Positions 1 through 64,000 of a DNA stretch of 64,000 nt are shown here, piece by piece. The translations under genes were made by a program, and so were the position numbers. The DNA is taken from assembly GCF_014696385.1 (NCBI RefSeq), contig NZ_JACJQB010000009.1, positions 1 to 64,000 of the forward strand, written 5' to 3'. Each line of letters begins with the position of its first letter. Positions within the stretch are counted from its first letter, which is position 1. Source of the stretch: Pseudanabaena mucicola FACHB-723. Its GTDB lineage: Bacteria; Cyanobacteriota; Cyanobacteriia; Pseudanabaenales; Pseudanabaenaceae. Under the pieces are notes generated by a model. It did not search any database. It saw only the letters and a program-made list of their open reading frames with translations, and was not told where the DNA came from.

Positions 1-174
1 TGGACTGGAAAGCTACTTGTGATTTAACTCTTTCAGTTTTATTCCCTTCTGTCCTTTGGTTGAAACTTCTCAGGTATCTTCAAATTAGTGCCGATATTGC
101 TGCTCGTCATGGCTTTGAAATTATTCTCAAACCCATTCCCACTTAACTCTTTTAGGAATGGTGCAAGATCTCAG
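1..174 (+). mobile_element. Probable right end of an insertion sequence
   Basis: A reading frame runs in from the left edge and stops at 144-146. About 25 bases further on, around 155-174, lies gaatggtgcaagatctcag, exactly where the neighbouring minus-strand ATPase gene loses its homology (after its EAPGLT motif). A transposase stop codon followed shortly by a terminal repeat that interrupts a host gene is the usual layout of an IS end. The other end is outside the window, so the terminal inverted repeat and target duplication cannot be checked. The IS family was not recognised. Confidence 0.4.
3..146 (+). CDS. C-terminal fragment of a possible transposase
   Basis: An open frame from the window edge encodes the last 47 residues of a protein, ending in the sequence GFEIILKPIPT. 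I do not recognise a family from this tail alone. The idea that it is a transposase rests on position: the stop lies about 25 bases before the point where the adjacent ATPase gene is interrupted. It could instead be the end of an ordinary host gene. Confidence 0.35.
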   Translation, partial: DWKATCDLTLSVLFPSVLWLKLLRYLQISADIAARHGFEIILKPIPT

Positions 175-721
175 TTAGCCCTGGAGCTTCTAAGTCAGCA
201 TCAATGACCAAAATGGTGATAGGTTTATTGATTTCTCTTGCACGCTCTAATATTGCGAATAAATATGCTGCCAAGTGTGTTGTTCTGCCTACACCTCCTT
301 TAAAAGAATGAAAGGCAACCAGTGAAGGTGAATTTGTATATGGTTCTGGCAAAGGTAAGTTTTGAGATAAGCCTTTAGATTCATCAGAATCACCACCAAT
401 ATAAGCTATCTCTTCCCAAAAAGGACGGATAGGTGCTGTACTATCTTGATTTAGTCCTTCTACCAAAAACTCTACTGGTAAAACTGATTCACCAAGATCT
501 AACTGAATAAACTGGTTCTCACGTTGATACCATTCACTAAACCAGTCCTGTAATTTAGACTCCATTGTCAACTGGTTTTCGATACTAACCAAGCTAATTT
601 CTACAGCATCTGAGAAACAGTTGATTGAATTAACACCCTCTGGAAGTTGCTTTCCATAAGAGGTTTTTTTACGGATAACCCTTCTAATATCAAGCCAAGT
701 TAAGTATCTTAAAGCTCTCAT
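152..721 (-). pseudogene. Truncated MinD/ParA-type KGGVGRTT ATPase
   Basis: The product has an N-terminal region of about 135 residues of unknown function, then a deviant Walker A motif (FKGGVGRTT, about residues 139-147) and the Walker A' strand (VIDADLEAPGLT, near residue 175). Seven residues later the frame ends in ILHHS. Proteins with this KGGVGRTT signature normally continue with the remainder of the nucleotide-binding fold, so the Walker B region and everything after it are missing here. The break coincides with a probable IS end at 155-174. The start overlaps the stop of the upstream small gene by four bases (ATGA), which indicates translational coupling. Long ATPases of this kind occur in several predicted biological-conflict gene clusters; such a role here is inference. 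Confidence 0.75.
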
Positions 722-1026
722 GAACTTAATTCTCCTTTAATCCAAGTAGAAATTTTAAGCAAATGTTTTTCTAAATCTTCGTCAGTTAATTTGACTAAGC
801 CACCATTCTGATTGCGTGTATTTTGAGCTTCTCCTCCATAACGCCACATTTGGTTGATTTCACCAGAAGTTAAATTTCTATTTTGTTGGGAGCCTTTCAT
901 GCTAATTGAACTAGGTAATTTCAAACTATGACCAGCTTTTAAGGCATCTAGAAGTTTGTTAATATTATGGCTAGCTTCAATAATTTGATAACAAACATCT
1001 GTACAATTTGCAGACTCCCTTTTCAT
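718..1026 (-). CDS. Small hypothetical protein coupled to the KGGVGRTT ATPase
   Basis: The ORF encodes about 102 residues, soluble and rather polar, with no signal peptide or membrane segment and no family that I recognise. An upstream TTG at 1029 is possible, but the ATG at 1026 is the more natural start. No clear Shine-Dalgarno sequence precedes it, and an in-frame stop lies only seven codons upstream of the TTG. The final codons overlap the ATPase start by four bases, so the two genes form one translation unit and probably one functional pair. The 220 bases upstream (1030-1246) hold no gene I can support. Confidence 0.55.
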   Translation of the reverse strand: MKRESANCTDVCYQIIEASHNINKLLDALKAGHSLKLPSSISMKGSQQNRNLTSGEINQMWRYGGEAQNTRNQNGGLVKLTDEDLEKHLLKISTWIKGELSS

Positions 1027-1246
1027 CAAAGCAGTCTTTAAACCACATTAAATTGCATAAAACAGAAGTAGTCTATGTGCATTGGTTAATGGTTCTTGAG
1101 TAAGATTGTAGGCTTTTTCATAAGCTTGAAAGTTATTTCTCTAAGCTCTTTGCATTTCTCGGTCGGTGAAATGTACTGTCATAGATACTTTATTTCTATT
1201 TCATCACTATACATCATGGAAATCTTAGTTTTGTATGACGTATAGA

Positions 1247-1417
1247 TTATTTTTTATAACAGCAATGCTCTGACCACATCACACCAAACATCCCTAATTC
1301 GGCTTTGTTGGGTTCACGACCAAGGCGCTCGCAAATCATTTGATATTCATCAAGAGTCAAGCCTTCAGATTTGATCTCGGCTGGTGAAAATTTGGAGTTG
1401 GGAATATTGGCGGTCAT
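1247..1417 (-). pseudogene. purL: 5' fragment of purL (FGAM synthase)
   Basis: The 56-residue frame contains [19 protein letters not shown] and ends in [14 protein letters not shown]. This is the N-terminus of phosphoribosylformylglycinamidine synthase PurL, which normally continues for about 700 further residues from CCYK. The stop follows immediately after this point, in a run of A residues. The start chosen is the ATG at 1417; a TTG four codons upstream is less likely. purF and the rest of purL are absent. The fragment is therefore a rearrangement scar or a partial duplicate, and an intact purL should exist elsewhere because the enzyme is essential for purine synthesis. Confidence 0.85.
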
Positions 1418-1555
1418 GGATAAAGACAAATTTTGAGCTTGTAGCTCTCATCTTATCGCAACGCTGCGATATTATTTGGCGTTATTCCATCTGGATTAGA
1501 GGATTTAATATTGACGAATCCAATCTGTAACAAGGCAATTAATCAGATTTGTAAG

Positions 1556-2068
1556 CTATTTTGATTGCTTGATTCTCTCAATCAGCCGATCGCAATCAAT
1601 GGCAAAGAGTGACGGTCTATCGTCGGTGGGAAGAGTCATTGAGGTGATGAAGTCAACCTTCCATTGTTGGCTGTAGGTTTGTGGTAGGGGTACTAGTTGG
1701 TCTTGAGCAATTCTTTGTAGAGCAGGTTGGGAGTTACTGAGTATGCCAATTACACCTTTAGTTTGACTACTGGCTACGATTAAAGATGGCTTTGATGAGA
1801 CGACTGCCTTATTCACGACTAGTTGTGGGATCTCAGTAGTGTTGACTTTGACCTGTCCAAACAATAGTTTTCCTAGATCTATGACTGTCACAGGCTGTCC
1901 TGACAAGGTAAGTTTCGGGATATGTTTGGTGAGTGGAATGGCGCGATAAATAGATTCGATGGGTAAAACAAACCAGCCCAAACGGAGGCGAAAGGCGACG
2001 TATTGTTGAGCAATATCAGGTCGAGATGCGGAAAGGCGTTGCGATCGCAAAGAGGATATGGCTGGCAT
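1556..2068 (-). CDS. CheW-like coupling protein, second in the operon
   Basis: The 170-residue product carries one CheW-type SH3-like domain: the strand QYVAFRLRLGWFVLPIESIYRAI, the segment VTVIDLGKLLFG, and a C-terminal ALQR/DRPSLFAIDCDRL block. CheW proteins link chemoreceptors to the CheA kinase at the inner face of the membrane. It is the last gene of the Pil/Tax-like operon, starting six bases after the CheA stop, and is the second CheW there (the other is at 6917-7405). The relatively long middle insertion (residues about 70-110) distinguishes it from a minimal CheW. It may serve as an alternative adaptor; the precise role is inferred from context. Confidence 0.8.
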   Translation of the reverse strand: MPAISSLRSQRLSASRPDIAQQYVAFRLRLGWFVLPIESIYRAIPLTKHIPKLTLSGQPVTVIDLGKLLFGQVKVNTTEIPQLVVNKAVVSSKPSLIVASSQTKGVIGILSNSQPALQRIAQDQLVPLPQTYSQQWKVDFITSMTLPTDDRPSLFAIDCDRLIERIKQSK

Positions 2069-2074
2069 AACTAA

Positions 2075-4990
2075 TTAGGAAATAGTGGAATATCTGGATA
2101 CGAGTTTAGATAAGGTTTGCAGCAGCTCATTGTCTTTGAAGGGTTTTGCAAAATAGGCAGACGCACCGAGGCGCATTGCTAAATCTCGATGTTTTGTGCC
2201 ACTGCGAGAGGTGAGCATGACGACGGGAATATTTTTGCAATATTGATCATGGCGCGACTGGGCTAAGAATCCAAATCCATCGAGACGGGGCATTTCAATA
2301 TCACAGATCACAGCACTGATTGGGGAACTAATTGGCAAAGTTGATAATTTCTGTAATTTTTCCATCGCCTCTAGTCCATCCTTTGCCTGTTCAACGCGAT
2401 AGCCAGCTTTTTCTAGGGTCATTGCCAAAAATCGGCGGACGTTGATCGAGTCATCAACGACCATGATCGTTGTGCGTTGATCGGTTCTTGCGGATGGCAG
2501 GGTGAGGGGATGGCTAGGTTTGCGATCGCAATCATTAATTGCCCAAGCGATCAGGCTGTCAATATCTACAAGTGGTGCCAGCTTGCCACCACCCAAAATT
2601 GCACAGCCCATAAATCCTGTCGGCATAGGAATTGCACTCTGGACTCCGCGAATAGTGACTTCTTGCTCACCCCAATATCGATTGACTTGTAAAGCAAAGG
2701 GAGCATTGTTTTTTGCCACAATCAGGATTAATGGCTCGTCAACAATCGGTCGATTTTCAGTTTCATTCTGAAATTGAGGGCGCGAAAAATGGAGGCGATC
2801 GCTCAGCTTAATTAAGGGGACCGAATATCCCTGCCAGTCCAATACTTCCTGATTAGCAACCGTATAAATAGAAGTCTCTTTGACTAAAATAATTTCTTCG
2901 ACGGCACTGGTGAGAATTGCCATTTGCAAGCCATTACTCTCCACTAAAAGTACCCTAGCAATTGAGAGAGACACAGGAACAGTTAGAGTAAAAGTTGTAC
3001 CTTTACCCGCATCGGTGGCAACATTTACGCTGCCGCCAATAATCTGCAAATTAGAGCGGACTACATCCATACCCACACCTCGCCCTGAGAGATCGGTGAC
3101 CCGATCGGCGGTACTAAACCCTGCTTCAAAAATGAGATCGAGTAACTCCGACTCTGCGGAATTAGCAAGATCACTCTCACTGATGCCCATCTGTAAAGCG
3201 CGATCGCGTAATTTCTGTAAATCAATCCCATTACCATCATCACTGACGGTAATAACGGTCTGATTGCCGCGATATCCTGCGAAGATTTCAATTTTGCCCT
3301 TGGCTGGTTTACCCTTGGCAATACGTTCTTCGGGAGATTCAATGCCATGATCAAAGGCGTTGCGAATTAGGTGCAAGAGTGGATCTTCTAAAAATTCTAA
3401 AACTGAGCGTTCTACTAGGGTAGAACTACCTCGCAAAATCAGTTCCACCTGCTTACCATGGGCTAATGATAAATCTCTGAGTAGACGCGGAAACCGACTA
3501 GTTACTTCACTAAGCATCCGCATTCTTGCCTGCTCGATCGCAGTTTGCATCTGGCGCGAGGCTCGACCTAGTTCCCTTTCATTTCCTTCCGTATCAGTTA
3601 AAGCAGTTTCCAGATCGCTTGAGACTTCCTGCAATTGCACAACGCTATCCATGATTTCCCGTGAGATGACATGCAACTCGCTATAGGAGTCCATTTCTAA
3701 GAGGTCAAAGAGACTGGTATAGGCAAGTAATGGCTCAGGATGATACGGGGGATTTGCAGCAATACCATTTTCACTAATTGCCGCATTGACGGTCATAAAC
3801 GAAGCCGATGAAGTTGCCACCCGATCATAGGCTGAGCGCAGTTGTGCGTTAGATTGCTCCAGACCATGCATTCTTGTATTTAAAAGCTGAATCAGATCGC
3901 GCATCCGCTTGAGCTGTAAACGTAAGCCACTGCGTTCAGCATTCAACTCACCAAAGCGATCGCTGAGAGCTTCGAGTTGACGACTCGGAATACGGATGGT
4001 GGTTTCTAGATTTGTTTCTGAATGTTGAGGAATTTCCATTTCCCCAGTTCTAGTATTGACATCTGTAAATACTGTCAAGTCGAGCAGCGATTGATCCAGA
4101 CTAATGACTTCATCTTCATGGATGAGACCGTACTCTATTCCTTCTTGGGGAATATCCTCAAGACTTGGAGAGGCAAGCGGAACAGTGGAGGCGATTGATG
4201 GGTTTTTCTGACTAAATTCGATGAGATGCTTGGGCAAAATCTCAAACTGACCAACCAATACTAGCGCTTGAGATTGTCGCCATGCGGCGAGGGCAGCAGT
4301 CGCCACCTCCCGCAAATTGCGATCGCGATCGGCAAGGGCATCACTAATCTCTTCACAGAGTTGACTAAATGCTGGTAATTCCAACATTTCCCCTAAACAG
4401 CCAAATTCTTGACTGGTAAGTTCAAATTCTTCGCGGAGTAACTGTGAGGTGGGGTCATCCAGAACGCCAGTTAATCGCTGTAAGCAAGCATCTACCTCAG
4501 TGGCAAACATGAGGACACGCATATCCTGTCCTGCCTCTTCCGAAAGCAGACTAGCTTCATCCTGTGCCGATAGTTCGCCGAGAACCTCTTGCAAATATTG
4601 AAAGGGAGGATGAATCTGTGCTGCTAACCACTCTGCATTAGGGATTTTTCGCTGTTTATGGATATTGGCAACCTTACCCATATTATCGATCGCAGTCAGA
4701 AATGAACTTTCAATTTCTGGGGTGATTTTAGTTTGCTTATTGGCCTGTAAGATTTTAAAAAAGTCTTCGAGACGGTGAGCAAGTTCACTTAAAGCCTCAA
4801 AACCCATCATCGCTGCGCCACCCTTCATGGAATGGGCAGCCCGTAAAATTTTGTCAATCGCCGATCGCGACAAATTGCGATCGCAAACGCCTAAGATCTC
4901 CGATTCAATATCAGCCAGAAAATCTCTAACTTCATCAAGGAATAATAATCGTACTGCCCATTCGCGATCGGTTAATGTATCGATTGCCAT
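2075..4990 (-). CDS. CheA-type hybrid histidine kinase (PilL/TaxAY-like)
   Basis: This 971-residue hybrid kinase is complete. It has an N-terminal Hpt domain with the phosphoacceptor His53 in AAHSMKGG, a helical dimerisation region, a HATPase domain with N box (HLIRNAFDHGIE, about 540), G1 (DDGNGID) and G2 (GRGVGMD, about 637), a CheW-like domain (about 690-835), and a C-terminal receiver with VVDDS, the phosphoacceptor Asp897 in CDIEMP, and the conserved Thr and Lys (MLTS, AKPF). In cyanobacteria such kinases receive signals from receptors and control type IV pilus motility or phototaxis. The gene lies between the chemoreceptor and a second CheW, 63 bases after the former. All catalytic motifs are intact, in contrast to the second CheA-like protein at 24051. 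Confidence 0.93.
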   Translation of the reverse strand: MAIDTLTDREWAVRLLFLDEVRDFLADIESEILGVCDRNLSRSAIDKILRAAHSMKGGAAMMGFEALSELAHRLEDFFKILQANKQTKITPEIESSFLTAIDNMGKVANIHKQRKIPNAEWLAAQIHPPFQYLQEVLGELSAQDEASLLSEEAGQDMRVLMFATEVDACLQRLTGVLDDPTSQLLREEFELTSQEFGCLGEMLELPAFSQLCEEISDALADRDRNLREVATAALAAWRQSQALVLVGQFEILPKHLIEFSQKNPSIASTVPLASPSLEDIPQEGIEYGLIHEDEVISLDQSLLDLTVFTDVNTRTGEMEIPQHSETNLETTIRIPSRQLEALSDRFGELNAERSGLRLQLKRMRDLIQLLNTRMHGLEQSNAQLRSAYDRVATSSASFMTVNAAISENGIAANPPYHPEPLLAYTSLFDLLEMDSYSELHVISREIMDSVVQLQEVSSDLETALTDTEGNERELGRASRQMQTAIEQARMRMLSEVTSRFPRLLRDLSLAHGKQVELILRGSSTLVERSVLEFLEDPLLHLIRNAFDHGIESPEERIAKGKPAKGKIEIFAGYRGNQTVITVSDDGNGIDLQKLRDRALQMGISESDLANSAESELLDLIFEAGFSTADRVTDLSGRGVGMDVVRSNLQIIGGSVNVATDAGKGTTFTLTVPVSLSIARVLLVESNGLQMAILTSAVEEIILVKETSIYTVANQEVLDWQGYSVPLIKLSDRLHFSRPQFQNETENRPIVDEPLILIVAKNNAPFALQVNRYWGEQEVTIRGVQSAIPMPTGFMGCAILGGGKLAPLVDIDSLIAWAINDCDRKPSHPLTLPSARTDQRTTIMVVDDSINVRRFLAMTLEKAGYRVEQAKDGLEAMEKLQKLSTLPISSPISAVICDIEMPRLDGFGFLAQSRHDQYCKNIPVVMLTSRSGTKHRDLAMRLGASAYFAKPFKDNELLQTLSKLVSRYSTIS

Positions 4991-5053
4991 ATCGACCTCT
5001 ACTAAATTTTTAAATTATTTAGCAAGACTTTGACAAAGCCAAAGTCTTGTAAA

Positions 5054-6862
5054 TTATGCCGCATCGACTTTAAAGGTTTCCACTGATGATTGCAGCTTAC
5101 TGGCGACGTTGGCGGTTTCTTGAAGTGCGATCGCAACTTCTCGTGAAGTTGCGGACGACTTTTGCGATTGATTAGAGATAGTTTCCATAACCTGCTTCAC
5201 AGATTGGGAAGTTTGTACCTGCGAAGTTGTAGCGCTCGAAATCCCCTGAAATAACTCATTTACCCTACGGGCTACTTCCACAATTTGACGCAAACTCTTC
5301 CGCGCATCTTCAACCTTGTTTGTACCTTCAACAACCTGTAAAGTGCTAGATTCCATCGATTCCACCACCTCACTAGTTTCTTGTTGAATGCTTTCCACAA
5401 TCCGCGCAATTTCTTTAGTTGCCGTGGCTGACTGTGCTGCCAATGCCCCGACCTCTTCGGCAACCACCGCAAATCCACGACCCTCTTCCCCTGCCCGTGC
5501 CGCCTCAATACTGGCGTTTACAGCAAGCATGTTAGTTTTCAAAGCAATCTGGTCGATCAGGACAACCACCTTAGAAATTTGTTGGGAAGCTTCACCAAGT
5601 CGTTTGACCTTTTTCGTCGTTTCGGCAACAGCTTGGCGTAGTTGCAAAATACTCGCCGCCGACTGCTCAATTGCCAAGCTACCTGTTTCCGCCGTTTCCG
5701 CCGCCTTGTTAGAAGCATCCGCCGCCTGTCTCGCATTGCTGGCAACCTGCTGAATGGATTCCGTCATCTGTTCTACAGACTGCAAAGCTTCGTCTAGTTG
5801 TTTTGCTTGCAGGGTGGCATCTTCGGCAAGCTCACGGATTGATTCATTGTTCGTATTTACCGACGTGTTTACCTGTAAAGTGGCTTCCTTTACCTGTGTC
5901 ACAACGTCCCGCAAACTTTCGACGATCGCATTAAAAAAGTCGGCAACAATGCCAATTTCACCCGCCGTAATTTGAGCGCGTACCGTCAAATCCCCTGAAA
6001 CTGCGCCTTCAACATCGCTTAGCAAAGTCAGCAATTCGCGTTGCAAGGCTTCACTGCGTTCTCTTTCCTGTTGAGTGGCTAATTGTTGTAATTCTAAGGT
6101 GGCAATATTTTGCTGCGATTGATCACGTTCTTTGAGGTAGTTCCGAATCAACTTCAAGGCAACTAAATAGACGGCAATGAGAGCAGGCAAACTCAAGATC
6201 GTGAAGCCCAAAGAAATAAATAGCCGTTGACTGAAAGCTTGCAATTGCTCTTCCGTATCTTTAGCAATGGTCTCAAGGGTTTTTGCAGAGCCATCAGCAT
6301 AAACTTTCTTGAGACGTTCGTACTCTGTGCCATTAAGAACTTGGGTAGCCTCATTGCGCTTGCCCTGACGCACTAGATCGAAGGATTTTTTCTCTAGTTC
6401 CACCAGTTTGTTGTTCGCATCATTTACCTCGGCGGAGGTGTTTTGATAGGCTTCAGGGGCAATTTTGGCTGATTCTTCAATTGCCTTGACTAGTTCAGGA
6501 TCATACTGTTGATAGCGTTTCTCCCACTTGGGATCACCTGTCGCTGCGCCCATCCGTGCCGACATGGTTAATACTTCATCAAGATGGACAATCTTGCCAG
6601 CTAGCTGTTCTAGTCGGAAGTTCTGTTCTGAAATTGACTTGAATCCACGATAGATATCGAATAAGTTCCATGAAGATAGTCCAAACACAACTAAGCCAAC
6701 GCCAACAAAGGAAGTTAACCCACGAATGAGCTTGGAGTCTTCAGCAGATTCGATCTTCTCAATATTAGGATTTACAACTGCTGATTCCTGTTGCAAGCTT
6801 GCGTCTGATTTGGCAACTTCAGTATTGTTCTTAGTTGTGATTACTTCGTCTTGAACTAGCAT
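5054..6862 (-). CDS. Methyl-accepting chemotaxis receptor (PilJ-like)
   Basis: The 602-residue receptor has a cytoplasmic N-terminal stretch of about 45 residues, a first membrane segment (about 48-70), an extracytoplasmic four-helix-type domain, a second membrane segment (about 211-237), a HAMP-like region, and a long signalling coiled coil whose hairpin tip (about 436-475) contains [20 protein letters not shown] followed by FAVVAEEV. It belongs to the MCP family and corresponds by position to PilJ in Pil/Tax3 clusters, where the receptor, CheW and CheA form the signalling array. The ligand is unknown. Clean gene borders, with 54 bases separating it from the upstream CheW, suggest co-transcription. 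Confidence 0.93.
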
Positions 6863-6916
6863 GGTTATCTACTCGTATTTACTAAGTGTATTTTGTGAGT
6901 GCTACTGATTATTTGA

Positions 6917-7405
6917 TTATCTAAAGTCAAGCTTTGCGATCGCAGATGCGTCTAATATGTAAATCTTTTGGTCATCATCGACCCACCCACGGAGAAAAGG
7001 GATCATTTCAGGTGGCAAACTATCACTAGTCGGTGAGCGAATATCGGCATCAATAATTCTTTTAACTCGACCAATGCGATAGGTTCCCAATCCTAAGAAC
7101 ATATTGCCAGTTTGCAAAATCGCGATATGTGTATCCGATATCGCCGTATCAACGGGACTAAATCCCAATAATTGCGGTAAATCTAGTACCCAAAACACAT
7201 TACTACGATGCTCAACTAGTCCAACCAAACAGGGATCAACATTGGGCATCTGCATAAATCTTTCCGCAGGTAACACCAAGGTTTCGCGGACAAACTTCAA
7301 TTGCAACGCCACGGTCGTATGACGATCTAGCTGCAAGGTCAGATAGGGCAACCCTGCAATAACCTGTGTTTGTTCTTCCTGTAATTCGATCGTCAAGTCC
7401 AGCAT
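6917..7405 (-). CDS. CheW-like coupling protein (PilI-like)
   Basis: The 162-residue product is a single CheW domain with the typical segments TTVALQLKFVRETLVLPAERFM, VDPCLVGLVEHRSNVFWVLDLPQLLGF and a C-terminal PFLRGWVDDDQKIYILD. It links the chemoreceptor to CheA. Its start lies only one base beyond the stop of the upstream CheY gene (7407), so translation is probably coupled. Position between CheY and the receptor matches PilI in the Pil/Tax3 gene order. The second CheW at 1556 is clearly diverged from it. Confidence 0.88.
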   Translation of the reverse strand: MLDLTIELQEEQTQVIAGLPYLTLQLDRHTTVALQLKFVRETLVLPAERFMQMPNVDPCLVGLVEHRSNVFWVLDLPQLLGFSPVDTAISDTHIAILQTGNMFLGLGTYRIGRVKRIIDADIRSPTSDSLPPEMIPFLRGWVDDDQKIYILDASAIAKLDFR

Positions 7406-7406
7406 C

Positions 7407-7772
7407 TCATCCTCCGAGATTTAGCGATCGCAGTGCTTGCAAGATATCCTCTTTGGTAAATGGCTTAGTGAGATATACATCGACACCCTGCTTCATCCCC
7501 CAAAGGCGATCAAGTTCTTGGTTCTTAGAAGTACAAGCAACGATTGGCACTTTTTTGGTAGCGATCTTTTTGATCGCTCGACACATCTCCAATCCACTCA
7601 TGCCCGGCATAACTAAATCCGTAATCACCACATGGGGACTAATTTGCATGAATTTATCCAAGCCTTCTGTGCCATTCGTCGCACTGACCACGTTATATCC
7701 GCCCTGCCGTAAGTAATCGCAGATCAACTCACGCTCTGAATTTGTATCTTCGACAACTAATACTGTAACCAA
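7407..7772 (-). CDS. Single-domain CheY response regulator (PilH-like), copy 2
   Basis: The 121-residue protein is a stand-alone receiver domain: acidic pair in VVEDT, phosphoacceptor Asp52 in VITDLVMPGMSG, Thr in VACTSKN and Lys in TKPF. It is closely similar over its whole length to the next gene upstream (7815-8174), sharing blocks such as CTSKNQELD and WGMKQG, so the two arose by tandem duplication. Such CheY proteins accept phosphate from CheA and act on the motility machinery or serve as phosphate sinks. It is separated by 42 bases from its twin and by one base from the CheW gene. Confidence 0.9.
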   Translation of the reverse strand: MVTVLVVEDTNSERELICDYLRQGGYNVVSATNGTEGLDKFMQISPHVVITDLVMPGMSGLEMCRAIKKIATKKVPIVACTSKNQELDRLWGMKQGVDVYLTKPFTKEDILQALRSLNLGG

Positions 7773-7814
7773 TATATTTCTCCTGCTTTAATGGTAAAAA
7801 CTGGCAAAACCTAT

Positions 7815-8174
7815 TTAAGCAACAGAACGGACTGCGCGTAAAATATCTTCGCGGGAAAATGGTTTGGTGATATATACATTAATTCCCTGCTTCATTCCCC
7901 ACAGCTTGTCTAGCTCTTGGTTCTTGGATGTACAGGCGACAATAGGAACATCTTTGGTTTCAGCGTTTTTCTTCAAGCTGCGACAAAGTTCTAATCCACT
8001 CATCCCTGGCATTACCAAGTCAGTAATCACAACATCTGGCTTTTTAGTTTCAATTTTTTTGAGCGCTTCTTGTCCATTGTTAGCACTAATTACTGTGTAG
8101 CCACCCTCTGATAAATAGCTAACAATCAAATCCTGCTCAGAAGCAGTATCTTCAACCACAAGAACTGTTGTCAT
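7815..8174 (-). CDS. Single-domain CheY response regulator, copy 1
   Basis: A 119-residue receiver domain with VVEDT, phosphoacceptor Asp52 in VITDLVMPGMSG, a Thr in VACTS and a Lys in TKPF. It is the tandem paralogue of 7407-7772, with the two proteins differing mainly in helices 1 and 2. In the Pil/Tax3 system of cyanobacteria one CheY of this type works together with the larger PATAN-domain regulator, which here is the next gene upstream. Which of the twins does so cannot be read from the sequence. The gap of 176 bases to the upstream gene leaves room for a separate promoter. Confidence 0.9.
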   Translation of the reverse strand: MTTVLVVEDTASEQDLIVSYLSEGGYTVISANNGQEALKKIETKKPDVVITDLVMPGMSGLELCRSLKKNAETKDVPIVACTSKNQELDKLWGMKQGINVYITKPFSREDILRAVRSVA

Positions 8175-8350
8175 AAAATTGTGCTAATCCTATTTTTGAT
8201 GTTGAGATGAATAAAAACTTTAGTGGTAAGGCTTTGTGTTTATTATCGAAACTGATTTCTTGAGCCAGATAATTCTTAATAAAATATGAAGAATTATTTC
8301 TAAAGATACCATAATTACATCACAAAGCCCTTGACAAGTTAGATCATAAA

Positions 8351-9655
8351 TTACATCAGATGACGCATGATCATTTTTAAGAGATCAGCTCGATCAAAGG
8401 GTTTAGTCAAATAGTCAGTTGCCCCTGCAATTCTGGCTCTAGCCCGATCAATTAATCCCTTATTGCCTGTAACCATCACAATCGGAATCTCGCGGAGAAG
8501 AGAAGACTTGCGAATTAATGAGCAAAGTTGGTAACCGTCCACATTTGGCATTCCAATATCTAGCAAAATTAATTCAGGTCGGATCGAGGTAATTCGCATT
8601 AACGCTTTCATTGAGTCTTGAATTAATGTTAGCTCAAAGTCTTCGTTGCCCAAATAACTACTAATCATACTCAGCATCGATTCACTGTCATCAATACAAA
8701 CAATCTTCCATGTTTTCGCTGCTTGATGTCTCACGATCTGCGACAGGTCAGAGATATCTGCACCAGTATTTGTTGTTTCGGTAAAGGTTTCCGATAGCTT
8801 TTCAATGTTTTCCAGTTCTTCTTCTGGAGCTAGATAGTAGGTGCGGGGTAACATGTCTAGAGGTGACATGGGATCTCTCAGTAAAATTGCTCCATCACTG
8901 ATCAGGGGGCTAAGTTGTTTGGCGATCGCAAGTGGATCTTTACCTAATAACGCCCCAAGTTGGCAAAAGTTAAAACCGCGCAAAACCCTGCCTAATCTCT
9001 GCACAGTTTCGGGCGTCATGCGTTTTTCGGCGCTAGTTTGACTGACTAGATAGGGACATTGATAGGGCGAAGAAATCGTCGGTCCAAGCTCATACCAAGC
9101 TTTGAGTCTTTGGGGAACCACCTCTAAAATTCGATCAATTGATAATCCGCAATAAACCTCTTGAAGAGAATGTTTGCTATGGACAATTGTAAATTCTCCA
9201 TCTGGCAAACAAAGAAATATTTCAATCACTTCTTGCATGATGCGAGCAATTAATTTATTTGCCATTGGCTTTGGCAGATGGTTCTCATTAACTAGCCAAA
9301 TGACTGCTAGATATTCAACACAAATAAACTCATTGCTATGGTTAATGGTCTGTACATGCTCTGAAGAAGCATCATCAAACATCAGTCTTAACTGCGATCG
9401 CAGTTTGTCCGTTAAGGATGGTAATTCGCGACTCAGCCGCCGTAAATGCCTTTCTAATCTTTCAAATCCATCTAAGGAGTGTGTTGCATAAACCAACTTG
9501 CCACGCTCCACATAAAATGTCCACCGAATCCGATCGCGAACAATATGTGCAGAGCCATCTTGTAATGTGGCTAATCCTTGAAAAAACTCTGTAGCAGACT
9601 GTTTTTGAGATTTTTCTGTAGGGTCTACCGACATACTCTTAGTCGTACTGATCAT
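8351..9655 (-). CDS. PATAN-domain response regulator (PilG/PatA-like)
   Basis: The 434-residue protein begins with a PATAN (PatA N-terminal, DUF4388-like) region: FFQGLATLQDGSAHI followed by WTFYVERGKLVYATHS. A middle helical part and a C-terminal receiver domain follow, with CIDDS, the predicted phosphoacceptor Asp366 in LILLDIGMPNVDGYQ, a Thr in MVTGNKG and Lys in TKPF. In cyanobacteria this architecture heads the pilGHIJL-type operons and influences pilus polarity and the direction of movement. It is the first gene of the operon running down to 1556, with a 350-base upstream region (9656-10008) that should hold the promoter. Confidence 0.9.
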   Translation of the reverse strand: MISTTKSMSVDPTEKSQKQSATEFFQGLATLQDGSAHIVRDRIRWTFYVERGKLVYATHSLDGFERLERHLRRLSRELPSLTDKLRSQLRLMFDDASSEHVQTINHSNEFICVEYLAVIWLVNENHLPKPMANKLIARIMQEVIEIFLCLPDGEFTIVHSKHSLQEVYCGLSIDRILEVVPQRLKAWYELGPTISSPYQCPYLVSQTSAEKRMTPETVQRLGRVLRGFNFCQLGALLGKDPLAIAKQLSPLISDGAILLRDPMSPLDMLPRTYYLAPEEELENIEKLSETFTETTNTGADISDLSQIVRHQAAKTWKIVCIDDSESMLSMISSYLGNEDFELTLIQDSMKALMRITSIRPELILLDIGMPNVDGYQLCSLIRKSSLLREIPIVMVTGNKGLIDRARARIAGATDYLTKPFDRADLLKMIMRHLM

Positions 9656-10008
9656 GCCTATCCCAACCTTAAATTTGAGTTTCTTCCAAATAATCGCTAA
9701 TGCCGATCTAGTAGATACTAATAAAAATATCTAATCTAGATATTTCTCCCCCAAAGCACTAAGAGTTTGTCTACTCTTAGTCACACATATTTATCTGGAT
9801 ATATTGATTGTTAATTTATCTATACTAATGAAATTAAAACATACCTACGTCAAATTTACAATTCACTTTTACAATTGACTGACAATCAAATTTCTATAAC
9901 CCAACCATCAAAAAACTTCTATTCCATAACCATCAAATCTAGATTACGATAGCGTTTGAAAATCTCTAACACTTCCCTATATTGTTCTTGTGAAATGGTT
10001 AGTAACCT
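9656..10008. other. Divergent intergenic region before the chemosensory operon
   Basis: This AT-rich stretch separates the minus-strand chemosensory operon from the plus-strand YdcF-like gene. No ORF or RNA gene is apparent. It contains a short inverted repeat, ctaagagt at 9759-9766 and actcttag at 9773-9780, and should carry the promoters of both transcription units. I could not assign -35/-10 boxes with confidence. Confidence 0.5.
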
Positions 10009-10848
10009 ATGTCACTATTTTTATCAAAGCTTTTACCTGTTTTTATTTACCCTTTGGGGTTATCGGTTTTACTAGGGGCAATTTCCCTATTCATTCTATG
10101 GTGGCAACCGAAACGATCTCGAAGGATCAGTAATGTTGCAAAAGGCATCATTCTATTCAAAAAAACCCGTATTTCGGCTGTTTTATTGAGTATTGCTCTG
10201 GTACTTCTACTATTAAGTAGTAATGATATTTGTTCAAGATTATTAGTGCAGTCTCTAGAGCGTCAGTATGTTCCGAAAGGTGAATTACCTACAGCCGAAG
10301 CAATTGTAATTTTAGGAGGAGCGACACGCCCAAAAATTGCACCAAGACCTTGGTATGAAGTCAATGAAGCAGGGGATCGCCTTTTATATGGCGCATTGCT
10401 TTATAAACAGCAAAAAGCACCGTTGATTGTAGTTACGGGTGGTCGGGCAGAATGGCTCGGCGAGGGGGGCAATCCTGAATCTGAAGATATGGCAGCAATT
10501 CTTGAGTTAATGGGGGTTCCGCGTGAGGCAATCATCCAAGAGTCTCAATCCTTTAATACCCGTGACAATGCGGTGAATACGCGCCAAATTTTGCGCCAAC
10601 GGAATATTAGTAAAGTATTACTGGTAACTTCGGCTTTGCATATGCCGCGATCTATGGAAATATTCCGCAAAATTGGTCTTGAGTCGATTGCTGCCCCGAC
10701 CGACTTTTTGGCAGGACAAAGTGACAATAACAAGGGCTTTGCGATCATCTTAGATTTACTACCTAGTGTCGATGCCCTCAAAAATACGACCAATGCCATC
10801 AAAGAATATGTTGGTCTATTGGTGTATCAACTAGCAGGGTGGGCTTAG
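10009..10848 (+). CDS. YdcF/SanA-like DUF218 membrane protein
   Basis: The 279-residue product has two N-terminal membrane segments (about 8-30 and 55-72) followed by a DUF218 domain, marked by AEAIVILGGATRP, an acidic DRLLYGALLYKQQ segment, PLIVVTGG, and ALHMPRSMEIF. Members such as ElyC/YdcF act at the cell envelope, where ElyC is linked to lipid-carrier and peptidoglycan metabolism; the exact reaction is not established. It starts with ATG and stands alone on the plus strand, 80 bases before the deacetylase fusion gene, with which it may be co-transcribed. Confidence 0.82.
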   Translation: MSLFLSKLLPVFIYPLGLSVLLGAISLFILWWQPKRSRRISNVAKGIILFKKTRISAVLLSIALVLLLLSSNDICSRLLVQSLERQYVPKGELPTAEAIVILGGATRPKIAPRPWYEVNEAGDRLLYGALLYKQQKAPLIVVTGGRAEWLGEGGNPESEDMAAILELMGVPREAIIQESQSFNTRDNAVNTRQILRQRNISKVLLVTSALHMPRSMEIFRKIGLESIAAPTDFLAGQSDNNKGFAIILDLLPSVDALKNTTNAIKEYVGLLVYQLAGWA

Positions 10849-10928
10849 TTCTCCATCTAGCCTCTTGTGTACATCATGGCTCTCTGATTAAATAGGCGCT
10901 AGTAATATCAAAAAAGCAATATATATCT

Positions 10929-12809
10929 ATGAGCAGGGGCAAAGGTAAGAAGAGCAGCAGCCTAAATACGATTTGGATCGTGTTGGCATTAGCTGCACTC
11001 GGCACTGGAATGGGCGCTGCGATCGCATCGAGATTGATTTATCGTTCATCCTCCCCTAGCTCAGTTGTCACGGAAGTTAATGGGGAAACAACTAATGCTG
11101 TTGTAGCTAGCACCACTAACGCCAACGGCTCACAAGCTTTTTGTCAATACAATGCACTGGAATCGGTAACTGCTTCTTTGTATCAGGTCAGAGCAATTAA
11201 TGCGATCGCAAATGATCCATTACCAATACTTTCCAGCTTGAGCAGCAACATCAATGCCGATCTAATTGCTAGTCTTACCCCTGCCCAATTCCCAAAAATT
11301 AGCGATCGCGCCCGTGATGCCAAAATACCAGTCATCATGTATCACGATATCGTCGAAACCAAAGACGTTAGCTGGGACACCAGCGTTGCCGACTTAGAAA
11401 GACATTTCCAAATCCTGCAAGATGGTGGATATACACCGATTAGCATGGAGATGATGGTCAACCATTTACGGACAGGCTCACAGCTTCCCGACAAACCCGT
11501 ATTACTGACCTTTGATGATAATTATGTAGGTCAGTATAAATATGCCTTTCCATTACTCAAACAATATAATTACCCCGCCGTTTGGTCAGTGCATACCCGC
11601 TTTGTCGGTACTGGTGGTCAAAAACCGAAAGCCACTTGGGATCAATTGCGCGAGATGCAGCAATCTGGTCTAATCACCATCGCCTCTCACACTGTGAATC
11701 ACTTAAATGTCAAAGATCTCAGCGATGCGGTACTAGAAAAAGAAGTGACCGAATCCAAGCAAGTGCTAGAACGGGAACTGGGTATTGAAATCGATTACTT
11801 TACCTATCCTGAAGGGGACTTTACGGATGTAGCTAGAGAAAAACTCATCAAGGCTGGCTATAAAGCCGCTCTCAGCATGAGCCTTGATCCAACGCAAGAG
11901 CGCTCAGCCAATGAGTCGGAAGACTTGATGACAATTATGCGGTTTGGTCAATCACGCTTTGAAGAAGTAGTTGAAGTTGCATCGGCGGGAACTGCGGCAA
12001 ATCAGAACCAATTTACGCTCCTGCCATCGGTCAGCAATGGGGCAATCGACTTCACCGCCCCTGTCAAAAAACGGACTGTCACCATTGATGGACTGCCGCT
12101 TACCTTGGTACAGGGTGGCAAAGTTGTGACTCACCATGCCGATACCCGCTATCAAGTTGAGCAAATATTAACCAAAACCCCCAATGCGATCGCCGCCGTT
12201 GACGGCACTTTTTTCTCCTTAGAACATCTTGATAGCAATAAGATGATTGGTCCAGTCATGAGCCAATTTTCCAATCAAGCGGGAGTTTTCATCAATGGTA
12301 ACAAAGGCGAAAATCCATTGTTGAATAATCGACCTCTGGTGTTAATTAGCCCTACCAATGTGAAGTTTATTCCTTACAATGCTGCTAAACATAACTCCCT
12401 AGAGGCAATCCAAGCGGAACTCCCCGATGTCACCGATGCCTTTGTCGGCGCAGGTTGGCTCGTCCGTGATGGCAAACCCCAATCGGCGGAGTCCTTTGGC
12501 AAACTTTATGGGTTTGATGCCTCACGCGATCGGGCTTTCTGGGGCATTGATGCTTCGGGTAAACCTGTGATTGGTGTAACCATGGAAATGATTGATTCTG
12601 TTGGTTTGGGTAAAATTTTAGTTAAGGCGGGGTTACGCGATGTGGTGATGCTTGATTCTGGGGCAAGTGCTGCCCTCGCCTATCGTGGTAAATCTGTAAT
12701 GGCATATGAGCCAAGACCTGTGCCACATATCGTTGCACTGTTGCCACCTGACCCTGCACCTGTGCAAACTGCTGAAAAGCCTAATTGTCCCGTCAGTTTA
12801 AATCCTTAA
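10929..12809 (+). CDS. Polysaccharide deacetylase fused to phosphodiester glycosidase domain
   Basis: The 626-residue protein has an N-terminal membrane anchor (about 13-35). Next is a NodB-type polysaccharide deacetylase domain, with VIMYHDI, the metal motif LTFDD and SHTVNH (an HxxxH motif). The C-terminal half resembles the phosphodiester glycosidase (NAGPA/DUF2233) family, with AVDGTFF, FWGIDASGKPVIGV and DVVMLDSGASAALAY. Deacetylases of this class remove N-acetyl groups from cell-wall or capsule polymers, and the second domain cleaves a sugar phosphodiester in characterised relatives. Both would act outside the cytoplasmic membrane on envelope glycans. The fusion itself implies that the two activities act on the same substrate; that is inference. 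All deacetylase metal ligands look intact. Confidence 0.87.
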   Translation: MSRGKGKKSSSLNTIWIVLALAALGTGMGAAIASRLIYRSSSPSSVVTEVNGETTNAVVASTTNANGSQAFCQYNALESVTASLYQVRAINAIANDPLPILSSLSSNINADLIASLTPAQFPKISDRARDAKIPVIMYHDIVETKDVSWDTSVADLERHFQILQDGGYTPISMEMMVNHLRTGSQLPDKPVLLTFDDNYVGQYKYAFPLLKQYNYPAVWSVHTRFVGTGGQKPKATWDQLREMQQSGLITIASHTVNHLNVKDLSDAVLEKEVTESKQVLERELGIEIDYFTYPEGDFTDVAREKLIKAGYKAALSMSLDPTQERSANESEDLMTIMRFGQSRFEEVVEVASAGTAANQNQFTLLPSVSNGAIDFTAPVKKRTVTIDGLPLTLVQGGKVVTHHADTRYQVEQILTKTPNAIAAVDGTFFSLEHLDSNKMIGPVMSQFSNQAGVFINGNKGENPLLNNRPLVLISPTNVKFIPYNAAKHNSLEAIQAELPDVTDAFVGAGWLVRDGKPQSAESFGKLYGFDASRDRAFWGIDASGKPVIGVTMEMIDSVGLGKILVKAGLRDVVMLDSGASAALAYRGKSVMAYEPRPVPHIVALLPPDPAPVQTAEKPNCPVSLNP

Positions 12810-12816
12810 AACGAGA

Positions 12817-12855
12817 TAAATTTAAAAGCGCCGCTTTGCGGCGCTTTTAAATTTA
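12817..12855. terminator. 18-bp palindrome between convergent genes
   Basis: A perfect stem of taaatttaaaagcgccgc and its complement encloses the loop ttt. It lies between two convergent genes and its right arm includes the stop codon of ctaB. A GC core with A/T flanks would terminate transcription in both directions. It belongs to the palindrome family discussed in the findings. Confidence 0.8.
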
Positions 12856-13857
12856 GATATTGTGAGCTATTTGGAGCAGTGCAATAACCTGTTGACTCGA
12901 TATATGGGCAATAGGCAAGCTATCAACTCCCATCGCCACACAAAGTAATGCTAAATAAAGAATCGAATATTTGAAAACCGAACGGGCAACATTGCGATCG
13001 CTAGGTTCTTTTAGTAACTGAGTGGCTTTATAAATGAATGCACCACCGAGGCAAACTGCGGACACTGCATAGACCATGCCCATCACATTACAGGGATAAA
13101 CCAGCAACAGCGATACGGGAACCATCAACAGCGTATATAGCAAAATCTGATTTGCCGTCACCTCGGCTCCCTTAACGACGGGCAACATTGGTACACCCAC
13201 CTTGGCATATTCATCGCGAATCATTAATGCTAGCGCCCAAAAATGCGGCGGAGTCCAGACAAAAATAATCGCAAACAGTACCCATGCTGACCAACTGAGA
13301 TCCCCCGTTACTGCCGCCCAGCCGACTAGGGGTGGGATTGCGCCTGCGGCTCCGCCAATCACAATATTTTGAGTGCTAGAACGCTTAAGCCAAATTGTGT
13401 ACACCCCAACATAGGTGGCGATCCCTGACATGGCGAGACAGGCTGCCAAGAGATTGGCATAAACAGTCAGCATCGTGAAAGAAATCACCGCTAATGCGAT
13501 CGCAAAAATGAGGGCATCGCGGGGTTGAATCCTTCCCGATGGCAGTGGTCGCCAACTGGTGCGCTCCATTTTGGCATCAATATCGCGATCGTACAGACAA
13601 TTGATCGTATTTGCCGAAGCAGCGGCAATTGCCCCACCAAAAACCGTAATGAACATCAAGAAAGGATCAACCGCACCTTCCGACGCAATCCACATTGCAC
13701 CTGCGGTGGTGATTAACAATAAAACGATAATGCGTGGCTTTGTAAGTTCTGTGTAATCTTGAATAACCTCGCGCCAGTTACGTTTAGCATTGAGCGCGGT
13801 GCTGGTTTCAGCAAAGTTGTCGGGGTTAGTGATTTCTGGAATTGCTGTTTGTTGCAT
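12853..13857 (-). CDS. ctaB: Protoheme IX farnesyltransferase (heme O synthase)
   Basis: CtaB attaches a farnesyl group to protoheme to make heme O for cytochrome oxidase. The 334-residue protein has the family's polytopic layout of about nine membrane segments. It has the prenyl-diphosphate-binding motif [18 protein letters not shown] in the first cytoplasmic loop, the opening [18 protein letters not shown], and [20 protein letters not shown]. The N-terminal extension of about 40 residues is common in cyanobacteria. It follows ctaA by 47 bases on the same strand and is surely co-expressed, giving heme O and then heme A. The oxidase subunit genes are not in this window. The start is the ATG at 13857. 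Confidence 0.96.
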
Positions 13858-13904
13858 TGCGCTTGACTCCTAAAATATTTCGCAGATGTGACGTTGATTT
13901 ACGT

Positions 13905-14906
13905 TTAGCGAATCGCAGGTTGCGCTTGATTCTGTGTTTGAAGTTGGTCTTGATTGATGATTCTAAATGCTAAGACAGCAAAGCAAACGAGCGTGCCTAG
14001 TAATGCTGAACCTGTGGCTTGGTGAGCAATCGTTAATGGCTCAACTTGTAGATGTAATTTATAGGTGGCATAGCCGACCGCAACTTGAGCCAATACTAAC
14101 AAACCCGCCAAGGTTGCCACATACCGCAGGATTGGGCTAATCGATTTGATAAGCCATGTAGTAACGACAACGGCAATGCTAGCGAGGGTTGCAGGAATCA
14201 CACCGATTAAGTGAGCATTCAAAATGATGCACATATCTTTTGTCGCGAAGCATTGGTGTAGCGCCCATTGTGAGGCAACTAATGCACCGAGGATACTTTG
14301 TAAGTAGACTAAAAGTGCGGCGGCTGTGCCTAACCAAGCAAGTTTAGTAACAGATTTTGAGGAATTTGATTGTTCACCAGCAAATTTGCTGGTCAAGCTG
14401 AGGGCGGCGGCCGTGGCTAGTAAGCTCGAAAAGAATAACAACCCCGTTCCCAAGTGGGCTGTGACAATATCAAATCTTAGTAGTTGCGTGACGGTGAGTC
14501 CGCCTAAAATTCCTTGAAAAACTACCAATGATAGAGAGCCTGACGTTGCCCAAGGTGTCCACTTTGGCAAGGATTTGCGGAAATACCAACTTGCACCGCA
14601 TAAAACAATTGTGGCGAAACCAACTGTGGAGGCAACTAGGCGGTGAAACCATTCTAAGAATACCTGTAGGTTCATCTGCTCGGCGGGTAAGACTGTCCCA
14701 TAGCACAGGGGCCAGTCGGGGCAAGCTAAGCCCGCATTCATTACGCGAGTGGCACTACCAATTGCCATTACCATCCAAGTTGCGATCGCAATGCCAAAGG
14801 CAATGCGACGAATGAGGACAACTGGCTCTATAAAGCTTTTAGATTCACCTTTGGCAATGGCTACGGGTGGTTGTGTGGATTTGTAAGAAGATAAAGAGTC
14901 AGTCAT
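13905..14906 (-). CDS. ctaA: Heme A synthase (COX15/CtaA family)
   Basis: CtaA oxidises the methyl group of heme O to give heme A in the cytoplasmic or thylakoid membrane. The 333-residue protein has eight predicted membrane helices and the conserved residues of the family: a CPDWPLCYG segment in the first loop, EWFHRLVAS (heme-ligating His), VTAHLGTGLL, a Cys-containing loop LHQCFATKDMC, LNAHLIGV, and IAHQATGSALL. It is the first gene of a two-gene unit with ctaB. The short N-terminal region before the first helix is variable in the family. Confidence 0.95.
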   Translation of the reverse strand: MTDSLSSYKSTQPPVAIAKGESKSFIEPVVLIRRIAFGIAIATWMVMAIGSATRVMNAGLACPDWPLCYGTVLPAEQMNLQVFLEWFHRLVASTVGFATIVLCGASWYFRKSLPKWTPWATSGSLSLVVFQGILGGLTVTQLLRFDIVTAHLGTGLLFFSSLLATAAALSLTSKFAGEQSNSSKSVTKLAWLGTAAALLVYLQSILGALVASQWALHQCFATKDMCIILNAHLIGVIPATLASIAVVVTTWLIKSISPILRYVATLAGLLVLAQVAVGYATYKLHLQVEPLTIAHQATGSALLGTLVCFAVLAFRIINQDQLQTQNQAQPAIR

Positions 14907-15048
14907 GCAAGTTAAATAAGTTCATGATTTCTTCGTGAATCTTGATAAAACTCAACAGAAGTATGGACAATAGTTAGACCTTATATTAAGAGCAGTTCTG
15001 GGATTGGTAGGGGGATTTAACAATTTCTTCGCGTTAGGTATTTACACT

Positions 15049-15087
15049 GATCAAAAAAAGCCTTGCTTAGCGAGGCTTTTTTTGATC
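15049..15087. terminator. Bidirectional rho-independent terminator
   Basis: The arm gatcaaaaaaagccttgc pairs with gcgaggctttttttgatc around a tta loop (one G-U-type pair). T-runs are present on both strands. It lies between ctaA's upstream region and the end of the Spy-like gene; no plus-strand gene precedes it. Confidence 0.6.
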
Positions 15088-15106
15088 GGGTTGGTGATTT
15101 TATACC

Positions 15107-15140
15107 AATTTATGCAAGTGTGACAACACTTGCATAAATT
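15107..15140. repeat. 15-bp inverted repeat
   Basis: The arm aatttatgcaagtgt and its exact complement surround a 4-base loop. It sits between two terminator-like hairpins, lacks a T-run on one side, and has no assigned role. Confidence 0.5.
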
Positions 15141-15167
15141 AAAAAAACAAACCTAAGTAATGCTTTT

Positions 15168-15202
15168 CAAAACTAAAAATGGCGTAGCCATTTTTAGTTT
15201 TG
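15168..15202 (-). terminator. Terminator of the sigma factor operon
   Basis: A 16-bp perfect stem (caaaactaaaaatggc and complement) with loop gta begins four bases beyond the stop codon of the Spy-like gene. It is a likely terminator or 3'-stabilising hairpin for the operon 16952-15206. Confidence 0.6.
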
Positions 15203-15205
15203 AGA

Positions 15206-15850
15206 TTACAGCGTTGAGCGATCGCGATTATCCAGACGCTCTTGAGTGCGATCTTGAATCCGATTCTTGATCCTCTCTCTCATGTTTTCTCTGAGATCAC
15301 CTCGCATTCTACGATTGGGGCGATTTTTCATGATTTCATTAAGTTGCGATCGTTGTTGTGGCGTGAGAATATCTCGCATGGCTAACATCCGCTCAAAATG
15401 TTGCTGACGCAGCTCTTGTTGGAGTTTTAGAACTTGGTTATGCTTGACACGAATGGCATCACTGCTTGCTGTTCCCGCTAACAATTCCCTTAATTCTTGA
15501 TTAGCTTGGCGAGATTGCTCGGCAAGTTCGCGGATGCTAGCTAAATCGCGATCGCGAATTGTCTTAAGCTTTTGTAATTGATCTGGGGTGAGATTTAATT
15601 GCTTTAAAAATCGACCAGATGGCATATCCACAACATCTCCCCGCTCCTGACGCGGCGAGGCTTGGGCTAATATTTCTGACTCTAAGTCTGAATCTATTGC
15701 CATTGGCGCATTTTTCACTAGAGGCTTTATTTGCGATTGCGCCTGTGACTGCGACTGGAAATTGGCATTAGTAGCCCAGATTGCGCCGCTAGTGGCAACG
15801 GCCGCCGTTGCGATCGCAATATATTGCCAGACTTTTGCTTTAAACATCAT
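15206..15850 (-). CDS. Spy/CpxP-like periplasmic protein with LTxxQ motifs
   Basis: The 214-residue product has an N-terminal hydrophobic segment (IAIATAAVATSGAIWATNA), likely a signal peptide or anchor, then an alpha-helical region with two LTxxQ-type motifs: LNLTPDQLQKLKTIRDRD and ILTPQQRSQLNEI. The C-terminal tail is very rich in Arg (RENMRERIKNRIQDRTQERL). Spy and CpxP relatives are periplasmic chaperones or stress sensors that respond to envelope damage or metals. It is the third gene after an ECF sigma factor and its probable anti-sigma factor, so it is likely an output or feedback component of that envelope-stress circuit. Confidence 0.82.
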   Translation of the reverse strand: MMFKAKVWQYIAIATAAVATSGAIWATNANFQSQSQAQSQIKPLVKNAPMAIDSDLESEILAQASPRQERGDVVDMPSGRFLKQLNLTPDQLQKLKTIRDRDLASIRELAEQSRQANQELRELLAGTASSDAIRVKHNQVLKLQQELRQQHFERMLAMRDILTPQQRSQLNEIMKNRPNRRMRGDLRENMRERIKNRIQDRTQERLDNRDRSTL

Positions 15851-15909
15851 ATTCCCTCACTTATTGACCTTTAAATTCGATATTTTCTTCTAAGCAGTTG
15901 ATTTAGGGT

Positions 15910-16344
15910 TTATTCATACTCAAGAGGTGCTAATTCACTCAAAAGCTCGTTTTCAATGCTATTGGATGCTGTAATTATGGTTGGATCATCTAAGGAGTCG
16001 TTAGCCATATTCCAGCTATTAATCAATGAGTTTTCGATCTCAACTTGCTCCGCCTCACTCATATTGGCAACCTGATACTGGCGATTATTTGACCAGTTAA
16101 ATCCAATCGCCGTGGCGATCGCCGCAGGGATCAACAAAGTCAAAGGTAGCCATCGCCCAGATTTTTGAGTCTTGGGAGATTTCAAAGGATATTTAGCAAT
16201 TTCCGCAAATAGTTTTTGCTCAAAGTTTGCCGCAGGTGCTGGGGCAGTTGGCTTATGCTCTTGAAGAAAGTGAACTAGAGAAGTATCGGAATCATCCAAG
16301 TTTTCAGGCAAATCTTGAGATTCTTGGGAATATTTGGGTTTCAT
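15910..16344 (-). CDS. Probable membrane anti-sigma factor
   Basis: The 144-residue product has an acidic N-terminal cytoplasmic part, one membrane segment (WLPLTLLIPAAIATAIGF, about residues 65-82) and a C-terminal extracytoplasmic tail. No CxxC zinc motif is visible. Its start overlaps the stop of the ECF sigma gene by four bases (ATGA), the usual arrangement for a sigma factor and its membrane-bound anti-sigma factor. In cyanobacteria the gene following sigG has this role. The identification is by context and topology rather than by a recognisable domain. Confidence 0.7.
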   Translation of the reverse strand: MKPKYSQESQDLPENLDDSDTSLVHFLQEHKPTAPAPAANFEQKLFAEIAKYPLKSPKTQKSGRWLPLTLLIPAAIATAIGFNWSNNRQYQVANMSEAEQVEIENSLINSWNMANDSLDDPTIITASNSIENELLSELAPLEYE

Positions 16345-16952
16345 AACTCGACTCCTTGCGCTTCTAAAAACTTTCTAATGGCACTGCGGGCATGAAATAG
16401 CCTCGACTTGACCGTACCGACAGGAATATCCAATATTTCGGCAATATCTTTTTGCGGCAACTCCTCCAAATCATGCAATACCAATACGGTGCGATGATCT
16501 TCACTGAGTTTGTCTAAACCACGCCGCATCAGATCTTGATAATGCATTTGGTTCAATCCCGCCTGCGTCTCACCATCACGGGACATGGCATCATCGGCTA
16601 AATTTGCTAACTGCTCATCTTCGACGGAGACATTTCGCGATCGCATTTTTGCCAAGGCTTTGCGCCGATCACTTGCCACATTAAAGGCAATTCGATAGAG
16701 CCACGTCGCAAACTGTGAAGACTGCCGAAATTTTGGCAACCCTTTCCATGCCCGTAAAAACACATCCTGCGTCAAATCATCGAGTCCATCGGAGCCACAT
16801 AGCTGATACAGCGTTGAGCGCACCTTTTGGTGATGACGTTGATATAGTTTTTTAAATCCATGGGGATCACCTTGCAAGCAAGCTTGCACAATCGCGAGAT
16901 CGGGATCAGGGTTAGGGGACTCTCTGATATCTATACTTACCGCTCTGAACAT
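16341..16952 (-). CDS. sigG: ECF (group 3) RNA polymerase sigma factor, SigG-type
   Basis: The 203-residue protein has sigma region 2 (FKKLYQRHHQKVRSTLYQL, then DDLTQDVFLRAWKGL and WLYRIAFNVASDRRK) and region 4 (LDKLSEDHRTVLVLHDLEE, then the helix-turn-helix DIAEILDIPVGTVKSRLFHA). It has no region 3, so it is an extracytoplasmic-function sigma factor. The phrase KVRSTLYQLCG resembles cyanobacterial SigG; that name is likely but not certain. It leads an operon with an anti-sigma factor and a Spy-like protein, pointing to control of an envelope-stress response. Such operons are often autoregulated from the region upstream (16953-17072). Confidence 0.88.
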   Translation of the reverse strand: MFRAVSIDIRESPNPDPDLAIVQACLQGDPHGFKKLYQRHHQKVRSTLYQLCGSDGLDDLTQDVFLRAWKGLPKFRQSSQFATWLYRIAFNVASDRRKALAKMRSRNVSVEDEQLANLADDAMSRDGETQAGLNQMHYQDLMRRGLDKLSEDHRTVLVLHDLEELPQKDIAEILDIPVGTVKSRLFHARSAIRKFLEAQGVEL

Positions 16953-17072
16953 CTATGGCGAACATCCATATGAGCTTCTATACTTATTGAGGCAATATTG
17001 GCAGGTTTAACTTATTTGACTTATTTCTAAGCTATTAATTTTGACCGCCAAAACCTTAAATAGGTTCAACTC

Positions 17073-17573
17073 ATGTCTGTGGTTAGTTCTGTATTAATTC
17101 CTATCATTAAACTATGGTTGCGATCGCAGGTCGAGCATATCGACCACATCGAAATTGCGATCGCAGGTAAAAGCCGTCAAATATTAAGTGGTGATATTCC
17201 TAGAGCCAACGTGATTGGGGCGGGAGCAAAATATCAAGGCTTAGCAGTCACGAATATCGATCTATGTGCCGAAGCAATTCAACTAAATATTGCTCAGATT
17301 CTCAAGGGTGAAGCCTTGCGTTTACTTAATCCGATTCGGGTGACGATGGATGTTGAGCTGTCACCAGAAGATTTACAAAGCTGTCTCCAATCCCCAATTT
17401 TTTTAGAGGCAATCGCCGCCGATACGCCGCCCATCATCAATGGTGATGACGAGATTCGGACTTTGCTAGAATCTCTCGTGCATAAACTTGGTGATGAATT
17501 TACGCTCCATGAATTAGCAATCGCAGAAGGACGGGCAAAATGTCGTGGGGAATTTGCGATCGCAGCCACTTAA
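17073..17573 (+). CDS. DUF2993 (LmeA-like) protein
   Basis: The 166-residue protein matches the DUF2993 pattern common in cyanobacteria: VEHIDHIEIAIAGKSRQILSG, then GLAVTNIDLCAEAIQLNI and NPIRVTMDVELSPEDL. Members are small lipid-binding-type beta proteins; characterised actinobacterial relatives (LmeA) act on lipid-linked mannans, while the cyanobacterial role is not known. There is no evident signal peptide apart from a weakly hydrophobic N-terminus. It is divergently oriented from the sigma factor operon and ends before a strong hairpin. Confidence 0.75.
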   Translation: MSVVSSVLIPIIKLWLRSQVEHIDHIEIAIAGKSRQILSGDIPRANVIGAGAKYQGLAVTNIDLCAEAIQLNIAQILKGEALRLLNPIRVTMDVELSPEDLQSCLQSPIFLEAIAADTPPIINGDDEIRTLLESLVHKLGDEFTLHELAIAEGRAKCRGEFAIAAT

Positions 17574-17596
17574 AAACAACTACTCCTTCCTAGACT

Positions 17597-17635
17597 AAAA
17601 CAAAGTTGCGGTGCGAAGCGCCGCAACTTTGTTTT
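17597..17635 (+). terminator. Hairpin after the DUF2993 gene
   Basis: An 18-bp stem (aaaacaaagttgcggtgc, one wobble pair) with loop gaa lies 24 bases after the stop codon and ends in gtttt. It belongs to the same palindrome family as the other GC-core hairpins in this window. Confidence 0.75.
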
Positions 17636-17709
17636 GGTGATTTATTTTTTAGGCTGGGAAGAGAGTAGGGAACCTCTATGATTAGACTAATTCCTAGTTA
17701 CCTCAATCA

Positions 17710-18231
17710 ATGTCCCTTGCCAATTTTGTCCGCACTTTACATCAGCTAACCTTAATCGCGATTATCAACATTGCCTACTTTGCGATCGCAATTCAGCCTG
17801 CATGGTCAGCATCATTCGCAGTTCGGGTATTTGATGGCGACAATATAACCCTTGTCGAGCGCGGTATCAAAACCAAAGTCCATCTTGCCTGCATCGATGC
17901 CCCCGAATTGCTACAAACCGAAGGTGAACATGCCCGTAAGGTACTGCAAAATATCCTTGACGATGAAGAGGTCTATGTCAAAGTATTCAAAAAAGATAAA
18001 TTTGGACGCTACATTGGCGAAGTCTTAGCAGGTGGGCAGAACGCTAACAAAGTGATGGTGTCTCTGGGACTCGCCCATTATGATCGCATTCAAGAAAAGG
18101 ATTGCCAAGGATATGCAGAGTTAGAAGCCAAAGCCCAAAGCGAGCATCTAGGTGTTTGGACAAATGGGACTGATGTAATGCTGCCAGCCCAATTTCGTCG
18201 GGATAATAAATTATTAGGAGTTGGCTATTAA
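17710..18231 (+). CDS. Secreted staphylococcal-nuclease-like protein
   Basis: The 173-residue protein has an N-terminal signal sequence (hydrophobic 13-30, likely cleavage after AWSA) and a single SNase-type OB fold: VFDGDNITL (Asp42/Asp44), the IDAPE strand with Glu66, and DKFGRYIGEV with the second catalytic Arg. In staphylococcal nuclease the position eight residues before Glu43 is the catalytic Arg35; here it is His58 (KVHLACIDAPE). The other metal and phosphate ligands are present. The protein would act on nucleic acids outside the membrane, but activity may be reduced or altered. It has its own strong terminator. Confidence 0.85.
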   Translation: MSLANFVRTLHQLTLIAIINIAYFAIAIQPAWSASFAVRVFDGDNITLVERGIKTKVHLACIDAPELLQTEGEHARKVLQNILDDEEVYVKVFKKDKFGRYIGEVLAGGQNANKVMVSLGLAHYDRIQEKDCQGYAELEAKAQSEHLGVWTNGTDVMLPAQFRRDNKLLGVGY

Positions 18232-18264
18232 ATATAGCTATAGTCACTTGCATCAATACAAATC

Positions 18265-18319
18265 AAAATCCAAAAAGCGAGTTGCGGTGCTTTGCACCGC
18301 AACTCGCTTTTTGGATTTT
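18265..18319 (+). terminator. 26-bp perfect palindrome after the nuclease-like gene
   Basis: A perfect 26-bp stem begins with aaaatccaaaaagcgag and has the core gttgcggtgc-ttt-gcaccgcaac. It terminates the plus-strand gene and is much longer than a terminator needs to be. Confidence 0.85.
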
Positions 18320-18360
18320 ATGTCCTAATAGGGCTGGCAACAGCCATAACGCAGATACCC

Positions 18361-18395
18361 ATAAAAAAAGGAGTGCATTGCACTCCTTTTTTTAT
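18361..18395 (-). terminator. Terminator of rpsU
   Basis: ataaaaaaaggagtgca and its complement form a near-perfect palindrome with A and T runs on both sides, just after the rpsU stop. It can work in both directions. Confidence 0.85.
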
Positions 18396-18396
18396 A

Positions 18397-18588
18397 TTAA
18401 CTATCGCGACGACGAAAACGTCCTCTACGCTTAGCATTTTCGGCTTTACGCTTACGTTTTTCGCCTGCGGTTTCGTGATACTGACAGCGACGAATATCCG
18501 CTAGTAAGCCAGCCTTTTGGATTTTTTTCTTAAATCGACGCAGCGCCGATTCAATCCCTTCATTTTCACCAACGATTATTTGAGTCAT
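18397..18588 (-). CDS. rpsU: Ribosomal protein S21
   Basis: The 63-residue product begins [20 protein letters not shown] and continues with a very basic region ending [10 protein letters not shown], as in bacterial S21. S21 joins the 30S subunit late and sits near the anti-Shine-Dalgarno region of 16S rRNA. The length fits the family. The gene is single, with its own terminator, and faces the plus-strand nuclease-like gene across the intervening hairpins. Confidence 0.96.
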
Positions 18589-18725
18589 GCTTATTTAGGT
18601 AGCAAAGTATTGTTCTTAATTATGCTTTAGTTTGGCGCATTTAAATTTAAGCGGCGAGTATCTAGGTTAGCAAATTTAAGCATGAGTTGTAAAGCTTATT
18701 TTTGAATCCCCCTATGACAGTCACA

Positions 18726-18764
18726 AAAAAGTGGGTCTGAAGTCAATCTCCAGACCCACTTTTT
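18726..18764 (-). terminator. Terminator of the deoxyhypusine-synthase-like gene
   Basis: aaaaagtgggtctg pairs exactly with cagacccacttttt around an 11-base loop, 40 bases downstream of the stop of the minus-strand gene at 18805. Confidence 0.8.
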
Positions 18765-18804
18765 GATATTCCAGATTAATAGTCCAGCTTAGCGAACTCT
18801 CAAC

Positions 18805-19863
18805 TTAAACGCCAACGGCATCAGGAATACTCTTAAAAGAGGCGAGGGGCTTGTTAAATACCTGTGCCAAATGACGAGGAGCGCGATCGCACCAGTTACG
18901 CTTACCATAAACATAACCAGCGATCAAAGGTAAAGCTACAGTTGCTTCAGAGTAAACCATCTGCTCCTGTACAATATCGACCTTGCCCCAAGAATGTGCT
19001 TCCTTCAAGGTAGAGCCAGACAAAGCCCCATCACGCTCATCAGCGACGGTGATTTGCACAGCGTACTTGTGCATCGCAGTTTCAAAGCCAAGCAACTCAG
19101 CTGCTACCACAGTGTCCTGTGCAAAGTTCTTCGGCACACCACCACCGACCATAAATAGACCAGTGTGAGGACTTGCCAACTTGCACTGAGTCAATTCGCG
19201 GAAATCGCGTACAGAGTCAATGCTGATATGATCTTCAGGAGAGTTCCATTGGTGATGAACTAAACCAAAACCTGCGGAACAATCGCTAAAGGCAGGGACA
19301 AAGATTGGCACTTGATGCTCATAAGCTGCCAAAACAACTGAGTGGCGATTTTTGGCATTCTTATCAAGATATGCACCCATTTCATGGATAAACTCACGGG
19401 AGGAGTAGGTACGACGAGGTAGTGAATTAGCAATTTCGGCGATGGTCATGTCGCAAACGCGCAACTCATCTTCATCGATATAGGTGTCATAAATGCGATC
19501 GATCGCATTTTCCCGTAGTACGGCATCATCAGCGAAGGTATCGCCGACATAGTGACGAAATCCGAGGGCTTCAAAGAAATCTTGGTCAACGATATTTGCG
19601 CCTGTAGAGACAATCATGTCTACCATGTTGTTGGCGATCAGATCGTAAACAACCCCCTTGAGTCCTGCACTAAATAAAGAACCTGCCAAACACAGAATGA
19701 TCGCGCAATCTTTGTCCTTGATCATATCGTCGTAGATATGCGCCGCACGACCAAGATTTCTACCTTGGAAAGCGGTATTTGCCATTGCGTCAACTAATCC
19801 AACCACATCAAAAGCTTTGATGTCGATGTGTTCAACAGTCTGTTTAAGTAGTTCGCGTTTCAT
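18805..19863 (-). CDS. Deoxyhypusine-synthase-like enzyme
   Basis: The 352-residue protein belongs to the deoxyhypusine/homospermidine synthase family. It has the Rossmann-like glycine segment LAGSLFSAGLKG, the blocks STGANIVDQDF and VPAFSDCSAGFG, and the catalytic-lysine region EAHSWGKV. The eukaryotic enzyme transfers a butylamine group from spermidine to eIF5A, which bacteria lack. Cyanobacterial homologues are therefore thought to work in polyamine metabolism; the substrate cannot be read from the sequence. The start is placed at the ATG 19863 (MKRELLKQTVEH); a longer frame to 19956 adds 31 residues that look unlike the family. It is monocistronic with a strong terminator. Confidence 0.85.
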   Translation of the reverse strand: MKRELLKQTVEHIDIKAFDVVGLVDAMANTAFQGRNLGRAAHIYDDMIKDKDCAIILCLAGSLFSAGLKGVVYDLIANNMVDMIVSTGANIVDQDFFEALGFRHYVGDTFADDAVLRENAIDRIYDTYIDEDELRVCDMTIAEIANSLPRRTYSSREFIHEMGAYLDKNAKNRHSVVLAAYEHQVPIFVPAFSDCSAGFGLVHHQWNSPEDHISIDSVRDFRELTQCKLASPHTGLFMVGGGVPKNFAQDTVVAAELLGFETAMHKYAVQITVADERDGALSGSTLKEAHSWGKVDIVQEQMVYSEATVALPLIAGYVYGKRNWCDRAPRHLAQVFNKPLASFKSIPDAVGV

Positions 19864-20519
19864 GATTCTGTTTGTCCTAGATGCTTTGTGTTGTAAAGGT
19901 GTGCGAGAAATAAAGTATGAGAGAAAAATTTTGATCAGAACTTCAGAACAGAACAAGCAAAATCATATAATCTACAACAAAAAAATCATATCTGCGCTGT
20001 CACAGTTTATTGGCTTGGTAATATCTACGTCTATCTAGAGGCATAGTTATTACCAATTTAAAGCGCCAACTTAAAAAGTTAATCGCAGAAAACATCACTC
20101 TCTGTAGAGATTTTGACTGCTTATTCAGTTTTGAAAAATACTTAATCTTCTCAATCAATGAGAAGCGATCGACCTAGGTTGTTAACAGTGGTTACAACCC
20201 CAAGATTTAGAAGGTCGATCGGAACATACTGGGTCCCTCGCAGGCATCATCCCAAGAAAGAGTAGGATCAGACTCACGTCTGTCGTCCAACTTTAAGTTG
20301 AGTAGCCAATTACATTCAAGCAGTAAAACCAGTTTTTTCAATTTCTATTTAGCTGATTGCAATAAATCCTTAATCATATTAGCACTTTTATGTATAAACA
20401 CAAGCAAAATGGCGCTAGAGAATTTATATATATGTAAGTTTAACTATGTATCAGAGGAATTGTAGGGACTTAAACCTCCTTCTTGAAGCAAGATAGACGT
20501 ATTTCATGCAGGGACGATC
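19864..20519. other. Long intergenic region before the second chemosensory pair
   Basis: About 650 bases lie between two divergent genes. No convincing protein gene is present. The central part (about 20140-20300) is rich in inverted repeats and is listed as a candidate RNA. The final 90 bases should hold the promoter and leader of the receptor gene; gcagggacgatc precedes its start codon and contains a Shine-Dalgarno-like AGGGA. Confidence 0.5.
20140..20300. ncRNA. Candidate structured RNA, possibly Yfr2/Cyano-1-like
   Basis: Several nested stems are visible. gatcgacct (20167-20175) pairs exactly with aggtcgatc (20212-20220), enclosing an inner stem ggttgt/acaacc. ttctca/tgagaa lies just upstream, and caact/agttg lies downstream near 20288. 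After the main stem comes an apparently unpaired stretch, ggaacatactgggtccct, followed by gcaggcatcatccca. A GGAA(A)CA...GGTCCC segment between stems recalls the Yfr2/Cyano-1 family of cyanobacterial RNAs, but this is from memory and uncertain. No clear T-run terminator was found on the plus strand, and the direction is not settled. It could also be an untranslated leader. Confidence 0.3.
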
Positions 20520-23500
20520 ATGATGACAGCGCAGTATCAGACCGCTCTACACTCCTATGCGGAAGGTCGATATGAAGAGGCGATGCAGCAGTTTTCTGAG
20601 TTGTTGCAATCAGATCCTCATAACCCCAAGCTGCACATTTGGCTAGGGGCAACTTTTCGCAAGGCAGGAAAGGTTGAGTTGGCTCAGGCTCAATATCGCC
20701 AAGTTTTAACGCTTACCGAAGAACCAGATTTACTTGATCTTGCAAATACCTCACTTGCTCAAATTCAAAACCGATTGGACAGCACTGCACAGGGACGGGG
20801 TGCTGCCAAATCAACAGATTTCATGGCAGTTATTCAAGATTTGCCAGTCACAAATATTCATCAAGAGCCTATTCATCAAGAGCATCAAGCTGATCCGCAA
20901 GAAATTACCTACATTACCAATGGTGTTAGTGCATCATCAAGAGTTTTCGTAAATGGTAATGCGACAAATAGTAATGCGATGAATGGTAATACTAAAAATG
21001 GCAGTGCTAAGCTCAATGGAAACTCTAATAATGGAGTTACGAGCAATATCAATATTCTCAAAAATCTTGATCATATTCATGATCTCATTGACGATGCTAG
21101 TGCCAAAACAAATCCTCCAGACACATTAGTTTCACCTTTGACAAATGGTACTAATGGTTACCAAAAGATTGGAGATAGCCAAGATATTAGTAGTGGTTCG
21201 GTAGCTGTGCCGCCACCACCAGCCATAGCGATGTTATTGCGCCAAAAAGCAGACTTGGAACAGCCAGAGCAGGAATCACAGGATGTGATTATTGCTGATC
21301 CACTATGGGAGCAGGAATCGTCACCAACGGCAACAACGGTTTCTGAATATATCCATGATGATGATTTAACTGTATCTCTCAATAAGGCGGTTACGGATAT
21401 TCGTGAAGTGACCTCGAAGATGGAAAAAAAATCTCGGGCAACCAAGAAGTCTCATCGTGTTAAGCCTGCGGATCAATCAGCTAATGGTAGTCCTGCGATA
21501 TTAACAATGGCTGATCTGATCGCCCCCGAGAAGCCTCAAGGAATTGCCCTAGAAGACATGTTTAAATTCTCTAGCATTGGTCAGAGAATAACCCTTTGGG
21601 GAACTTTAGTGGCGACAATTCCCACGGTGGTATTGGGTGTGTTTGCCTATCAAGTTGGTGACAACTTGCTTACTAGCAAAGTGAAGCAAGGGTTGCGCAA
21701 TGAGGCGACTTCTATTGCTAATCGCACTAGTAATTTCCTGAATAAGCAAGCGACTGATGTGGAGGTATTACAAAAGCTATTAAGTTCAACTGATCAGATT
21801 TTGCTCCCTAAAGTACCGACAGTAGTTCCCAATCCGAACGCAACTGTGCCTAATGCACCTGTCGTCAATCGCCCGCCGAATGTTGCGCCGAATCAGGCGG
21901 CGAACCCATTAGCTTCTTTGCCCATTGCTCAACAGCGTCAGTATAAGCAACAGTTAACTAGTCGTCTCAATTTATATAGACAAGCCTATCCTGAATATAG
22001 CCGCATTTCCCTATTCAGTGCTAATGGTGATTTACTGGCTCAGTCTAGTAACTCGCAAACATTACCAACTTTAAGCCCAGAAATCCGCAGCCAAGTAAGT
22101 TTGATGCAGACAGTGCTATTGACTAATCCTGTCGCTGGGAAAGAGGTGGCGAATATCTATGCCATCTCGATGATTAAGAGTTCCGCAGCTCAAATGCCTA
22201 ATTTGATTTTACAAGTTGAAATCCCTTTGCAGAAATTAGACCGTGAGCTAGAAAATGGAGGTTTGAATAGTGATAATGGAACTTCTATTGGCAGTACCAA
22301 CAGTTTTTATGTGGTTGATGGTACTAATCGATATGTAGCTAGTTCCCAGTCTGTCAAGATTGGTGCGGATGCCTTAGGTGATTTCGCCATATTACCTAGC
22401 TTGCGAGCATCCCAGACAGTGGATGTGCGTGATTTGAGTAGAAGCGATCGCAGTAATGTGCAGATGCTTGCCTATGCCCCTGTACTCAATACGCAGGACA
22501 ATATGTTGAATTGGGCTGTATTCGTGACCGCAGATAAGCCTGCATCCCTTGCAAGTAGTCAAAACTTGTTACTGGTGATTGCGATCGGCATTGCCTCAAC
22601 TCCTCTTTTTGTGGGGATTGTCGCCTATGCCATGTCACGCTCTTTGAGTGCTAGGCTCAAAGCAATTCGGACTGCTCTATGGAAGCTCAAGAAATCCTAT
22701 ATGGGTTTTCAGTCCTTAGAGGTAGAGGGAAATGATGAATTGGCGGATATTTCCTTGAGCATCAATACCATGGCTGCACAGTTTCAGGCGATGCTCCAGA
22801 AGCAAGAAAAAGAAAATCAGCGCCTCCAGATACAAGTGGTTAAGTTGTTTAAGGTTTTGTCTAAGTTGGCAAGGGAAGAGCAACAGGAAGTTGTACTTAC
22901 GGAGATATCCGATCAAAAGATTCTTTATCTTGGCAAGAAAGTCCGCGCTGAGATTGTGCAGCAGCACAATGATGTCGAAAAGTATCGTCAACAGCAAGGA
23001 CAAATTCAGACGCAGTTGACGGAAATGCTTAGAGAAATGCAGACCTTGACTAGTGGCGAACTGCCCGTTGCGGTGACAGCAATAGATAGTAATTTTGACA
23101 ATCTGCCTGTGGTGTTTGATGGGGTTTTACAGGGATTGCAAAATGTTGTGGGGCAAGTGAAGTCTTCTGCTAAGCAAGTCAATATTGCCCTCGGACAAAA
23201 TGAACATGCGATCGCAAATTTGGCTCTGGTGTCTCAACGACAGGTAGATGCGGTTTCGCGATCGCTAAATACAGTACAGATGGCAAAGTTATCAGCAAAT
23301 ACGATTATGGACGACAGTCAGCAACTGTCCCAGTCCGCGCATTTGGTTGCTGAAAAGCTATCCGACAGCGATCGCAGTATTGATGCAGTTATGTCAAAGA
23401 TTAGTGAATTGCAAAATACTATTGCTACAACTGCCAAGCGGGTCAAACATTTGGGGGTTGCCTCTCAAAAAATCGCCAAAGCGATCTCCTCGATCAATGA

Positions 23501-23990
23501 AATCGCGATTCAAACTAATTTCTTAGCAATTAACGCGACTCTTGAAGCATCGCGATCGGGTGATGTTAACAGTAAATTTGTGATTGTTGCGGAAGAAGTG
23601 GGAGAACTAGCGGCTCGATCTGTGGCTGCGGGTAAAGAAGTAGAAAGCCTCTTGAGTAATATCCAGCAAGAAACTAATGCGGTAATGGCTGCCGTTGAAT
23701 CAGGTAGCAGTCAAATTTCTGAGAGCGAAACCTTAGCTGGCTCTGCGAGGGAAAATCTCCAGCAAATTGCACAAATATCCAATCAAATCGATGGATTGAT
23801 GGTATCAATCGCCGCCGCGACGACCGCTCAGTCCCAAACCTCCGAAGGATTGGCTAATTTGATGACTGATATCTCTCATATGGCAAAGCGGACAATGGAC
23901 TATTCTTCGGAAGCGACAACATCGATTAAGGAAACCAAGCAACATGCTGGAGAACTCCAGAAAACCTTGTCGCACTTTAAAAGTCGCTAG
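20520..23990 (+). CDS. Chemoreceptor with N-terminal TPR domain
   Basis: The 1156-residue protein starts with about two tetratricopeptide repeats (residues 5-80: ALHSYAEGRYEEAMQQFSEL, ATFRKAGKVELAQAQYRQVL). There follows a low-complexity Asn/Gly-rich linker (about 140-190), a first membrane segment (about 357-380), a large extracytoplasmic domain, a second membrane segment (about 682-706), a HAMP domain, and an MCP signalling region. The tip (about 991-1035) reads QTNFLAINATLEASRSGDVN and then FVIVAEEVGELAA. The cytoplasmic TPR in front of the first membrane helix is unusual and could recruit partner proteins. ATG codons at 20520 and 20523 are both possible; AGGGA at 20510-20514 fits the second better. 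The adjacent downstream gene is a CheA-like protein. Confidence 0.92.
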   Translation: MMTAQYQTALHSYAEGRYEEAMQQFSELLQSDPHNPKLHIWLGATFRKAGKVELAQAQYRQVLTLTEEPDLLDLANTSLAQIQNRLDSTAQGRGAAKSTDFMAVIQDLPVTNIHQEPIHQEHQADPQEITYITNGVSASSRVFVNGNATNSNAMNGNTKNGSAKLNGNSNNGVTSNINILKNLDHIHDLIDDASAKTNPPDTLVSPLTNGTNGYQKIGDSQDISSGSVAVPPPPAIAMLLRQKADLEQPEQESQDVIIADPLWEQESSPTATTVSEYIHDDDLTVSLNKAVTDIREVTSKMEKKSRATKKSHRVKPADQSANGSPAILTMADLIAPEKPQGIALEDMFKFSSIGQRITLWGTLVATIPTVVLGVFAYQVGDNLLTSKVKQGLRNEATSIANRTSNFLNKQATDVEVLQKLLSSTDQILLPKVPTVVPNPNATVPNAPVVNRPPNVAPNQAANPLASLPIAQQRQYKQQLTSRLNLYRQAYPEYSRISLFSANGDLLAQSSNSQTLPTLSPEIRSQVSLMQTVLLTNPVAGKEVANIYAISMIKSSAAQMPNLILQVEIPLQKLDRELENGGLNSDNGTSIGSTNSFYVVDGTNRYVASSQSVKIGADALGDFAILPSLRASQTVDVRDLSRSDRSNVQMLAYAPVLNTQDNMLNWAVFVTADKPASLASSQNLLLVIAIGIASTPLFVGIVAYAMSRSLSARLKAIRTALWKLKKSYMGFQSLEVEGNDELADISLSINTMAAQFQAMLQKQEKENQRLQIQVVKLFKVLSKLAREEQQEVVLTEISDQKILYLGKKVRAEIVQQHNDVEKYRQQQGQIQTQLTEMLREMQTLTSGELPVAVTAIDSNFDNLPVVFDGVLQGLQNVVGQVKSSAKQVNIALGQNEHAIANLALVSQRQVDAVSRSLNTVQMAKLSANTIMDDSQQLSQSAHLVAEKLSDSDRSIDAVMSKISELQNTIATTAKRVKHLGVASQKIAKAISSINEIAIQTNFLAINATLEASRSGDVNSKFVIVAEEVGELAARSVAAGKEVESLLSNIQQETNAVMAAVESGSSQISESETLAGSARENLQQIAQISNQIDGLMVSIAAATTAQSQTSEGLANLMTDISHMAKRTMDYSSEATTSIKETKQHAGELQKTLSHFKSR

Positions 23991-24050
23991 CGTTTATTCA
24001 CGATATATGCACGCAGAAACCAACTAAAAACAGATGTCATAGGTTCTCCA

Positions 24051-27000
24051 ATGAGTAAAGCTATATCAGTTAAAAAAGTCTTCTCTAAGGAAGCTCAGAG
24101 TTATATTCAAGAGCTAAAGAACAAGGTTCTAGAGCTAAATGTTGGGCATTCTAATTTTCACGAACAGCTTGAAGATTTGATCTCGACTAATCATAGGTTA
24201 CATAGTTTATTAGCAGATTCAGAGTTTGGTACTTCTAAGGAGTTTTTAGTTGAACTAAATAGTCGATTTGAGTCTTCTATTAACTTATTGAGAGGACTTC
24301 AGCAAGAAGTTGATTGGATTACCAAGGAGCTATTTCTAGAGGTAATTAATATCACCAGCCAAATAATTAATGAATATTGTCTAGACCGAAAAATAATCGA
24401 AGATAAAATATCTCTACAAAATAATTTATTTAATCAAATTTCTGAACATTTATCCAAAGAACAGGATGAATACACGAGCTTTTTTAAAATAAATCAGAGT
24501 TTAGACAATCCGAACAATCTAAATAGCGCAAATAGTATTACTGATGCTGAAATTGATGCGATTAATGATCCTTTTCAGTTAGAGGATAGTGCTGAGGCTT
24601 TACATCTTTTTGATTTTGATACAGAAATCGATTCTCATGATTTAGATTCAGAAATTAATCACGATGACTCGGAAAACTTTTTGATGATCCAGCTTGATGA
24701 AGATGAAAGCTTAGAATCTCTCGATTTATTTAGTAATGACTCCGAGGAACTAAGTCCTGATTTCTTTCCTGAATTATCATCGGATATCTTTGATAGTACA
24801 GCAGGAGATATTGCTTTACCCCCTGCTTTATCTAATCCTTTCCCTAATGAGTCAATCAAGGAAAATGGTGCTCGACTGAATGGTACACATCTTCCTAATC
24901 AAGAAGTGCGCTTACCAATTCCTAAATTACTGGCGGATATTTTTTTAGAGTCATCATCTGAGCCTTTATTGGGAGAGCAGGAGGATACTGAAATTGTAGA
25001 AATGGTTGATGAAGACCATGAGGTTGTTACTATCGATGATGATCATCTCGAAAGTGATTGGGATGGATTTATTAATCTAGACTTCTCTACCGCAGATGTG
25101 GATACAGCTCTAGAGGAGTCACCCATTTACCAAAGTAAATCCGATGATTGTGAGACGGCACTGGAGGAGTCACCTATTTACCAGAGCCAATCTGCGAACT
25201 TACCAGATCATCAGATAGAAGAGCAAGGCATTTCCTATGAGGAGTTTGTCAATTCTTCTTCAGAGCAAGAGGCTGAACATAGATATGAATTACAAGGCGA
25301 AACTACTTCCCAAGAGAGTCATAATCATGATGCTAGTAATACTGTTGGAGCGGAAGAGAAGAATTTGTCAAATCCGCTTTCCTTACGGCAAGGTCAGCAG
25401 ATTGTCTCCAAAAATGATGCAACTATCCGCATTCCTGTAAGTCACTTAGAAGTTTTAGGAGATTTGTCTGAAGAGCTATTAGTCCGTAAGGGAAGCCTAG
25501 ATGTTTATTTAGGTCAAATGCGGGTATTGTCGGGCGAAGCCCAAAGACATTTACAGTTATTGGAATCTGATGTATCTGATCAAAACCAAACTGCGATCGC
25601 AGGTTTACAAAAATCAGTTGAGCGGATTGTCAATGTTTTAGATTTAACTGAACAACAAACCTACGCGATGAGTCAAGATGTCCGCCATCTCCGTCAAAAT
25701 CTTCGTCAAGTCTTGAAACATCCTATTTCTAGCCTTGTCAGAAAATTTCCCCGCATTTTACGCGATCTGTCGATTCAGCATGGCAAACAGGTTGAACTAG
25801 TTGTACAGGGAGCAGATATTAGTGTCGAAAGACTGATTTCTGAAATTATTGCCGAGCCCCTAGAGGTGCTATTGCGTAACGCTTTTGAGCATGGTATCGA
25901 GTCTGCCTATGAGCGCCAAAGACAGGGGAAACCTGTACAGGGCAAGATCGAATTTATTGTTACACAGACTGATGACAGTACTATCATCAAAATTAGCGAT
26001 GATGGCAATGGGGTTGATATTGATAAAATCCGCAATCACGTCGAGCAGTCGGCGGCAGTTGCAGGGATGCCAGGATTCTCGGCAATGGATATGGCGGATG
26101 AGCAGTTAGTGGGATTAATTTTTGAGCCAAGTTTCCATCAAGCCCATAGTTCCAGTTCTGCGGACACGAAGCCAAAGCTAAGTGATATTAGAAAAAAATT
26201 GCGCGAATTTGGTGGCACAATCTCGGTTAGCTCTCAGCCCAGACAAGGTACACAATTTACGATGGTGTTGCCCCATTTGTTATCACTGATGCGCATTTTA
26301 TTGCTTGACATTAATCAAATGTGCTTAGCAATGCCGAGTCAATGCGTGCTAGCTGTAATTCCGATTGATAGTCATAACGAGTCTTATCTTGAGCAAGACG
26401 CTTTGTTATGGCGCGATCGCTTCTTGCCGATTGTACGCCTTGATGAAGTCTTGAAACTGAATTGTCGCCGTCATCATCAGGATGCGCTGCAAATTAGTCA
26501 AACCAATCCATCAAGTAACTCTCTGGAACGCTCTCGCCCTCCCCATGCTGTCCCAACGTTTGTGATTGTGCAGCATGAAAATGATTTGTTTGCGATGCAA
26601 ACTGACGGTTGTTGGAATGAGCAGGAGGCTACATTTCATCAGGTGGAAGGCGATATTTTGCTACCACAAATTTTCCTCGGCACTGTTGTTTTGGGGACAA
26701 ATCAAGCGATGGCGTTGCTGAATCCTGCGGAAATAGTTAGCCAATGTTTGCGATCGCGTCCCAATGATGCGGTGTTAATTTCCCATAATTCTGATTTAGA
26801 TAGCTTGAGCAGCTTGTCAGATTTTTTCAGTGCCTCTGATGTGGAGACAGATAATGGGGAGAAGGACTCTGAATTTTTGCCTGAGCCAGAAAATCTAGAA
26901 AGCTCTCAGTTGTTCATTAGTAGTCAAATTCAAGGGCAGATTTTCAATAGTAGTCCGCGCTCACAGCCACCAAGGGTCTTAATTGTGGAATCTTCGGCAA

Positions 27001-27347
27001 ATATTAGACGTTATTTGGCGATGACTCTAAATAAGTTAGGGTTTGAAACTTATCAAGCGGGTGGTCGTACGGATGCGATCGCAATTTTACGGCAATGTTT
27101 AGAGAAAGAGACGGGCATTGAGGCAGTAATTACTGACTTAGAAATGCCAAATCGTGAGGGCTTTAATTTGCTCTCTGATATTCGTGATGATCGGCAGTTG
27201 CAAGGTCTGCCTGTGGTTGTGTTAAATGCTCAAGACAATCAAGATGACTGGCAACAAGCCCAAGAGCTGGGAGCTGATGCCTATTTTAGTAAGCCCTATC
27301 AAGCTCAAGAATTGGTTGATAAGCTACAGCAATTGCTGGGGAGTTAA
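24051..27347 (+). CDS. Degenerate CheA-like protein with receiver domain
   Basis: The 1098-residue protein has CheA architecture but lacks key residues. The N-terminal region resembles an Hpt helix bundle (STNHRLHSLLADSEFG, His48) without the usual HxxKG pattern. A long acidic linker (about 150-440) holds a duplicated TALEESPIYQS. The HATPase-like domain keeps an N box (LLRNAFEHGIES) and G1 (SDDGNGVD), but the G2 glycine box GRGVGMD of the other CheA is absent. A CheW-like domain follows. The terminal receiver has VESS instead of VDDS, keeps Asp1029 (TDLEMP) and Lys (SKPY), and has Asn where Thr/Ser is normal (VVLNAQ). It likely scaffolds signalling more than it phosphorylates; that is inference. 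It lies 60 bases after the TPR receptor. Confidence 0.85.
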   Translation: MSKAISVKKVFSKEAQSYIQELKNKVLELNVGHSNFHEQLEDLISTNHRLHSLLADSEFGTSKEFLVELNSRFESSINLLRGLQQEVDWITKELFLEVINITSQIINEYCLDRKIIEDKISLQNNLFNQISEHLSKEQDEYTSFFKINQSLDNPNNLNSANSITDAEIDAINDPFQLEDSAEALHLFDFDTEIDSHDLDSEINHDDSENFLMIQLDEDESLESLDLFSNDSEELSPDFFPELSSDIFDSTAGDIALPPALSNPFPNESIKENGARLNGTHLPNQEVRLPIPKLLADIFLESSSEPLLGEQEDTEIVEMVDEDHEVVTIDDDHLESDWDGFINLDFSTADVDTALEESPIYQSKSDDCETALEESPIYQSQSANLPDHQIEEQGISYEEFVNSSSEQEAEHRYELQGETTSQESHNHDASNTVGAEEKNLSNPLSLRQGQQIVSKNDATIRIPVSHLEVLGDLSEELLVRKGSLDVYLGQMRVLSGEAQRHLQLLESDVSDQNQTAIAGLQKSVERIVNVLDLTEQQTYAMSQDVRHLRQNLRQVLKHPISSLVRKFPRILRDLSIQHGKQVELVVQGADISVERLISEIIAEPLEVLLRNAFEHGIESAYERQRQGKPVQGKIEFIVTQTDDSTIIKISDDGNGVDIDKIRNHVEQSAAVAGMPGFSAMDMADEQLVGLIFEPSFHQAHSSSSADTKPKLSDIRKKLREFGGTISVSSQPRQGTQFTMVLPHLLSLMRILLLDINQMCLAMPSQCVLAVIPIDSHNESYLEQDALLWRDRFLPIVRLDEVLKLNCRRHHQDALQISQTNPSSNSLERSRPPHAVPTFVIVQHENDLFAMQTDGCWNEQEATFHQVEGDILLPQIFLGTVVLGTNQAMALLNPAEIVSQCLRSRPNDAVLISHNSDLDSLSSLSDFFSASDVETDNGEKDSEFLPEPENLESSQLFISSQIQGQIFNSSPRSQPPRVLIVESSANIRRYLAMTLNKLGFETYQAGGRTDAIAILRQCLEKETGIEAVITDLEMPNREGFNLLSDIRDDRQLQGLPVVVLNAQDNQDDWQQAQELGADAYFSKPYQAQELVDKLQQLLGS

Positions 27348-27380
27348 ATCAAAAGGCTTGCTAGGCAAGCTTTTTGATTT
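27346..27380. terminator. Bidirectional terminator
   Basis: aaatcaaaaggcttgc pairs with gcaagctttttgattt (one wobble) around tag, between two convergent genes. Both arms overlap the flanking stop codons. Confidence 0.8.
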
Positions 27381-28278
27381 AGATTGTGCTTTTAAATAAG
27401 CCTTGCGGTTTAAATAGTAAGACCAAAATCATCAAGACTAGCCCCACGCCTAGTTTATAGTCTGTGCCAATGCAATATTGTTGCCATTCGCCTAAGGCAG
27501 CAGGGCAAGTGGTGGCAACTTCTTGGGAGATGCCGACAATTAATGCACCTGCGATTGCACCGTAGGGGTTGCCGATACCACCAAGAATGACGGCGGCAAA
27601 CATCGGTAAAATCAAGAACCATCCCATATTCGGACGTAAATTGGTAATTAAGCCATACATACTGCCACCAAAAGCGGTCATGCCCCCTGCAATGATCCAT
27701 GTCCAGAGGATCACCGCATCGACATTGATACCAGCAACTTTGGCTAATTCGGGATTGTCGGCGACAGCCCGCATCGCCTTGCCAATTTTTGTGTTTTGTA
27801 ATAGATAGTAAAGCCCTGCAATCACCGCAAAAGCGGCGACGATGACCACGATTTTATTGCGGGTAATCGCCAATTCCCAAACATTGATAGCGGGAAATGT
27901 TGGTAATTCATATTTCTGTGGTTTTGCGCCCCAGACTAAAATGATGGCATTGCGAATCACTAAAGCTAAACCAATAGAGACAATCATCATTGTGGTCGAG
28001 GTGGCGCGTTTGGCTCGCAATGGTTGCCAGAGAATTTTTTCGCACAGGAGGACAATTGCGATCGCAATGCTACAACCAAAGGCCATCGATATCCAGATAT
28101 TGAGCTTGAAGGTAGTATTGGCAAGGAAAGCGAGATATGCCCCCAAGGTAAGAATGTCGCCATGGGCAAAATTTGCAAGGCGGAGGATGCCATAGGTAAG
28201 CGTTAAACCGACTGCGGCAAGCGCAATAATACTTCCAACAGCAATACCATCAACAGTTGATTGCAGAACTTCTAGCAT
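27379..28278 (-). CDS. natD: LivH-type ABC amino-acid permease (NatD-like)
   Basis: The 299-residue integral membrane protein is a branched-chain/neutral amino-acid ABC transporter permease. It opens with VDGIAVGSIIALAAVGLTLTYGIL and LANFAHGDILTLGAY, contains the EAA-like cytoplasmic loop MRAVADNPELAKVAGINVD, and closes with GGIGNPYGAIAGALIVGISQE. In cyanobacteria such subunits of the Nat neutral amino-acid uptake system are scattered singly around the genome, which fits its isolated position here. The partner permease, ATPases and binding protein are not in the window. The specific name natD is a likely assignment. Confidence 0.88.
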   Translation of the reverse strand: MLEVLQSTVDGIAVGSIIALAAVGLTLTYGILRLANFAHGDILTLGAYLAFLANTTFKLNIWISMAFGCSIAIAIVLLCEKILWQPLRAKRATSTTMMIVSIGLALVIRNAIILVWGAKPQKYELPTFPAINVWELAITRNKIVVIVAAFAVIAGLYYLLQNTKIGKAMRAVADNPELAKVAGINVDAVILWTWIIAGGMTAFGGSMYGLITNLRPNMGWFLILPMFAAVILGGIGNPYGAIAGALIVGISQEVATTCPAALGEWQQYCIGTDYKLGVGLVLMILVLLFKPQGLFKSTI

Positions 28279-28382
28279 TAAGAGATTTAGATAAAACTTG
28301 AGGGACTTGATAGATATTCATAGTACCGTTTTCCAGTTCTGATTGTTTGTATAGCTACAGCGCTTTGCTCTGAATTAAAACT

Positions 28383-28433
28383 TAGAGAAATTTTTGAAAG
28401 CGCCGCTTTGCGGCGCTTTCAAAAATTTCTCTA
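28383..28433. repeat. 24-bp perfect palindrome
   Basis: tagagaaatttttgaaag followed by cgccgc, loop ttt, then the exact complement. It lies between two divergent genes, where no terminator is needed, so it is better seen as a repeat element. A second, imperfect hairpin (tggcgc-gaa-gcgct) follows at about 28451-28463. Confidence 0.8.
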
Positions 28434-28490
28434 GGTTCAATAGGCTGTAATGGCGCGAAGCGCTACAATTCCCTCTTAGGTTTTACGAAT

Positions 28491-29153
28491 ATGTTGATTG
28501 ATTTTCATACTCACCATGAGCATCAAGCTCATAACTTGATTAACGTCTTAACGCTGCACGTTACACCTGCCTTAACTGCTGACGACTTACCCGATATTTG
28601 TAGTTTGGGTCTACATCCTTGGTTTGTGCAAGGTGATACTTGGCAAGATGCTTGGCAAAACTTAGTCACTTTAGCCAGCTCATCACAGGTAATTACGATC
28701 GGTGAATGTGGCTTAGATCGCCATATTGATTTACCCTTAGCGACTCAGATTGAGATTTTTAAAAAGCACATCCAATTAGCCGAAAATCTGCAAAAGCCGT
28801 TAGTAATCCATTGCGTCAGAGCCTTCGCAGAATTAATTGCACTCAAAAAAAATACTAAATCCACGATCCCTTGGATTATTCATGGTTTTCATAAAAAGCA
28901 AGCTGTATTTGAGCAACTGCTCCGTCATGATTTTTACTTTTCCTTTGGAGCGGCAATTTTGTGCGATCGCAATCCTGTCGTAACTGCGATCGCCATGCTT
29001 CCCGATGGCAAATTTCTGTTGGAAACTGACGATCGGACTGATATCAGCATTGAGCAAATCTACGATCGCGCCGCTCAGTTACGTCATCTCGATGTAGAAG
29101 CGCTGCAAACTCAATTAGTTAAAACTTATCACCAGTTGACTGGGCGGTTCTGA
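28491..29153 (+). CDS. TatD-family metal-dependent hydrolase
   Basis: The 220-residue protein has the TatD/amidohydrolase metal ligands: the DFHTHHE opening (residues about 4-10), IGECGLDRH in the middle, LVIHCVRA, IIHGFHK and LLETDDR. TatD proteins are Mg-dependent 3'-5' exonucleases or phosphoesterases. It is shorter than the usual 255-265 residues, mainly through short N-terminal loops. Its 3' end overlaps the end of the convergent sbcD gene by 39 bases. Confidence 0.85.
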   Translation: MLIDFHTHHEHQAHNLINVLTLHVTPALTADDLPDICSLGLHPWFVQGDTWQDAWQNLVTLASSSQVITIGECGLDRHIDLPLATQIEIFKKHIQLAENLQKPLVIHCVRAFAELIALKKNTKSTIPWIIHGFHKKQAVFEQLLRHDFYFSFGAAILCDRNPVVTAIAMLPDGKFLLETDDRTDISIEQIYDRAAQLRHLDVEALQTQLVKTYHQLTGRF

Positions 29154-30410
29154 GCCATCCTCTGAACTTACGGCATCAAGTCCATCAATCCCCAAACCGA
29201 TCTCACTGAGTAACTCTTGGGCAGCATTGAGCATTTCAGGCTCTAGAGTTTTTAAATCCTGACGAGTACCAAGATATGTTTTCAGAGCCGTAATTGGATC
29301 GAGTGCTTCTGCTGTACTCAGATCGGGTAAACGAGTGCGCGGATTTTGACTCACCACTTCAGGGATCAACGCATAGTTATGGGCAATTGCCATCGCTTCA
29401 TGCAGTACCCGATCATCGATTTGCGCTAACTGCTCGGCACGGACTTTATAAATTAACCTTGCGATCGCATTATCTATTTTCCCCTTCTGAATCGTCTTCA
29501 ACAACTTTGCCTGTGGATCTTCCGCTTGAGTGACATCTACTTCCATCGTCCGAAAAGTGCGCGTGGGAATAGCACAGAACTCAAACTTGACATTTCCCTT
29601 CTCAACTTCTAACCAGCAATATCCCTTTGCTTCATTTTCCTCTCCAAAATCTACCCGCTCAATACTCCCTGGATAGACCACTAGCGGCTGGGTAGCGAGA
29701 ATTTGATGGCGATGGACATGACCAAGGGCAACATAATCAAAGGCTTCACGGGTTAGCATTGATAGAGGAATTGTAAAACCTTTGCCCGCCGCCAAAAAAC
29801 GCTCTGCGCCATAAGTTGCCGTGTCCACCATCACATGCGCTAATAAAATTGTTGGCAACTGGGGATCGAGCTGGCGAATTTCGGCTTCGATCACAACCTG
29901 CAAACGCTCGATCAAAAATTGGCTTACCTCCGTCATCGAAAAGCCTTCAGTTTCTGCCTTAGTCAGCAAAGTCGAGCGTGTAATCCAAGGCAAAGTAATA
30001 ATCTGAATGTCACCCGCCTCCGTGGCAATCCGATACGTGGTGATGGTGTCACCCACCGTAAATTTAGGTACAGCCAAACTGCGATAAATAGCTAAACTCG
30101 CGCCACCAACACCTTGAGAATGTTGGTCATGGTTCCCCACCAATAGCACCGTGGGAATCCCTGCATCGGCAAGGCGACGAAATTGCTTCGCAAAAGCCTG
30201 CTGCACCAATGGCGGTGGTGTAGCATCAGGAAAGGCATCGCCACCAAATAGCACTAAATCCGCGGGTTCATTGATGGCGCGATCAATACATAGCGTCAAT
30301 GCACTCACAAAGTCTTCTAGGCGCGTATTTAAACCTGTTTGCGGATTCACCTTGCCGTGGGTTGTACTGCCAAGGTGAATATCAGAAAGATGGAGAACTT
30401 TAATCGTCAT
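29115..30410 (-). CDS. sbcD: Exonuclease SbcCD subunit D
   Basis: The product is a calcineurin-like phosphoesterase of the SbcD/Mre11 type, about 431 residues. The metal-binding motifs are LHLSDIHLG, LFGGDAFPD, LVGNHDQHS, ILLAHVMVD and ALGHVHRHQI. A C-terminal capping domain follows. With SbcC it processes DNA hairpins and double-strand ends, relevant to a genome so rich in palindromes. The start is set at ATG 30410 (MTIKVLHLSDIHLG); the longer frame to 30500 adds a non-conserved stretch. sbcC is not adjacent. Confidence 0.88.
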   Translation of the reverse strand: MTIKVLHLSDIHLGSTTHGKVNPQTGLNTRLEDFVSALTLCIDRAINEPADLVLFGGDAFPDATPPPLVQQAFAKQFRRLADAGIPTVLLVGNHDQHSQGVGGASLAIYRSLAVPKFTVGDTITTYRIATEAGDIQIITLPWITRSTLLTKAETEGFSMTEVSQFLIERLQVVIEAEIRQLDPQLPTILLAHVMVDTATYGAERFLAAGKGFTIPLSMLTREAFDYVALGHVHRHQILATQPLVVYPGSIERVDFGEENEAKGYCWLEVEKGNVKFEFCAIPTRTFRTMEVDVTQAEDPQAKLLKTIQKGKIDNAIARLIYKVRAEQLAQIDDRVLHEAMAIAHNYALIPEVVSQNPRTRLPDLSTAEALDPITALKTYLGTRQDLKTLEPEMLNAAQELLSEIGLGIDGLDAVSSEDGSEPPSQLVISFN

Positions 30411-30544
30411 AATCTTGGCAGCCAATAACGCCCTGAGAATGTATCGATAATGTATCAGTAACGTACTATTATTTGGATCTTGCCATCTCACAGTTAGCAA
30501 AATTTAGCAACATTTCGCAAAAATTTTAAGTACCCTTTTTAGTA

Positions 30545-31753
30545 ATGTCTCCAAGCTCAACCAATCTCTCAACCATACTAGAACGCGGCGTTGTCGAAAT
30601 ATTTCCTGATAGCCAATCAGACAACCTTCGCGATCGCATCCAAAAGAGCGAACGTTCTCTACGAATCAAGCTCGGCATTGATCCCACCCGTCCTGACTTG
30701 CACCTAGGGCATACCGTCGCGCTCAGAAAGTTGCGTCAATTTCAAGATGCAGGACATAAAGCTGTATTGATTATTGGCGACTTTACTGCACAGATTGGCG
30801 ATCCCACAGGACGCTCCGAGGCAAGACCAAGACTTACACCCGAAGAAGTTGCCTACAATGCGGAAACCTATCTGGATCAGGCAAAAAAAATCCTTGATTT
30901 TTCTAGTGATCGCTTTGAGTTACGTCGCAATGGGGAATGGTTAAACAAACTAGATTTGCAGCAAATTATTAATTTGCAAGCGAGCATGACCGTGGGACAG
31001 ATGCTCGCTAAAGAGGGATTTAGCGATCGTTACGAAAAAGGCAATCCGATTTATTTGCATGAATTTTTGTACCCACTTTTGCAGGGCTATGACTCCGTAG
31101 CCATTGACTCTGACGTGGAGCTAGGTGGCACTGACCAAAAGTTTAATATCCTCGTTGGGCGTGACCTGCAACTCAAGGATAAAAATCGTCAAGGTAAACC
31201 TGCCCAATTTGGGTTGCTACTGCCCTTGCTGGTCGGCTTAGATGGCGTTCAGAAAATGTCGAAATCTCTGGGCAACTATGTGGGTTTGACGGACGAGCCA
31301 TTAAGCATGTACTCCAAACTCGAAAAAGTCCCTGATGCCCTTGTCGATAAATATTTTGAGTTGTTGACCGATATTGATCTTGCCACCTTGCCCACCAATC
31401 CCCGTGACAAGCAAAAACAACTAGCTCTAGCAATAGTCAGTCAATACCACAGCCCTGAATTGGCAGTCCAAGCCCAGCAGGATGCTGAGAAAATTGTCCT
31501 TGCTGGTAATACGACCGATCTTGGAGACATTCCCGAATTTGATCTTGCTCAAATCAATTTCCCTGCACCTTTACATTATCTAGTCAAAGCTTCTGGTCTT
31601 TGCAAAAGTAACAGTGAAGCCCAAAGCCAAATCAAAAATGGTGCGGTGAAACTAGATGGCGAAAAATTATGCGATCGCACTTTTGCGAGTGTAGATGAGC
31701 TATCGGGCAAGGTGTTACAAGTTGGCAAGAAAAAGTTCTTGAGATTAATCTAG
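30545..31753 (+). CDS. tyrS: Tyrosyl-tRNA synthetase
   Basis: The 402-residue enzyme charges tRNA-Tyr. It has the class I signature [12 protein letters not shown] (HIGH-type, DLHLGH), the tyrosine-site segment [15 protein letters not shown], the [12 protein letters not shown] loop, and a C-terminal S4 RNA-binding domain ([17 protein letters not shown]). The length and the HLGH variant fit the TyrRS subtype common in cyanobacteria. It starts at ATG 30545, divergent from sbcD, and is followed by a good terminator. Confidence 0.96.
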
Positions 31754-31762
31754 ATTTTAAAG

Positions 31763-31798
31763 AAAAAACGCTACTACAGTCTTGTAGTAGCGTTTTTT
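31763..31798 (+). terminator. Terminator of tyrS
   Basis: aaaaaacgctactaca pairs exactly with tgtagtagcgtttttt around gtct. It lies ten bases after the tyrS stop and ahead of the convergent secreted-protein gene. Confidence 0.9.
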
Positions 31799-31815
31799 AC
31801 GTTCTTTTCGATGCG

Positions 31816-32256
31816 TTACTTTACTTGCTCTCGTAGTCGTTTGAGAATGTTAGCTAAATCATTAAGCTGTGCAATTTGCTCAGGAGTTAAACTGTTCAGA
31901 AATTCAGGGGTTAATGCTTCATTAAAAGCGGTGATTGCATTGCCAAGACTATTGACATCAACAACAAGCGTGTCAGATAACTCTGTATTTGGAAATATCA
32001 AGTTAACAACAAACTGTAATCTACTGCCAAATGAGCCATTCCTGAAAGATGGCAGTATTTCATTTAGTCGAGCAACAATTTCTGAGGGAAGCTCAATAGA
32101 GTAAGGATCTCTTCCATCAGGCAAAGAAAACTTTACTCTGGAATAGGATGGTGCATTAGATGTAGAACCACCGATAGGGGTCTGACCTGCAAAAGCGGGA
32201 AATGCTGCACTTAGACAGATCGTAGAGGCAATGATTGAACTGAGAAACTTTTTCAT
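31816..32256 (-). CDS. Secreted hypothetical protein
   Basis: The 146-residue product has a clear signal peptide (MKKFLSSIIASTICLSAAFPAFAG) with cleavage after AFA. The mature part is polar, about 120 residues, with a helical C-terminal half containing LTPEFLNSLTPEQIAQLNDLANILKRLR, which includes two LTPE repeats reminiscent of but not equal to Spy-type LTxxQ motifs. I do not recognise the family. It lies downstream of another secreted protein gene on the same strand, 109 bases apart. Confidence 0.7.
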   Translation of the reverse strand: MKKFLSSIIASTICLSAAFPAFAGQTPIGGSTSNAPSYSRVKFSLPDGRDPYSIELPSEIVARLNEILPSFRNGSFGSRLQFVVNLIFPNTELSDTLVVDVNSLGNAITAFNEALTPEFLNSLTPEQIAQLNDLANILKRLREQVK

Positions 32257-32365
32257 AGGAATCAGGTTGATTGACTGGGTTAAAACATACTGTCACTTTG
32301 TCACGAGATATCACAGCAAGAATACTCAAGAGATAGCTAGAATATTCCCCCATGACAAATGAAAG

Positions 32366-33535
32366 CTACCTACGTCGACTGTAATTAGCCCCATAGGTAA
32401 TACCCAAAATGAGTTGAGTACCTGAATCACTATTATTAGTTACATCGGAATAGGTAAGAGTGACATTAAGAGGAACAGTTGGCTCTGGTAAAAAGCTAAG
32501 ACCAAAATTTAAGCCTTGTCCAGACCAAGCTGTACTAGCTCCCCACTGTGGGGCAAACTGATACCCTAGATTCGCAAAGACACCCACGCCATCGTTACTG
32601 GTAGACTTGCGATAAACGCCACCACCAACGCCAAGGGTAGCCGTCAGAGTTTTAGGATCTTCAAGATTTAGCGGGTCTGTGAATTGCGAATAGCTAAGAG
32701 CACCATAGACTGAGGAACGGGTTCCGCCAGAGTCAGAGCCATAGTTAGCAAAGTTCGTCCAGCCTACAGCCGCCGCGACTTGCTTATCAAAATCTTCATA
32801 GAGGAGACGGTGCACTTTGAGGTCAAAGGTTCCATTAGAGGCAAAGCGCCGAATACTGTTAATGTTGTAGACACCTTCAACCGCAAGATATTCTCTCGCA
32901 TCACCAAGACCTGCACCCAGAGAAATACTGCCGTCAACGGTATCTCTCAATTTTCCTGCGGTTGAGCCAAAAAGCCCAACAAAAACATCACCAGTTTGTA
33001 GTCCAAAGGCGATTGGTGTACCTGCATTCAGGGATGGAGTAAACAGTCTTTGAACGGATACATTTCCATTTTGTTCATCAATGGGACGAATCAAAAGTTC
33101 GTTGCGAAGAATGTCGGCGGAATTAGAAGTAGCTGTTCCCGATTGAGCAAGTTGGATAAGGTTCTCATTCGGTGTGGTGTCGATGGCGATAGAATTACTA
33201 GCGTTGAATGCTACAGGCATAGACACAGTTTCTGGTCTGCGTTCTTTGAGGTCTTGAGCTGTATGTGGCAGCTTCTTAGGAGGTGCGGCAACAACTTTTA
33301 CCTGTGCAGTCTGATTTTTACTTGCGGGTTTAGTTACAACCTTGCTAGCAGAAGGCTTTTTCTTGGAGGCATTTGCGGTTACTTTTCCTTTGGAATTGTT
33401 CTGGCTAGATACATTGGCTGAGGAAACTTTGGACTGTGCAGATATAGTTGCAACTGGGAGCATGGCGATACCACCCCAAATTGCCCCTGCATATACCAAG
33501 AGTAACTTATTGATCATAGAGCTGCTTTTTTGCAT
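32366..33535 (-). CDS. Secreted, probable outer-membrane beta-barrel protein
   Basis: The product of about 389 residues has a signal peptide (KLLLVYAGAIWGGIAML...ISAQ). A Lys/Ser/Ala-rich linker (about 40-90) follows, then a C-terminal domain of repeated amphipathic strands rich in Gly and aromatics (for example ATLGVGGGVYRKS, VGVFANLGYQFAP, QLILGITYGANY). This fits an outer-membrane barrel or surface protein; the family is not recognised. Start: ATG 33535 with GTGAGG as a Shine-Dalgarno sequence; a GTG 15 bases upstream is possible. The basic linker might bind peptidoglycan or polysaccharide, but that is a guess. Confidence 0.65.
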   Translation of the reverse strand: MQKSSSMINKLLLVYAGAIWGGIAMLPVATISAQSKVSSANVSSQNNSKGKVTANASKKKPSASKVVTKPASKNQTAQVKVVAAPPKKLPHTAQDLKERRPETVSMPVAFNASNSIAIDTTPNENLIQLAQSGTATSNSADILRNELLIRPIDEQNGNVSVQRLFTPSLNAGTPIAFGLQTGDVFVGLFGSTAGKLRDTVDGSISLGAGLGDAREYLAVEGVYNINSIRRFASNGTFDLKVHRLLYEDFDKQVAAAVGWTNFANYGSDSGGTRSSVYGALSYSQFTDPLNLEDPKTLTATLGVGGGVYRKSTSNDGVGVFANLGYQFAPQWGASTAWSGQGLNFGLSFLPEPTVPLNVTLTYSDVTNNSDSGTQLILGITYGANYSRRR

Positions 33536-33809
33536 TTGTACATTCCTCACTCACAAACTTAGATGAATTAGCAAAAATCGTGACATCCTAATCTCGATGC
33601 AATCTCCACAGTCCCGCAACAATCTAGACAGACTATCGCTTACCTCTATAAAATCAACACAAAAATACAATACTTTTCTAAGACTGGGAAGATGTTTTTC
33701 AGGATACAAGCTTTTTGTATGCTGAGTCCTCACAATTATACATTACCCGTAACTGCCTAAAAATTAGCCTACATACTCAATACAGAAGTTCATGTCTTTA
33801 CTTGTTTAA

Positions 33810-34823
33810 GTGTTTTTTGAAATTTTGAAACCTACAGATCGTTTTACGAATTTATTACGCGCCAATTTAAATGCGGTTTTGCGATCGCAAATCGACCTCT
33901 TGCCCAAACATGCCCATCTCTTAATTGCGGTTTCAGGGGGGCAAGATTCATTGTGTTTAGCGAAGTTACTGCTCATGAAGCAAGCTAAATTCAATTGGCG
34001 GCTCACAATTGCCCATTGCGATCATCGTTGGCGCGATGACTCACAGGCAAATGCGGAACATGTAGAACAGCTTGCGAAGATATGGGGAGTTAATTTTTGT
34101 TTGCGAACGACGGAAACTAAACTCACCAGTGAGGCGATGGCGAGGGAATGGCGCTATCGAATGCTGGTGGAAATGGCACAGGTGCAGCAAGCGAGCTATG
34201 TGGTGACAGGGCATACGCGCAGCGATCGCACGGAAACTTTGCTATATAACTTGATGCGTGGCAGTGGAGCCGATGGCTTAGCATCCTTAACTTGGTGGCG
34301 ATCGCTGACTGATGAGATTAAGTTGGTGCGTCCGTTACTCAATGTCAGCCGAGCGGAAACTTTAGGATTTTGTCAAGAACAACAAATTCCAATTTGGAAA
34401 GATAGCACCAATCAAAATCTTGACTATCGCCGTAATCGTTTACGTTTGGAGACCATTCCCTATTTGCAACAGCATTTTAATCCGCAGCTAGAAATTGCGA
34501 TCGCAAAGACTGCTGAGCTACTCCACGATGATGTGATGTATTTGGAATCACAGGCAAGTCGCTTTTTTGAAGAGGGGATTTCGGTATTTTGGGATGATCA
34601 TGCACCATGTTTGCATCGGCAGCTTTTGCAAGCGCAGCCGCTAGCTTTGCAAAGAAGAATCGTCAGGCATTTTTTGAGCAAATACCTACCACATCAAGTC
34701 AATTTTGAAGATATTGAGCGATTCTTAAAATTATTAACAGAGCAAAATCGCGCCCAAAGTTCACCCTTTAAAGGCAATATTTCCGCCTTTATTGATCATC
34801 CTTGGATTATCCTCAAAATATAG
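33810..34823 (+). CDS. tilS: tRNA(Ile)-lysidine synthetase
   Basis: TilS modifies C34 of the CAU-anticodon tRNA-Ile to lysidine so that it reads AUA. The 337-residue protein has the PP-loop motif LIAVSGGQDSLCLAKLLL, the CDHRWRDDSQANAEHVE segment, VVTGHTRSDRTETLLYNLMRGSG, and IPIWKDSTNQNLDYRRNRLR. It is the short cyanobacterial form, without the long C-terminal domains of E. coli TilS. The start is a GTG at 33810; an in-frame ATG was not found nearby upstream. Confidence 0.93.
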   Translation: MFFEILKPTDRFTNLLRANLNAVLRSQIDLLPKHAHLLIAVSGGQDSLCLAKLLLMKQAKFNWRLTIAHCDHRWRDDSQANAEHVEQLAKIWGVNFCLRTTETKLTSEAMAREWRYRMLVEMAQVQQASYVVTGHTRSDRTETLLYNLMRGSGADGLASLTWWRSLTDEIKLVRPLLNVSRAETLGFCQEQQIPIWKDSTNQNLDYRRNRLRLETIPYLQQHFNPQLEIAIAKTAELLHDDVMYLESQASRFFEEGISVFWDDHAPCLHRQLLQAQPLALQRRIVRHFLSKYLPHQVNFEDIERFLKLLTEQNRAQSSPFKGNISAFIDHPWIILKI

Positions 34824-34834
34824 CTGTCGCCAAC

Positions 34835-34875
34835 TACAAAATAAAGGTGGCGCAAAGCGCCGCCTTTATTTTGTA
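34835..34875. terminator. 19-bp palindrome between convergent genes
   Basis: tacaaaataaaggtggcgc pairs with its complement (one wobble) around aaa. It terminates tilS and, in the other direction, the CPBP protease gene. Confidence 0.8.
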
Positions 34876-34878
34876 ATT

Positions 34879-36459
34879 TTATTTACCGCCGAGGGCAATG
34901 AGGGCAAAGAAACTACCGCTATTCCAGAGGCAGTGTAGCAACATCGATGACAGTAAATTTTTGGAGCGCCAATAGATAAATCCCATCACCATGCCCAAGA
35001 CACTCAGGGGAATAATATCGGCAACATTGAGGTGGGCAAGGGCAAAGCCAAAACCACTAACGGCAATCGCCGCCCAAACTGGCAAAACCTTGGTTAAAGA
35101 GGGCAATAAAAATCCCCGAAATAGATATTCCTCAAAAAATGGTGCGGCGATCGCAAGGGTTGTCCAGAGCAAAAACTTAGGCAGAATATTTTGGCTATCG
35201 GTCAAAATCGGTAATAGGGGGTTGCCGCCACCTTGTCCTTGTAAGAATTTTTGACTGATCACAGAAACAATCAAAACTAGGGGAACTGCGGCAAAATAAC
35301 CACCGATGCCCCATGCTAACCACTGTGGCGAAGTAAACTTGCAGCGAAACCAACCTTCGGGTAAGGGGCGATAGGCAGCGAGACTAGTCTGCAAAATTGG
35401 CAACATTGATGCAACTGACAACACATAGGGCAGCAGCACTAATAGGGCTTGGATCGTAAAATTTTCACTGGCTAGCGATGGCAATCCCAATAGCTCAAAA
35501 ATCAACGGCAAAATTAATTGCGTCATCAAGCAAAATGCAGTGAACCATAACACCATTACTTCCCATGTGATATCGAGTCCCCAAGGTACTTGCCAAGTAA
35601 TTTGTGATTGATTCTTTTGTAGATCTCCTTGCTCCTGTGAATTATTGTGAAATGGCGAAGACTTACGAAAGAAAATCCATTGAACTAGTAATCCTAACCA
35701 AACCAAAATACCGACACCGCCGCCAATTAGGGGAATTGAATTGACAATTACTAAACGGTTAATGGCAGCATTGACTTCTATTTGAGCCTGTTGTGCTAAT
35801 TCAGGAAGTTTCTCGGTTCTTTGTTGGACTTGGTAAAGGCGAGTCAAAGCAGTTTTCCGATACCAACCATCAAGGGTTCGTCGAATTTGAGTTTCGGCAT
35901 TGGGAAATAGGATCGATGGCTCTGACCATAATCCCTTGAGGATTTGAGCAGTCAGTCCATAGGTGGTCATAGATTTACCTTCTAAATCTTCCACACTTGA
36001 CCATGTTGCGATCGCAGTTTGAATGTCCCCCGTTTGTACCTGCAACAAACCTGCGCGAATACTAATTTCACTGATGCTGCTTTGTTTCTTTTGTCTTAGT
36101 TTCGATAGAACTTGGGGATTATTAGTTTCTGCATCAACGGGATCAAAACGTGAGAGCGCAGTCCTACTCGCATTGAGAACTTGTTGATAACTATCTAGGG
36201 ATTGTTGATACAGCTCTTGAGGGTTCCTATCGCCCAATAAAACTTGAAAGATATCATCGGCAGCATGGTCTGGAGATGTTTTCTGGGTAGCTTGTAAAAT
36301 CAGATCGGTTTGCAACAGGTCTAATTTCGTTTGTTCCTGCGGATTATTCCAGCTTGCCTGTAGGGTTAAAACAATAAATAAAACAGATAACAAACTAAGA
36401 ATACTTAATAGTAATGACTTAGTATTTGCGGATTTCTTATTCAACGACTCGGAATCCAT
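34879..36459 (-). CDS. CPBP-family intramembrane protease
   Basis: The 526-residue protein has an N-terminal membrane segment, a helical, largely soluble region of about 200 residues, and a C-terminal polytopic domain. This domain carries the CPBP/CAAX protease motifs: EEYLFRGFLLP (Glu-Glu and Arg) and ALAHLNVADIIPLSVLGMVMG (His). Members cleave prenylated or other membrane proteins, or act in bacteriocin self-immunity; cyanobacterial targets are not known. The large N-terminal region between two membrane parts is specific to cyanobacterial members and may sense or bind a partner. Start ATG 36459. Confidence 0.85.
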   Translation of the reverse strand: MDSESLNKKSANTKSLLLSILSLLSVLFIVLTLQASWNNPQEQTKLDLLQTDLILQATQKTSPDHAADDIFQVLLGDRNPQELYQQSLDSYQQVLNASRTALSRFDPVDAETNNPQVLSKLRQKKQSSISEISIRAGLLQVQTGDIQTAIATWSSVEDLEGKSMTTYGLTAQILKGLWSEPSILFPNAETQIRRTLDGWYRKTALTRLYQVQQRTEKLPELAQQAQIEVNAAINRLVIVNSIPLIGGGVGILVWLGLLVQWIFFRKSSPFHNNSQEQGDLQKNQSQITWQVPWGLDITWEVMVLWFTAFCLMTQLILPLIFELLGLPSLASENFTIQALLVLLPYVLSVASMLPILQTSLAAYRPLPEGWFRCKFTSPQWLAWGIGGYFAAVPLVLIVSVISQKFLQGQGGGNPLLPILTDSQNILPKFLLWTTLAIAAPFFEEYLFRGFLLPSLTKVLPVWAAIAVSGFGFALAHLNVADIIPLSVLGMVMGFIYWRSKNLLSSMLLHCLWNSGSFFALIALGGK

Positions 36460-36506
36460 TCTTTTGATTTCAGACGATAGGACAGGTCAAGGCAGGGCTG
36501 ATCCTA

Positions 36507-36827
36507 TCATTTGGAGTCTATCAATCGCAAACCGATAATGCCGACGACAATGAGACCGATGCAGATAAAGCGCGGTAAATCCCGTGATTCACCGAGAAAT
36601 ACTGCTCCCACAGTCACCGTTGCAACCACACCGATGCCAGTCCAGACTGTGTAGGCGATACCGACGGGCAGGGTTTTGACAGATTGTGCTAGCAACAAAA
36701 AGCTGAGGACAAGGGCGACGATGGTGACGATGCTGGGTAGTGGTCGAGTAAAACCATCGGTATATTTGAGACTGCTTGTCCATACAGCTTCCAATAGTCC
36801 TGCAATAATTAAAATAATCCAATCCAT
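36507..36827 (-). CDS. SMR-family exporter, guanidinium (Gdx/SugE) subtype
   Basis: The product of 106 residues has four membrane segments. Its features are those of the Gdx/SugE branch of small multidrug resistance transporters: the critical glutamate in AGLLEAVWTSSLKYTDGFTR, VGIAYTVWTGIGVVATV, and FLGESRDLPRF. Gdx proteins exchange guanidinium ions for protons; the more general quaternary-ammonium role of EmrE is less likely. The start at ATG 36827 (MDWIILI) matches the family; a longer frame to 36848 does not. A strong hairpin lies in the leader (36872-36912). Confidence 0.85.
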   Translation of the reverse strand: MDWIILIIAGLLEAVWTSSLKYTDGFTRPLPSIVTIVALVLSFLLLAQSVKTLPVGIAYTVWTGIGVVATVTVGAVFLGESRDLPRFICIGLIVVGIIGLRLIDSK

Positions 36828-36871
36828 AATTGTCTTCTTTCCATTCATGAATTGTTATTGAATAAGTAACT

Positions 36872-36912
36872 CATAGCTAGTGCCGCCCACGTAGCGGACT
36901 GCACTAGCTATG
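36872..36912 (-). promoter_or_regulatory. 12-bp stem hairpin in the leader of the exporter gene
   Basis: catagctagtgc (36872-36883) pairs exactly with gcactagctatg (36901-36912) around a 17-base loop that itself can pair (ccgc/gcgg). It lies 45 bases upstream of the Gdx-type gene and just after the end of egtB. It could be the egtB 3' hairpin or a regulatory leader. It does not show the ACGR loops of guanidine-II riboswitches. Confidence 0.45.
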
Positions 36913-36936
36913 GTTTTGGGTTTTAAATATACTGGA

Positions 36937-38268
36937 CTAATAATCATTTGCAGCAATTCTAAAGCCTGCATGTTGATAGAAATTGGGACGAAACCAGTTG
37001 CGGTAATACTTGCCAGCTTCCGTGCCACAGGTAATCCATGAGCCACCTGCCATCATTTGATGTTTCGTATCAAAATATGGTGCGGAGTAATTTTCGTACA
37101 GATAATGCGGCTGATATCCTGTGAGGGGTGTTAAATGATCGCTGAGCCATTCCCAAACATTGCCGCGCAAATCTGATAAGCCTGTATCCATTGTATCGCT
37201 TTGATCAGGGATATTGCGATCGCAATATCCCACAGAGCTAGGCGAGGCAAATCGTAAATTGAGATTATGATGCTCTATCCGATCGGCTGCGCCATAGGAG
37301 GCAAGATGCCATTCTGCCTCACTGAGTAGGCGAATGTGTTCGCCTTTCCATCGACAATAGGCGACCGCTTCGTAATGATTTACTTCCACAGGAAAATCAA
37401 AGGGCATCGCCATTTCATCAAACATGGCGCGATATTTGTAACTGCCATTATCTTGAGGAATCCAGAATTTAGGATGCTGGATATTGTGTTCTACTCGCCA
37501 AGCCAATGCGCTCTCATGCCAATATTGCCGATTTGCATAGCCGTCATCTTTGACAAAATCGAGAAATTCGGCATTGGTAATCAAATACTTGCTAGCCCAA
37601 AAACTCTCTATCTGTACACTGCGATCGCCATATTCAATATCCCAACCATAGGTATGTGAATCCTGCGGTTTCCCTAATTGCACGAGTCCGCCCTGAATTG
37701 CTACCATCGCATTGGGTTTGGTATAGCCATTGGCGGGGGCATATTCCCAACCTGTAGGACGTTGCAGTTTATCTACGGGTAACTGGCGAATTAGCATTGA
37801 CGAGGTTTCAATATGAATGTATTGATGCTCAATTGCCATCATTAGCGCCCAGAGCGGATCAGACTGTGTAATGGGCAGTTGGATATTGACGCGCTCAATT
37901 AGGTCAGTAACGCATTGGTAAACCTGTTGCCGATATTGCCATACGGCGGCGACTTCTGCTTGACGGAGATTGTCAAAAATACCCGCGATCTCATCGGGCT
38001 TTTCAGGATCGACTCCAATTTCAAAGAGTGCTTCACAATGTGAGTTAAGTCGCTGTTGTAAGAGACCAACTCTCACTAATTTGTTGATGTAAAAGACCGC
38101 CGAATGTCCTAAATAGAAGATCAGTAAGTTACGAAGAGGATCGGGGTTGGTATAAAAGGTTTCGGGATTAACCAAACTTTTCATTAAGCTATCTTCAATT
38201 TGCCAAGCATTTTGGAAATAGGCAAGAATTTCTTGACGATCGCAGTGGTGGAGATTTGGTGGCCGCAT
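36937..38268 (-). CDS. egtB: OvoA-like sulfoxide synthase, probable EgtB
   Basis: This iron enzyme couples a thiol to a trimethylated histidine in ergothioneine synthesis. The roughly 443-residue protein has an N-terminal DinB-like domain with the three iron ligands (His55 in FYLGHS, His148 and His152 in EHQYIHIE). A C-terminal FGE-sulfatase domain contains DLRGNVWEW and GGSWITCGTEAG. The N-terminal sequence (NPDPLRNLLIFYLGHSAVFYIN) resembles OvoA/5-histidylcysteine sulfoxide synthases rather than actinobacterial EgtB, but the OvoA methyltransferase domain is missing. The preceding gene is egtD, so the product is probably ergothioneine. Recruitment of an OvoA-like enzyme for this pathway in cyanobacteria has been described. 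Starts at ATG 38268 or GTG 38283 are both possible. Confidence 0.88.
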   Translation of the reverse strand: MRPPNLHHCDRQEILAYFQNAWQIEDSLMKSLVNPETFYTNPDPLRNLLIFYLGHSAVFYINKLVRVGLLQQRLNSHCEALFEIGVDPEKPDEIAGIFDNLRQAEVAAVWQYRQQVYQCVTDLIERVNIQLPITQSDPLWALMMAIEHQYIHIETSSMLIRQLPVDKLQRPTGWEYAPANGYTKPNAMVAIQGGLVQLGKPQDSHTYGWDIEYGDRSVQIESFWASKYLITNAEFLDFVKDDGYANRQYWHESALAWRVEHNIQHPKFWIPQDNGSYKYRAMFDEMAMPFDFPVEVNHYEAVAYCRWKGEHIRLLSEAEWHLASYGAADRIEHHNLNLRFASPSSVGYCDRNIPDQSDTMDTGLSDLRGNVWEWLSDHLTPLTGYQPHYLYENYSAPYFDTKHQMMAGGSWITCGTEAGKYYRNWFRPNFYQHAGFRIAANDY

Positions 38269-38292
38269 AGAACTAAATAGCACTAATTTGAG

Positions 38293-39312
38293 TTAATCGT
38301 GGGGAACTTGACAAAGCACTAGACCAAATCGCTTTTGGGGATCTGTCCAAATTTTGATGGTTTCTAAACCTTGCGATCGCAGTTGTACTTGAATTGCCTC
38401 TAAATCAAACTTGCGAGAAATCTCGGTGAGGATGCTTTCTCCTTCAGCAAACTGGACTTGCAAATCGAGGATTTCTAGTGATACCTGCTGTGGGGATTGT
38501 GAATGTAAGTACATTTCAATTTGATGATCGACTTCGTTGTAGATTGCTTGATGCTTAAATAAGTCAAGATTGAAGTTACCTTGAAAGCGCCAATTTAAAT
38601 GGGCAAGCATATTCAAATTAAACGCAGCCGTTACGCCATGACTGTCATTGTAGGCAGCCTCAAGAATTGATTTGGGCTTTTGTAAATCAATTCCCAATAG
38701 GAAGTAATCACCCTTAGTTAAGGCATGGGCAACCTTGCTTAAAAAATCATCCGATTCCGCTTGATTGAAGTTACCGATCGAGCTACCTAAAAAGAAGATC
38801 ATTCGCGATCGCAAATGGTTTTTGCCTAAATATAACAATGCTTCTTCGTATGTGCCGATCAGTCCTTGCAACGTGAGAGTGGGATATTTTTGTTGTAACT
38901 GTAAAACTGTAGTTTTGAGAATGCCGCCACTGACATCAATGGGAATGTAACTAAAGGCATCAGGGATCGGATTAGTTAAGGAATCGGCAACTTTTTGATA
39001 GGCATTTAATAGGTAATTGGTTTTTGTGGAGCTACCACTACCTAATTCCACTAATTCACAACAGCCTGTAATTGTTGCTATTTCATCGGCATATTCCTTG
39101 AGAATCCATGCCTCGGTGCGCGTGGGATAATATTCGGGCAAATCACAAATCTGCTCAAACAAATCAGAACCGCGATCATCATAAAAATACTTAGATGGTA
39201 AACTCTTCGCTGTTTGAGTCAAACCTTTAATCACATCATCGCCATCTTTACTAACTGCCTGTGCGATCGCGGAATTATGTTGATGGAGAATTTGTAAATG
39301 CTTGACAGTCAT
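38293..39312 (-). CDS. egtD: Histidine N-alpha-methyltransferase EgtD
   Basis: EgtD uses S-adenosylmethionine to trimethylate histidine to hercynine, the first step of ergothioneine synthesis. The 339-residue protein has the family blocks LPSKYFYDDRGSDLFEQIC, LPEYYPTRTEAWIL, the SAM-binding segment CELVELGSGSSTKTNYLL, FFLGSSIGNFN, LLGIDLQKP and YNDSHGVTAAFNLNML, and matches the usual length of 320-330. The next gene begins 10-25 bases downstream (egtB), so both steps form one operon. Cysteine-sulfur lyase genes are not adjacent. Confidence 0.94.
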   Translation of the reverse strand: MTVKHLQILHQHNSAIAQAVSKDGDDVIKGLTQTAKSLPSKYFYDDRGSDLFEQICDLPEYYPTRTEAWILKEYADEIATITGCCELVELGSGSSTKTNYLLNAYQKVADSLTNPIPDAFSYIPIDVSGGILKTTVLQLQQKYPTLTLQGLIGTYEEALLYLGKNHLRSRMIFFLGSSIGNFNQAESDDFLSKVAHALTKGDYFLLGIDLQKPKSILEAAYNDSHGVTAAFNLNMLAHLNWRFQGNFNLDLFKHQAIYNEVDHQIEMYLHSQSPQQVSLEILDLQVQFAEGESILTEISRKFDLEAIQVQLRSQGLETIKIWTDPQKRFGLVLCQVPHD

Positions 39313-39348
39313 GCTCAGATTTGGGTTTTGGTTTGTGCTTACAGGATA

Positions 39349-39386
39349 TCAACTAGGGGCAATTTATGAATTGTCCCTACGGTTGA
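39349..39386. repeat. Palindrome of the GGGGCAATT-type
   Basis: tcaactaggggcaatt and aattgtccctacggttga form an imperfect stem around tatg. A related palindrome (gaggcaattcatgaattgcctc) occurs at 54503-54540, so this is a second dispersed palindrome type in the window. Confidence 0.55.
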
Positions 39387-39400
39387 TTCTCACTTTGATT

Positions 39401-39874
39401 CTAAGGTTCGGGAGGATTGAGTCTTGCCATCACCCATGTTACATAAGTACCGACAGGACTCCATAGCAAATAGGGCATTAATAGCCATCCTGCCAAGCTA
39501 GAAATGCTCCATATTTGGATTGTCAATATCAAACCCAATCCAAAACCGATTGCGCCAGTGATTGCCCCTGCCCTGACATTGCGTAAACGAGTCATCACTG
39601 GTGTATAGGCAAGAACTGCGATCTCGACAATTGCATAGCTAGCCATCAATAGCCAAGTATTGACAGTGGCAGGCTGAGCTTGCCAAACAAAGCTTGCCGA
39701 AGTAATCCCACAGATAAAAATCGCAATCCAAATAAAGGGAATAGCACGTTCAAAGGTGAGCCATCGGGGACGACGCAGGCGCATAAACCATTTGTAATCC
39801 GCAGGATAAAGTTGGTTGAGGGCAAAACCAATGACAAAGGTAACTACTGCGATCGCAATCCAAGTGATGATCAT
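39401..39874 (-). CDS. tspO: TspO/MBR-family membrane protein
   Basis: The 157-residue protein has five predicted membrane helices and the TspO pattern: LRRPRWLTFERAIPFIWI near the N-terminus and LLMPYLLWSPVGTYVTW in helix 5. TspO proteins bind tetrapyrroles and take part in stress regulation and light-dependent signalling in bacteria. The start overlaps the stop of the DCC protein gene by four bases, so the two are translated together. The assignment is by pattern and length; it is somewhat diverged from the best-studied members. Confidence 0.8.
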   Translation of the reverse strand: MIITWIAIAVVTFVIGFALNQLYPADYKWFMRLRRPRWLTFERAIPFIWIAIFICGITSASFVWQAQPATVNTWLLMASYAIVEIAVLAYTPVMTRLRNVRAGAITGAIGFGLGLILTIQIWSISSLAGWLLMPYLLWSPVGTYVTWVMARLNPPEP

Positions 39875-40362
39875 GATGATTTTGGCTCGGTGACTGCACA
39901 GCGTTGATCACAGGCGCGTAATCTTTGCTCTCTTTCTGCGATCACTGTCTTGAGGTCGGCACGACCAGTCAGCAAGAGTCGATAGTCTGCCCAAACTCCA
40001 TAGAGTGAGTCGGCAATGCTCCCGACTAGTGGTAATTTGGTGATCGCATAGATCCAGCCAATGCCGAGGAGGTCATAGATGCGGCGAAATACCTCCACAT
40101 TTTGAATGATTTCGCCATCTGCTGTTACTGCGTGAATCCGCCCCATGGCTTCTGCAAAACTAATCCCCGCATTGTCGTCAGGGTTGTAATCATCGGCAGC
40201 AATATCAACAAATTTAATCAAATTGCGATCGCGATCCTTACGCTTTAAAAAATTAACTTCCCGCACACAGAGGGGACATGCGCCATCAAACAGCAGCTTG
40301 ATCTGCCAAGACTGACTGGGATTGGCGATGATATTGGGTGAACTGGTTTGCGGAGATAACAT
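39871..40362 (-). CDS. DCC-family thiol-disulfide-type protein (DUF393)
   Basis: The 163-residue protein has the hallmark LLFDGACPLCVREVNFLKRKDR (DxxCPxC) at residues 28-50, characteristic of the DCC (DUF393) family. These have a thioredoxin-like motif but their reaction is poorly known. The central IAADDYNPDDNAGISFAEAMGRIHAV and the conserved YAITKLPLVG segment complete the fold. It is translationally coupled to tspO downstream, suggesting a joint membrane or redox role; the function is inferred only from that. Confidence 0.82.
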   Translation of the reverse strand: MLSPQTSSPNIIANPSQSWQIKLLFDGACPLCVREVNFLKRKDRDRNLIKFVDIAADDYNPDDNAGISFAEAMGRIHAVTADGEIIQNVEVFRRIYDLLGIGWIYAITKLPLVGSIADSLYGVWADYRLLLTGRADLKTVIAEREQRLRACDQRCAVTEPKSS

Positions 40363-40399
40363 TATTGTTGAAGTGATTGTGTTATCTACCTATTTTGCC

Positions 40400-41260
40400 T
40401 CAAGTGCGAAGCGGGATGGAAATATGCATTCCTTCTCTCGCCATGACTGCGCCTGCAAACTTTTCCTTAGCCATTCGTCCAAATTCGTCAAGCTGATCAT
40501 CGCTATGCAATGGGTCATGGTGAAAAATGACTAAGGTTTTGACGTTGGCGGCCTCAGCGACTTTAATTGCCTCCTGCCATGTCGAATGCCCCCAACCAAT
40601 TTTCGGATTATTGGACGCATAGTATTCATCATCGGAGTACGTCGCATCCATGATCAACACATCAGCATCACGCGCTAGGTATAGCAGGTTTTCATCGAGG
40701 CGATCGCTATAGTGTTCTGTATCGGTGGCATATACCGCCACCCGATCCCCGCAACTCACCCGATATCCCGTGGCTTCTCCAGGATGATTGAGCGTACCTG
40801 CCTCGACGGTCACACCATTGCCAATCTCAATGACGCTGGGGACTTCGACATCAAAAAACTCTAAACAGGATGCCATGACCCCCAATGGTACGGGAAAATT
40901 TGGGTGGTGCATCTGTTCTTCTAAGCGCACCTGCATCGTCTGTCCCGTCGGCGCAACCTTGCCATAGATTTTGAACATATTGCCCTTGACAAAGGCAGGG
41001 GTAAAAAATGGGAAGCCCTGTACATGATCCCAATGGCTATGGGTGAAAAAAATACTGGCTTCGATGGGCATGTGATTGAGCAAGTGCTGACCCAAAACCC
41101 TAATGCCTGTACCGCCATCAAAAATAATGCGCTGACCTTGGCAACGCATTTCCACACAGGGGGTATTGCCACCGTATCGGACTGTGTCTGCACCGGGAGT
41201 AGCGATGCTGCCACGGACACCCCAAAAATGGATCGAGAACTCGCTGTCAGAAATGGACAT
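40400..41260 (-). CDS. Metallo-beta-lactamase-fold hydrolase
   Basis: The 286-residue protein has the MBL metal motifs: FWGVRGSIATPG near the start, IIFDGGTGIRVLG, THSHWDHVQGFPFF (HxHxDH), the ligand loop LIMDATYSDDE, GWGHSTWQEA and VIFHHDPLHSD. These resemble the group of cyclic-phosphodiesterase or RNase Z-related MBL proteins that open with GVRGS. The substrate is not known. It has its own start (ATG 41260) and no close operon partner; the DCC gene begins 38 bases further on and could be co-transcribed. Confidence 0.8.
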   Translation of the reverse strand: MSISDSEFSIHFWGVRGSIATPGADTVRYGGNTPCVEMRCQGQRIIFDGGTGIRVLGQHLLNHMPIEASIFFTHSHWDHVQGFPFFTPAFVKGNMFKIYGKVAPTGQTMQVRLEEQMHHPNFPVPLGVMASCLEFFDVEVPSVIEIGNGVTVEAGTLNHPGEATGYRVSCGDRVAVYATDTEHYSDRLDENLLYLARDADVLIMDATYSDDEYYASNNPKIGWGHSTWQEAIKVAEAANVKTLVIFHHDPLHSDDQLDEFGRMAKEKFAGAVMAREGMHISIPLRT

Positions 41261-41520
41261 TAGCTAACTCATGGTCAGAGAATTTTGAACTATCGGAGCC
41301 GAGTCTATAAAGTCTAGAAAATATTAGTCAATCTCTATCCTTTAACTGTTGAATTCTGTAAGCTTTGTATCTCAACTTTGGTTTTAATTTTAGCAGTAGT
41401 GCCAATGCAGTAAGCTAATTTAGTAAATACCAAGTTGTCAAAACACTGTATCAGAACTTTATCAAACTAGCTGAGCGAAGGTAATTTAATCTCGATCAGT
41501 TCAGCAATTAGGCGTATTTA

Positions 41521-41700
41521 AAAGTTTTTAGTGACACGGCAAAGCTGTGCTACTAAATGACTGCGTAGCTAGGTGCAATTAAATATAAAACCCTAAAACC
41601 TGTGGCGCACGCGCAGCGTGCGCCACAGGTTTTAGATTTGGGTTTTAATTATGCCTAGCTATTTATCACTAAATGACTATGTTTAGGGGCTATATTTTAG
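41521..41700. repeat. Nested inverted-repeat element (possible MITE)
   Basis: A perfect 19-bp hairpin (taaaacctgtggcgcacgc, loop gca) spans 41594-41634. Outside it the similarity of the arms continues: agctaggtgcaattaaa on the left (about 41568-41584) matches, inverted, tttaattatgcctagct on the right (about 41644-41660), and further out both arms contain actaaatgact. The arms thus extend some 55-65 bases with mismatches. A smaller hairpin (tagtgacacggc/gctgtgctacta) lies at the left edge. The element fills much of the 464-base gap 41261-41724, which otherwise shows no gene. Confidence 0.6.
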
Positions 41701-41724
41701 ATCATCAACGTTGGATACAAGCTT

Positions 41725-44091
41725 GTGACCGTGACTCGATCAGTAATAAAATCAACACCCGCTACCCCGTCTCGATCGCTGGCTCTGGCGATCGCAGGGA
41801 TGAAATGTGCAGGATGTGTGGCAACCGTAGAAAAGCGTTTGCTTGCCTGTGAGGGGGTAAAAGCCGCGAGTGTTAATTTGCTGACCGAGAAGGCAACCGT
41901 AGTCTATGGCGATGAACGCGAAGCACAGGATTTAGCAACTCAATTGATTGATGCGATCGCAAAAGCAGGTTTTGCAGCGGAATTTGTCGATAAAAGTAAG
42001 CAAAGCGCTCGCCGCTTAACAACCACAAATTCTACAACCGCAAATTCTGTTCAAAATTCAAAATTAAGCAGAGAAATAGCGATCCCTGCTGCCCTAGTGA
42101 CCCTAGCGCTGGTTGGACATTTAGGCTTAATCGGTGTGGCGGATCTGCCCTTAATTGGCAATATGTACGCCCATTGGGTAGTCGCGACCGTTGCCCTCGC
42201 TTGGATTGGTCGCCCCATTTGGTGGGATGGGCTCAAATCACTTTGGTATCGCGCCCCCAACATGAACTCTCTCGTGGGCTTGGGGACGATTTCTGCCTAT
42301 TTAGCAAGTACGATCGCCTTATTTGTGCCGCAGTTAAATTGGCAATGTTTCTTTGAAGAGCCAGTGATGCTGTTAGGTTTTGTGCTGTTGGGGCAAGCTT
42401 TGTTAGAACGGGCTAAGGGCAAAGCATCGCAGGCAATTCGTGCTTTGATGGAGTTGCAACCAGCTAGCGCGAGGCTATTGGTCAATAGTGCTGATGGTGA
42501 GCTACAAGTACCCATCGCCGTAGAAGATTTACAGGTTGGCGATCGCATTGTTGTCTTGCCCGGTGAGAAGATTCCTGTTGATGGGGAAATTATTAGCGGT
42601 AGCTCTAGTATCGATGAGTCGATGCTCACGGGTGAGTCAATGCCTGTGGCAAAACAATTAGGTGCAAAGGTAACAGGGGCAACTTTAAATCTGACGGGAT
42701 CAATCACCGTCCAAGTTTTGCAAACTGGCTCAGAGACGACCTTGGCGCGAATCGTGGCATTAGTGGAGTCAGCCCAAGCGAGCAAAGCCCCCATTCAATA
42801 TCTCGCCGATCGTGTGGCGGGATATTTTGCTTACTCGGTGATGGCAATCTCAGGACTGACATTCCTAATTTGGTACGGGCTACTTGATGCCGAAATCGTA
42901 TTTAGCCTCAAACTTGCGATCGCAGTTTTAGTGGTAGCTTGTCCCTGTGCGCTCGGATTAGCCACACCGACAGCGATCATGGTGGGGACAGGTATAGGCG
43001 CAGAGAAAGGTATCCTGATCAAAGGTGGCGCAAGTCTCGAAAAGATCGATCAACTCTCCGCCGTAATTTTTGATAAAACAGGTACTTTAACCACAGGTAA
43101 ACCTGAAATTACCGATGTCGTTACCGATGATCTAATCGTGTTCGGACGCAAACTAATCGAACAAACCACCTTTAAAAGTTTGGTTGCAGAACGCGAAGTG
43201 CCAGCATCGGCTTTGCGAGCTTTGCAACTCGCCGCCAGTGCCGAAGTGGGCGCGAATCATATTCTTGGCGCAGCGACCATTGCCAAAGCCGCCGAATTAA
43301 ATCTGGAACTTTTGTCAACCCAATCTTCGCAAATCATTGCAGGCTGTGGTGTGGAAGCGACGCTGAGCAGTGGTGAGCAGCTTTTGGTGGGGAATGGTGA
43401 TTGGTTGAAGGATCGTCATATCGAGATTTCTAGCGAAATGCTCGAGAGATCCAAACAATTAGCAGAATTTGGTAAAACCCCCATCTTTATTGCGGCTAAT
43501 CGCCAACTGGTGGGCATGATTGCCATGCGCGATCGCATTAAACCCGAAGCTCCTGAAGTAGTTCGTCAACTGGAATCAATGGGGTTACAGGTGTGGATGC
43601 TCACGGGCGATCGTCAAGCAACTGCCATTGCGATCGCAAATCAGTTAGGAATTCACGCTGATCGGACAATTGCTGAGGTCAAGCCCGATGGTAAAGCGGC
43701 GGCGGTGATGGATTTGTTGGCAAAAGGTCATCGCGTCGCCATGGTGGGGGATGGGGTAAATGATGCCCCTGCCCTCGCCAGTGCCACGGTGGGCATTGCT
43801 CTCAGTTCTGGTACTGATGTGGCGATGGAAACCGCTGATATTGTCTTAATGCGCCATGACATCGGCGATGTTGTGCCTGCGATCCAACTCAGTCGCGCTA
43901 CCTTCAGTAAAATCCGCCAAAATTTATTTTGGGCTTTTGGCTACAATACCCTCGCAATTCCCGTCGCCGCAGGGATTCTCTATCCTAGTTTTGGCATCTC
44001 GCTCAATCCGACAATTGCAGGCTTAGCCATGGCATTTAGCTCTGTGAGTGTGGTGCTTAGCTCTTTGTCATTGCGAGCAACCAGAAGATGA
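41725..44091 (+). CDS. Copper-transporting P1B-type ATPase
   Basis: The 788-residue pump has one heavy-metal-binding domain ([15 protein letters not shown], CxxC), eight membrane segments with the CPC motif ([15 protein letters not shown]), the TGES loop (MLTGESMPV), the phosphorylation site DKTGTLTTG, and the hinge [11 protein letters not shown]. These define a Cu(I)-type P1B ATPase, like CtaA/PacS/CopA, exporting copper or delivering it to thylakoids. In the nucleotide domain, the usual SEHP motif reads ANHI (His kept, Pro replaced). Start is GTG 41725; the 464-base upstream region contains the nested inverted repeat. Which of the two cyanobacterial copper ATPases it is cannot be decided. 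Confidence 0.92.
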
Positions 44092-44127
44092 GTGGCGGCG
44101 CTTTGCGCCGCCACTCATCTTCTGGTT
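44079..44127. repeat. 23-bp perfect palindrome overlapping the ATPase stop codon
   Basis: aaccagaagatgagtggcgg followed by cgc, loop ttt, then the exact complement. The left arm includes the last codons and the TGA stop of the copper ATPase gene. The right arm's cgccgccactcatcttctgg is repeated at about 46002-46021. Confidence 0.85.
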
Positions 44128-44134
44128 TGGGCAT

Positions 44135-44163
44135 AAAAAAAGCGAGCTTAGCTCGCTTTTTTT
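44135..44163 (-). terminator. Terminator of rplU-rpmA
   Basis: aaaaaaagcgagc pairs with gctcgcttttttt around tta, 18 bases downstream of the rpmA stop on the minus strand. It also works in the opposite sense. Confidence 0.85.
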
Positions 44164-44180
44164 ATTATTTTTGATTTAAT

Positions 44181-44465
44181 CTAAGCAACTGCTTCTGTAG
44201 CTTCTACAACAGGCACTGCATAAACGCTGACCTTCTTACGAGTCTTACCAAAGCGCTCAAAAGTAACTACGCCATCAACGGTTGCGTATAGGGTGTCATC
44301 ACTACCACGACCAACATTGTTACCAGGGTGAACCTTAGTACCACGTTGACGAATTAGGATGCTGCCAGCTTTAACGACTTGACCACCATAACGCTTTACA
44401 CCAAGGCGCTTAGCATTAGAGTCACGACCGTTTCTTGTACTACCTGTACCCTTCTTATGTGCCAT
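44181..44465 (-). CDS. rpmA: Ribosomal protein L27
   Basis: The 94-residue protein begins [20 protein letters not shown], followed by [20 protein letters not shown] and then [15 protein letters not shown], as in L27, whose N-terminus reaches the peptidyl-transferase centre. It follows rplU by 80 bases. That gap contains a hairpin (aaagccg/cggcttt) that could tune the ratio of the two products. Confidence 0.97.
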
Positions 44466-44545
44466 TTTGTTTGTATCCTCATTAATGATTAAAGATGCAC
44501 AAATAAAAGCCGTTTTATTAATTATTAAGCGGCTTTTATCGATTA

Positions 44546-44875
44546 TTAAGCAGCCTTACCGCTTAGATTGATCGCTTCAACCATGATCCGAGTCAAGGGC
44601 TGACGGTGACCGTTCTTGCGACGAGTCTTCTTCTTAGGACGCATTTTGTAAACGATTACTTTTTTCGCCTTAAAATGGCGCATAACGGTAACTTCTACGC
44701 TGGCGCTATCAACTACGGGCTGACCAATGGAAATATCGCCATCCATATTGACAAATAAAACTTTATCAATGGTCAACTTACTGTCTTCTTCGGCTTCAAG
44801 TAGCTCAACGTCATAAAATCTGCCGACTTCGACGCGATATTGCTTACCGCCTGTTTCAATGATTGCGTAACTCAT
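44546..44875 (-). CDS. rplU: Ribosomal protein L21
   Basis: The 109-residue protein opens with [20 protein letters not shown] and has the conserved basic segment [20 protein letters not shown] near its C-terminus, as in bacterial L21, which binds 23S rRNA. It heads the rplU-rpmA operon that is conserved throughout bacteria. Confidence 0.97.
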
Positions 44876-45047
44876 GGTGTTTAAATATTCAGTAGATGCC
44901 GTACAGGTATTGGGAAATTAATTTCACTTAGTTTCGCCAATTTTGGAAATAACCCGATCCGAGCATGAAAGATCGTGCGATCTATAACTATACAGGAAAT
45001 AAACAAATAAATTTTGACAGTGCGAAAAATTATTATTCCCAAAAACT

Positions 45048-45076
45048 TGAGAGGCGGCACGAAGTGCCGCCTCTCA
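45048..45076. repeat. 13-bp GC-core palindrome
   Basis: tgagaggcggcac, loop gaa, exact complement. It lies between the uppP stop and rplU upstream region and may terminate uppP; it belongs to the window's palindrome family. Confidence 0.7.
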
Positions 45077-45089
45077 TATCAAAACTAGG

Positions 45090-45932
45090 TTACTTGAGCC
45101 AGCCCAAGCCCACACTTGTCAGTAACAACGCCCCAAATATTAAGCGATAGATGACAAATACCCATGTGGTATGGGTTTGAAAAAATTTCAGTAACCATGC
45201 AATCGCCAGATAGGAAAAAATTACCGATGACAGTAGTCCAATCCCCAATTGGAGCATCCCCACATCGCCAAATCCTTTCTTAATTAAACTAATTAGCTCA
45301 ACAATACCCCCGATCGTAATTGCAGGAATACCCAATAGAAAAGAAAATCTGGTTGCCGCAACCCGATCCATGCCTAAAAACAGACCTGCGGTTAAGGTCG
45401 AGCCAGAGCGCGATACCCCCGGAATCAGTGCCATGGTTTGCGCTAAGCCCATTAAAATGCCGTCAATTACCCTTAACCTCTGAAATTGACGCTTTTCCTT
45501 GGTACTGCGCTGTCCAATTATTTCCGCGAGGGCAAGTAAACTCGACATGATGATGGAGGCAATTGCGATCGCAGTTAAACTCCGTAATGCCGACTTGTCA
45601 TAATCGGGGACAAAAATTTTAATTAGTAAGCCACCAAATAAAATCGGCACAGTGCCAAGGGCAATTGCTACAGCTAATTTGAAATCGTGGGATTTGTAAT
45701 TTTGCGATCGTACTGCCTTGATGCTGCCCAATGTAATATGACTAAGATCCTTCCAGAAGTAGCCAACTACCGCCGCAATACTTCCCAGTTGAATTACGGC
45801 ATCAAAGGATAGTCCCGCTTCCTTCCACCCCAAAATTGCGGGAATTACTTTCAAGTGTGCGGTACTGCTGATCGGCAAAAACTCAGTTAGTCCCTGCACG
45901 ATTCCTAAAACAAAAGCTTGCCAGTATTCCAT
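45090..45932 (-). CDS. uppP: Undecaprenyl-diphosphatase (UppP/BacA)
   Basis: UppP recycles undecaprenyl diphosphate, the lipid carrier for peptidoglycan, at the membrane. The 281-residue polytopic protein has the active-site region QGLTEFLPISSTAHL near its N-terminus and the second motif ALIPGVSRSGSTLTAGLFLGM. The start is placed at ATG 45932 (MEYWQAFVLGIVQG), the family's usual beginning; a longer frame to 46010 runs into a palindromic repeat. It stands alone. Confidence 0.95.
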   Translation of the reverse strand: MEYWQAFVLGIVQGLTEFLPISSTAHLKVIPAILGWKEAGLSFDAVIQLGSIAAVVGYFWKDLSHITLGSIKAVRSQNYKSHDFKLAVAIALGTVPILFGGLLIKIFVPDYDKSALRSLTAIAIASIIMSSLLALAEIIGQRSTKEKRQFQRLRVIDGILMGLAQTMALIPGVSRSGSTLTAGLFLGMDRVAATRFSFLLGIPAITIGGIVELISLIKKGFGDVGMLQLGIGLLSSVIFSYLAIAWLLKFFQTHTTWVFVIYRLIFGALLLTSVGLGWLK

Positions 45933-45986
45933 AAAAAATTCGAGAGCGAATAAAAGACATATATCACCAACTGAACCCAAGATGCG

Positions 45987-46027
45987 AGTAGCGGCGCTAC
46001 TCGCCGCCACTCATCTTCTGGTTTTAT
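45987..46027. repeat. Imperfect palindrome sharing an arm with 44079-44127
   Basis: The segment contains gagtagc-ggc-gctactc and continues as cgccgccactcatcttctgg, a copy of the right arm of the palindrome at the copper ATPase stop codon, 1.9 kb away. The left arm differs, so this looks like a rearranged second copy. Confidence 0.65.
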
Positions 46028-46086
46028 ACTCTAAGCAAAACCCTGAAATCCTAGAAATTCGCAAGCCTTGGCTCTAGTTTTTGGGG

Positions 46087-46114
46087 TTGAAATTACTGGC
46101 TTTGCTGGCATAAT
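46087..46114 (+). promoter_or_regulatory. Candidate promoter of psbY
   Basis: TTGAAA at 46087-46092 and CATAAT at 46109-46114 are separated by 16 bases, resembling a sigma-70-type promoter about 50 bases before the psbY-like start codon. It is a sequence match only. Confidence 0.4.
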
Positions 46115-46163
46115 GGAACACAAACGCAATTTCTAACAGTTTCTATTTAATAGGTATAAGTAT

Positions 46164-46298
46164 ATGGATTTAAGAGTATTAGTGGTTTTAGGCCCAATTG
46201 CTTTAGTGGTTTTATGGGCAGCTTTTAACCTTGGTAAAGCCGTAATTAAGGGAGAAGCATCTCTGTTTGGCAAACAAGGTAACAACCCTTTTCAATAA
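46164..46298 (+). CDS. psbY: PsbY-like photosystem II small subunit
   Basis: A 44-residue ORF begins MDLRVLVVLGPIALVVLWAA. It has a single membrane helix and a short C-terminal tail (GKQGNNPFQ). The M-D-x-RVLVV opening followed by a Trp-containing helix matches PsbY, a peripheral small subunit near cytochrome b559 in photosystem II. The C-terminal tail is a few residues longer than typical (39-42). It has its own promoter-like sequence and terminator, so it is an independent small transcript. The main alternative is an uncharacterised small membrane protein. Confidence 0.7.
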   Translation: MDLRVLVVLGPIALVVLWAAFNLGKAVIKGEASLFGKQGNNPFQ

Positions 46299-46316
46299 CT
46301 TGTGGGTAAAGCCTCA

Positions 46317-46353
46317 AGAGCAAAAGAGGACGCTTTGCGTCCTCTTTTGCTCT
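46317..46353 (+). terminator. Terminator of psbY
   Basis: A 17-bp perfect stem (agagcaaaagaggacgc) with loop ttt begins 19 bases after the psbY stop; its 3' arm contains cttttgctct. Confidence 0.8.
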
Positions 46354-46445
46354 GTGGATTGTTACCGATGCACATCCATAAGCAAACATAGCGATAAAAT
46401 AAGCTAAGAAATAAACAAAATTTAATCTTGTAAGGTAGCTAAAAC

Positions 46446-47582
46446 ATGGCGATCGGAGAATATAAACCCGGTTTAGAGGGGGTTCCTGCAACCCAGTCCA
46501 ATATAAGTTATGTTGATGGTCAAGCAGGTTTGCTGGAATATCGGGGCATCCGCATTGAGGAGCTTTGTGTTCACAGTAATTTCCTCGAAACCAGTTATTT
46601 ATTAATCTTCGGTGAATTGCCAAAAGCCGCCGAGCTAGAAAGATTTGAAAGCGATATTACCCATAGAAGAAGAATTAAATATCGGATTCGGGACATGATC
46701 AAGTCCTTTCCCGATAATGCCCATCCGATGGATGCACTGCAAACTAGTGTCGCTGCCTTGGGGATGTTTTATCCCTTAGCCAATTTCCATGATGTGGACT
46801 TTATCTATCAGGCAACTGTAAGGCTATTGGCAAAAGTACCGACAATGGTAGCGGCTTTTCATATGATGCGCCAAGGTAATGATCCTGTCATGCCCCGCGA
46901 TGATCTAGACTATGCCTCTAATTTTCTCTACATGCTCAATGAGCAAGTCCCTGATCCGCTCGCAGCGCATGTATTTGATGTGTGCCTCACCCTTCATGCA
47001 GAGCATACCGTTAATGCTTCCACCTTTGCCGCCTTGGTGACTGCTTCGACATTGACTGATCCCTATGCAGTGATTACTTCGGCGATCGGCACTTTAGCTG
47101 GCCCCCTGCATGGTGGCGCAAATGAGCAAGTGATGATGATGCTCGAAGAAATTGGCTCGATTGATAATGTCACCGCTTACCTTGAGCGCAAAATTGCCCG
47201 TAAAGAGAAATTAATGGGCTTTGGACATCGCATTTATAAAGTTAAAGATCCTCGCGCCATCGTTTTACAGGATTTAGTGCATAAAATGTTTGATGAGTTC
47301 GGACATGATCCTTACTATGACATTGCACTAGAACTAGAAAAACAAGTCTTTGAAAAGCTTGGTGCGAAAGGGATTCACCCTAACGTGGACTTCTATTCGG
47401 GATTGGTTTACAAAAAACTGGGCATTCCTAGTAATTTGTTTACAACTATTTTTGCGATCGCAAGAGTACCGGGGTGGCTTGCCCACTGGAAGGAACAGCT
47501 TTCTGACAACCGTCTCTTCCGCCCCACGCAGGTTTATACAGGCTTACATGATGTAACCTATAAACCCATCGATCAACGCTAA
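46446..47582 (+). CDS. gltA: Citrate synthase
   Basis: The 378-residue enzyme condenses acetyl-CoA and oxaloacetate. Active-site regions are visible: ALVTASTLTDPYAVITSAIG and GPLHGGANEQV, the catalytic His in GFGHRIYKVKDPRA, and the catalytic Asp in PNVDFYSGLVY. The opening GLEGVPATQSNISYVDGQ is typical of the type found in cyanobacteria and many bacteria. The start ATG 46446 has an AAGG-type Shine-Dalgarno sequence about 12 bases upstream. It is monocistronic. Confidence 0.96.
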   Translation: MAIGEYKPGLEGVPATQSNISYVDGQAGLLEYRGIRIEELCVHSNFLETSYLLIFGELPKAAELERFESDITHRRRIKYRIRDMIKSFPDNAHPMDALQTSVAALGMFYPLANFHDVDFIYQATVRLLAKVPTMVAAFHMMRQGNDPVMPRDDLDYASNFLYMLNEQVPDPLAAHVFDVCLTLHAEHTVNASTFAALVTASTLTDPYAVITSAIGTLAGPLHGGANEQVMMMLEEIGSIDNVTAYLERKIARKEKLMGFGHRIYKVKDPRAIVLQDLVHKMFDEFGHDPYYDIALELEKQVFEKLGAKGIHPNVDFYSGLVYKKLGIPSNLFTTIFAIARVPGWLAHWKEQLSDNRLFRPTQVYTGLHDVTYKPIDQR

Positions 47583-47588
47583 ATCATC

Positions 47589-47616
47589 AAAAGCGGTGCA
47601 TTGCGCCGCTTTTTTA
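47589..47616 (+). terminator. Terminator of gltA
   Basis: aaaagcggtgca pairs with tgcgccgctttt (one wobble) and is followed by a T-run, seven bases after the gltA stop. Confidence 0.85.
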
Positions 47617-47680
47617 TTAGCCCCAAGCGATCGCTATTCGGCATTTGTTTGATTTCTTCTAAAATTTGAGTTTTAATCAT
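47612..47680 (-). pseudogene. N-terminal remnant of an antitoxin-like gene
   Basis: On the minus strand the frame starting at 47680 encodes MIKTQILEEIKQMPNSDRLG, the typical N-terminus of a small cyanobacterial antitoxin-like family that accompanies MazF- or RelE-type toxins. Homology ends after about 23 codons where it runs into the gltA terminator; a stop follows at 47579. No toxin gene is present. Its ATG overlaps the stop of the DUF29 remnant just upstream. Confidence 0.6.
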
Positions 47681-47778
47681 AGTTTTTTGAATAAGCTAAA
47701 GTAAAAAATCGCTTCTTCTAACCACAAATTGCGATCGCGATCGTACAGCATCGTTTTTTGATCGACATTCTGTGTCAT
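47677..47778 (-). pseudogene. N-terminal remnant of a DUF29 gene (left copy)
   Basis: The 33-codon frame encodes MTQNVDQKTMLYDRDRNLWL and then EEAIFYF. The LYDxDxNLWLEEA pattern is the start of DUF29 proteins (about 140-150 residues, common in multiple copies in cyanobacteria). Homology ends after about 24 codons. A diverged second copy lies at 49839-49937 on the other side of the restriction-modification genes, broken at the same point. Confidence 0.75.
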
Positions 47779-47790
47779 GAGTTTAGGCGA
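47699..47790. repeat. Direct repeat, left of the restriction-modification cassette
   Basis: This roughly 90-base segment, from aagtaaaaaatcgc to gtttaggcga, is about 75-80% identical by eye to 49857-49948. Both carry the truncated DUF29 start in the same orientation. The methyltransferase stop codon lies nine bases beyond it. Confidence 0.8.
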
Positions 47791-47798
47791 GGAAGAAT

Positions 47799-48782
47799 TT
47801 AAATAACATCAACTAAATCTATCATTCTTTTATCCTTTGCTTTGGTTGCCTTACACAAAGTTTTCGTTTCCAAGAAAGAATTAGAAAATCTTTTGTGTTT
47901 TAAAATAGTAGAAGCAACGAAAAAAGCTAAATTCACAGGAACAGCATTACCGATTATTTGCTCTAGATTTGTTTTAGTGCCAAAAAACTTAAATGATTCG
48001 GGAAAAGTTTGAATATAACTTCGTTCGATTGTCGTTAGAGGTCTGATAGTTGAAATATCAATATCCTGTGGATCGCCACTATGCAGTTGATAATTTGGCG
48101 GCATAGGACGATTCACACCTCTTATCGTTGGACTTGGCTCATCAATCGAGAAAACCCCTCTTCGAGCATAGCTTCTAGGATGTCGATAATAATATTGTAG
48201 ATTTAATCTATCTCCAAGATAATCCCTAATTGTCATAGGTTTATTTGCTAAATTAATTTTAAATAAATCTACTAAAGCATTTTGATCTCCACCAAACTCA
48301 CCAATTAAGAAGAAACGCGATCTTGCCTGTGGTACATGACAAAGTGAAGCATCTAAAACAACACTAGATAAACCATAGCCACATTTCATAAACTGCTTCG
48401 ATATTTCGGAAAGAATAGGACTCTTTGTAATTCTTTGCACATTTTCCATCACAAACCATTGTGGTTTAATCGCGCAGACAATGTTTGCGAAGTTATAAGT
48501 TAGATTGGCACGATCACCATTTAGATTGCGTTTACCAGCACTCGAAAAATCTTGACATGGTGAACCACCAATAATCATTTGAGGAGCATATTTTTCAATT
48601 ATTTTAATTGACGTAATTTCTTCAGATAAATCCTGTTGAATAGCAGGATGATCAAAGTTTTTTCTATAGATATCTAAAGCGATATTCCAATTATCAATAG
48701 CTGCCAAAATCTCAATTCCCGCTTTCTGAAAGCCAAGAGATAATCCACCACAGCCACTAAATAAATCAACGGCTGTAATCAT
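47799..48782 (-). CDS. DNA (cytosine-5) methyltransferase
   Basis: The 327-residue enzyme has the C5-methyltransferase motifs: I (DLFSGCGGLSLGF), IV with the catalytic Cys (GGSPCQDFSSAG), VI (WFVMENVQRI), VIII (QARSRFFLI) and IX/X near the C-terminus (IIGNAVPVNLAFFVASTIL). It methylates cytosine in the recognition site of the adjacent endonuclease, protecting host DNA. Its start overlaps the endonuclease stop by four bases. The pair is AT-richer than its surroundings and I see no GCGATCGC within it, consistent with acquisition from outside. The recognition sequence is inferred from the endonuclease family (GRCGYC for HindVP). Confidence 0.93.
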   Translation of the reverse strand: MITAVDLFSGCGGLSLGFQKAGIEILAAIDNWNIALDIYRKNFDHPAIQQDLSEEITSIKIIEKYAPQMIIGGSPCQDFSSAGKRNLNGDRANLTYNFANIVCAIKPQWFVMENVQRITKSPILSEISKQFMKCGYGLSSVVLDASLCHVPQARSRFFLIGEFGGDQNALVDLFKINLANKPMTIRDYLGDRLNLQYYYRHPRSYARRGVFSIDEPSPTIRGVNRPMPPNYQLHSGDPQDIDISTIRPLTTIERSYIQTFPESFKFFGTKTNLEQIIGNAVPVNLAFFVASTILKHKRFSNSFLETKTLCKATKAKDKRMIDLVDVI

Positions 48783-49834
48783 GAGAATAGCTCTGGTGAA
48801 TTAAAAATAATCGCGTCAAATCTACGCTCTGGACTAAGTAGATTTTGTCCTCCTCCTAAAATAATATTTTTGATTTCGTCTTTTTTAATCCTCGGAGATG
48901 TCAAATTTTCACATGACATATAGGGATTAGTTACATTACCTGCGGAAGCAAAAGCTTTATCATTTCTAGTATTATAAGAAAGCTTGTCAATGATGTCTTT
49001 GTAGTCACATCTGCTGTGAATACAGATATCTAAAAGCATTTTATACAGCCAAATACTTGTTCTTGTTTGACGAGTTATGTGAGTTACAGTATTATCATTT
49101 TTTGATATTTGTGATATAAACCAAGCAAACGCTGCATCACTCCATACAAAAACATCTAGACAATTCTCTGCAAGCTTCGGCGATTTGCCAACTGTCTTCC
49201 AAATTGGATGTAAAAGAAATGGTGATTGACTTTTTTCAATAGCAATACTGATATCAGATATACAGCCAACAATTTTTTGAATACTGGTAATTACTTCTCT
49301 AGCATCAGACCAATTATCAATCACAACATCACTACTTTCTATATGATGTTTGACTATCTCGGTATTTGCACTAAATATACTGGCTGCTAGATATACGATT
49401 GTGTCAGGTCTAACAACAAGCTCGCAACCAAATTTGTCATCACTCAGATTGCAAGTAGTATTATCAGGTATGGCGGTTAACTTAACTTCTAATCCTCGTA
49501 AGCATTGCCCTGTCAAACTATCTTGAATTACCAGATCAGTTCTAGGTAAGCTACCAATTACATATTTTTGAAATGGCGTATGTTGTGCTTCAAAAGCAAA
49601 ATAGGTATTGTTTTTGCTAGGTTTAATACCAAATACGACAGCAATATCAATTAAACTTATGACAAACTCTTGATTAGCCATAGATATGTAATTAGCTGCA
49701 ATTCCTTGATTGTCAAGATAACAAGATAAAGCTGCTGGAAAACTTGAATTAAATTGATTTTTACCCCAAGAATCGGCTTTAGAAAAATCTCGATTGGAAT
49801 TGTTTAAGCCAAATAGGCTTGCTTGTGTTGTCAT
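48779..49834 (-). CDS. HindVP-family type II restriction endonuclease
   Basis: The 351-residue protein opens with LFGLNNSNRDFSKADSWGKN, a signature I recognise from the HindVP restriction endonuclease family. A PD-(D/E)xK-like core is visible (RTDLVIQDSLTG, then LEVKLT at residues about 120-140). It would cut unmethylated DNA at its recognition site. Start: ATG 49834 with an AAGGA Shine-Dalgarno sequence; the stop of a truncated DUF29 frame lies four bases before it. The methyltransferase follows with a four-base overlap. Family assignment is from memory of the N-terminal block. Confidence 0.85.
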   Translation of the reverse strand: MTTQASLFGLNNSNRDFSKADSWGKNQFNSSFPAALSCYLDNQGIAANYISMANQEFVISLIDIAVVFGIKPSKNNTYFAFEAQHTPFQKYVIGSLPRTDLVIQDSLTGQCLRGLEVKLTAIPDNTTCNLSDDKFGCELVVRPDTIVYLAASIFSANTEIVKHHIESSDVVIDNWSDAREVITSIQKIVGCISDISIAIEKSQSPFLLHPIWKTVGKSPKLAENCLDVFVWSDAAFAWFISQISKNDNTVTHITRQTRTSIWLYKMLLDICIHSRCDYKDIIDKLSYNTRNDKAFASAGNVTNPYMSCENLTSPRIKKDEIKNIILGGGQNLLSPERRFDAIIFNSPELFS

Positions 49835-49838
49835 TAAT

Positions 49839-49937
49839 CTATCCTTGTGCTGACAAAAGTAAAAAAATCGCATCTTCTAACCACAAATTAAGATCGCGAT
49901 CATACAGCGTGGATTTTTGCTCAATAGTCTGGGTCAT
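49839..49937 (-). pseudogene. N-terminal remnant of a DUF29 gene (right copy)
   Basis: A 32-codon frame encodes MTQTIEQKSTLYDRDLNLWL and then EDAIFLLL, a DUF29 start truncated after about 24 codons. Its stop codon lies four bases before the endonuclease ATG, so ribosomes finishing this short peptide could re-initiate on the endonuclease. A near-identical start occurs inverted at 62627-62710. Confidence 0.75.
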
Positions 49938-49948
49938 AGGTTTAGGCG
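49857..49948. repeat. Direct repeat, right of the restriction-modification cassette
   Basis: Counterpart of 47699-47790, same orientation. The two repeats bracket about 2.07 kb containing exactly the two restriction-modification genes. Confidence 0.8.
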
Positions 49949-50062
49949 ATGCGATACAGCATTTATCAAGTATATCCCAAAGAACAAGGGGCTTAAGCCC
50001 CTTGTCTGAACCTAATTACTCAATTCCATCAAGAGGCGCAAAGCCTTGACGCTGAGTGTTTT
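49885..50062 (-). repeat. Source copy of an inverted segmental duplication
   Basis: This segment holds the last 15 codons of putA, a hairpin (acaaggggcttaagccccttgt, 49984-50005) and the first 18 codons of the DUF29 remnant. An inverted copy, roughly 85-90% identical by eye, lies at 62500-62680. Confidence 0.85.
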
Positions 50063-53048
50063 CAGTAATTGACCTTGGCTCTAGGAACTGCAATAGATAA
50101 TCGCGTCCACCAGCTTTGGAACCGATACCGCTTAGCTTGAAACCTCCGAAGGGATGGCGATCTACCAATGCGCCAGTGATGCCACGATTGATGTAGAGAT
50201 TGCCCACTTCAAACTCGCGATAGGCGCGTTCGATATGAGAAGGAGTGCGCGAATATAAGCCGCCTGTGAGTGCGTAGTTTGTACCATTGGCGATCGCAAG
50301 GGCTTCATCAAAACTAGTTGCCTTGATGACTGCTAATACGGGACCAAAGATTTCCTCTTGAGCGATTGTACTGTCAGGATCGACATCGCCAAAAATAGTT
50401 GGACTGACATAGAAGCCATGACTGGGAACTTCTCCTTCATAGGCTAATTTTGCAGTTTCCTTGCCTTTAGCAATGTAGTTCTGGATATTACTTTGCGCCG
50501 CCGCATCAATTACAGCACTGAGTTTTGTGTCAGGCAGGTGGGCTTCACCGACAATTAGAGAACGAGTGGCTTCTACTAATCTTTCCATGAAGTTGTCATA
50601 AACGGTCGCAAGGACAATCGCTCTTGAACATGCGGAACATTTCTGACCTGCAAAACCAAAGGCAGAATTCATTACGCCCACTACGGCTTGATCGAGGTCG
50701 GCACTTTCATCAATAATGATGCCATTTTTGCCACCCATTTCCGCAATCACACGCTTCATGTGTTTTTGTTTGGGGCGCAAAATTGAGGCTTCAGTAACGA
50801 TTTGACAGCCGACTTGTTGGGAGCCTGTAAAAGCGATTAGATGCACGTCAGGATGTTTGACTAAATGGGAACCAACGGTGGAACCTTTAGCAGGAAGATA
50901 GGTAAATACGCCTGTGGGCAATCCTGCGGCGTGGAGAACTTCGGCGATTTTCGCACCGATTACAGAAGATTGTTCGGCAGGTTTGAGAATGACGGTGTTA
51001 CCTGCGGCGATCGCAGCAACACTCATACCTAATGCGATCGCAAAAGGAAAGTTCCAAGGTGAAATCACCACCACCACGCCACGGGGTTGATAGATGTACG
51101 TGTTATCTTCTCCCGGAATATGGCGCTGTTCACCTGACTCAAGGCGTTCCATTTCCTTGGCATAATAACGACAGAAATCAATCGCTTCCGAGACTTCCGC
51201 ATCACCTTCGCGAATCGGTTTAGCCACTTCCCAACAAATCCATGCCGTTAATTCTTCACGCTTCTCTTCCATAATGTCGGCAGCCTTGCGGAGAATGTCG
51301 CCCCGTTCTTTAGCGCTGAGTTTCTTCCATGACGAGAACGCATTTTTCGCAACTTGAACGGCTGTTTCGGCTTGATTGATGCTGGCTAGACCAATTTTGC
51401 CGACTACCTGTGAAGAATTAGCAGGGTTAACTGATTCAATATAGTTTTCGGTTTCCACCGCTTGACCATTGATGATTGGTAAATAGGTCTTACCAAGTTG
51501 ATTGCGAACTTGTTGTAATGCAGTTTGTGCGGCTTCACGTTCTGTTGTAATTGCATAGTCACGATCGCTAGAATTGACAAAGCCATCAAAAATATTTTGA
51601 GCAGGTGCGCCGTTGTAATTCGCATCCCGTTCCGTCATCACAGGCGCAGCAACCAATTTAATGATGTCGCTACCTTCACCACTAATGCGTAAGAAAGAAC
51701 TATTGGCAGTATTTTCTAGTAAACGGCGAATTAGGTAAGACATTCCCGGAATTAAATCGCCAAAGGGGCAGTACACCCGCACGCGATAGCCCATATCGGC
51801 AACTGCCTTAGCGAACTTATCGCCCATGCCATAGAGACATTGGGCTTCAAATGCTCGGTTAGGAATATTCAGGGTTTGGACGATCGCAATTGCTTTAGCC
51901 AGAGAACGCGCATTATGGCTACCGATCGCCGCATAGAGATATTGATGACTTTCTAAGAGAATCTGAATCAAGCGCTCGTAGTTGGCATCAGTGGAGACTT
52001 TATCGGAAAACACGGGAATAGCCCAACCCTGTTGATAGGAGCGAATTGTTTCTCTATCCCAATAGGCTCCTTTGACTAGGCGTACCGTCACAGGCTTACC
52101 GCGTTGTTTTGCCCATTCTACTAAATCACGCAAATCCTGTTCACTGTCGCGCAAATAGCCTTGCAGCGTAATTCCCACATCCGTGCGATCGCAAAATTCT
52201 GGCTCATTTAAAACTTGTTTGAGAATTTGTAATGTGAGCGATTTAAACTCATACTGCTCCATATCAAAATGGATGCCACAGCCTAAAGCTTGAGCTTTTC
52301 GTAGTAATATTCTGGCTGGTTCACTAACTTTTTCCGTGGTTTTGACAGGATCGAGGGGATCGAATTGGGAATAAAAAGCACTGAGCTTAACCGATACTTG
52401 CACCCGTTTTAGTTCTTCACCATCAGCTCGATCAATCTGGTCTATTAAGCCCCAATTCTTCGCTTTGGCTGACAAGTCTTCCATCATACCAATATAGCGA
52501 TTGAGATAGCCTTCAGCTTCTACTTCGCTAATCACTGCCTCACCGAGCAAATCCATCGTAAAAGCAAAGCGATCACGGCGCAATTTCTCAATGGATTTAG
52601 TTGCTTCTGCCAGATTTTCCCCGCAGATATAGCGCTTGGCAAGTGTTCCCACTGCCGTCGAGAGGGTGGTCGCTGCTGCTGTTGCTGTAATGGAGTTGGG
52701 ATTATCGGTACTAAAGTTTAATAATGCGCGTAAAGCAGGAACTTCCACAGCATCGCTAGCCAGATATTCCTGCATATGCCTAGCGATTTCTGCCTTGCTC
52801 TGTAATGCTGGCAAACAATCAATTAACCGAAATAACTGCACTCGCAAGCCTTCATTTTCCATTGTCCAAGCCATCAGCTTGTCGTCCAGACGCAAGTCAT
52901 CTTTAAGTTGCGATAGTTTTGCCCACAGAGAATTTTTTTCAGTTCCACTTAAAATCTTCTTCGCGATTTCTTGCGTTTTCGTTTCATACTTAGAGATATC
53001 TAGAGAAGTATCAAAGCTTGTATTTGCTTGCTGTGTTTGGCTAACCAC
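50016..53048 (-). CDS. putA: Bifunctional proline dehydrogenase / P5C dehydrogenase
   Basis: The 1010-residue enzyme oxidises proline to glutamate in two steps. The N-terminal half is an FAD-dependent proline dehydrogenase barrel (RVQVSVKLSAFYSQFDP, VRLVKGAYWDRE, YCPFGDLIPGMSYLIRRLLEN). The C-terminal half is an aldehyde dehydrogenase for pyrroline-5-carboxylate, with VISPWNFPFAIALGM, FTGSQQVG, EMGGKNGIIID and the catalytic Cys in GQKCSACSRAIV. There is no N-terminal ribbon-helix-helix DNA-binding domain, so it is not self-regulating like the E. coli form. It is monocistronic, and its last codons are duplicated, inverted, at 62500-62549. Confidence 0.95.
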   Translation of the reverse strand: MVSQTQQANTSFDTSLDISKYETKTQEIAKKILSGTEKNSLWAKLSQLKDDLRLDDKLMAWTMENEGLRVQLFRLIDCLPALQSKAEIARHMQEYLASDAVEVPALRALLNFSTDNPNSITATAAATTLSTAVGTLAKRYICGENLAEATKSIEKLRRDRFAFTMDLLGEAVISEVEAEGYLNRYIGMMEDLSAKAKNWGLIDQIDRADGEELKRVQVSVKLSAFYSQFDPLDPVKTTEKVSEPARILLRKAQALGCGIHFDMEQYEFKSLTLQILKQVLNEPEFCDRTDVGITLQGYLRDSEQDLRDLVEWAKQRGKPVTVRLVKGAYWDRETIRSYQQGWAIPVFSDKVSTDANYERLIQILLESHQYLYAAIGSHNARSLAKAIAIVQTLNIPNRAFEAQCLYGMGDKFAKAVADMGYRVRVYCPFGDLIPGMSYLIRRLLENTANSSFLRISGEGSDIIKLVAAPVMTERDANYNGAPAQNIFDGFVNSSDRDYAITTEREAAQTALQQVRNQLGKTYLPIINGQAVETENYIESVNPANSSQVVGKIGLASINQAETAVQVAKNAFSSWKKLSAKERGDILRKAADIMEEKREELTAWICWEVAKPIREGDAEVSEAIDFCRYYAKEMERLESGEQRHIPGEDNTYIYQPRGVVVVISPWNFPFAIALGMSVAAIAAGNTVILKPAEQSSVIGAKIAEVLHAAGLPTGVFTYLPAKGSTVGSHLVKHPDVHLIAFTGSQQVGCQIVTEASILRPKQKHMKRVIAEMGGKNGIIIDESADLDQAVVGVMNSAFGFAGQKCSACSRAIVLATVYDNFMERLVEATRSLIVGEAHLPDTKLSAVIDAAAQSNIQNYIAKGKETAKLAYEGEVPSHGFYVSPTIFGDVDPDSTIAQEEIFGPVLAVIKATSFDEALAIANGTNYALTGGLYSRTPSHIERAYREFEVGNLYINRGITGALVDRHPFGGFKLSGIGSKAGGRDYLLQFLEPRSITENTQRQGFAPLDGIE

Positions 53049-53342
53049 GACTTTTGTCCATAATCCCTGCAGTCAAACAGTATAACTAGCAACTATCCTC
53101 TACTTGTTTTAAGCTTTTTTATGTACATACAGAAAATCAGGAGCGCTGATTGTTGCTCTTCATAGTTTTTCGTTGATTCACCGAGTTTAAATTTATCCTC
53201 AAAATTGTAACCAAGTCATGACAATGCGCTGCCAATTGATGGATGTTACTAGATGAGGGTCTGGGTAACCATATAGAACCACATTGTCGGATTTTGAAGC
53301 AAAAGGATAGAATAGATACTATGTTTACTATGCCTTAACCTA

Positions 53343-54449
53343 ATGTCAGACACAACTTTGGTGGAAACATTACCGATCTTAGCGATCGCACCAGCCCAAC
53401 TTTTACGGGGAAATGGGATTTTAGCGCAACTCCCACAATATCTATTACGCTATGGTCATAAAGCGCTAGTAATTGCGGGAAAGACTGCTAATCAAGTTAC
53501 GGCAAGTCATTTCAAAGATACTGAGCTAGAAATTATCTATGCCGATGCGATCGCAGATTGTAGTGATGCCAATCTGGCGATGTTGCGTCAAATTGTTTCT
53601 CAAGCTCAACCCCACGTAATTATCGGTATTGGTGGTGGCAAGGTGTTAGATACTGCCAAATTGGTCGCCCACCAAAGCCAACTGCCAATCGTCACCGTCC
53701 CCACCACTGGCGCAACCTGTGCGGCATGGACAGCTCTGAGTAATGTCTATGATGCTGATGGTGCGTTTGACTATGACGTAACCCTCGATCGTTGCCCTGA
53801 TTTGATGGTTGTGGACTATGACATCATCGCCACAGCTCCCAAACGCACCCTTGTTTCAGGTATTGGTGATGCGATCGCAAAATGGTATGAGTCCTCGGTC
53901 AGCAGTGGCAGTAGTGAAAAAACTATGGTGATTGCGGCAGTCCAAGAGGCGCGAATCCTGCGTGATATCTTGTTTCAAAAGTCCGCCGATGCGATCGCAA
54001 ATCCCCATAGTCAAACATGGCGCGAAGTCGTCGATGCAACAGTTTGTTTAGCAGGAGCAATCGGTGGTATCGGGGGCGCAAATTGTCGTACTGTCGCGGC
54101 TCATGCGATTCATAATGCCCTTACCCATTTACACCAAACCCACGGTACGCTTCACGGGGAAAAAGTTGCCTATGGTATTTTGGTGCAGCTTCGTTTAGAA
54201 GAATTTCAAGGCAATCAACTGGCAACTTCCTCACGTCATCAATTACTCAAGTTCTATCAAGAGATTGGCTTACCAACTTGTTTAGCCGATCTAGGCTTGA
54301 GTCAGGTGACGCTAGCGGAATTAGAGCAAATTGCCGAAATTGCCTGTCAGCCAAATTCTGATATCCACCGTTTGCCCTTTAGCGTATCGCCAAGCCAAGT
54401 TCTCGCGGCAATGGTATCAACAACTAGCCCAATTCTTGTCACAAATTAA
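53343..54449 (+). CDS. Iron-containing alcohol dehydrogenase family protein
   Basis: The 368-residue protein belongs to the glycerol-dehydrogenase-like branch of iron-type alcohol dehydrogenases. It has the NAD-binding IIGIGGGKVLDTAKLVA, the VPTTGATCAAWTALSNVY substrate loop, and metal ligands Asp in GIGDAIAKWYE, His in AAHAIHNALTH and His in LHGEKVAYG. The natural substrate is uncertain; glycerol or a sugar-derived alcohol is possible. It starts at ATG 53343, about 300 bases from the divergent putA, and ends before a strong palindrome. Confidence 0.9.
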   Translation: MSDTTLVETLPILAIAPAQLLRGNGILAQLPQYLLRYGHKALVIAGKTANQVTASHFKDTELEIIYADAIADCSDANLAMLRQIVSQAQPHVIIGIGGGKVLDTAKLVAHQSQLPIVTVPTTGATCAAWTALSNVYDADGAFDYDVTLDRCPDLMVVDYDIIATAPKRTLVSGIGDAIAKWYESSVSSGSSEKTMVIAAVQEARILRDILFQKSADAIANPHSQTWREVVDATVCLAGAIGGIGGANCRTVAAHAIHNALTHLHQTHGTLHGEKVAYGILVQLRLEEFQGNQLATSSRHQLLKFYQEIGLPTCLADLGLSQVTLAELEQIAEIACQPNSDIHRLPFSVSPSQVLAAMVSTTSPILVTN

Positions 54450-54454
54450 CAAAA

Positions 54455-54497
54455 AATAAGCTTGTGTCTCCCACTACGTGGGAGACACAAGCCTATT
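54455..54497 (+). terminator. Terminator of the alcohol dehydrogenase gene
   Basis: aataagcttgtgtctcccac pairs with gtgggagacacaagcctatt (one mismatch) around tac and is followed by ttttt. Confidence 0.85.
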
Positions 54498-54502
54498 TTT
54501 AT

Positions 54503-54540
54503 TTAGTGTAGAGGCAATTCATGAATTGCCTCTACACTAA
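54503..54540. repeat. 18-bp palindrome of the GAGGCAATTC type
   Basis: ttagtgtagaggcaattc, loop at, exact complement. It resembles the palindrome at 39349-39386 (core ggcaatt-tatg-aattg) and lies immediately before sfsA, where it could affect expression. Confidence 0.7.
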
Positions 54541-54566
54541 TCAATATTTGCCTTACTGAGTTTTTG

Positions 54567-55298
54567 ATGTCGTCAATCCCTTCCCCACAAGTTCATACCT
54601 ATTCAGACCTCCGCACGGGTCGTCTCGTTAGTCGCTACAAACGCTTTTTTGCGGATATCGAACTGGATGATGGCGAATTAATTACGGCGCACTGCGCCAA
54701 TACTGGCCCCATGACAGGTGTATGCCAAATTGGTAGCCCTGTTTTAGTTTCCTATCACCCTAGTCCCAAGCGAAAATTATCCTACAGTTGGGAAGCTATT
54801 TATCTAGATGAGCAATGGATTGGCGTGAATACGAGTCTCCCCAATCGTGTGATTGGTCATATGCTCGAACAATATTTATTACCAGAGCTAGAGCCATATA
54901 CAACGGTGAAAGGCGAGGTTGCCTATGGCAATGAAAAGAGCCGCATTGATTTTTTGTTGACCAATGGGGAAAAGGCAGGGCAGAAAACCTATGTGGAAGT
55001 TAAAAATACGACTTGGTGTAAGGGAAAGCTGGCGCTATTTCCTGACACTGTGACCACAAGGGGGCAGAAGCATCTGCGTGAGCTGATGTCAGTTATAGAT
55101 GAAGATACCAATGCGGCACTAATCTTTTTTATTAATCGTGGTGATTGCGATCGCTTTGCCGCAGGAGCCGAGGCTGATCCTGAATATGCTCGGCTTTTAA
55201 AAGCGGCGATCGCAAAAGGCGTAAAGGTATTGCCCTGTCGTTTTGCGATCGAGCCAACCAAAATCACTTATTTGGGCTTGGCGAGCCTAGAAAACTAA
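54567..55298 (+). CDS. sfsA: Sugar fermentation stimulation protein homologue SfsA
   Basis: The 243-residue protein has the SfsA blocks: RYKRFFADIELDDGE, TAHCANTGPMTGVC, SPKRKLSYSWEAIY, NTSLPNR, SRIDFLL, YVEVKNTTW and FPDTVTTRGQKHLREL. SfsA is a predicted nuclease-fold (PD-(D/E)xK, here DFLL...EVK) protein, once linked to maltose metabolism; its true function is unclear. The start at ATG 54567 is preferred over a TTG at 54564. Confidence 0.93.
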   Translation: MSSIPSPQVHTYSDLRTGRLVSRYKRFFADIELDDGELITAHCANTGPMTGVCQIGSPVLVSYHPSPKRKLSYSWEAIYLDEQWIGVNTSLPNRVIGHMLEQYLLPELEPYTTVKGEVAYGNEKSRIDFLLTNGEKAGQKTYVEVKNTTWCKGKLALFPDTVTTRGQKHLRELMSVIDEDTNAALIFFINRGDCDRFAAGAEADPEYARLLKAAIAKGVKVLPCRFAIEPTKITYLGLASLEN

Positions 55299-55299
55299 C

Positions 55300-55329
55300 A
55301 AAAAAAGGAGCGCTTAGCGCTCCTTTTTT
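55300..55329. terminator. Terminator between sfsA and the small ORF
   Basis: aaaaaaaggagcgc, loop tta, gcgctcctttttt. It terminates sfsA and also lies 12 bases beyond the stop of the minus-strand small ORF. Confidence 0.85.
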
Positions 55330-55340
55330 AGAATGAGTTC

Positions 55341-55427
55341 CTACATGTCGGTGAAGGGTTTAACGATTTGCCAAAATGTATAGGGAACTCCAAACGTCAA
55401 AACTACACAGACTGCTAATTCGGCCAT
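55341..55427 (-). CDS. Candidate 28-residue membrane microprotein
   Basis: The frame encodes MAELAVCVVLTFGVPYTFWQ and then IVKPFTDM, a single hydrophobic helix with a short polar tail, like the small subunits of photosynthetic and respiratory complexes. I do not recognise it as any named psb, psa, pet or ndh subunit. Its stop lies just before a terminator facing the right way, which supports a real transcript. There is no strong Shine-Dalgarno sequence. Confidence 0.4.
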   Translation of the reverse strand: MAELAVCVVLTFGVPYTFWQIVKPFTDM

Positions 55428-55729
55428 GGTTTAGATCAACAGATTTTGAGAAGTAATTTTTTAATTAGTAACATATGCTACTAATTACATCTATACAGTA
55501 CAACATTAATCCTGAACTGTGATATCTCCAGTTGGGTGATTTTGTAACGATTTCTATAGGTTACAGGCAAACCGTTACACCAAAGCCCTCACCGCAGATC
55601 ACAAATTTTTTCGCCAAACTTACCAACTTGTGATAGTCTGTCTCCCTGACGGGGTTACTTCTAAAACTAGATTCAAAAAACTAAGTAAATAACCAAGTAA
55701 TTCGTTTCTCACACAAGGAAGTGATATCT
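55428..55729. other. Intergenic region before the outer-membrane-type gene
   Basis: About 300 bases without a gene. It contains an inverted repeat attagtaacatatgctactaat near 55466-55487 and ends with an aAGGAagtg Shine-Dalgarno sequence before the GTG start at 55730. It presumably holds divergent promoters. Confidence 0.45.
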
Positions 55730-56254
55730 GTGAAAAATCTAATTAATCCAACTAAATTTTTGCTTGGCTTGACCGCATTGGGTTGTTTATCTGCGATCGC
55801 AATTGCACCAGCTCAAGCACAGCCAGCCTATGGCAGCTATGTCGGACTTGGTGCTGGTTTTGGCTTTACCAGTGGCAACAACAATGCTGGCGAGTCCTCA
55901 CGCACATCAGGTTTAATCTCAGGTCGTTATAAATTTCTAGAATTTCCTGTCTCTGTTCGTACTCAAATTTTGATTGGCAGCAGCACCGCCGTTGTCCCCA
56001 CGGTTTCCTTTGACGTACCCCTCAACTTTGATACTGATGTTTACATCGGTGCGGGTGTATCCCTATCAAATACCGTTGATACCACCCCAGTCGGCAATAA
56101 AAATAGCTTTGTCGTTCAGCCTGGAATTGATTACACAGTGCCAAATAGCAACCTCGTTCTATTTGGCAACGTTATTTTTGCCTTTGATGCCTATCGCAAT
56201 TCTCCTGGAACCTCGGCAACTTCTCTTCAAACTGGTTTAGGCTTACGTTTTTAG
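55730..56254 (+). CDS. Small secreted outer-membrane-type beta protein
   Basis: The 174-residue product has a signal peptide ending APAQAQ and a mature part made of short Gly/aromatic-rich strands (YVGLGAGFGFT, DVYIGAGVSLSNTV, SLQTGLGLRF). The final aromatic residue fits an outer-membrane barrel of about eight strands. The family is not recognised. GTG 55730 is chosen because AAGGA lies at a good distance; GTG 55721 is too close to that site. Confidence 0.7.
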   Translation: MKNLINPTKFLLGLTALGCLSAIAIAPAQAQPAYGSYVGLGAGFGFTSGNNNAGESSRTSGLISGRYKFLEFPVSVRTQILIGSSTAVVPTVSFDVPLNFDTDVYIGAGVSLSNTVDTTPVGNKNSFVVQPGIDYTVPNSNLVLFGNVIFAFDAYRNSPGTSATSLQTGLGLRF

Positions 56255-56286
56255 GGTAAGGATTGGTGATCATGTGCGATCAAACT

Positions 56287-56319
56287 GCAAAAAGGCGGCA
56301 CATTGTGCCGCCTTTTTGC
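56287..56319 (+). terminator. Terminator after the outer-membrane-type gene
   Basis: gcaaaaaggcggcac, loop att, exact complement; 15-bp stem of the GC-core palindrome family. Confidence 0.8.
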
Positions 56320-56389
56320 GTTATTTTTCTTTGCCCATGACTTCGACGATAAGGTGATAATATTCGTAAAACTGTTATAGGTTAAGACG

Positions 56390-56614
56390 ATGAGCGCACC
56401 CACAGCTTCCAAAATCGGTCTCAATACTGCCCTTCCCAGTATTCGTCGCATTCATAGCATCATCCGTGACAAGAGCGAAGCTCAAGTTAAATTACTTACT
56501 GGTGATCAATTAGTGGGTCGCATCCTATGGATTGATGATCAAAGTATTTGTATGGATGTTGCTTCAGAAAAAGTAATTATTTGGCAACAAGCGATCGCAT
56601 TTATTAAGGGTTAA
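56390..56614 (+). CDS. hfq: Hfq, cyanobacterial type
   Basis: The 74-residue protein has the cyanobacterial Hfq/Sm pattern: LPSIRRIHSIIRDKSEAQVK, LLTGDQLVGRILWIDDQSIC and a final VIIWQQAIAFIKG. It is shorter and more diverged than E. coli Hfq. In cyanobacteria Hfq binds the type IV pilus base and is needed for motility rather than acting mainly as an RNA chaperone, which fits a genome with pilus-type chemosensory operons. It precedes aas by 52 bases. Confidence 0.9.
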   Translation: MSAPTASKIGLNTALPSIRRIHSIIRDKSEAQVKLLTGDQLVGRILWIDDQSICMDVASEKVIIWQQAIAFIKG

Positions 56615-56665
56615 TTGCAAAAAATCGGAGATAATCGGTCGCATTAGGATACAAAATTTCAGATT

Positions 56666-58549
56666 ATGCCAACCCAAAATAATTTTGCGATCGCATCTGC
56701 AACTAGCCTCTGGCAACTATGGCAGCAGGGGGCAAACAATCATCCCGATGCGATCGCCCTCCATGATCCACACAGTAAGCCATCTGTGCGAATTTCTTAT
56801 AGAGATGCCTTTGAGCAAATCAATGCCTTTGGTGCAGGATTGCGATCGCTAGGCGTAAACTTTGGCGAAAAGGTTGCCCTCATTGCCGATAACTCACCCC
56901 GTTGGTTAATTGCCGATCAGGGTATTTTAGCGATCGGAGCCGCCAATGCCACCCGCAGCTCTCAAGCCGAACGTAGCGAATTGCTATACATCATTGAGCA
57001 TAGTGACAGCGTGGCACTGGTCGTCGAAAATCTCGCCACCCTCAAAAAGCTCGAACCTGAACTACATACATTACCAGTCAAGCAAATTATTTTGCTTTCT
57101 GATGAAACCGCGCCCGAAGGAGCCTATAACTTTCAGCAATTATTAGCTTTGGGTAGTAGCAAAGACTTGGGCAATCCGCAAATCCAACGCGATACCCTTG
57201 CTACGTTGATCTATACATCGGGAACTACGGCTAGACCCAAGGGTGTCATGCTGACCCATGGTAATTTCCTCTATGAAGTGGAAGCAGCGCAACAGGTTTT
57301 GCAGCTCAAGGTCAATGAAAAAGTTTTAAGTATCTTGCCGACATGGCATTCCTACGAACGCACCTTTGAATATTTCATCTTTTCCCAAGGATGCACCCAG
57401 ATTTACACCAATCTCCGCACCATCAAAAAGGATCTCAAAGAGCATAAACCCCACTACATGGTTGCTGTGCCGCGCCTGTGGGAATCGATCTATGAAGGTG
57501 TCCAGAAAAACTTCCGTGAGCAACCTGCGAATAAACAAGGACTAGTCAAATTTTTCTTCAATGCTAGTCAGACATATATTGTCGCTAAGCGCGTGGTTCA
57601 AGGATTAAATGTGGAAAACCTGTATCCTTCCCTAGGGTCAAAATTGCTTGCCTTACCTGTAGTGATTGGGTTATGGGCATTTCACAAGTTAGGGGATAAA
57701 TTGGTTTACCAAAAAGTTCGTGAAGCCACGGGCGGCAATTTTAAATATATTGTCAGTGGTGGCGGCTCGATTGCGGAACATCTTGAAGACTTCTATGAAA
57801 TTGTCGGCATCGAAATTTTGGGTGGCTATGGCTTGACCGAAACTGCACCGATTACCCATGTGCGTCGTCCCGATCGCAATATTCGTGGTGGCGATGGACA
57901 GCCCTTGATGCAAACGGAAACTCGGATTGTTGATTTATCCACCCGCAAGGATGTGCCAATTGGTCAGCATGGCTTAGTCCTGATTCGTGGACCACAGGTG
58001 ATGCAGGGCTATTACAAAAATCCTGAAGCCACTGCCAAGGCGATCGACCCAGAGGGTTGGTTTGACACAGGGGATTTAGGCTATGTCAGTAAATGGGATG
58101 ACTTAGTAATTACAGGTCGCGCCAAGGATACGATCGTCTTAACCAATGGCGAAAATATTGAACCCCAGCCGATTGAAGATGCCTGTATTCGCAGCCCCTA
58201 TATTGATCAGGTGGTGCTAGTGGGACAAGACCAGAAGCAATTGGGAGTCTTGATTGTGCCTAATCTCTCGGCACTGGAAGCCGCAGGTTTAATTCCCGCC
58301 GATTCTGAATTAGCAAATATTTTGCCAGAGTTGAATAAACCTGAAATTCGCAGTCTTTACCGCGAAGAACTCAACCGTGAAGTCCAAAACCGTCCTGGGT
58401 ATAGCATTAATGATCGTATCGGTGTTTTTGAGTTCTTGCCCGAACCCTTTACCATCGATAATGGGTTTTTAACGCAAACATTCAAGATCCGACGTAACAT
58501 CGTATTTGAGCGTTATCAAGATATTATTGTCAAAATGTTTACTTCATAA
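56666..58549 (+). CDS. aas: Acyl-ACP synthetase / long-chain-fatty-acid ligase
   Basis: The 627-residue AMP-forming enzyme has TLIYTSGTTARPKGVMLTHG, EILGGYGLTETAP, GWFDTGDLGYVSKWDDL and a C-terminal Lys-containing LTQTFKIRRN. Cyanobacteria use one such enzyme (Aas) to reactivate free fatty acids by joining them to acyl carrier protein, so aas is the likely assignment. A CoA ligase cannot be excluded on sequence alone. It follows hfq closely. Confidence 0.9.
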   Translation: MPTQNNFAIASATSLWQLWQQGANNHPDAIALHDPHSKPSVRISYRDAFEQINAFGAGLRSLGVNFGEKVALIADNSPRWLIADQGILAIGAANATRSSQAERSELLYIIEHSDSVALVVENLATLKKLEPELHTLPVKQIILLSDETAPEGAYNFQQLLALGSSKDLGNPQIQRDTLATLIYTSGTTARPKGVMLTHGNFLYEVEAAQQVLQLKVNEKVLSILPTWHSYERTFEYFIFSQGCTQIYTNLRTIKKDLKEHKPHYMVAVPRLWESIYEGVQKNFREQPANKQGLVKFFFNASQTYIVAKRVVQGLNVENLYPSLGSKLLALPVVIGLWAFHKLGDKLVYQKVREATGGNFKYIVSGGGSIAEHLEDFYEIVGIEILGGYGLTETAPITHVRRPDRNIRGGDGQPLMQTETRIVDLSTRKDVPIGQHGLVLIRGPQVMQGYYKNPEATAKAIDPEGWFDTGDLGYVSKWDDLVITGRAKDTIVLTNGENIEPQPIEDACIRSPYIDQVVLVGQDQKQLGVLIVPNLSALEAAGLIPADSELANILPELNKPEIRSLYREELNREVQNRPGYSINDRIGVFEFLPEPFTIDNGFLTQTFKIRRNIVFERYQDIIVKMFTS

Positions 58550-58607
58550 TGCCAGAAAAGCTTAGTCTTTCTGGCATTAGCAAAACTTTACTAAACTGGA
58601 GATACCT

Positions 58608-59069
58608 GTGAGTTTCGATTTTTCTAATCAGCTTTTATTACGTCGCACTGCCAATATTCAAGTAATTGTGACGCAACGCTGGAAAGAGGAAATGCAGCAA
58701 CAACTGCAACAGCAAATCGCTCAAATTGATGGTCAAGTCCAACAGGTAGATGCCCAAGGATCTCGCCAAATCAATGAAATTGAACGTCAAAGCATCAAAC
58801 CATTTTCAGTCGAAGTTTCCAATGCCATCGAAGGTATTCGCTCGGAAATGAATCGTGTCAAAGCTGAATTATTGGAACAAAAGAATCAATTGCTAACTCA
58901 GTTGACTCAAGTCCAAAATCTCGAACTGGAGCAAGAAGTTTCCCAAGGGCAACTTGATAGTTATTTCCCTGCGGCTAAGGGCGACAACTTGATTGCCCAA
59001 ATGCGTGTGGAAATCGTTTTGCGTGATGGCATCGTTGAAGATATTCGCACTGGTTTTCCTGCTGTCTAA
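58608..59069 (+). CDS. YlqD-like protein
   Basis: The 153-residue protein is helical and Gln-rich in its middle (MQQQLQQQIAQIDGQVQQVD, then a likely coiled coil to about residue 110), with short conserved ends (LLLRRTANIQVIVTQRWKEE and NLIAQMRVEIVLRDGIVEDIR). This fits the YlqD family, whose function is not known. The start is GTG 58608, about 60 bases after aas. A perfect hairpin begins two bases after its stop. Confidence 0.78.
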   Translation: MSFDFSNQLLLRRTANIQVIVTQRWKEEMQQQLQQQIAQIDGQVQQVDAQGSRQINEIERQSIKPFSVEVSNAIEGIRSEMNRVKAELLEQKNQLLTQLTQVQNLELEQEVSQGQLDSYFPAAKGDNLIAQMRVEIVLRDGIVEDIRTGFPAV

Positions 59070-59070
59070 A

Positions 59071-59107
59071 GATTAATCGCATTCCCCATTGGGGAATGCG
59101 ATTAATC
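59071..59107. repeat. 17-bp perfect palindrome
   Basis: gattaatcgcattcccc, loop att, exact complement, between the YlqD-like gene and the first radical SAM gene. There is no T-run after it, so simple termination is doubtful. Confidence 0.75.
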
Positions 59108-59136
59108 CTATCCGCCCACTTATCCCCAAAATAGGT

Positions 59137-60723
59137 ATGAACGTTCTACTGGTTTACCCACTTTTTCCAAAAACATTTTGGTCTTACGAAAAAATCCTAG
59201 AGCTAGTAAATCGTAAAGTGTTACTGCCACCTCTAGGCTTGATTACCGTTGCCGCAATCTTGCCCCAAGAATGGAATTTTAAATTGGTCGATCGCAATGT
59301 GCGCTCAATTACTGAAGCTGAGTGGCAATGGGCGGATATGGTGATTCTGTCAGCAATGATCGTCCAGAAGGATGACTTGTTGTCGCTGATTAAAGAAGCG
59401 AAACAACGGGGTAAAAAAGTTGCCTGTGGTGGCCCCTACCCCACTTCAATGCCCGAAGAACCTCAAGCGGCAGGCGTTGATTACCTGATTTTGGATGAAG
59501 GCGAAATTACTTTGCCGATGTTTGTCGATGCGATCGCAAAAGGTGAAACCAGTGGCATTTTCCGCACTAGTGAAAAGCCCGATGTTACCGCTACACCCGT
59601 GCCGCGCTTTGACCTCTTAGAATTTGACGCATACGACTCGATGTCGGTGCAGTTCTCCCGTGGTTGCCCCTTCCAGTGCGAATTTTGCGACATCATCGTT
59701 CTGTACGGACGCAAACCCCGTACTAAAACTCCTGCCCAGTTACTTGCCGAACTAGATTACTTGTATAGTCTCGGCTGGCGGCGCGGTGTATTTATGGTTG
59801 ACGATAACTTCATCGGCAATAAGCGTAATGTGCGTTTGCTCTTACTAGAACTGAAGGAATGGCAAAAAGAACATGGCTATCCTTTCCGATTTAATACGGA
59901 AGCATCAATTGACTTGGCCGCCGATCAAGAGCTCATGGATCTGATGGTGGAGTGCTATTTCGATGCCGTATTTCTGGGAATCGAAACCCCTGATGAAGAT
60001 AGTTTGCAGATGACTAAGAAGTTTCAAAATACAAGGTCATCCTTGCTAGATGCCGTGGAAGCAATTACCAAGACAGGTATTCGGGTCATGGCAGGCTTTA
60101 TCATTGGTTTTGATGGGGAGAAAAAAGGGGCAGGTGAGCGCATTGTCCGATTTGCCGAACTCACAGGCATCCCCACCACTACCTTCGCGATGTTGCAAGC
60201 TTTGCCCCACACTGCCCTTTGGCATCGTCTTGAAAAAGAAGGACGTTTGCGATCGCAGAATGGCAACTTGAACCAAACCACCCTGATGAACTTCGAGCCA
60301 ACCCGCCCCGTCGAAGAAATTGCTCGCGAATATGTCGAAGCCTTCTGCGCTTTGTATGAACCCCATGCCTATCTAGATCGTGTCTATAGCTACTTCCTAA
60401 AGCTGGGTGCACCAAGAGTTAAGGCAGAAGCCAAACTCCCCACCCTTACCGATCTCAAAGCCTTGGCAATTATCGTTTGGCGACAAGGGATCAAGCGCAA
60501 CACTCGTTGGAAATTCTGGCATCACCTATTTAGCATGATCAAGCTGAATCCTGCCGTGTGGGAGCATTACCTAATCGTCTGCGCTCACAATGAACATTTC
60601 ATGGAGTACCGCGACATTGTTCGCCGCGAAATTGAGGGGCAGCTCGCTGCCTATTGGGCAGAAGAAGAGAGACTAAAGCAGTTACAGCCAACTCCCGAAA
60701 GGGAACTCGATCTGGCTAGCTAG
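59137..60723 (+). CDS. B12-binding radical SAM enzyme with DUF4070 tail, copy 1
   Basis: The 528-residue enzyme has an N-terminal cobalamin-binding domain (VLLVYPLFPKTFWSYEK, then VILSAMIVQKDD and GGPYPTSMPEE). A radical SAM core carries the iron-sulfur motif RGCPFQCEFCDI (CxxxCxxC) and FMVDDNFIGNKR, and a C-terminal DUF4070-type region follows. It resembles HpnP-like methylases (2-methylhopanoid synthesis) and related cobalamin radical SAM proteins. The exact substrate is not clear from sequence. It starts at ATG 59137 after AGGT. The next gene is a close paralogue on the same strand, so this is a tandem duplication. Confidence 0.88.
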   Translation: MNVLLVYPLFPKTFWSYEKILELVNRKVLLPPLGLITVAAILPQEWNFKLVDRNVRSITEAEWQWADMVILSAMIVQKDDLLSLIKEAKQRGKKVACGGPYPTSMPEEPQAAGVDYLILDEGEITLPMFVDAIAKGETSGIFRTSEKPDVTATPVPRFDLLEFDAYDSMSVQFSRGCPFQCEFCDIIVLYGRKPRTKTPAQLLAELDYLYSLGWRRGVFMVDDNFIGNKRNVRLLLLELKEWQKEHGYPFRFNTEASIDLAADQELMDLMVECYFDAVFLGIETPDEDSLQMTKKFQNTRSSLLDAVEAITKTGIRVMAGFIIGFDGEKKGAGERIVRFAELTGIPTTTFAMLQALPHTALWHRLEKEGRLRSQNGNLNQTTLMNFEPTRPVEEIAREYVEAFCALYEPHAYLDRVYSYFLKLGAPRVKAEAKLPTLTDLKALAIIVWRQGIKRNTRWKFWHHLFSMIKLNPAVWEHYLIVCAHNEHFMEYRDIVRREIEGQLAAYWAEEERLKQLQPTPERELDLAS

Positions 60724-60738
60724 GTCTAAAGATAATCT

Positions 60739-60765
60739 AAAGGGTGGTGCTTTGCGCCACCCTTT
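60739..60765 (+). terminator. Hairpin between the radical SAM paralogues
   Basis: aaagggtggtgc, loop ttt, gcgccacccttt (one wobble). It could terminate or attenuate between the two genes. Confidence 0.7.
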
Positions 60766-60815
60766 ATAATATACACAGTCCAAAATCAAATAAAAATAAC
60801 CCCAAGCCATAAATA

Positions 60816-62432
60816 ATGCGTGTTTTACTCGTCTATCCTTTATTTCCGAAAAGCTTTTGGTCATTTGAGAAAACACTCGAATTAGTTGGTTACAAAGCAC
60901 AGCTTCCTCCCCTTGGTATGGTTACTGTTGCTGCGATCTTGCCACAATCTTGGGAATTTAAACTCGTCGATCGTAATGTCCGTGATATTACCGAAGCCGA
61001 ATGGGAATGGGCGGAAGTGGTGATTCTTTCGGCGATGATTGTCCAAAAAGAAGATTTCTTAGCTCAAATTCAAGAAGCGAAAAAGCGCGGTAAATTAGTT
61101 GCTGTTGGTGGCCCTTATCCAACTGCTTTACCTGAAGAAGCAAAAGTCTCGGGGGCAGATTTCCTGATTCTTGACGAGGGGGAAATTACTTTACCAATGT
61201 TTGTCGAAGCCATTGAAAGAGGCGATCGTTCAGGTATTCTTCGTGCCAATGGTGAAAAACCTGCGGTTACTGATACGCCTATCCCGCGCTTTGATCTATT
61301 GGAAATGAACCGTTATGCGGAAATGTCGGTGCAGTTCTCCCGTGGTTGCCCGTTTCAGTGTGAATTTTGCGACATTATCGTACTTTACGGACGCAAGCCC
61401 CGCACCAAGACCCCTGCTCAAATTCTTGCCGAATTGCAATGTCTTTACGACCTTGGTTGGAGACGCAGTATTTTCATGGTCGATGACAACTTCATTGGCA
61501 ACAAACGTAATGTGAAGGTGATGCTGCAAGAGCTAAAGCCTTGGATGAAGGAGCGCAATTATCCTTTCTCCTTTGCCACCGAAGCATCAGTTGATCTTGC
61601 CCAAGATCCTGAAATGATGCAGATGATGGTGGAATGTAACTTTGGTTCTGTGTTTCTCGGCATCGAGACCCCCGACACCGATAGTCTTGCGCTTACCAAG
61701 AAGTTCCAAAACAATCGTGATCCTCTCTCAGAATCGGTGATTAATATCGCCAGAGCAGGGATTCGGGTGATGGCAGGTTTCATCATCGGCTTTGATGGTG
61801 AGAAAAAAGGTGCAGGCGATCGCATTGTCCAGTTCGTTGAACAAACTGCTGTACCCACAGCGCTATTTAGCATGTTGCAAGCCTTACCCGATACAGGTTT
61901 GTGGCATCGCCTGAATAAAGAAGGAAGAATGATTACCCAGAATAGCAATGGGCATCAAACTACTTTGATGAACTTCATGCCTACTCGTCCGTTAGAGGAT
62001 ATCGCGACGGAGTATGTTCATGCTTTTTGGACTCTTTATGATCCATTAGTATTTCTCAATCGCACCTATCGCCATTTCTTGATTCTTGGAGAATCACAGT
62101 ATAAGCGCATCAAGCGAGAGAAGACTGATGCTAAGAAGAGAACTGATTGGACGGCAATTAAAGCATTGCTAATTCTCTGCTGGCGACAAGGTGTTGTTCG
62201 TAAGACCCGTTTCCAATTCTGGATTAATCTCTTCGACTTGATGAAGCGTTATCCGAATGTCGTCACCAGCTACTTATCCGTTTGCGCTCAAGGCGAGCAT
62301 TTCCTCGAATATCGTTCCATTGTGCGTGAACAAATAGAATCTCAGCTTGCTGATTATCTAGCTAATCCTCCTGTGCTTCAGCCCAAGGTAGAGACAGCCG
62401 AGAAGCAACAGGATTTGCAAGAAGTGAAGTAG
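60816..62432 (+). CDS. B12-binding radical SAM enzyme with DUF4070 tail, copy 2
   Basis: The 538-residue product parallels copy 1 throughout, including RGCPFQCEFCDIIVLYGRKP and VDDNFIGNKRNV, with differences concentrated in the C-terminal third. It has the same domains: cobalamin-binding, radical SAM (CxxxCxxC) and DUF4070-type. Retaining two copies side by side suggests different substrates or successive steps, for example on a membrane lipid; this is inference. Start ATG 60816 (MRVLLVYPLFPKSFWSFEK). The gene is followed by a duplicated, non-coding scar region. Confidence 0.88.
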   Translation: MRVLLVYPLFPKSFWSFEKTLELVGYKAQLPPLGMVTVAAILPQSWEFKLVDRNVRDITEAEWEWAEVVILSAMIVQKEDFLAQIQEAKKRGKLVAVGGPYPTALPEEAKVSGADFLILDEGEITLPMFVEAIERGDRSGILRANGEKPAVTDTPIPRFDLLEMNRYAEMSVQFSRGCPFQCEFCDIIVLYGRKPRTKTPAQILAELQCLYDLGWRRSIFMVDDNFIGNKRNVKVMLQELKPWMKERNYPFSFATEASVDLAQDPEMMQMMVECNFGSVFLGIETPDTDSLALTKKFQNNRDPLSESVINIARAGIRVMAGFIIGFDGEKKGAGDRIVQFVEQTAVPTALFSMLQALPDTGLWHRLNKEGRMITQNSNGHQTTLMNFMPTRPLEDIATEYVHAFWTLYDPLVFLNRTYRHFLILGESQYKRIKREKTDAKKRTDWTAIKALLILCWRQGVVRKTRFQFWINLFDLMKRYPNVVTSYLSVCAQGEHFLEYRSIVREQIESQLADYLANPPVLQPKVETAEKQQDLQEVK

Positions 62433-62499
62433 GGTTTGCGATCGCAAATAGTATAGACTTCGCGCTCACGGGTGGCTTATAGTCACACATTCCTGTACC

Positions 62500-62680
62500 A
62501 AAAACACTCAGCGTCAAGGCTTTGCGCTTCTAGATGGGATTGAGTAATTACATTCAGACAAGGGGCTTAAGCCCCTTGTTTCTTTGGGATATACTTGGTA
62601 AATGCTGTGTAGCATTGCCTAAACCGATGACTCAGACTATCGAGCAAAAATCTACGCTATACGCTCGCGATCTTAATTTT
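62500..62680 (+). repeat. Inverted copy of the putA end and DUF29 start
   Basis: From aaaacactcagcgtcaagg, the sequence reproduces the last 15 codons of putA (one substitution: GFALLDGIE for GFAPLDGIE), the ggggcttaagcccc hairpin and the start of the DUF29 gene, in the opposite orientation to 49885-50062. The region 62433-62855 contains no intact gene. Confidence 0.9.
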
Positions 62681-62710
62681 GGCATTGGTCACGAAAGAAG
62701 TGATAAATAG
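62627..62710 (+). pseudogene. N-terminal remnant of a DUF29 gene (inverted copy)
   Basis: The frame encodes MTQTIEQKSTLYARDLNFGI and stops after 27 residues. The first 17 codons match the remnant at 49839-49937; then homology stops abruptly. Confidence 0.75.
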
Positions 62711-62855
62711 CTACAAAGCTTATCCAGTAATAATTTATGATAATTGAGCAGCAATAGCTGTGAAAAGCTTACTCAGAAATGATCTGAGTGTCTTACCACC
62801 CTTTAACAGTCCAGTGCTAATGCAGAACAGTATGATAGATCAGCTTCACGACTTT

Positions 62856-62996
62856 CTAGCTAATACGCATCAGTTGAGAACGATCGCGCACGGTGTCAAA
62901 AATCAACTCATTCTCTACATCGTCTTGAGTTTTAAAATGACTATGCTTTTCCAGAAGCTTTTGAATGTATAGACAGTAATTTTCTAGTTTATCCAT
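62856..62996 (-). pseudogene. xisI: N-terminal fragment of xisI
   Basis: The 46-residue frame encodes MDKLENYCLYIQKLLEKHSH and then a KTQDDVENELIFDTVRDRSQL segment. This is the start of XisI, a protein of about 110 residues first named as a controlling factor for excision of the fdxN element and widespread in cyanobacteria with XisH. It breaks off where XisI normally continues with a VGW motif. xisH is missing. It lies seven bases after the MazF gene. Confidence 0.8.
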
Positions 62997-63002
62997 TTGC
63001 GG

Positions 63003-63350
63003 TTACTGCAAATCAAGAATAGTTTTTAAGGCTTGGGCTAGTTGTTGGATATACGGTTCTTCTAATTGCCCGATCGCTTTGCGAATTCTAGTTTTATCAA
63101 TCACTCGAATCTGTTCACAGAGGATTACTGAGTCTTGAGAAAGACCACCGATGTCTTTGGGGACAAATACGTGAGAGGGCAAAAGTGCGCGGCGAATTTT
63201 GGTTGTGAATGGGGCGATGATTGTATGGGGGCTGACTCTGTTGGCGCGATCGCTTTGGACAATAACGGCAGGTCGAATGCCTGACTGTTCTGTACCAATT
63301 ACGGGATTGAGGTCACATAGAACGATATCGCCTCTGGTGACTGTTACCAT
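63003..63350 (-). CDS. MazF/PemK-family endoribonuclease toxin
   Basis: The 115-residue protein has the MazF pattern: VTRGDIVLCDLNPVIGTEQSG, RPAVIVQSDRAN, TIIAPFTTKI, LCEQIRVIDKTRI. MazF toxins cut mRNA at short sequences and are neutralised by a co-encoded antitoxin. Its ATG overlaps the stop of the antitoxin gene by seven bases. All expected segments are present, so the toxin is probably functional. Confidence 0.92.
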   Translation of the reverse strand: MVTVTRGDIVLCDLNPVIGTEQSGIRPAVIVQSDRANRVSPHTIIAPFTTKIRRALLPSHVFVPKDIGGLSQDSVILCEQIRVIDKTRIRKAIGQLEEPYIQQLAQALKTILDLQ

Positions 63351-63574
63351 TGGATTTCTCCGCGCACTAGTTTTTCTTCGTAGTCTTCTAGATTTTTGAG
63401 GTAGTCGCTAAAGTCGGATTCGCTGATGGTTAAGGATTCGCTAAATTGTGTCCATTGCTGCCAGCGTTGGTTGTCTTGTTTGAGCATGAGAAAGTCAATA
63501 AAGTCACTTACTTCCTGAGCGAGTTCGTTGGGAAGATGTTGGATTTTGGCGATCGCTAGGTCTTGTACTGTCAT
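63344..63574 (-). CDS. DUF2281-type antitoxin
   Basis: The 76-residue protein has the DUF2281 opening MTVQDLAIAKIQHLPNELAQ and EVSDFIDFLMLK, then an acidic C-terminal half (SESDFSDYLKNLEDYEEKLV) of the sort that wraps the toxin. It is directly coupled to mazF downstream and overlaps by four bases the stop of another small antitoxin-like gene upstream. Confidence 0.85.
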   Translation of the reverse strand: MTVQDLAIAKIQHLPNELAQEVSDFIDFLMLKQDNQRWQQWTQFSESLTISESDFSDYLKNLEDYEEKLVRGEIQW

Positions 63575-63792
63575 AAATATTCCTCAAAGTCGGCTAATGT
63601 TTCATCAAAGTCATCGGGTAATGGCAAAACGAATGTACCTTTTAATATACCTACTCGATGTTTTTTAATGGGCGATAGGGCTTGATGCTGGGCATAAAGT
63701 AGCTCGTCAACTCGTTCGGATAGGTTGGTCATGCCACTGTCGCCCATGCCTATACATTTGGGGTGTGGTTTCTTTACTTTTTTAATTCTCAT
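63571..63792 (-). CDS. Second small antitoxin-like protein
   Basis: About 73 residues, starting MRIKKVKKPHPKCIGMGDSG, then NLSERVDELLYAQH and a tail GILKGTFVLPLPDDFDETLADFEEYL, of which the DDFDE.L.DFEEY part is typical of VapB/DUF2281-like antitoxins. The start is set at ATG 63792, overlapping the stop of the preceding gene; a longer frame to 63891 would lie over that gene. It is coupled to the DUF2281 antitoxin. Whether it binds MazF or has lost its own toxin is not known. Confidence 0.65.
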   Translation of the reverse strand: MRIKKVKKPHPKCIGMGDSGMTNLSERVDELLYAQHQALSPIKKHRVGILKGTFVLPLPDDFDETLADFEEYL

Positions 63793-64000
63793 CGGCGCTA
63801 AATCCATCAAGAAAGGCAACTCCAGCTTTGAGAAATACGCTATTTTCGGCATAATGTTTGACGATTTCGCTAATTGTGGCTTTACCGCCATTTAGCCAGC
63901 GCTCAGGGTTGAGGAGTTGCTGTCGGAAGGTTGTCCATCTATTAGGTTGGTTATTTTGAATTTCTTTAAATTCTGCTTCGATAATGTCTTTGGCTTCGGC
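63782..64000 (-). CDS. C-terminal part of a further cyanobacterial protein
   Basis: The 72-codon frame runs in from the right edge and ends ENSVFLKAGVAFLDGFSADE. It contains EFKEIQNNQPNRWTTFRQQL and LNGGKATISEIVKHYAENS. I have the impression of a C-terminal region often seen in large cyanobacterial repeat proteins, but cannot name the family. Its stop overlaps the start of the antitoxin-like gene, so the four genes read as one operon. Confidence 0.6.
   Translation of the reverse strand, partial: AEAKDIIEAEFKEIQNNQPNRWTTFRQQLLNPERWLNGGKATISEIVKHYAENSVFLKAGVAFLDGFSADEN

Follow-up and report, generated by a model that had tools for sequence, protein, structure and literature searches.

We identified in the window (the whole 64,000-nucleotide stretch of Pseudanabaena mucicola FACHB-723 DNA analyzed here) a CheA homolog, hereafter pseudo-CheA, in which the P1 domain, the P4 domain and the metal site of the receiver are all degraded, and are so throughout the genus. 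This combination in a single CheA, fixed across a genus, distinguishes the case from the known systems compared below; no report of pseudo-CheA and the TPR-containing chemoreceptor encoded beside it was found in the literature on CheA pseudokinases or cyanobacterial TPR receptors, which was covered mostly through non-subscription papers. As expected of a pseudo-histidine kinase, the protein keeps the kinase fold, has lost catalytic residues across its orthologs and evolves under purifying selection. From these sequence features, we propose that the receptor and pseudo-CheA probably form a non-catalytic signaling platform, by which active chemosensory complexes, most plausibly those of the type IV pilus (PilJ/PilL-type), would be tuned or positioned.

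The two proteins are encoded by codirectional open reading frames (ORFs) separated by a 60-bp gap. The original prediction of a TPR chemoreceptor paired with a degenerate CheA, with a complete CheA elsewhere in the window, was borne out by the ORFs, Pfam matches and alignments, which delimited the following genes:

20520..23990, + strand: transmembrane chemoreceptor with TPRs (1156 aa; Pfam: MCPsignal, E 5.5e-28, and TPRs; its ortholog adjoins pseudo-CheA in 26/26 genomes)
24051..27347, + strand: degenerate CheA homolog, pseudo-CheA (1098 aa; Pfam and alignment)
2075..4990, - strand: intact CheA paralog used for contrast (HSMKGG, GRGVGMD and VDD intact)
18808-19956, - strand: deoxyhypusine-synthase-family gene (PF01916), oriented divergently to the receptor gene

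Each of the 26 Pseudanabaena genomes searched contains the pair, and named orthologs belong almost exclusively to strains of this genus. The pair lacks a dedicated CheW or CheY gene alongside it, a point against the proposed platform. The deoxyhypusine-synthase-family gene is divergent beside the pair in every congener whose fetched stretch reaches that far and adjoins the pair receptor also in two other genera of the family. Given the conservation of this neighbor within Pseudanabaena and in those two genera, its regulation or function may be linked to the pair. The CheA at 2075-4990 is complete (P1, P4, P5 and receiver) and lies within a patA-cheY-cheY-cheW-mcp-cheA-cheW cluster. Elsewhere, the window carries a HindVP-type restriction endonuclease with an adjacent C5-cytosine methylase in a low-GC stretch (47802-49873, - strand), two B12-binding radical SAM proteins with DUF4070 in tandem (59089-62429, + strand) and a PemK/MazF-family toxin gene (63006-63350, - strand).

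Pfam matched pseudo-CheA to HATPase_c (residues 605-742), CheW (749-897) and REC (976-1092) and returned no Hpt or H-kinase_dim match. The HATPase_c and CheW matches, both over the cut-off, mark the protein as a CheA homolog, with P3 recognized by alignment rather than by Pfam. Its features are as follows:

24060..24476, + strand: decayed P1 (Hpt) domain, a predicted five-helix bundle (profile-profile match, AlphaFold2 model and PDB matches)
24192..24209, + strand: HRLHSL at the HxxKGG position
25101..25184, + strand: tandem copies of the linker motif [DE]TALEESPIYQ (linker residues 351-378), 51 bp apart
25413..25850, + strand: P3-like dimerization region with long helices (alignment to CheA P3; model, block pLDDT mostly 67-86)
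25863..26276, + strand: P4 HATPase-like domain with G1 kept (Pfam HATPase_c 42.8 bits vs 65.4 in the complete CheA)
26166..26186, + strand: TKPKLSD at the G2-box position, where aligned intact CheAs have GRGxGxD/S
26295..26741, + strand: P5 CheW-like domain (Pfam CheW E 9.1e-6)
26976..27326, + strand: receiver domain with VES in place of VDD, Asp1029 and Lys1081 kept (Pfam Response_reg E 2.4e-17; column counts)

The bundle at the N terminus represents a P1/Hpt domain that has decayed. Profile-profile comparison aligned residues 4-142 with intact cyanobacterial P1 profiles over 126 columns (prob 98.2, E 3.8e-14), and 20 column-shuffled alignments run as a control reached at most 1.1. Modeled with AlphaFold2, the bundle comprised five helices (pLDDT 85), and its best PDB matches were to the P1 domain of Salmonella CheA (1i5n, TM 0.74; Foldseek E-values no better than 2e-3). 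The column of the phosphorylated histidine holds Lys in 13 orthologs, Arg in four, Ser in three, Gly in two and Gln, Asn, Glu and His in one each. The sole His is H48 of the present protein, which is followed by RLHSL rather than by xxKGG. Thus, the canonical HxxKG motif is absent from all 26 orthologs, as had been predicted for this protein, with the refinement that here, as in no ortholog, a His fills the phospho-His column.

The P4 domain, too, has lost sequence motifs. The core from P3 to P5 was modeled poorly (pLDDT 53.8), and the evidence on P4 is thus drawn from the sequence and not from the model. The G1 Asp is retained in 26/26 orthologs and the N-box Asn in 20/26 (otherwise Lys in three, and Ser, Ile or Tyr), so that six of the 26 genomes have lost this Mg-binding residue. 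None of the 26 has the G2 glycine box (GRGxGxD) at the aligned columns: the first and third glycine positions are never Gly, and the second is Gly by alignment in 11, within a non-glycine-box stretch such as DTGTKLS. Three orthologs carry a GxGxG string beyond residue 450, which in L074 overlaps G1; none of the three strings falls in the columns aligned to G2. Further, eight genomes (G009, G014, G020, G002, G021, G013, G188 and G219) lack the segment that precedes G2 (F-box/ATP-lid), which spans about residues 658-700 in the present protein. By contrast, the His, the Lys and the G2 box are all present in the CheAs aligned from elsewhere whose P1 and P4 domains could be read, four of them from this genome; the exceptions are the CheAs of genus g22. 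Either of two findings had been named beforehand as speaking against a degenerate kinase, an intact G2 box or a phosphotransfer His; in the 26 orthologs, both the box and a conserved His were looked for and not found. The absence of the G2 box noted in the original prediction therefore holds, and orthologs share it together with the loss of HxxKG.

In the receiver, 25 orthologs have Glu and one has Asp at the first position of the acidic pair, while 25 have Ser and one has Ala at the second; the Asp and Lys are invariant (26/26), and the Thr is retained in 23/26. Both VESS and VVLNAQ, the predicted substitutions, are present in the protein. The replacement of the DD pair is the family trait, and VVLNAQ/VVLN is private to the present genome among the 26. 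With the phospho-acceptor Asp in every ortholog, the domain is not a pseudo-receiver in the strict sense, though its metal-binding pair is altered. Since the G1 Asp, most N-box Asn and the receiver Asp and Lys remain, pseudo-CheA may still bind nucleotide or undergo weak receiver phosphorylation.

The linker between P1 and P3 is long and poorly conserved (mean 0.40), yet it includes a motif, DTxxEESPIY, that is invariant in 26/26 orthologs (conservation 0.95 in its alignment window) and missing from all intact relatives compared. This invariance in an otherwise variable linker, together with the absence from intact relatives, suggests a gained docking site. The tandem 51-bp duplication of the motif is found only in this genome, the other congeners having a single copy, and DNA encoding EESPIYQ occurs nowhere else in the genome. 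Other conserved stretches of the linker are ALHLFD, LSSLSDFF and PEPENLES.

The receptor combines an MCP signaling hairpin with two transmembrane helices read from the sequence, as in methyl-accepting chemotaxis proteins. Its features are the following:

20520..20780, + strand: N-terminal cytoplasmic TPR block, the most conserved part of the receptor (identity, dN/dS)
21207..21230, + strand: conserved VPPPPAIA motif within a variable linker (9-residue window conservation 0.92-0.94 vs a linker mean of 0.35)
21588..22637, + strand: TM1, extracytoplasmic region and TM2 (hydrophobic stretches at about residues 357-380 and 682-706, read from the sequence)
23337..23876, + strand: MCP signaling domain with a diverged hairpin tip (Pfam MCPsignal; consensus count)

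By Pfam, the TPRs occupy residues 4-67, N-terminal of the first membrane helix at about 357-380, and MCPsignal spans 940-1119; a match to dCache_1 was weak (E 0.07). Over about 84-86 aa, the TPR block is 80-86% identical to those of other congeners and 57-77% identical in four other genera of the family. The predicted position of the TPRs before the first membrane helix was thus confirmed; the layout itself is not unusual, being common to cyanobacterial PilJ-type receptors, including the PilJ of the same genome. These also share the MCP signaling domain, but the receptor of the pair falls in a clade of its own (100/100) and has a diverged hairpin tip. The tip matches 19/34 consensus residues, vs 27-31/34 in other receptors of the same genome. 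Across the whole pair lineage the count is 15-24/34 (other receptors, 27-32), including where the CheA is intact, and the divergence of the receptor is therefore not a consequence of kinase loss.

Relatives of the pair indicate how the degenerate form arose. In the sister genus (g21), the ortholog of the TPR receptor (71-73% identity over the TPR block) precedes a CheA that has HSLKGG and GRGVGMDVV. The pair CheAs of genera g18 and g17 also have HxxKG and G2; in g23, one contig carries the receptor together with the start of an HxxKG-bearing CheA, and a second contig carries a G2-bearing CheA. That the sister genus and others of the family have orthologous pairs in which CheA is intact implies that the ancestor was of the active type and that catalysis was lost later. 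In the trees, the receptors of the pair group as a single clade (100/100), and a branch supported at 100/100 on the paralog side sets the pair CheAs off from paralogs. A second degraded form occurs in genus g22 (two genomes), whose pair CheA lacks the N-box Asn and has the G2 region deleted, with the receiver still VDD; in the genome with a readable P1, both the phospho-His and the Lys are replaced by Arg. The P4 domain of these proteins (L097:2959-6678 and L098:3295-6713) is even more reduced, the ORF is split in two in L098 and the P3-P5 stem branch has 3.08 changes per column. The rpoB (83/75) and receptor (80/88) trees place g21, with its intact CheA, next to Pseudanabaena, and g22 outside, which favors two separate losses, although an AU test on rpoB did not reject a grouping of Pseudanabaena (g1) with g22 (p 0.10). 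The losses in the two genera were probably independent. Our tentative view of the broader outcome, put forward as somewhat less probable than not, is that CheA was turned into a non-phosphorylating adaptor in Pseudanabaena and probably a second time in g22: every phosphotransfer station (P1, P4 and the receiver metal site) would have decayed, with the receptor partnership retained, EESPIY becoming fixed as a new docking motif and the receptor signaling by protein binding.

Pseudo-CheA is not a PilL-C, as a PilL-C from a genome with a split pilL joins the PilL of this genome at 100/100, apart from pseudo-CheA. A C13-type operon adjoins the pair in four congeners (G016, G005, G012 and G010), with apparent remnants beside the pair in G019 and G017; as a required partner it was rejected, its CheA being present in 12/26 genomes vs 26/26 for the pair.

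Other explanations for a conserved CheA of this kind were weighed against the non-catalytic platform. A gene on its way out would have long branches, as pseudo-CheA does, and raised pairwise dN/dS (Nei-Gojobori), which is 0.13-0.27 for pseudo-CheA, above the 0.07-0.16 of orthologs of the window's active-type CheA (0.07-0.18 for the receptor and 0-0.12 for its TPR block). These values are nevertheless well under 1, as expected of a gene that is not dying, and with an intact, full-length ORF in 26/26 genomes, invariant linker motifs and constant synteny they speak against decay, to which we assign a negligible probability. We also consider it very improbable that the receiver serves as an output or phosphate sink for other Hpt domains while the remainder of the protein only anchors it. 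The retention of the phospho-acceptor Asp, the Lys and, in most orthologs, the Thr is what such a role would call for, but the metal-binding acidic pair is altered in all 26, and this alteration usually blocks efficient phosphorylation in characterized receivers.

Somewhat less improbable, yet still unlikely, is a split kinase, in which an atypical but active P4 would phosphorylate a separate Hpt domain in trans. A candidate substrate exists: contig C78 of the genome encodes a stand-alone 377-aa protein with an intact P1 (HSIKGG) and no kinase (L059:5489-6622). Moreover, pseudo-CheA keeps G1 and usually the N-box Asn, and split CheAs are real, as in Synechocystis PilL-N/PilL-C and Rhodobacter sphaeroides CheA4/CheA3 (PMC7656254, PMC10782961). 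Against this, G2 is gone in every ortholog, the preceding segment is deleted in eight and the Mg-binding Asn is replaced in six; the C78 Hpt protein resembles PilL-type N-termini, and its genome encodes a complete PilL besides; and the PilL-C that was compared has retained G2 and clusters with PilL rather than with pseudo-CheA. More credible, if still doubtful, is an array modulator or dominant negative that co-assembles or forms mixed dimers with active CheA, lowering the kinase output per receptor and setting or capping gain. The retained P3 and P5 homology and the active-type CheAs of all congeners fit this explanation, but the P3 and P5 sequences are so strongly diverged that mixed dimers are uncertain, and the receptor tip has diverged too.

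The non-catalytic platform could operate as follows. The membrane receptor would bind dimeric pseudo-CheA through the hairpin tip and the P5/CheW-like domain. Pseudo-CheA, which would no longer autophosphorylate or relay phosphate, would link the conformational state of the receptor and its TPRs to partners docking on the linker motifs (EESPIY and others), and the docked partners would tune or position active complexes. Chemotaxis-like systems are central regulators of cyanobacterial type IV pili (PMC12288463), and a PilL-type CheA is present in 26/26 congeners. The association with pili has little weight, however, being one of co-occurrence with a PilL that every member of the genus has. We infer the loss of kinase activity, array membership, the partner and the output from the sequences. 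The original description of a chemosensory-derived, possibly kinase-dead scaffold is supported in part, by the losses shared by 26/26 orthologs, the low dN/dS and the pairs with intact CheA in the family; the scaffold role itself is a proposal. The EESPIY motif provides a handle for finding the partner.

Comparison with known systems sets pseudo-CheA apart from each of them. It shares with the cyanobacterial CheAs of type IV pilus systems (Tax/Pix/Hmp; e.g., 2075-4990) the P1-P3-P4-P5-REC order and an adjoining receptor gene, but lacks their P1 HxxKGG, P4 G2 box and receiver DD pair and carries a long acidic linker with the invariant EESPIY motif. In Synechocystis, CheA is split into PilL-N/Hik36 and PilL-C/Hik43 (slr0322) (PMC7656254). 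Like PilL-C/Hik43, pseudo-CheA combines DIM, CA, CheW and REC domains with no usable P1 of its own. Unlike PilL-C, it keeps a decayed P1 fold, and its family orthologs are single-chain CheAs; the split CheA that we compared, from another genome (not slr0322), keeps GRGVGMD and groups with PilL. The CheA3 of R. sphaeroides belongs to an active array although its kinase domain is dead; its P1 works and is phosphorylated by CheA4 (PMC10782961). Pseudo-CheA would likewise keep a non-functional kinase domain in a signaling array, but its P1 is degraded too. Caulobacter DivL, a pseudo-histidine kinase, exerts its regulatory role with no kinase activity (PMC4211667), a use of the histidine kinase fold that pseudo-CheA may share; DivL, however, is a histidine kinase of the PAS-domain type in which Tyr takes the place of the His, and is neither a CheA nor chemoreceptor-bound. 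In a survey of 13,673 CheA sequences, P1, P3, P4 and P5 formed the core of every CheA, with no substantial variation in kinase-domain size (PMC10782961). Set against that survey, the degraded and intact pairs of Pseudanabaena and its relatives are a natural experiment on the roles of a receptor-CheA complex beyond phosphorylation, such as array building, spacing and output by binding.
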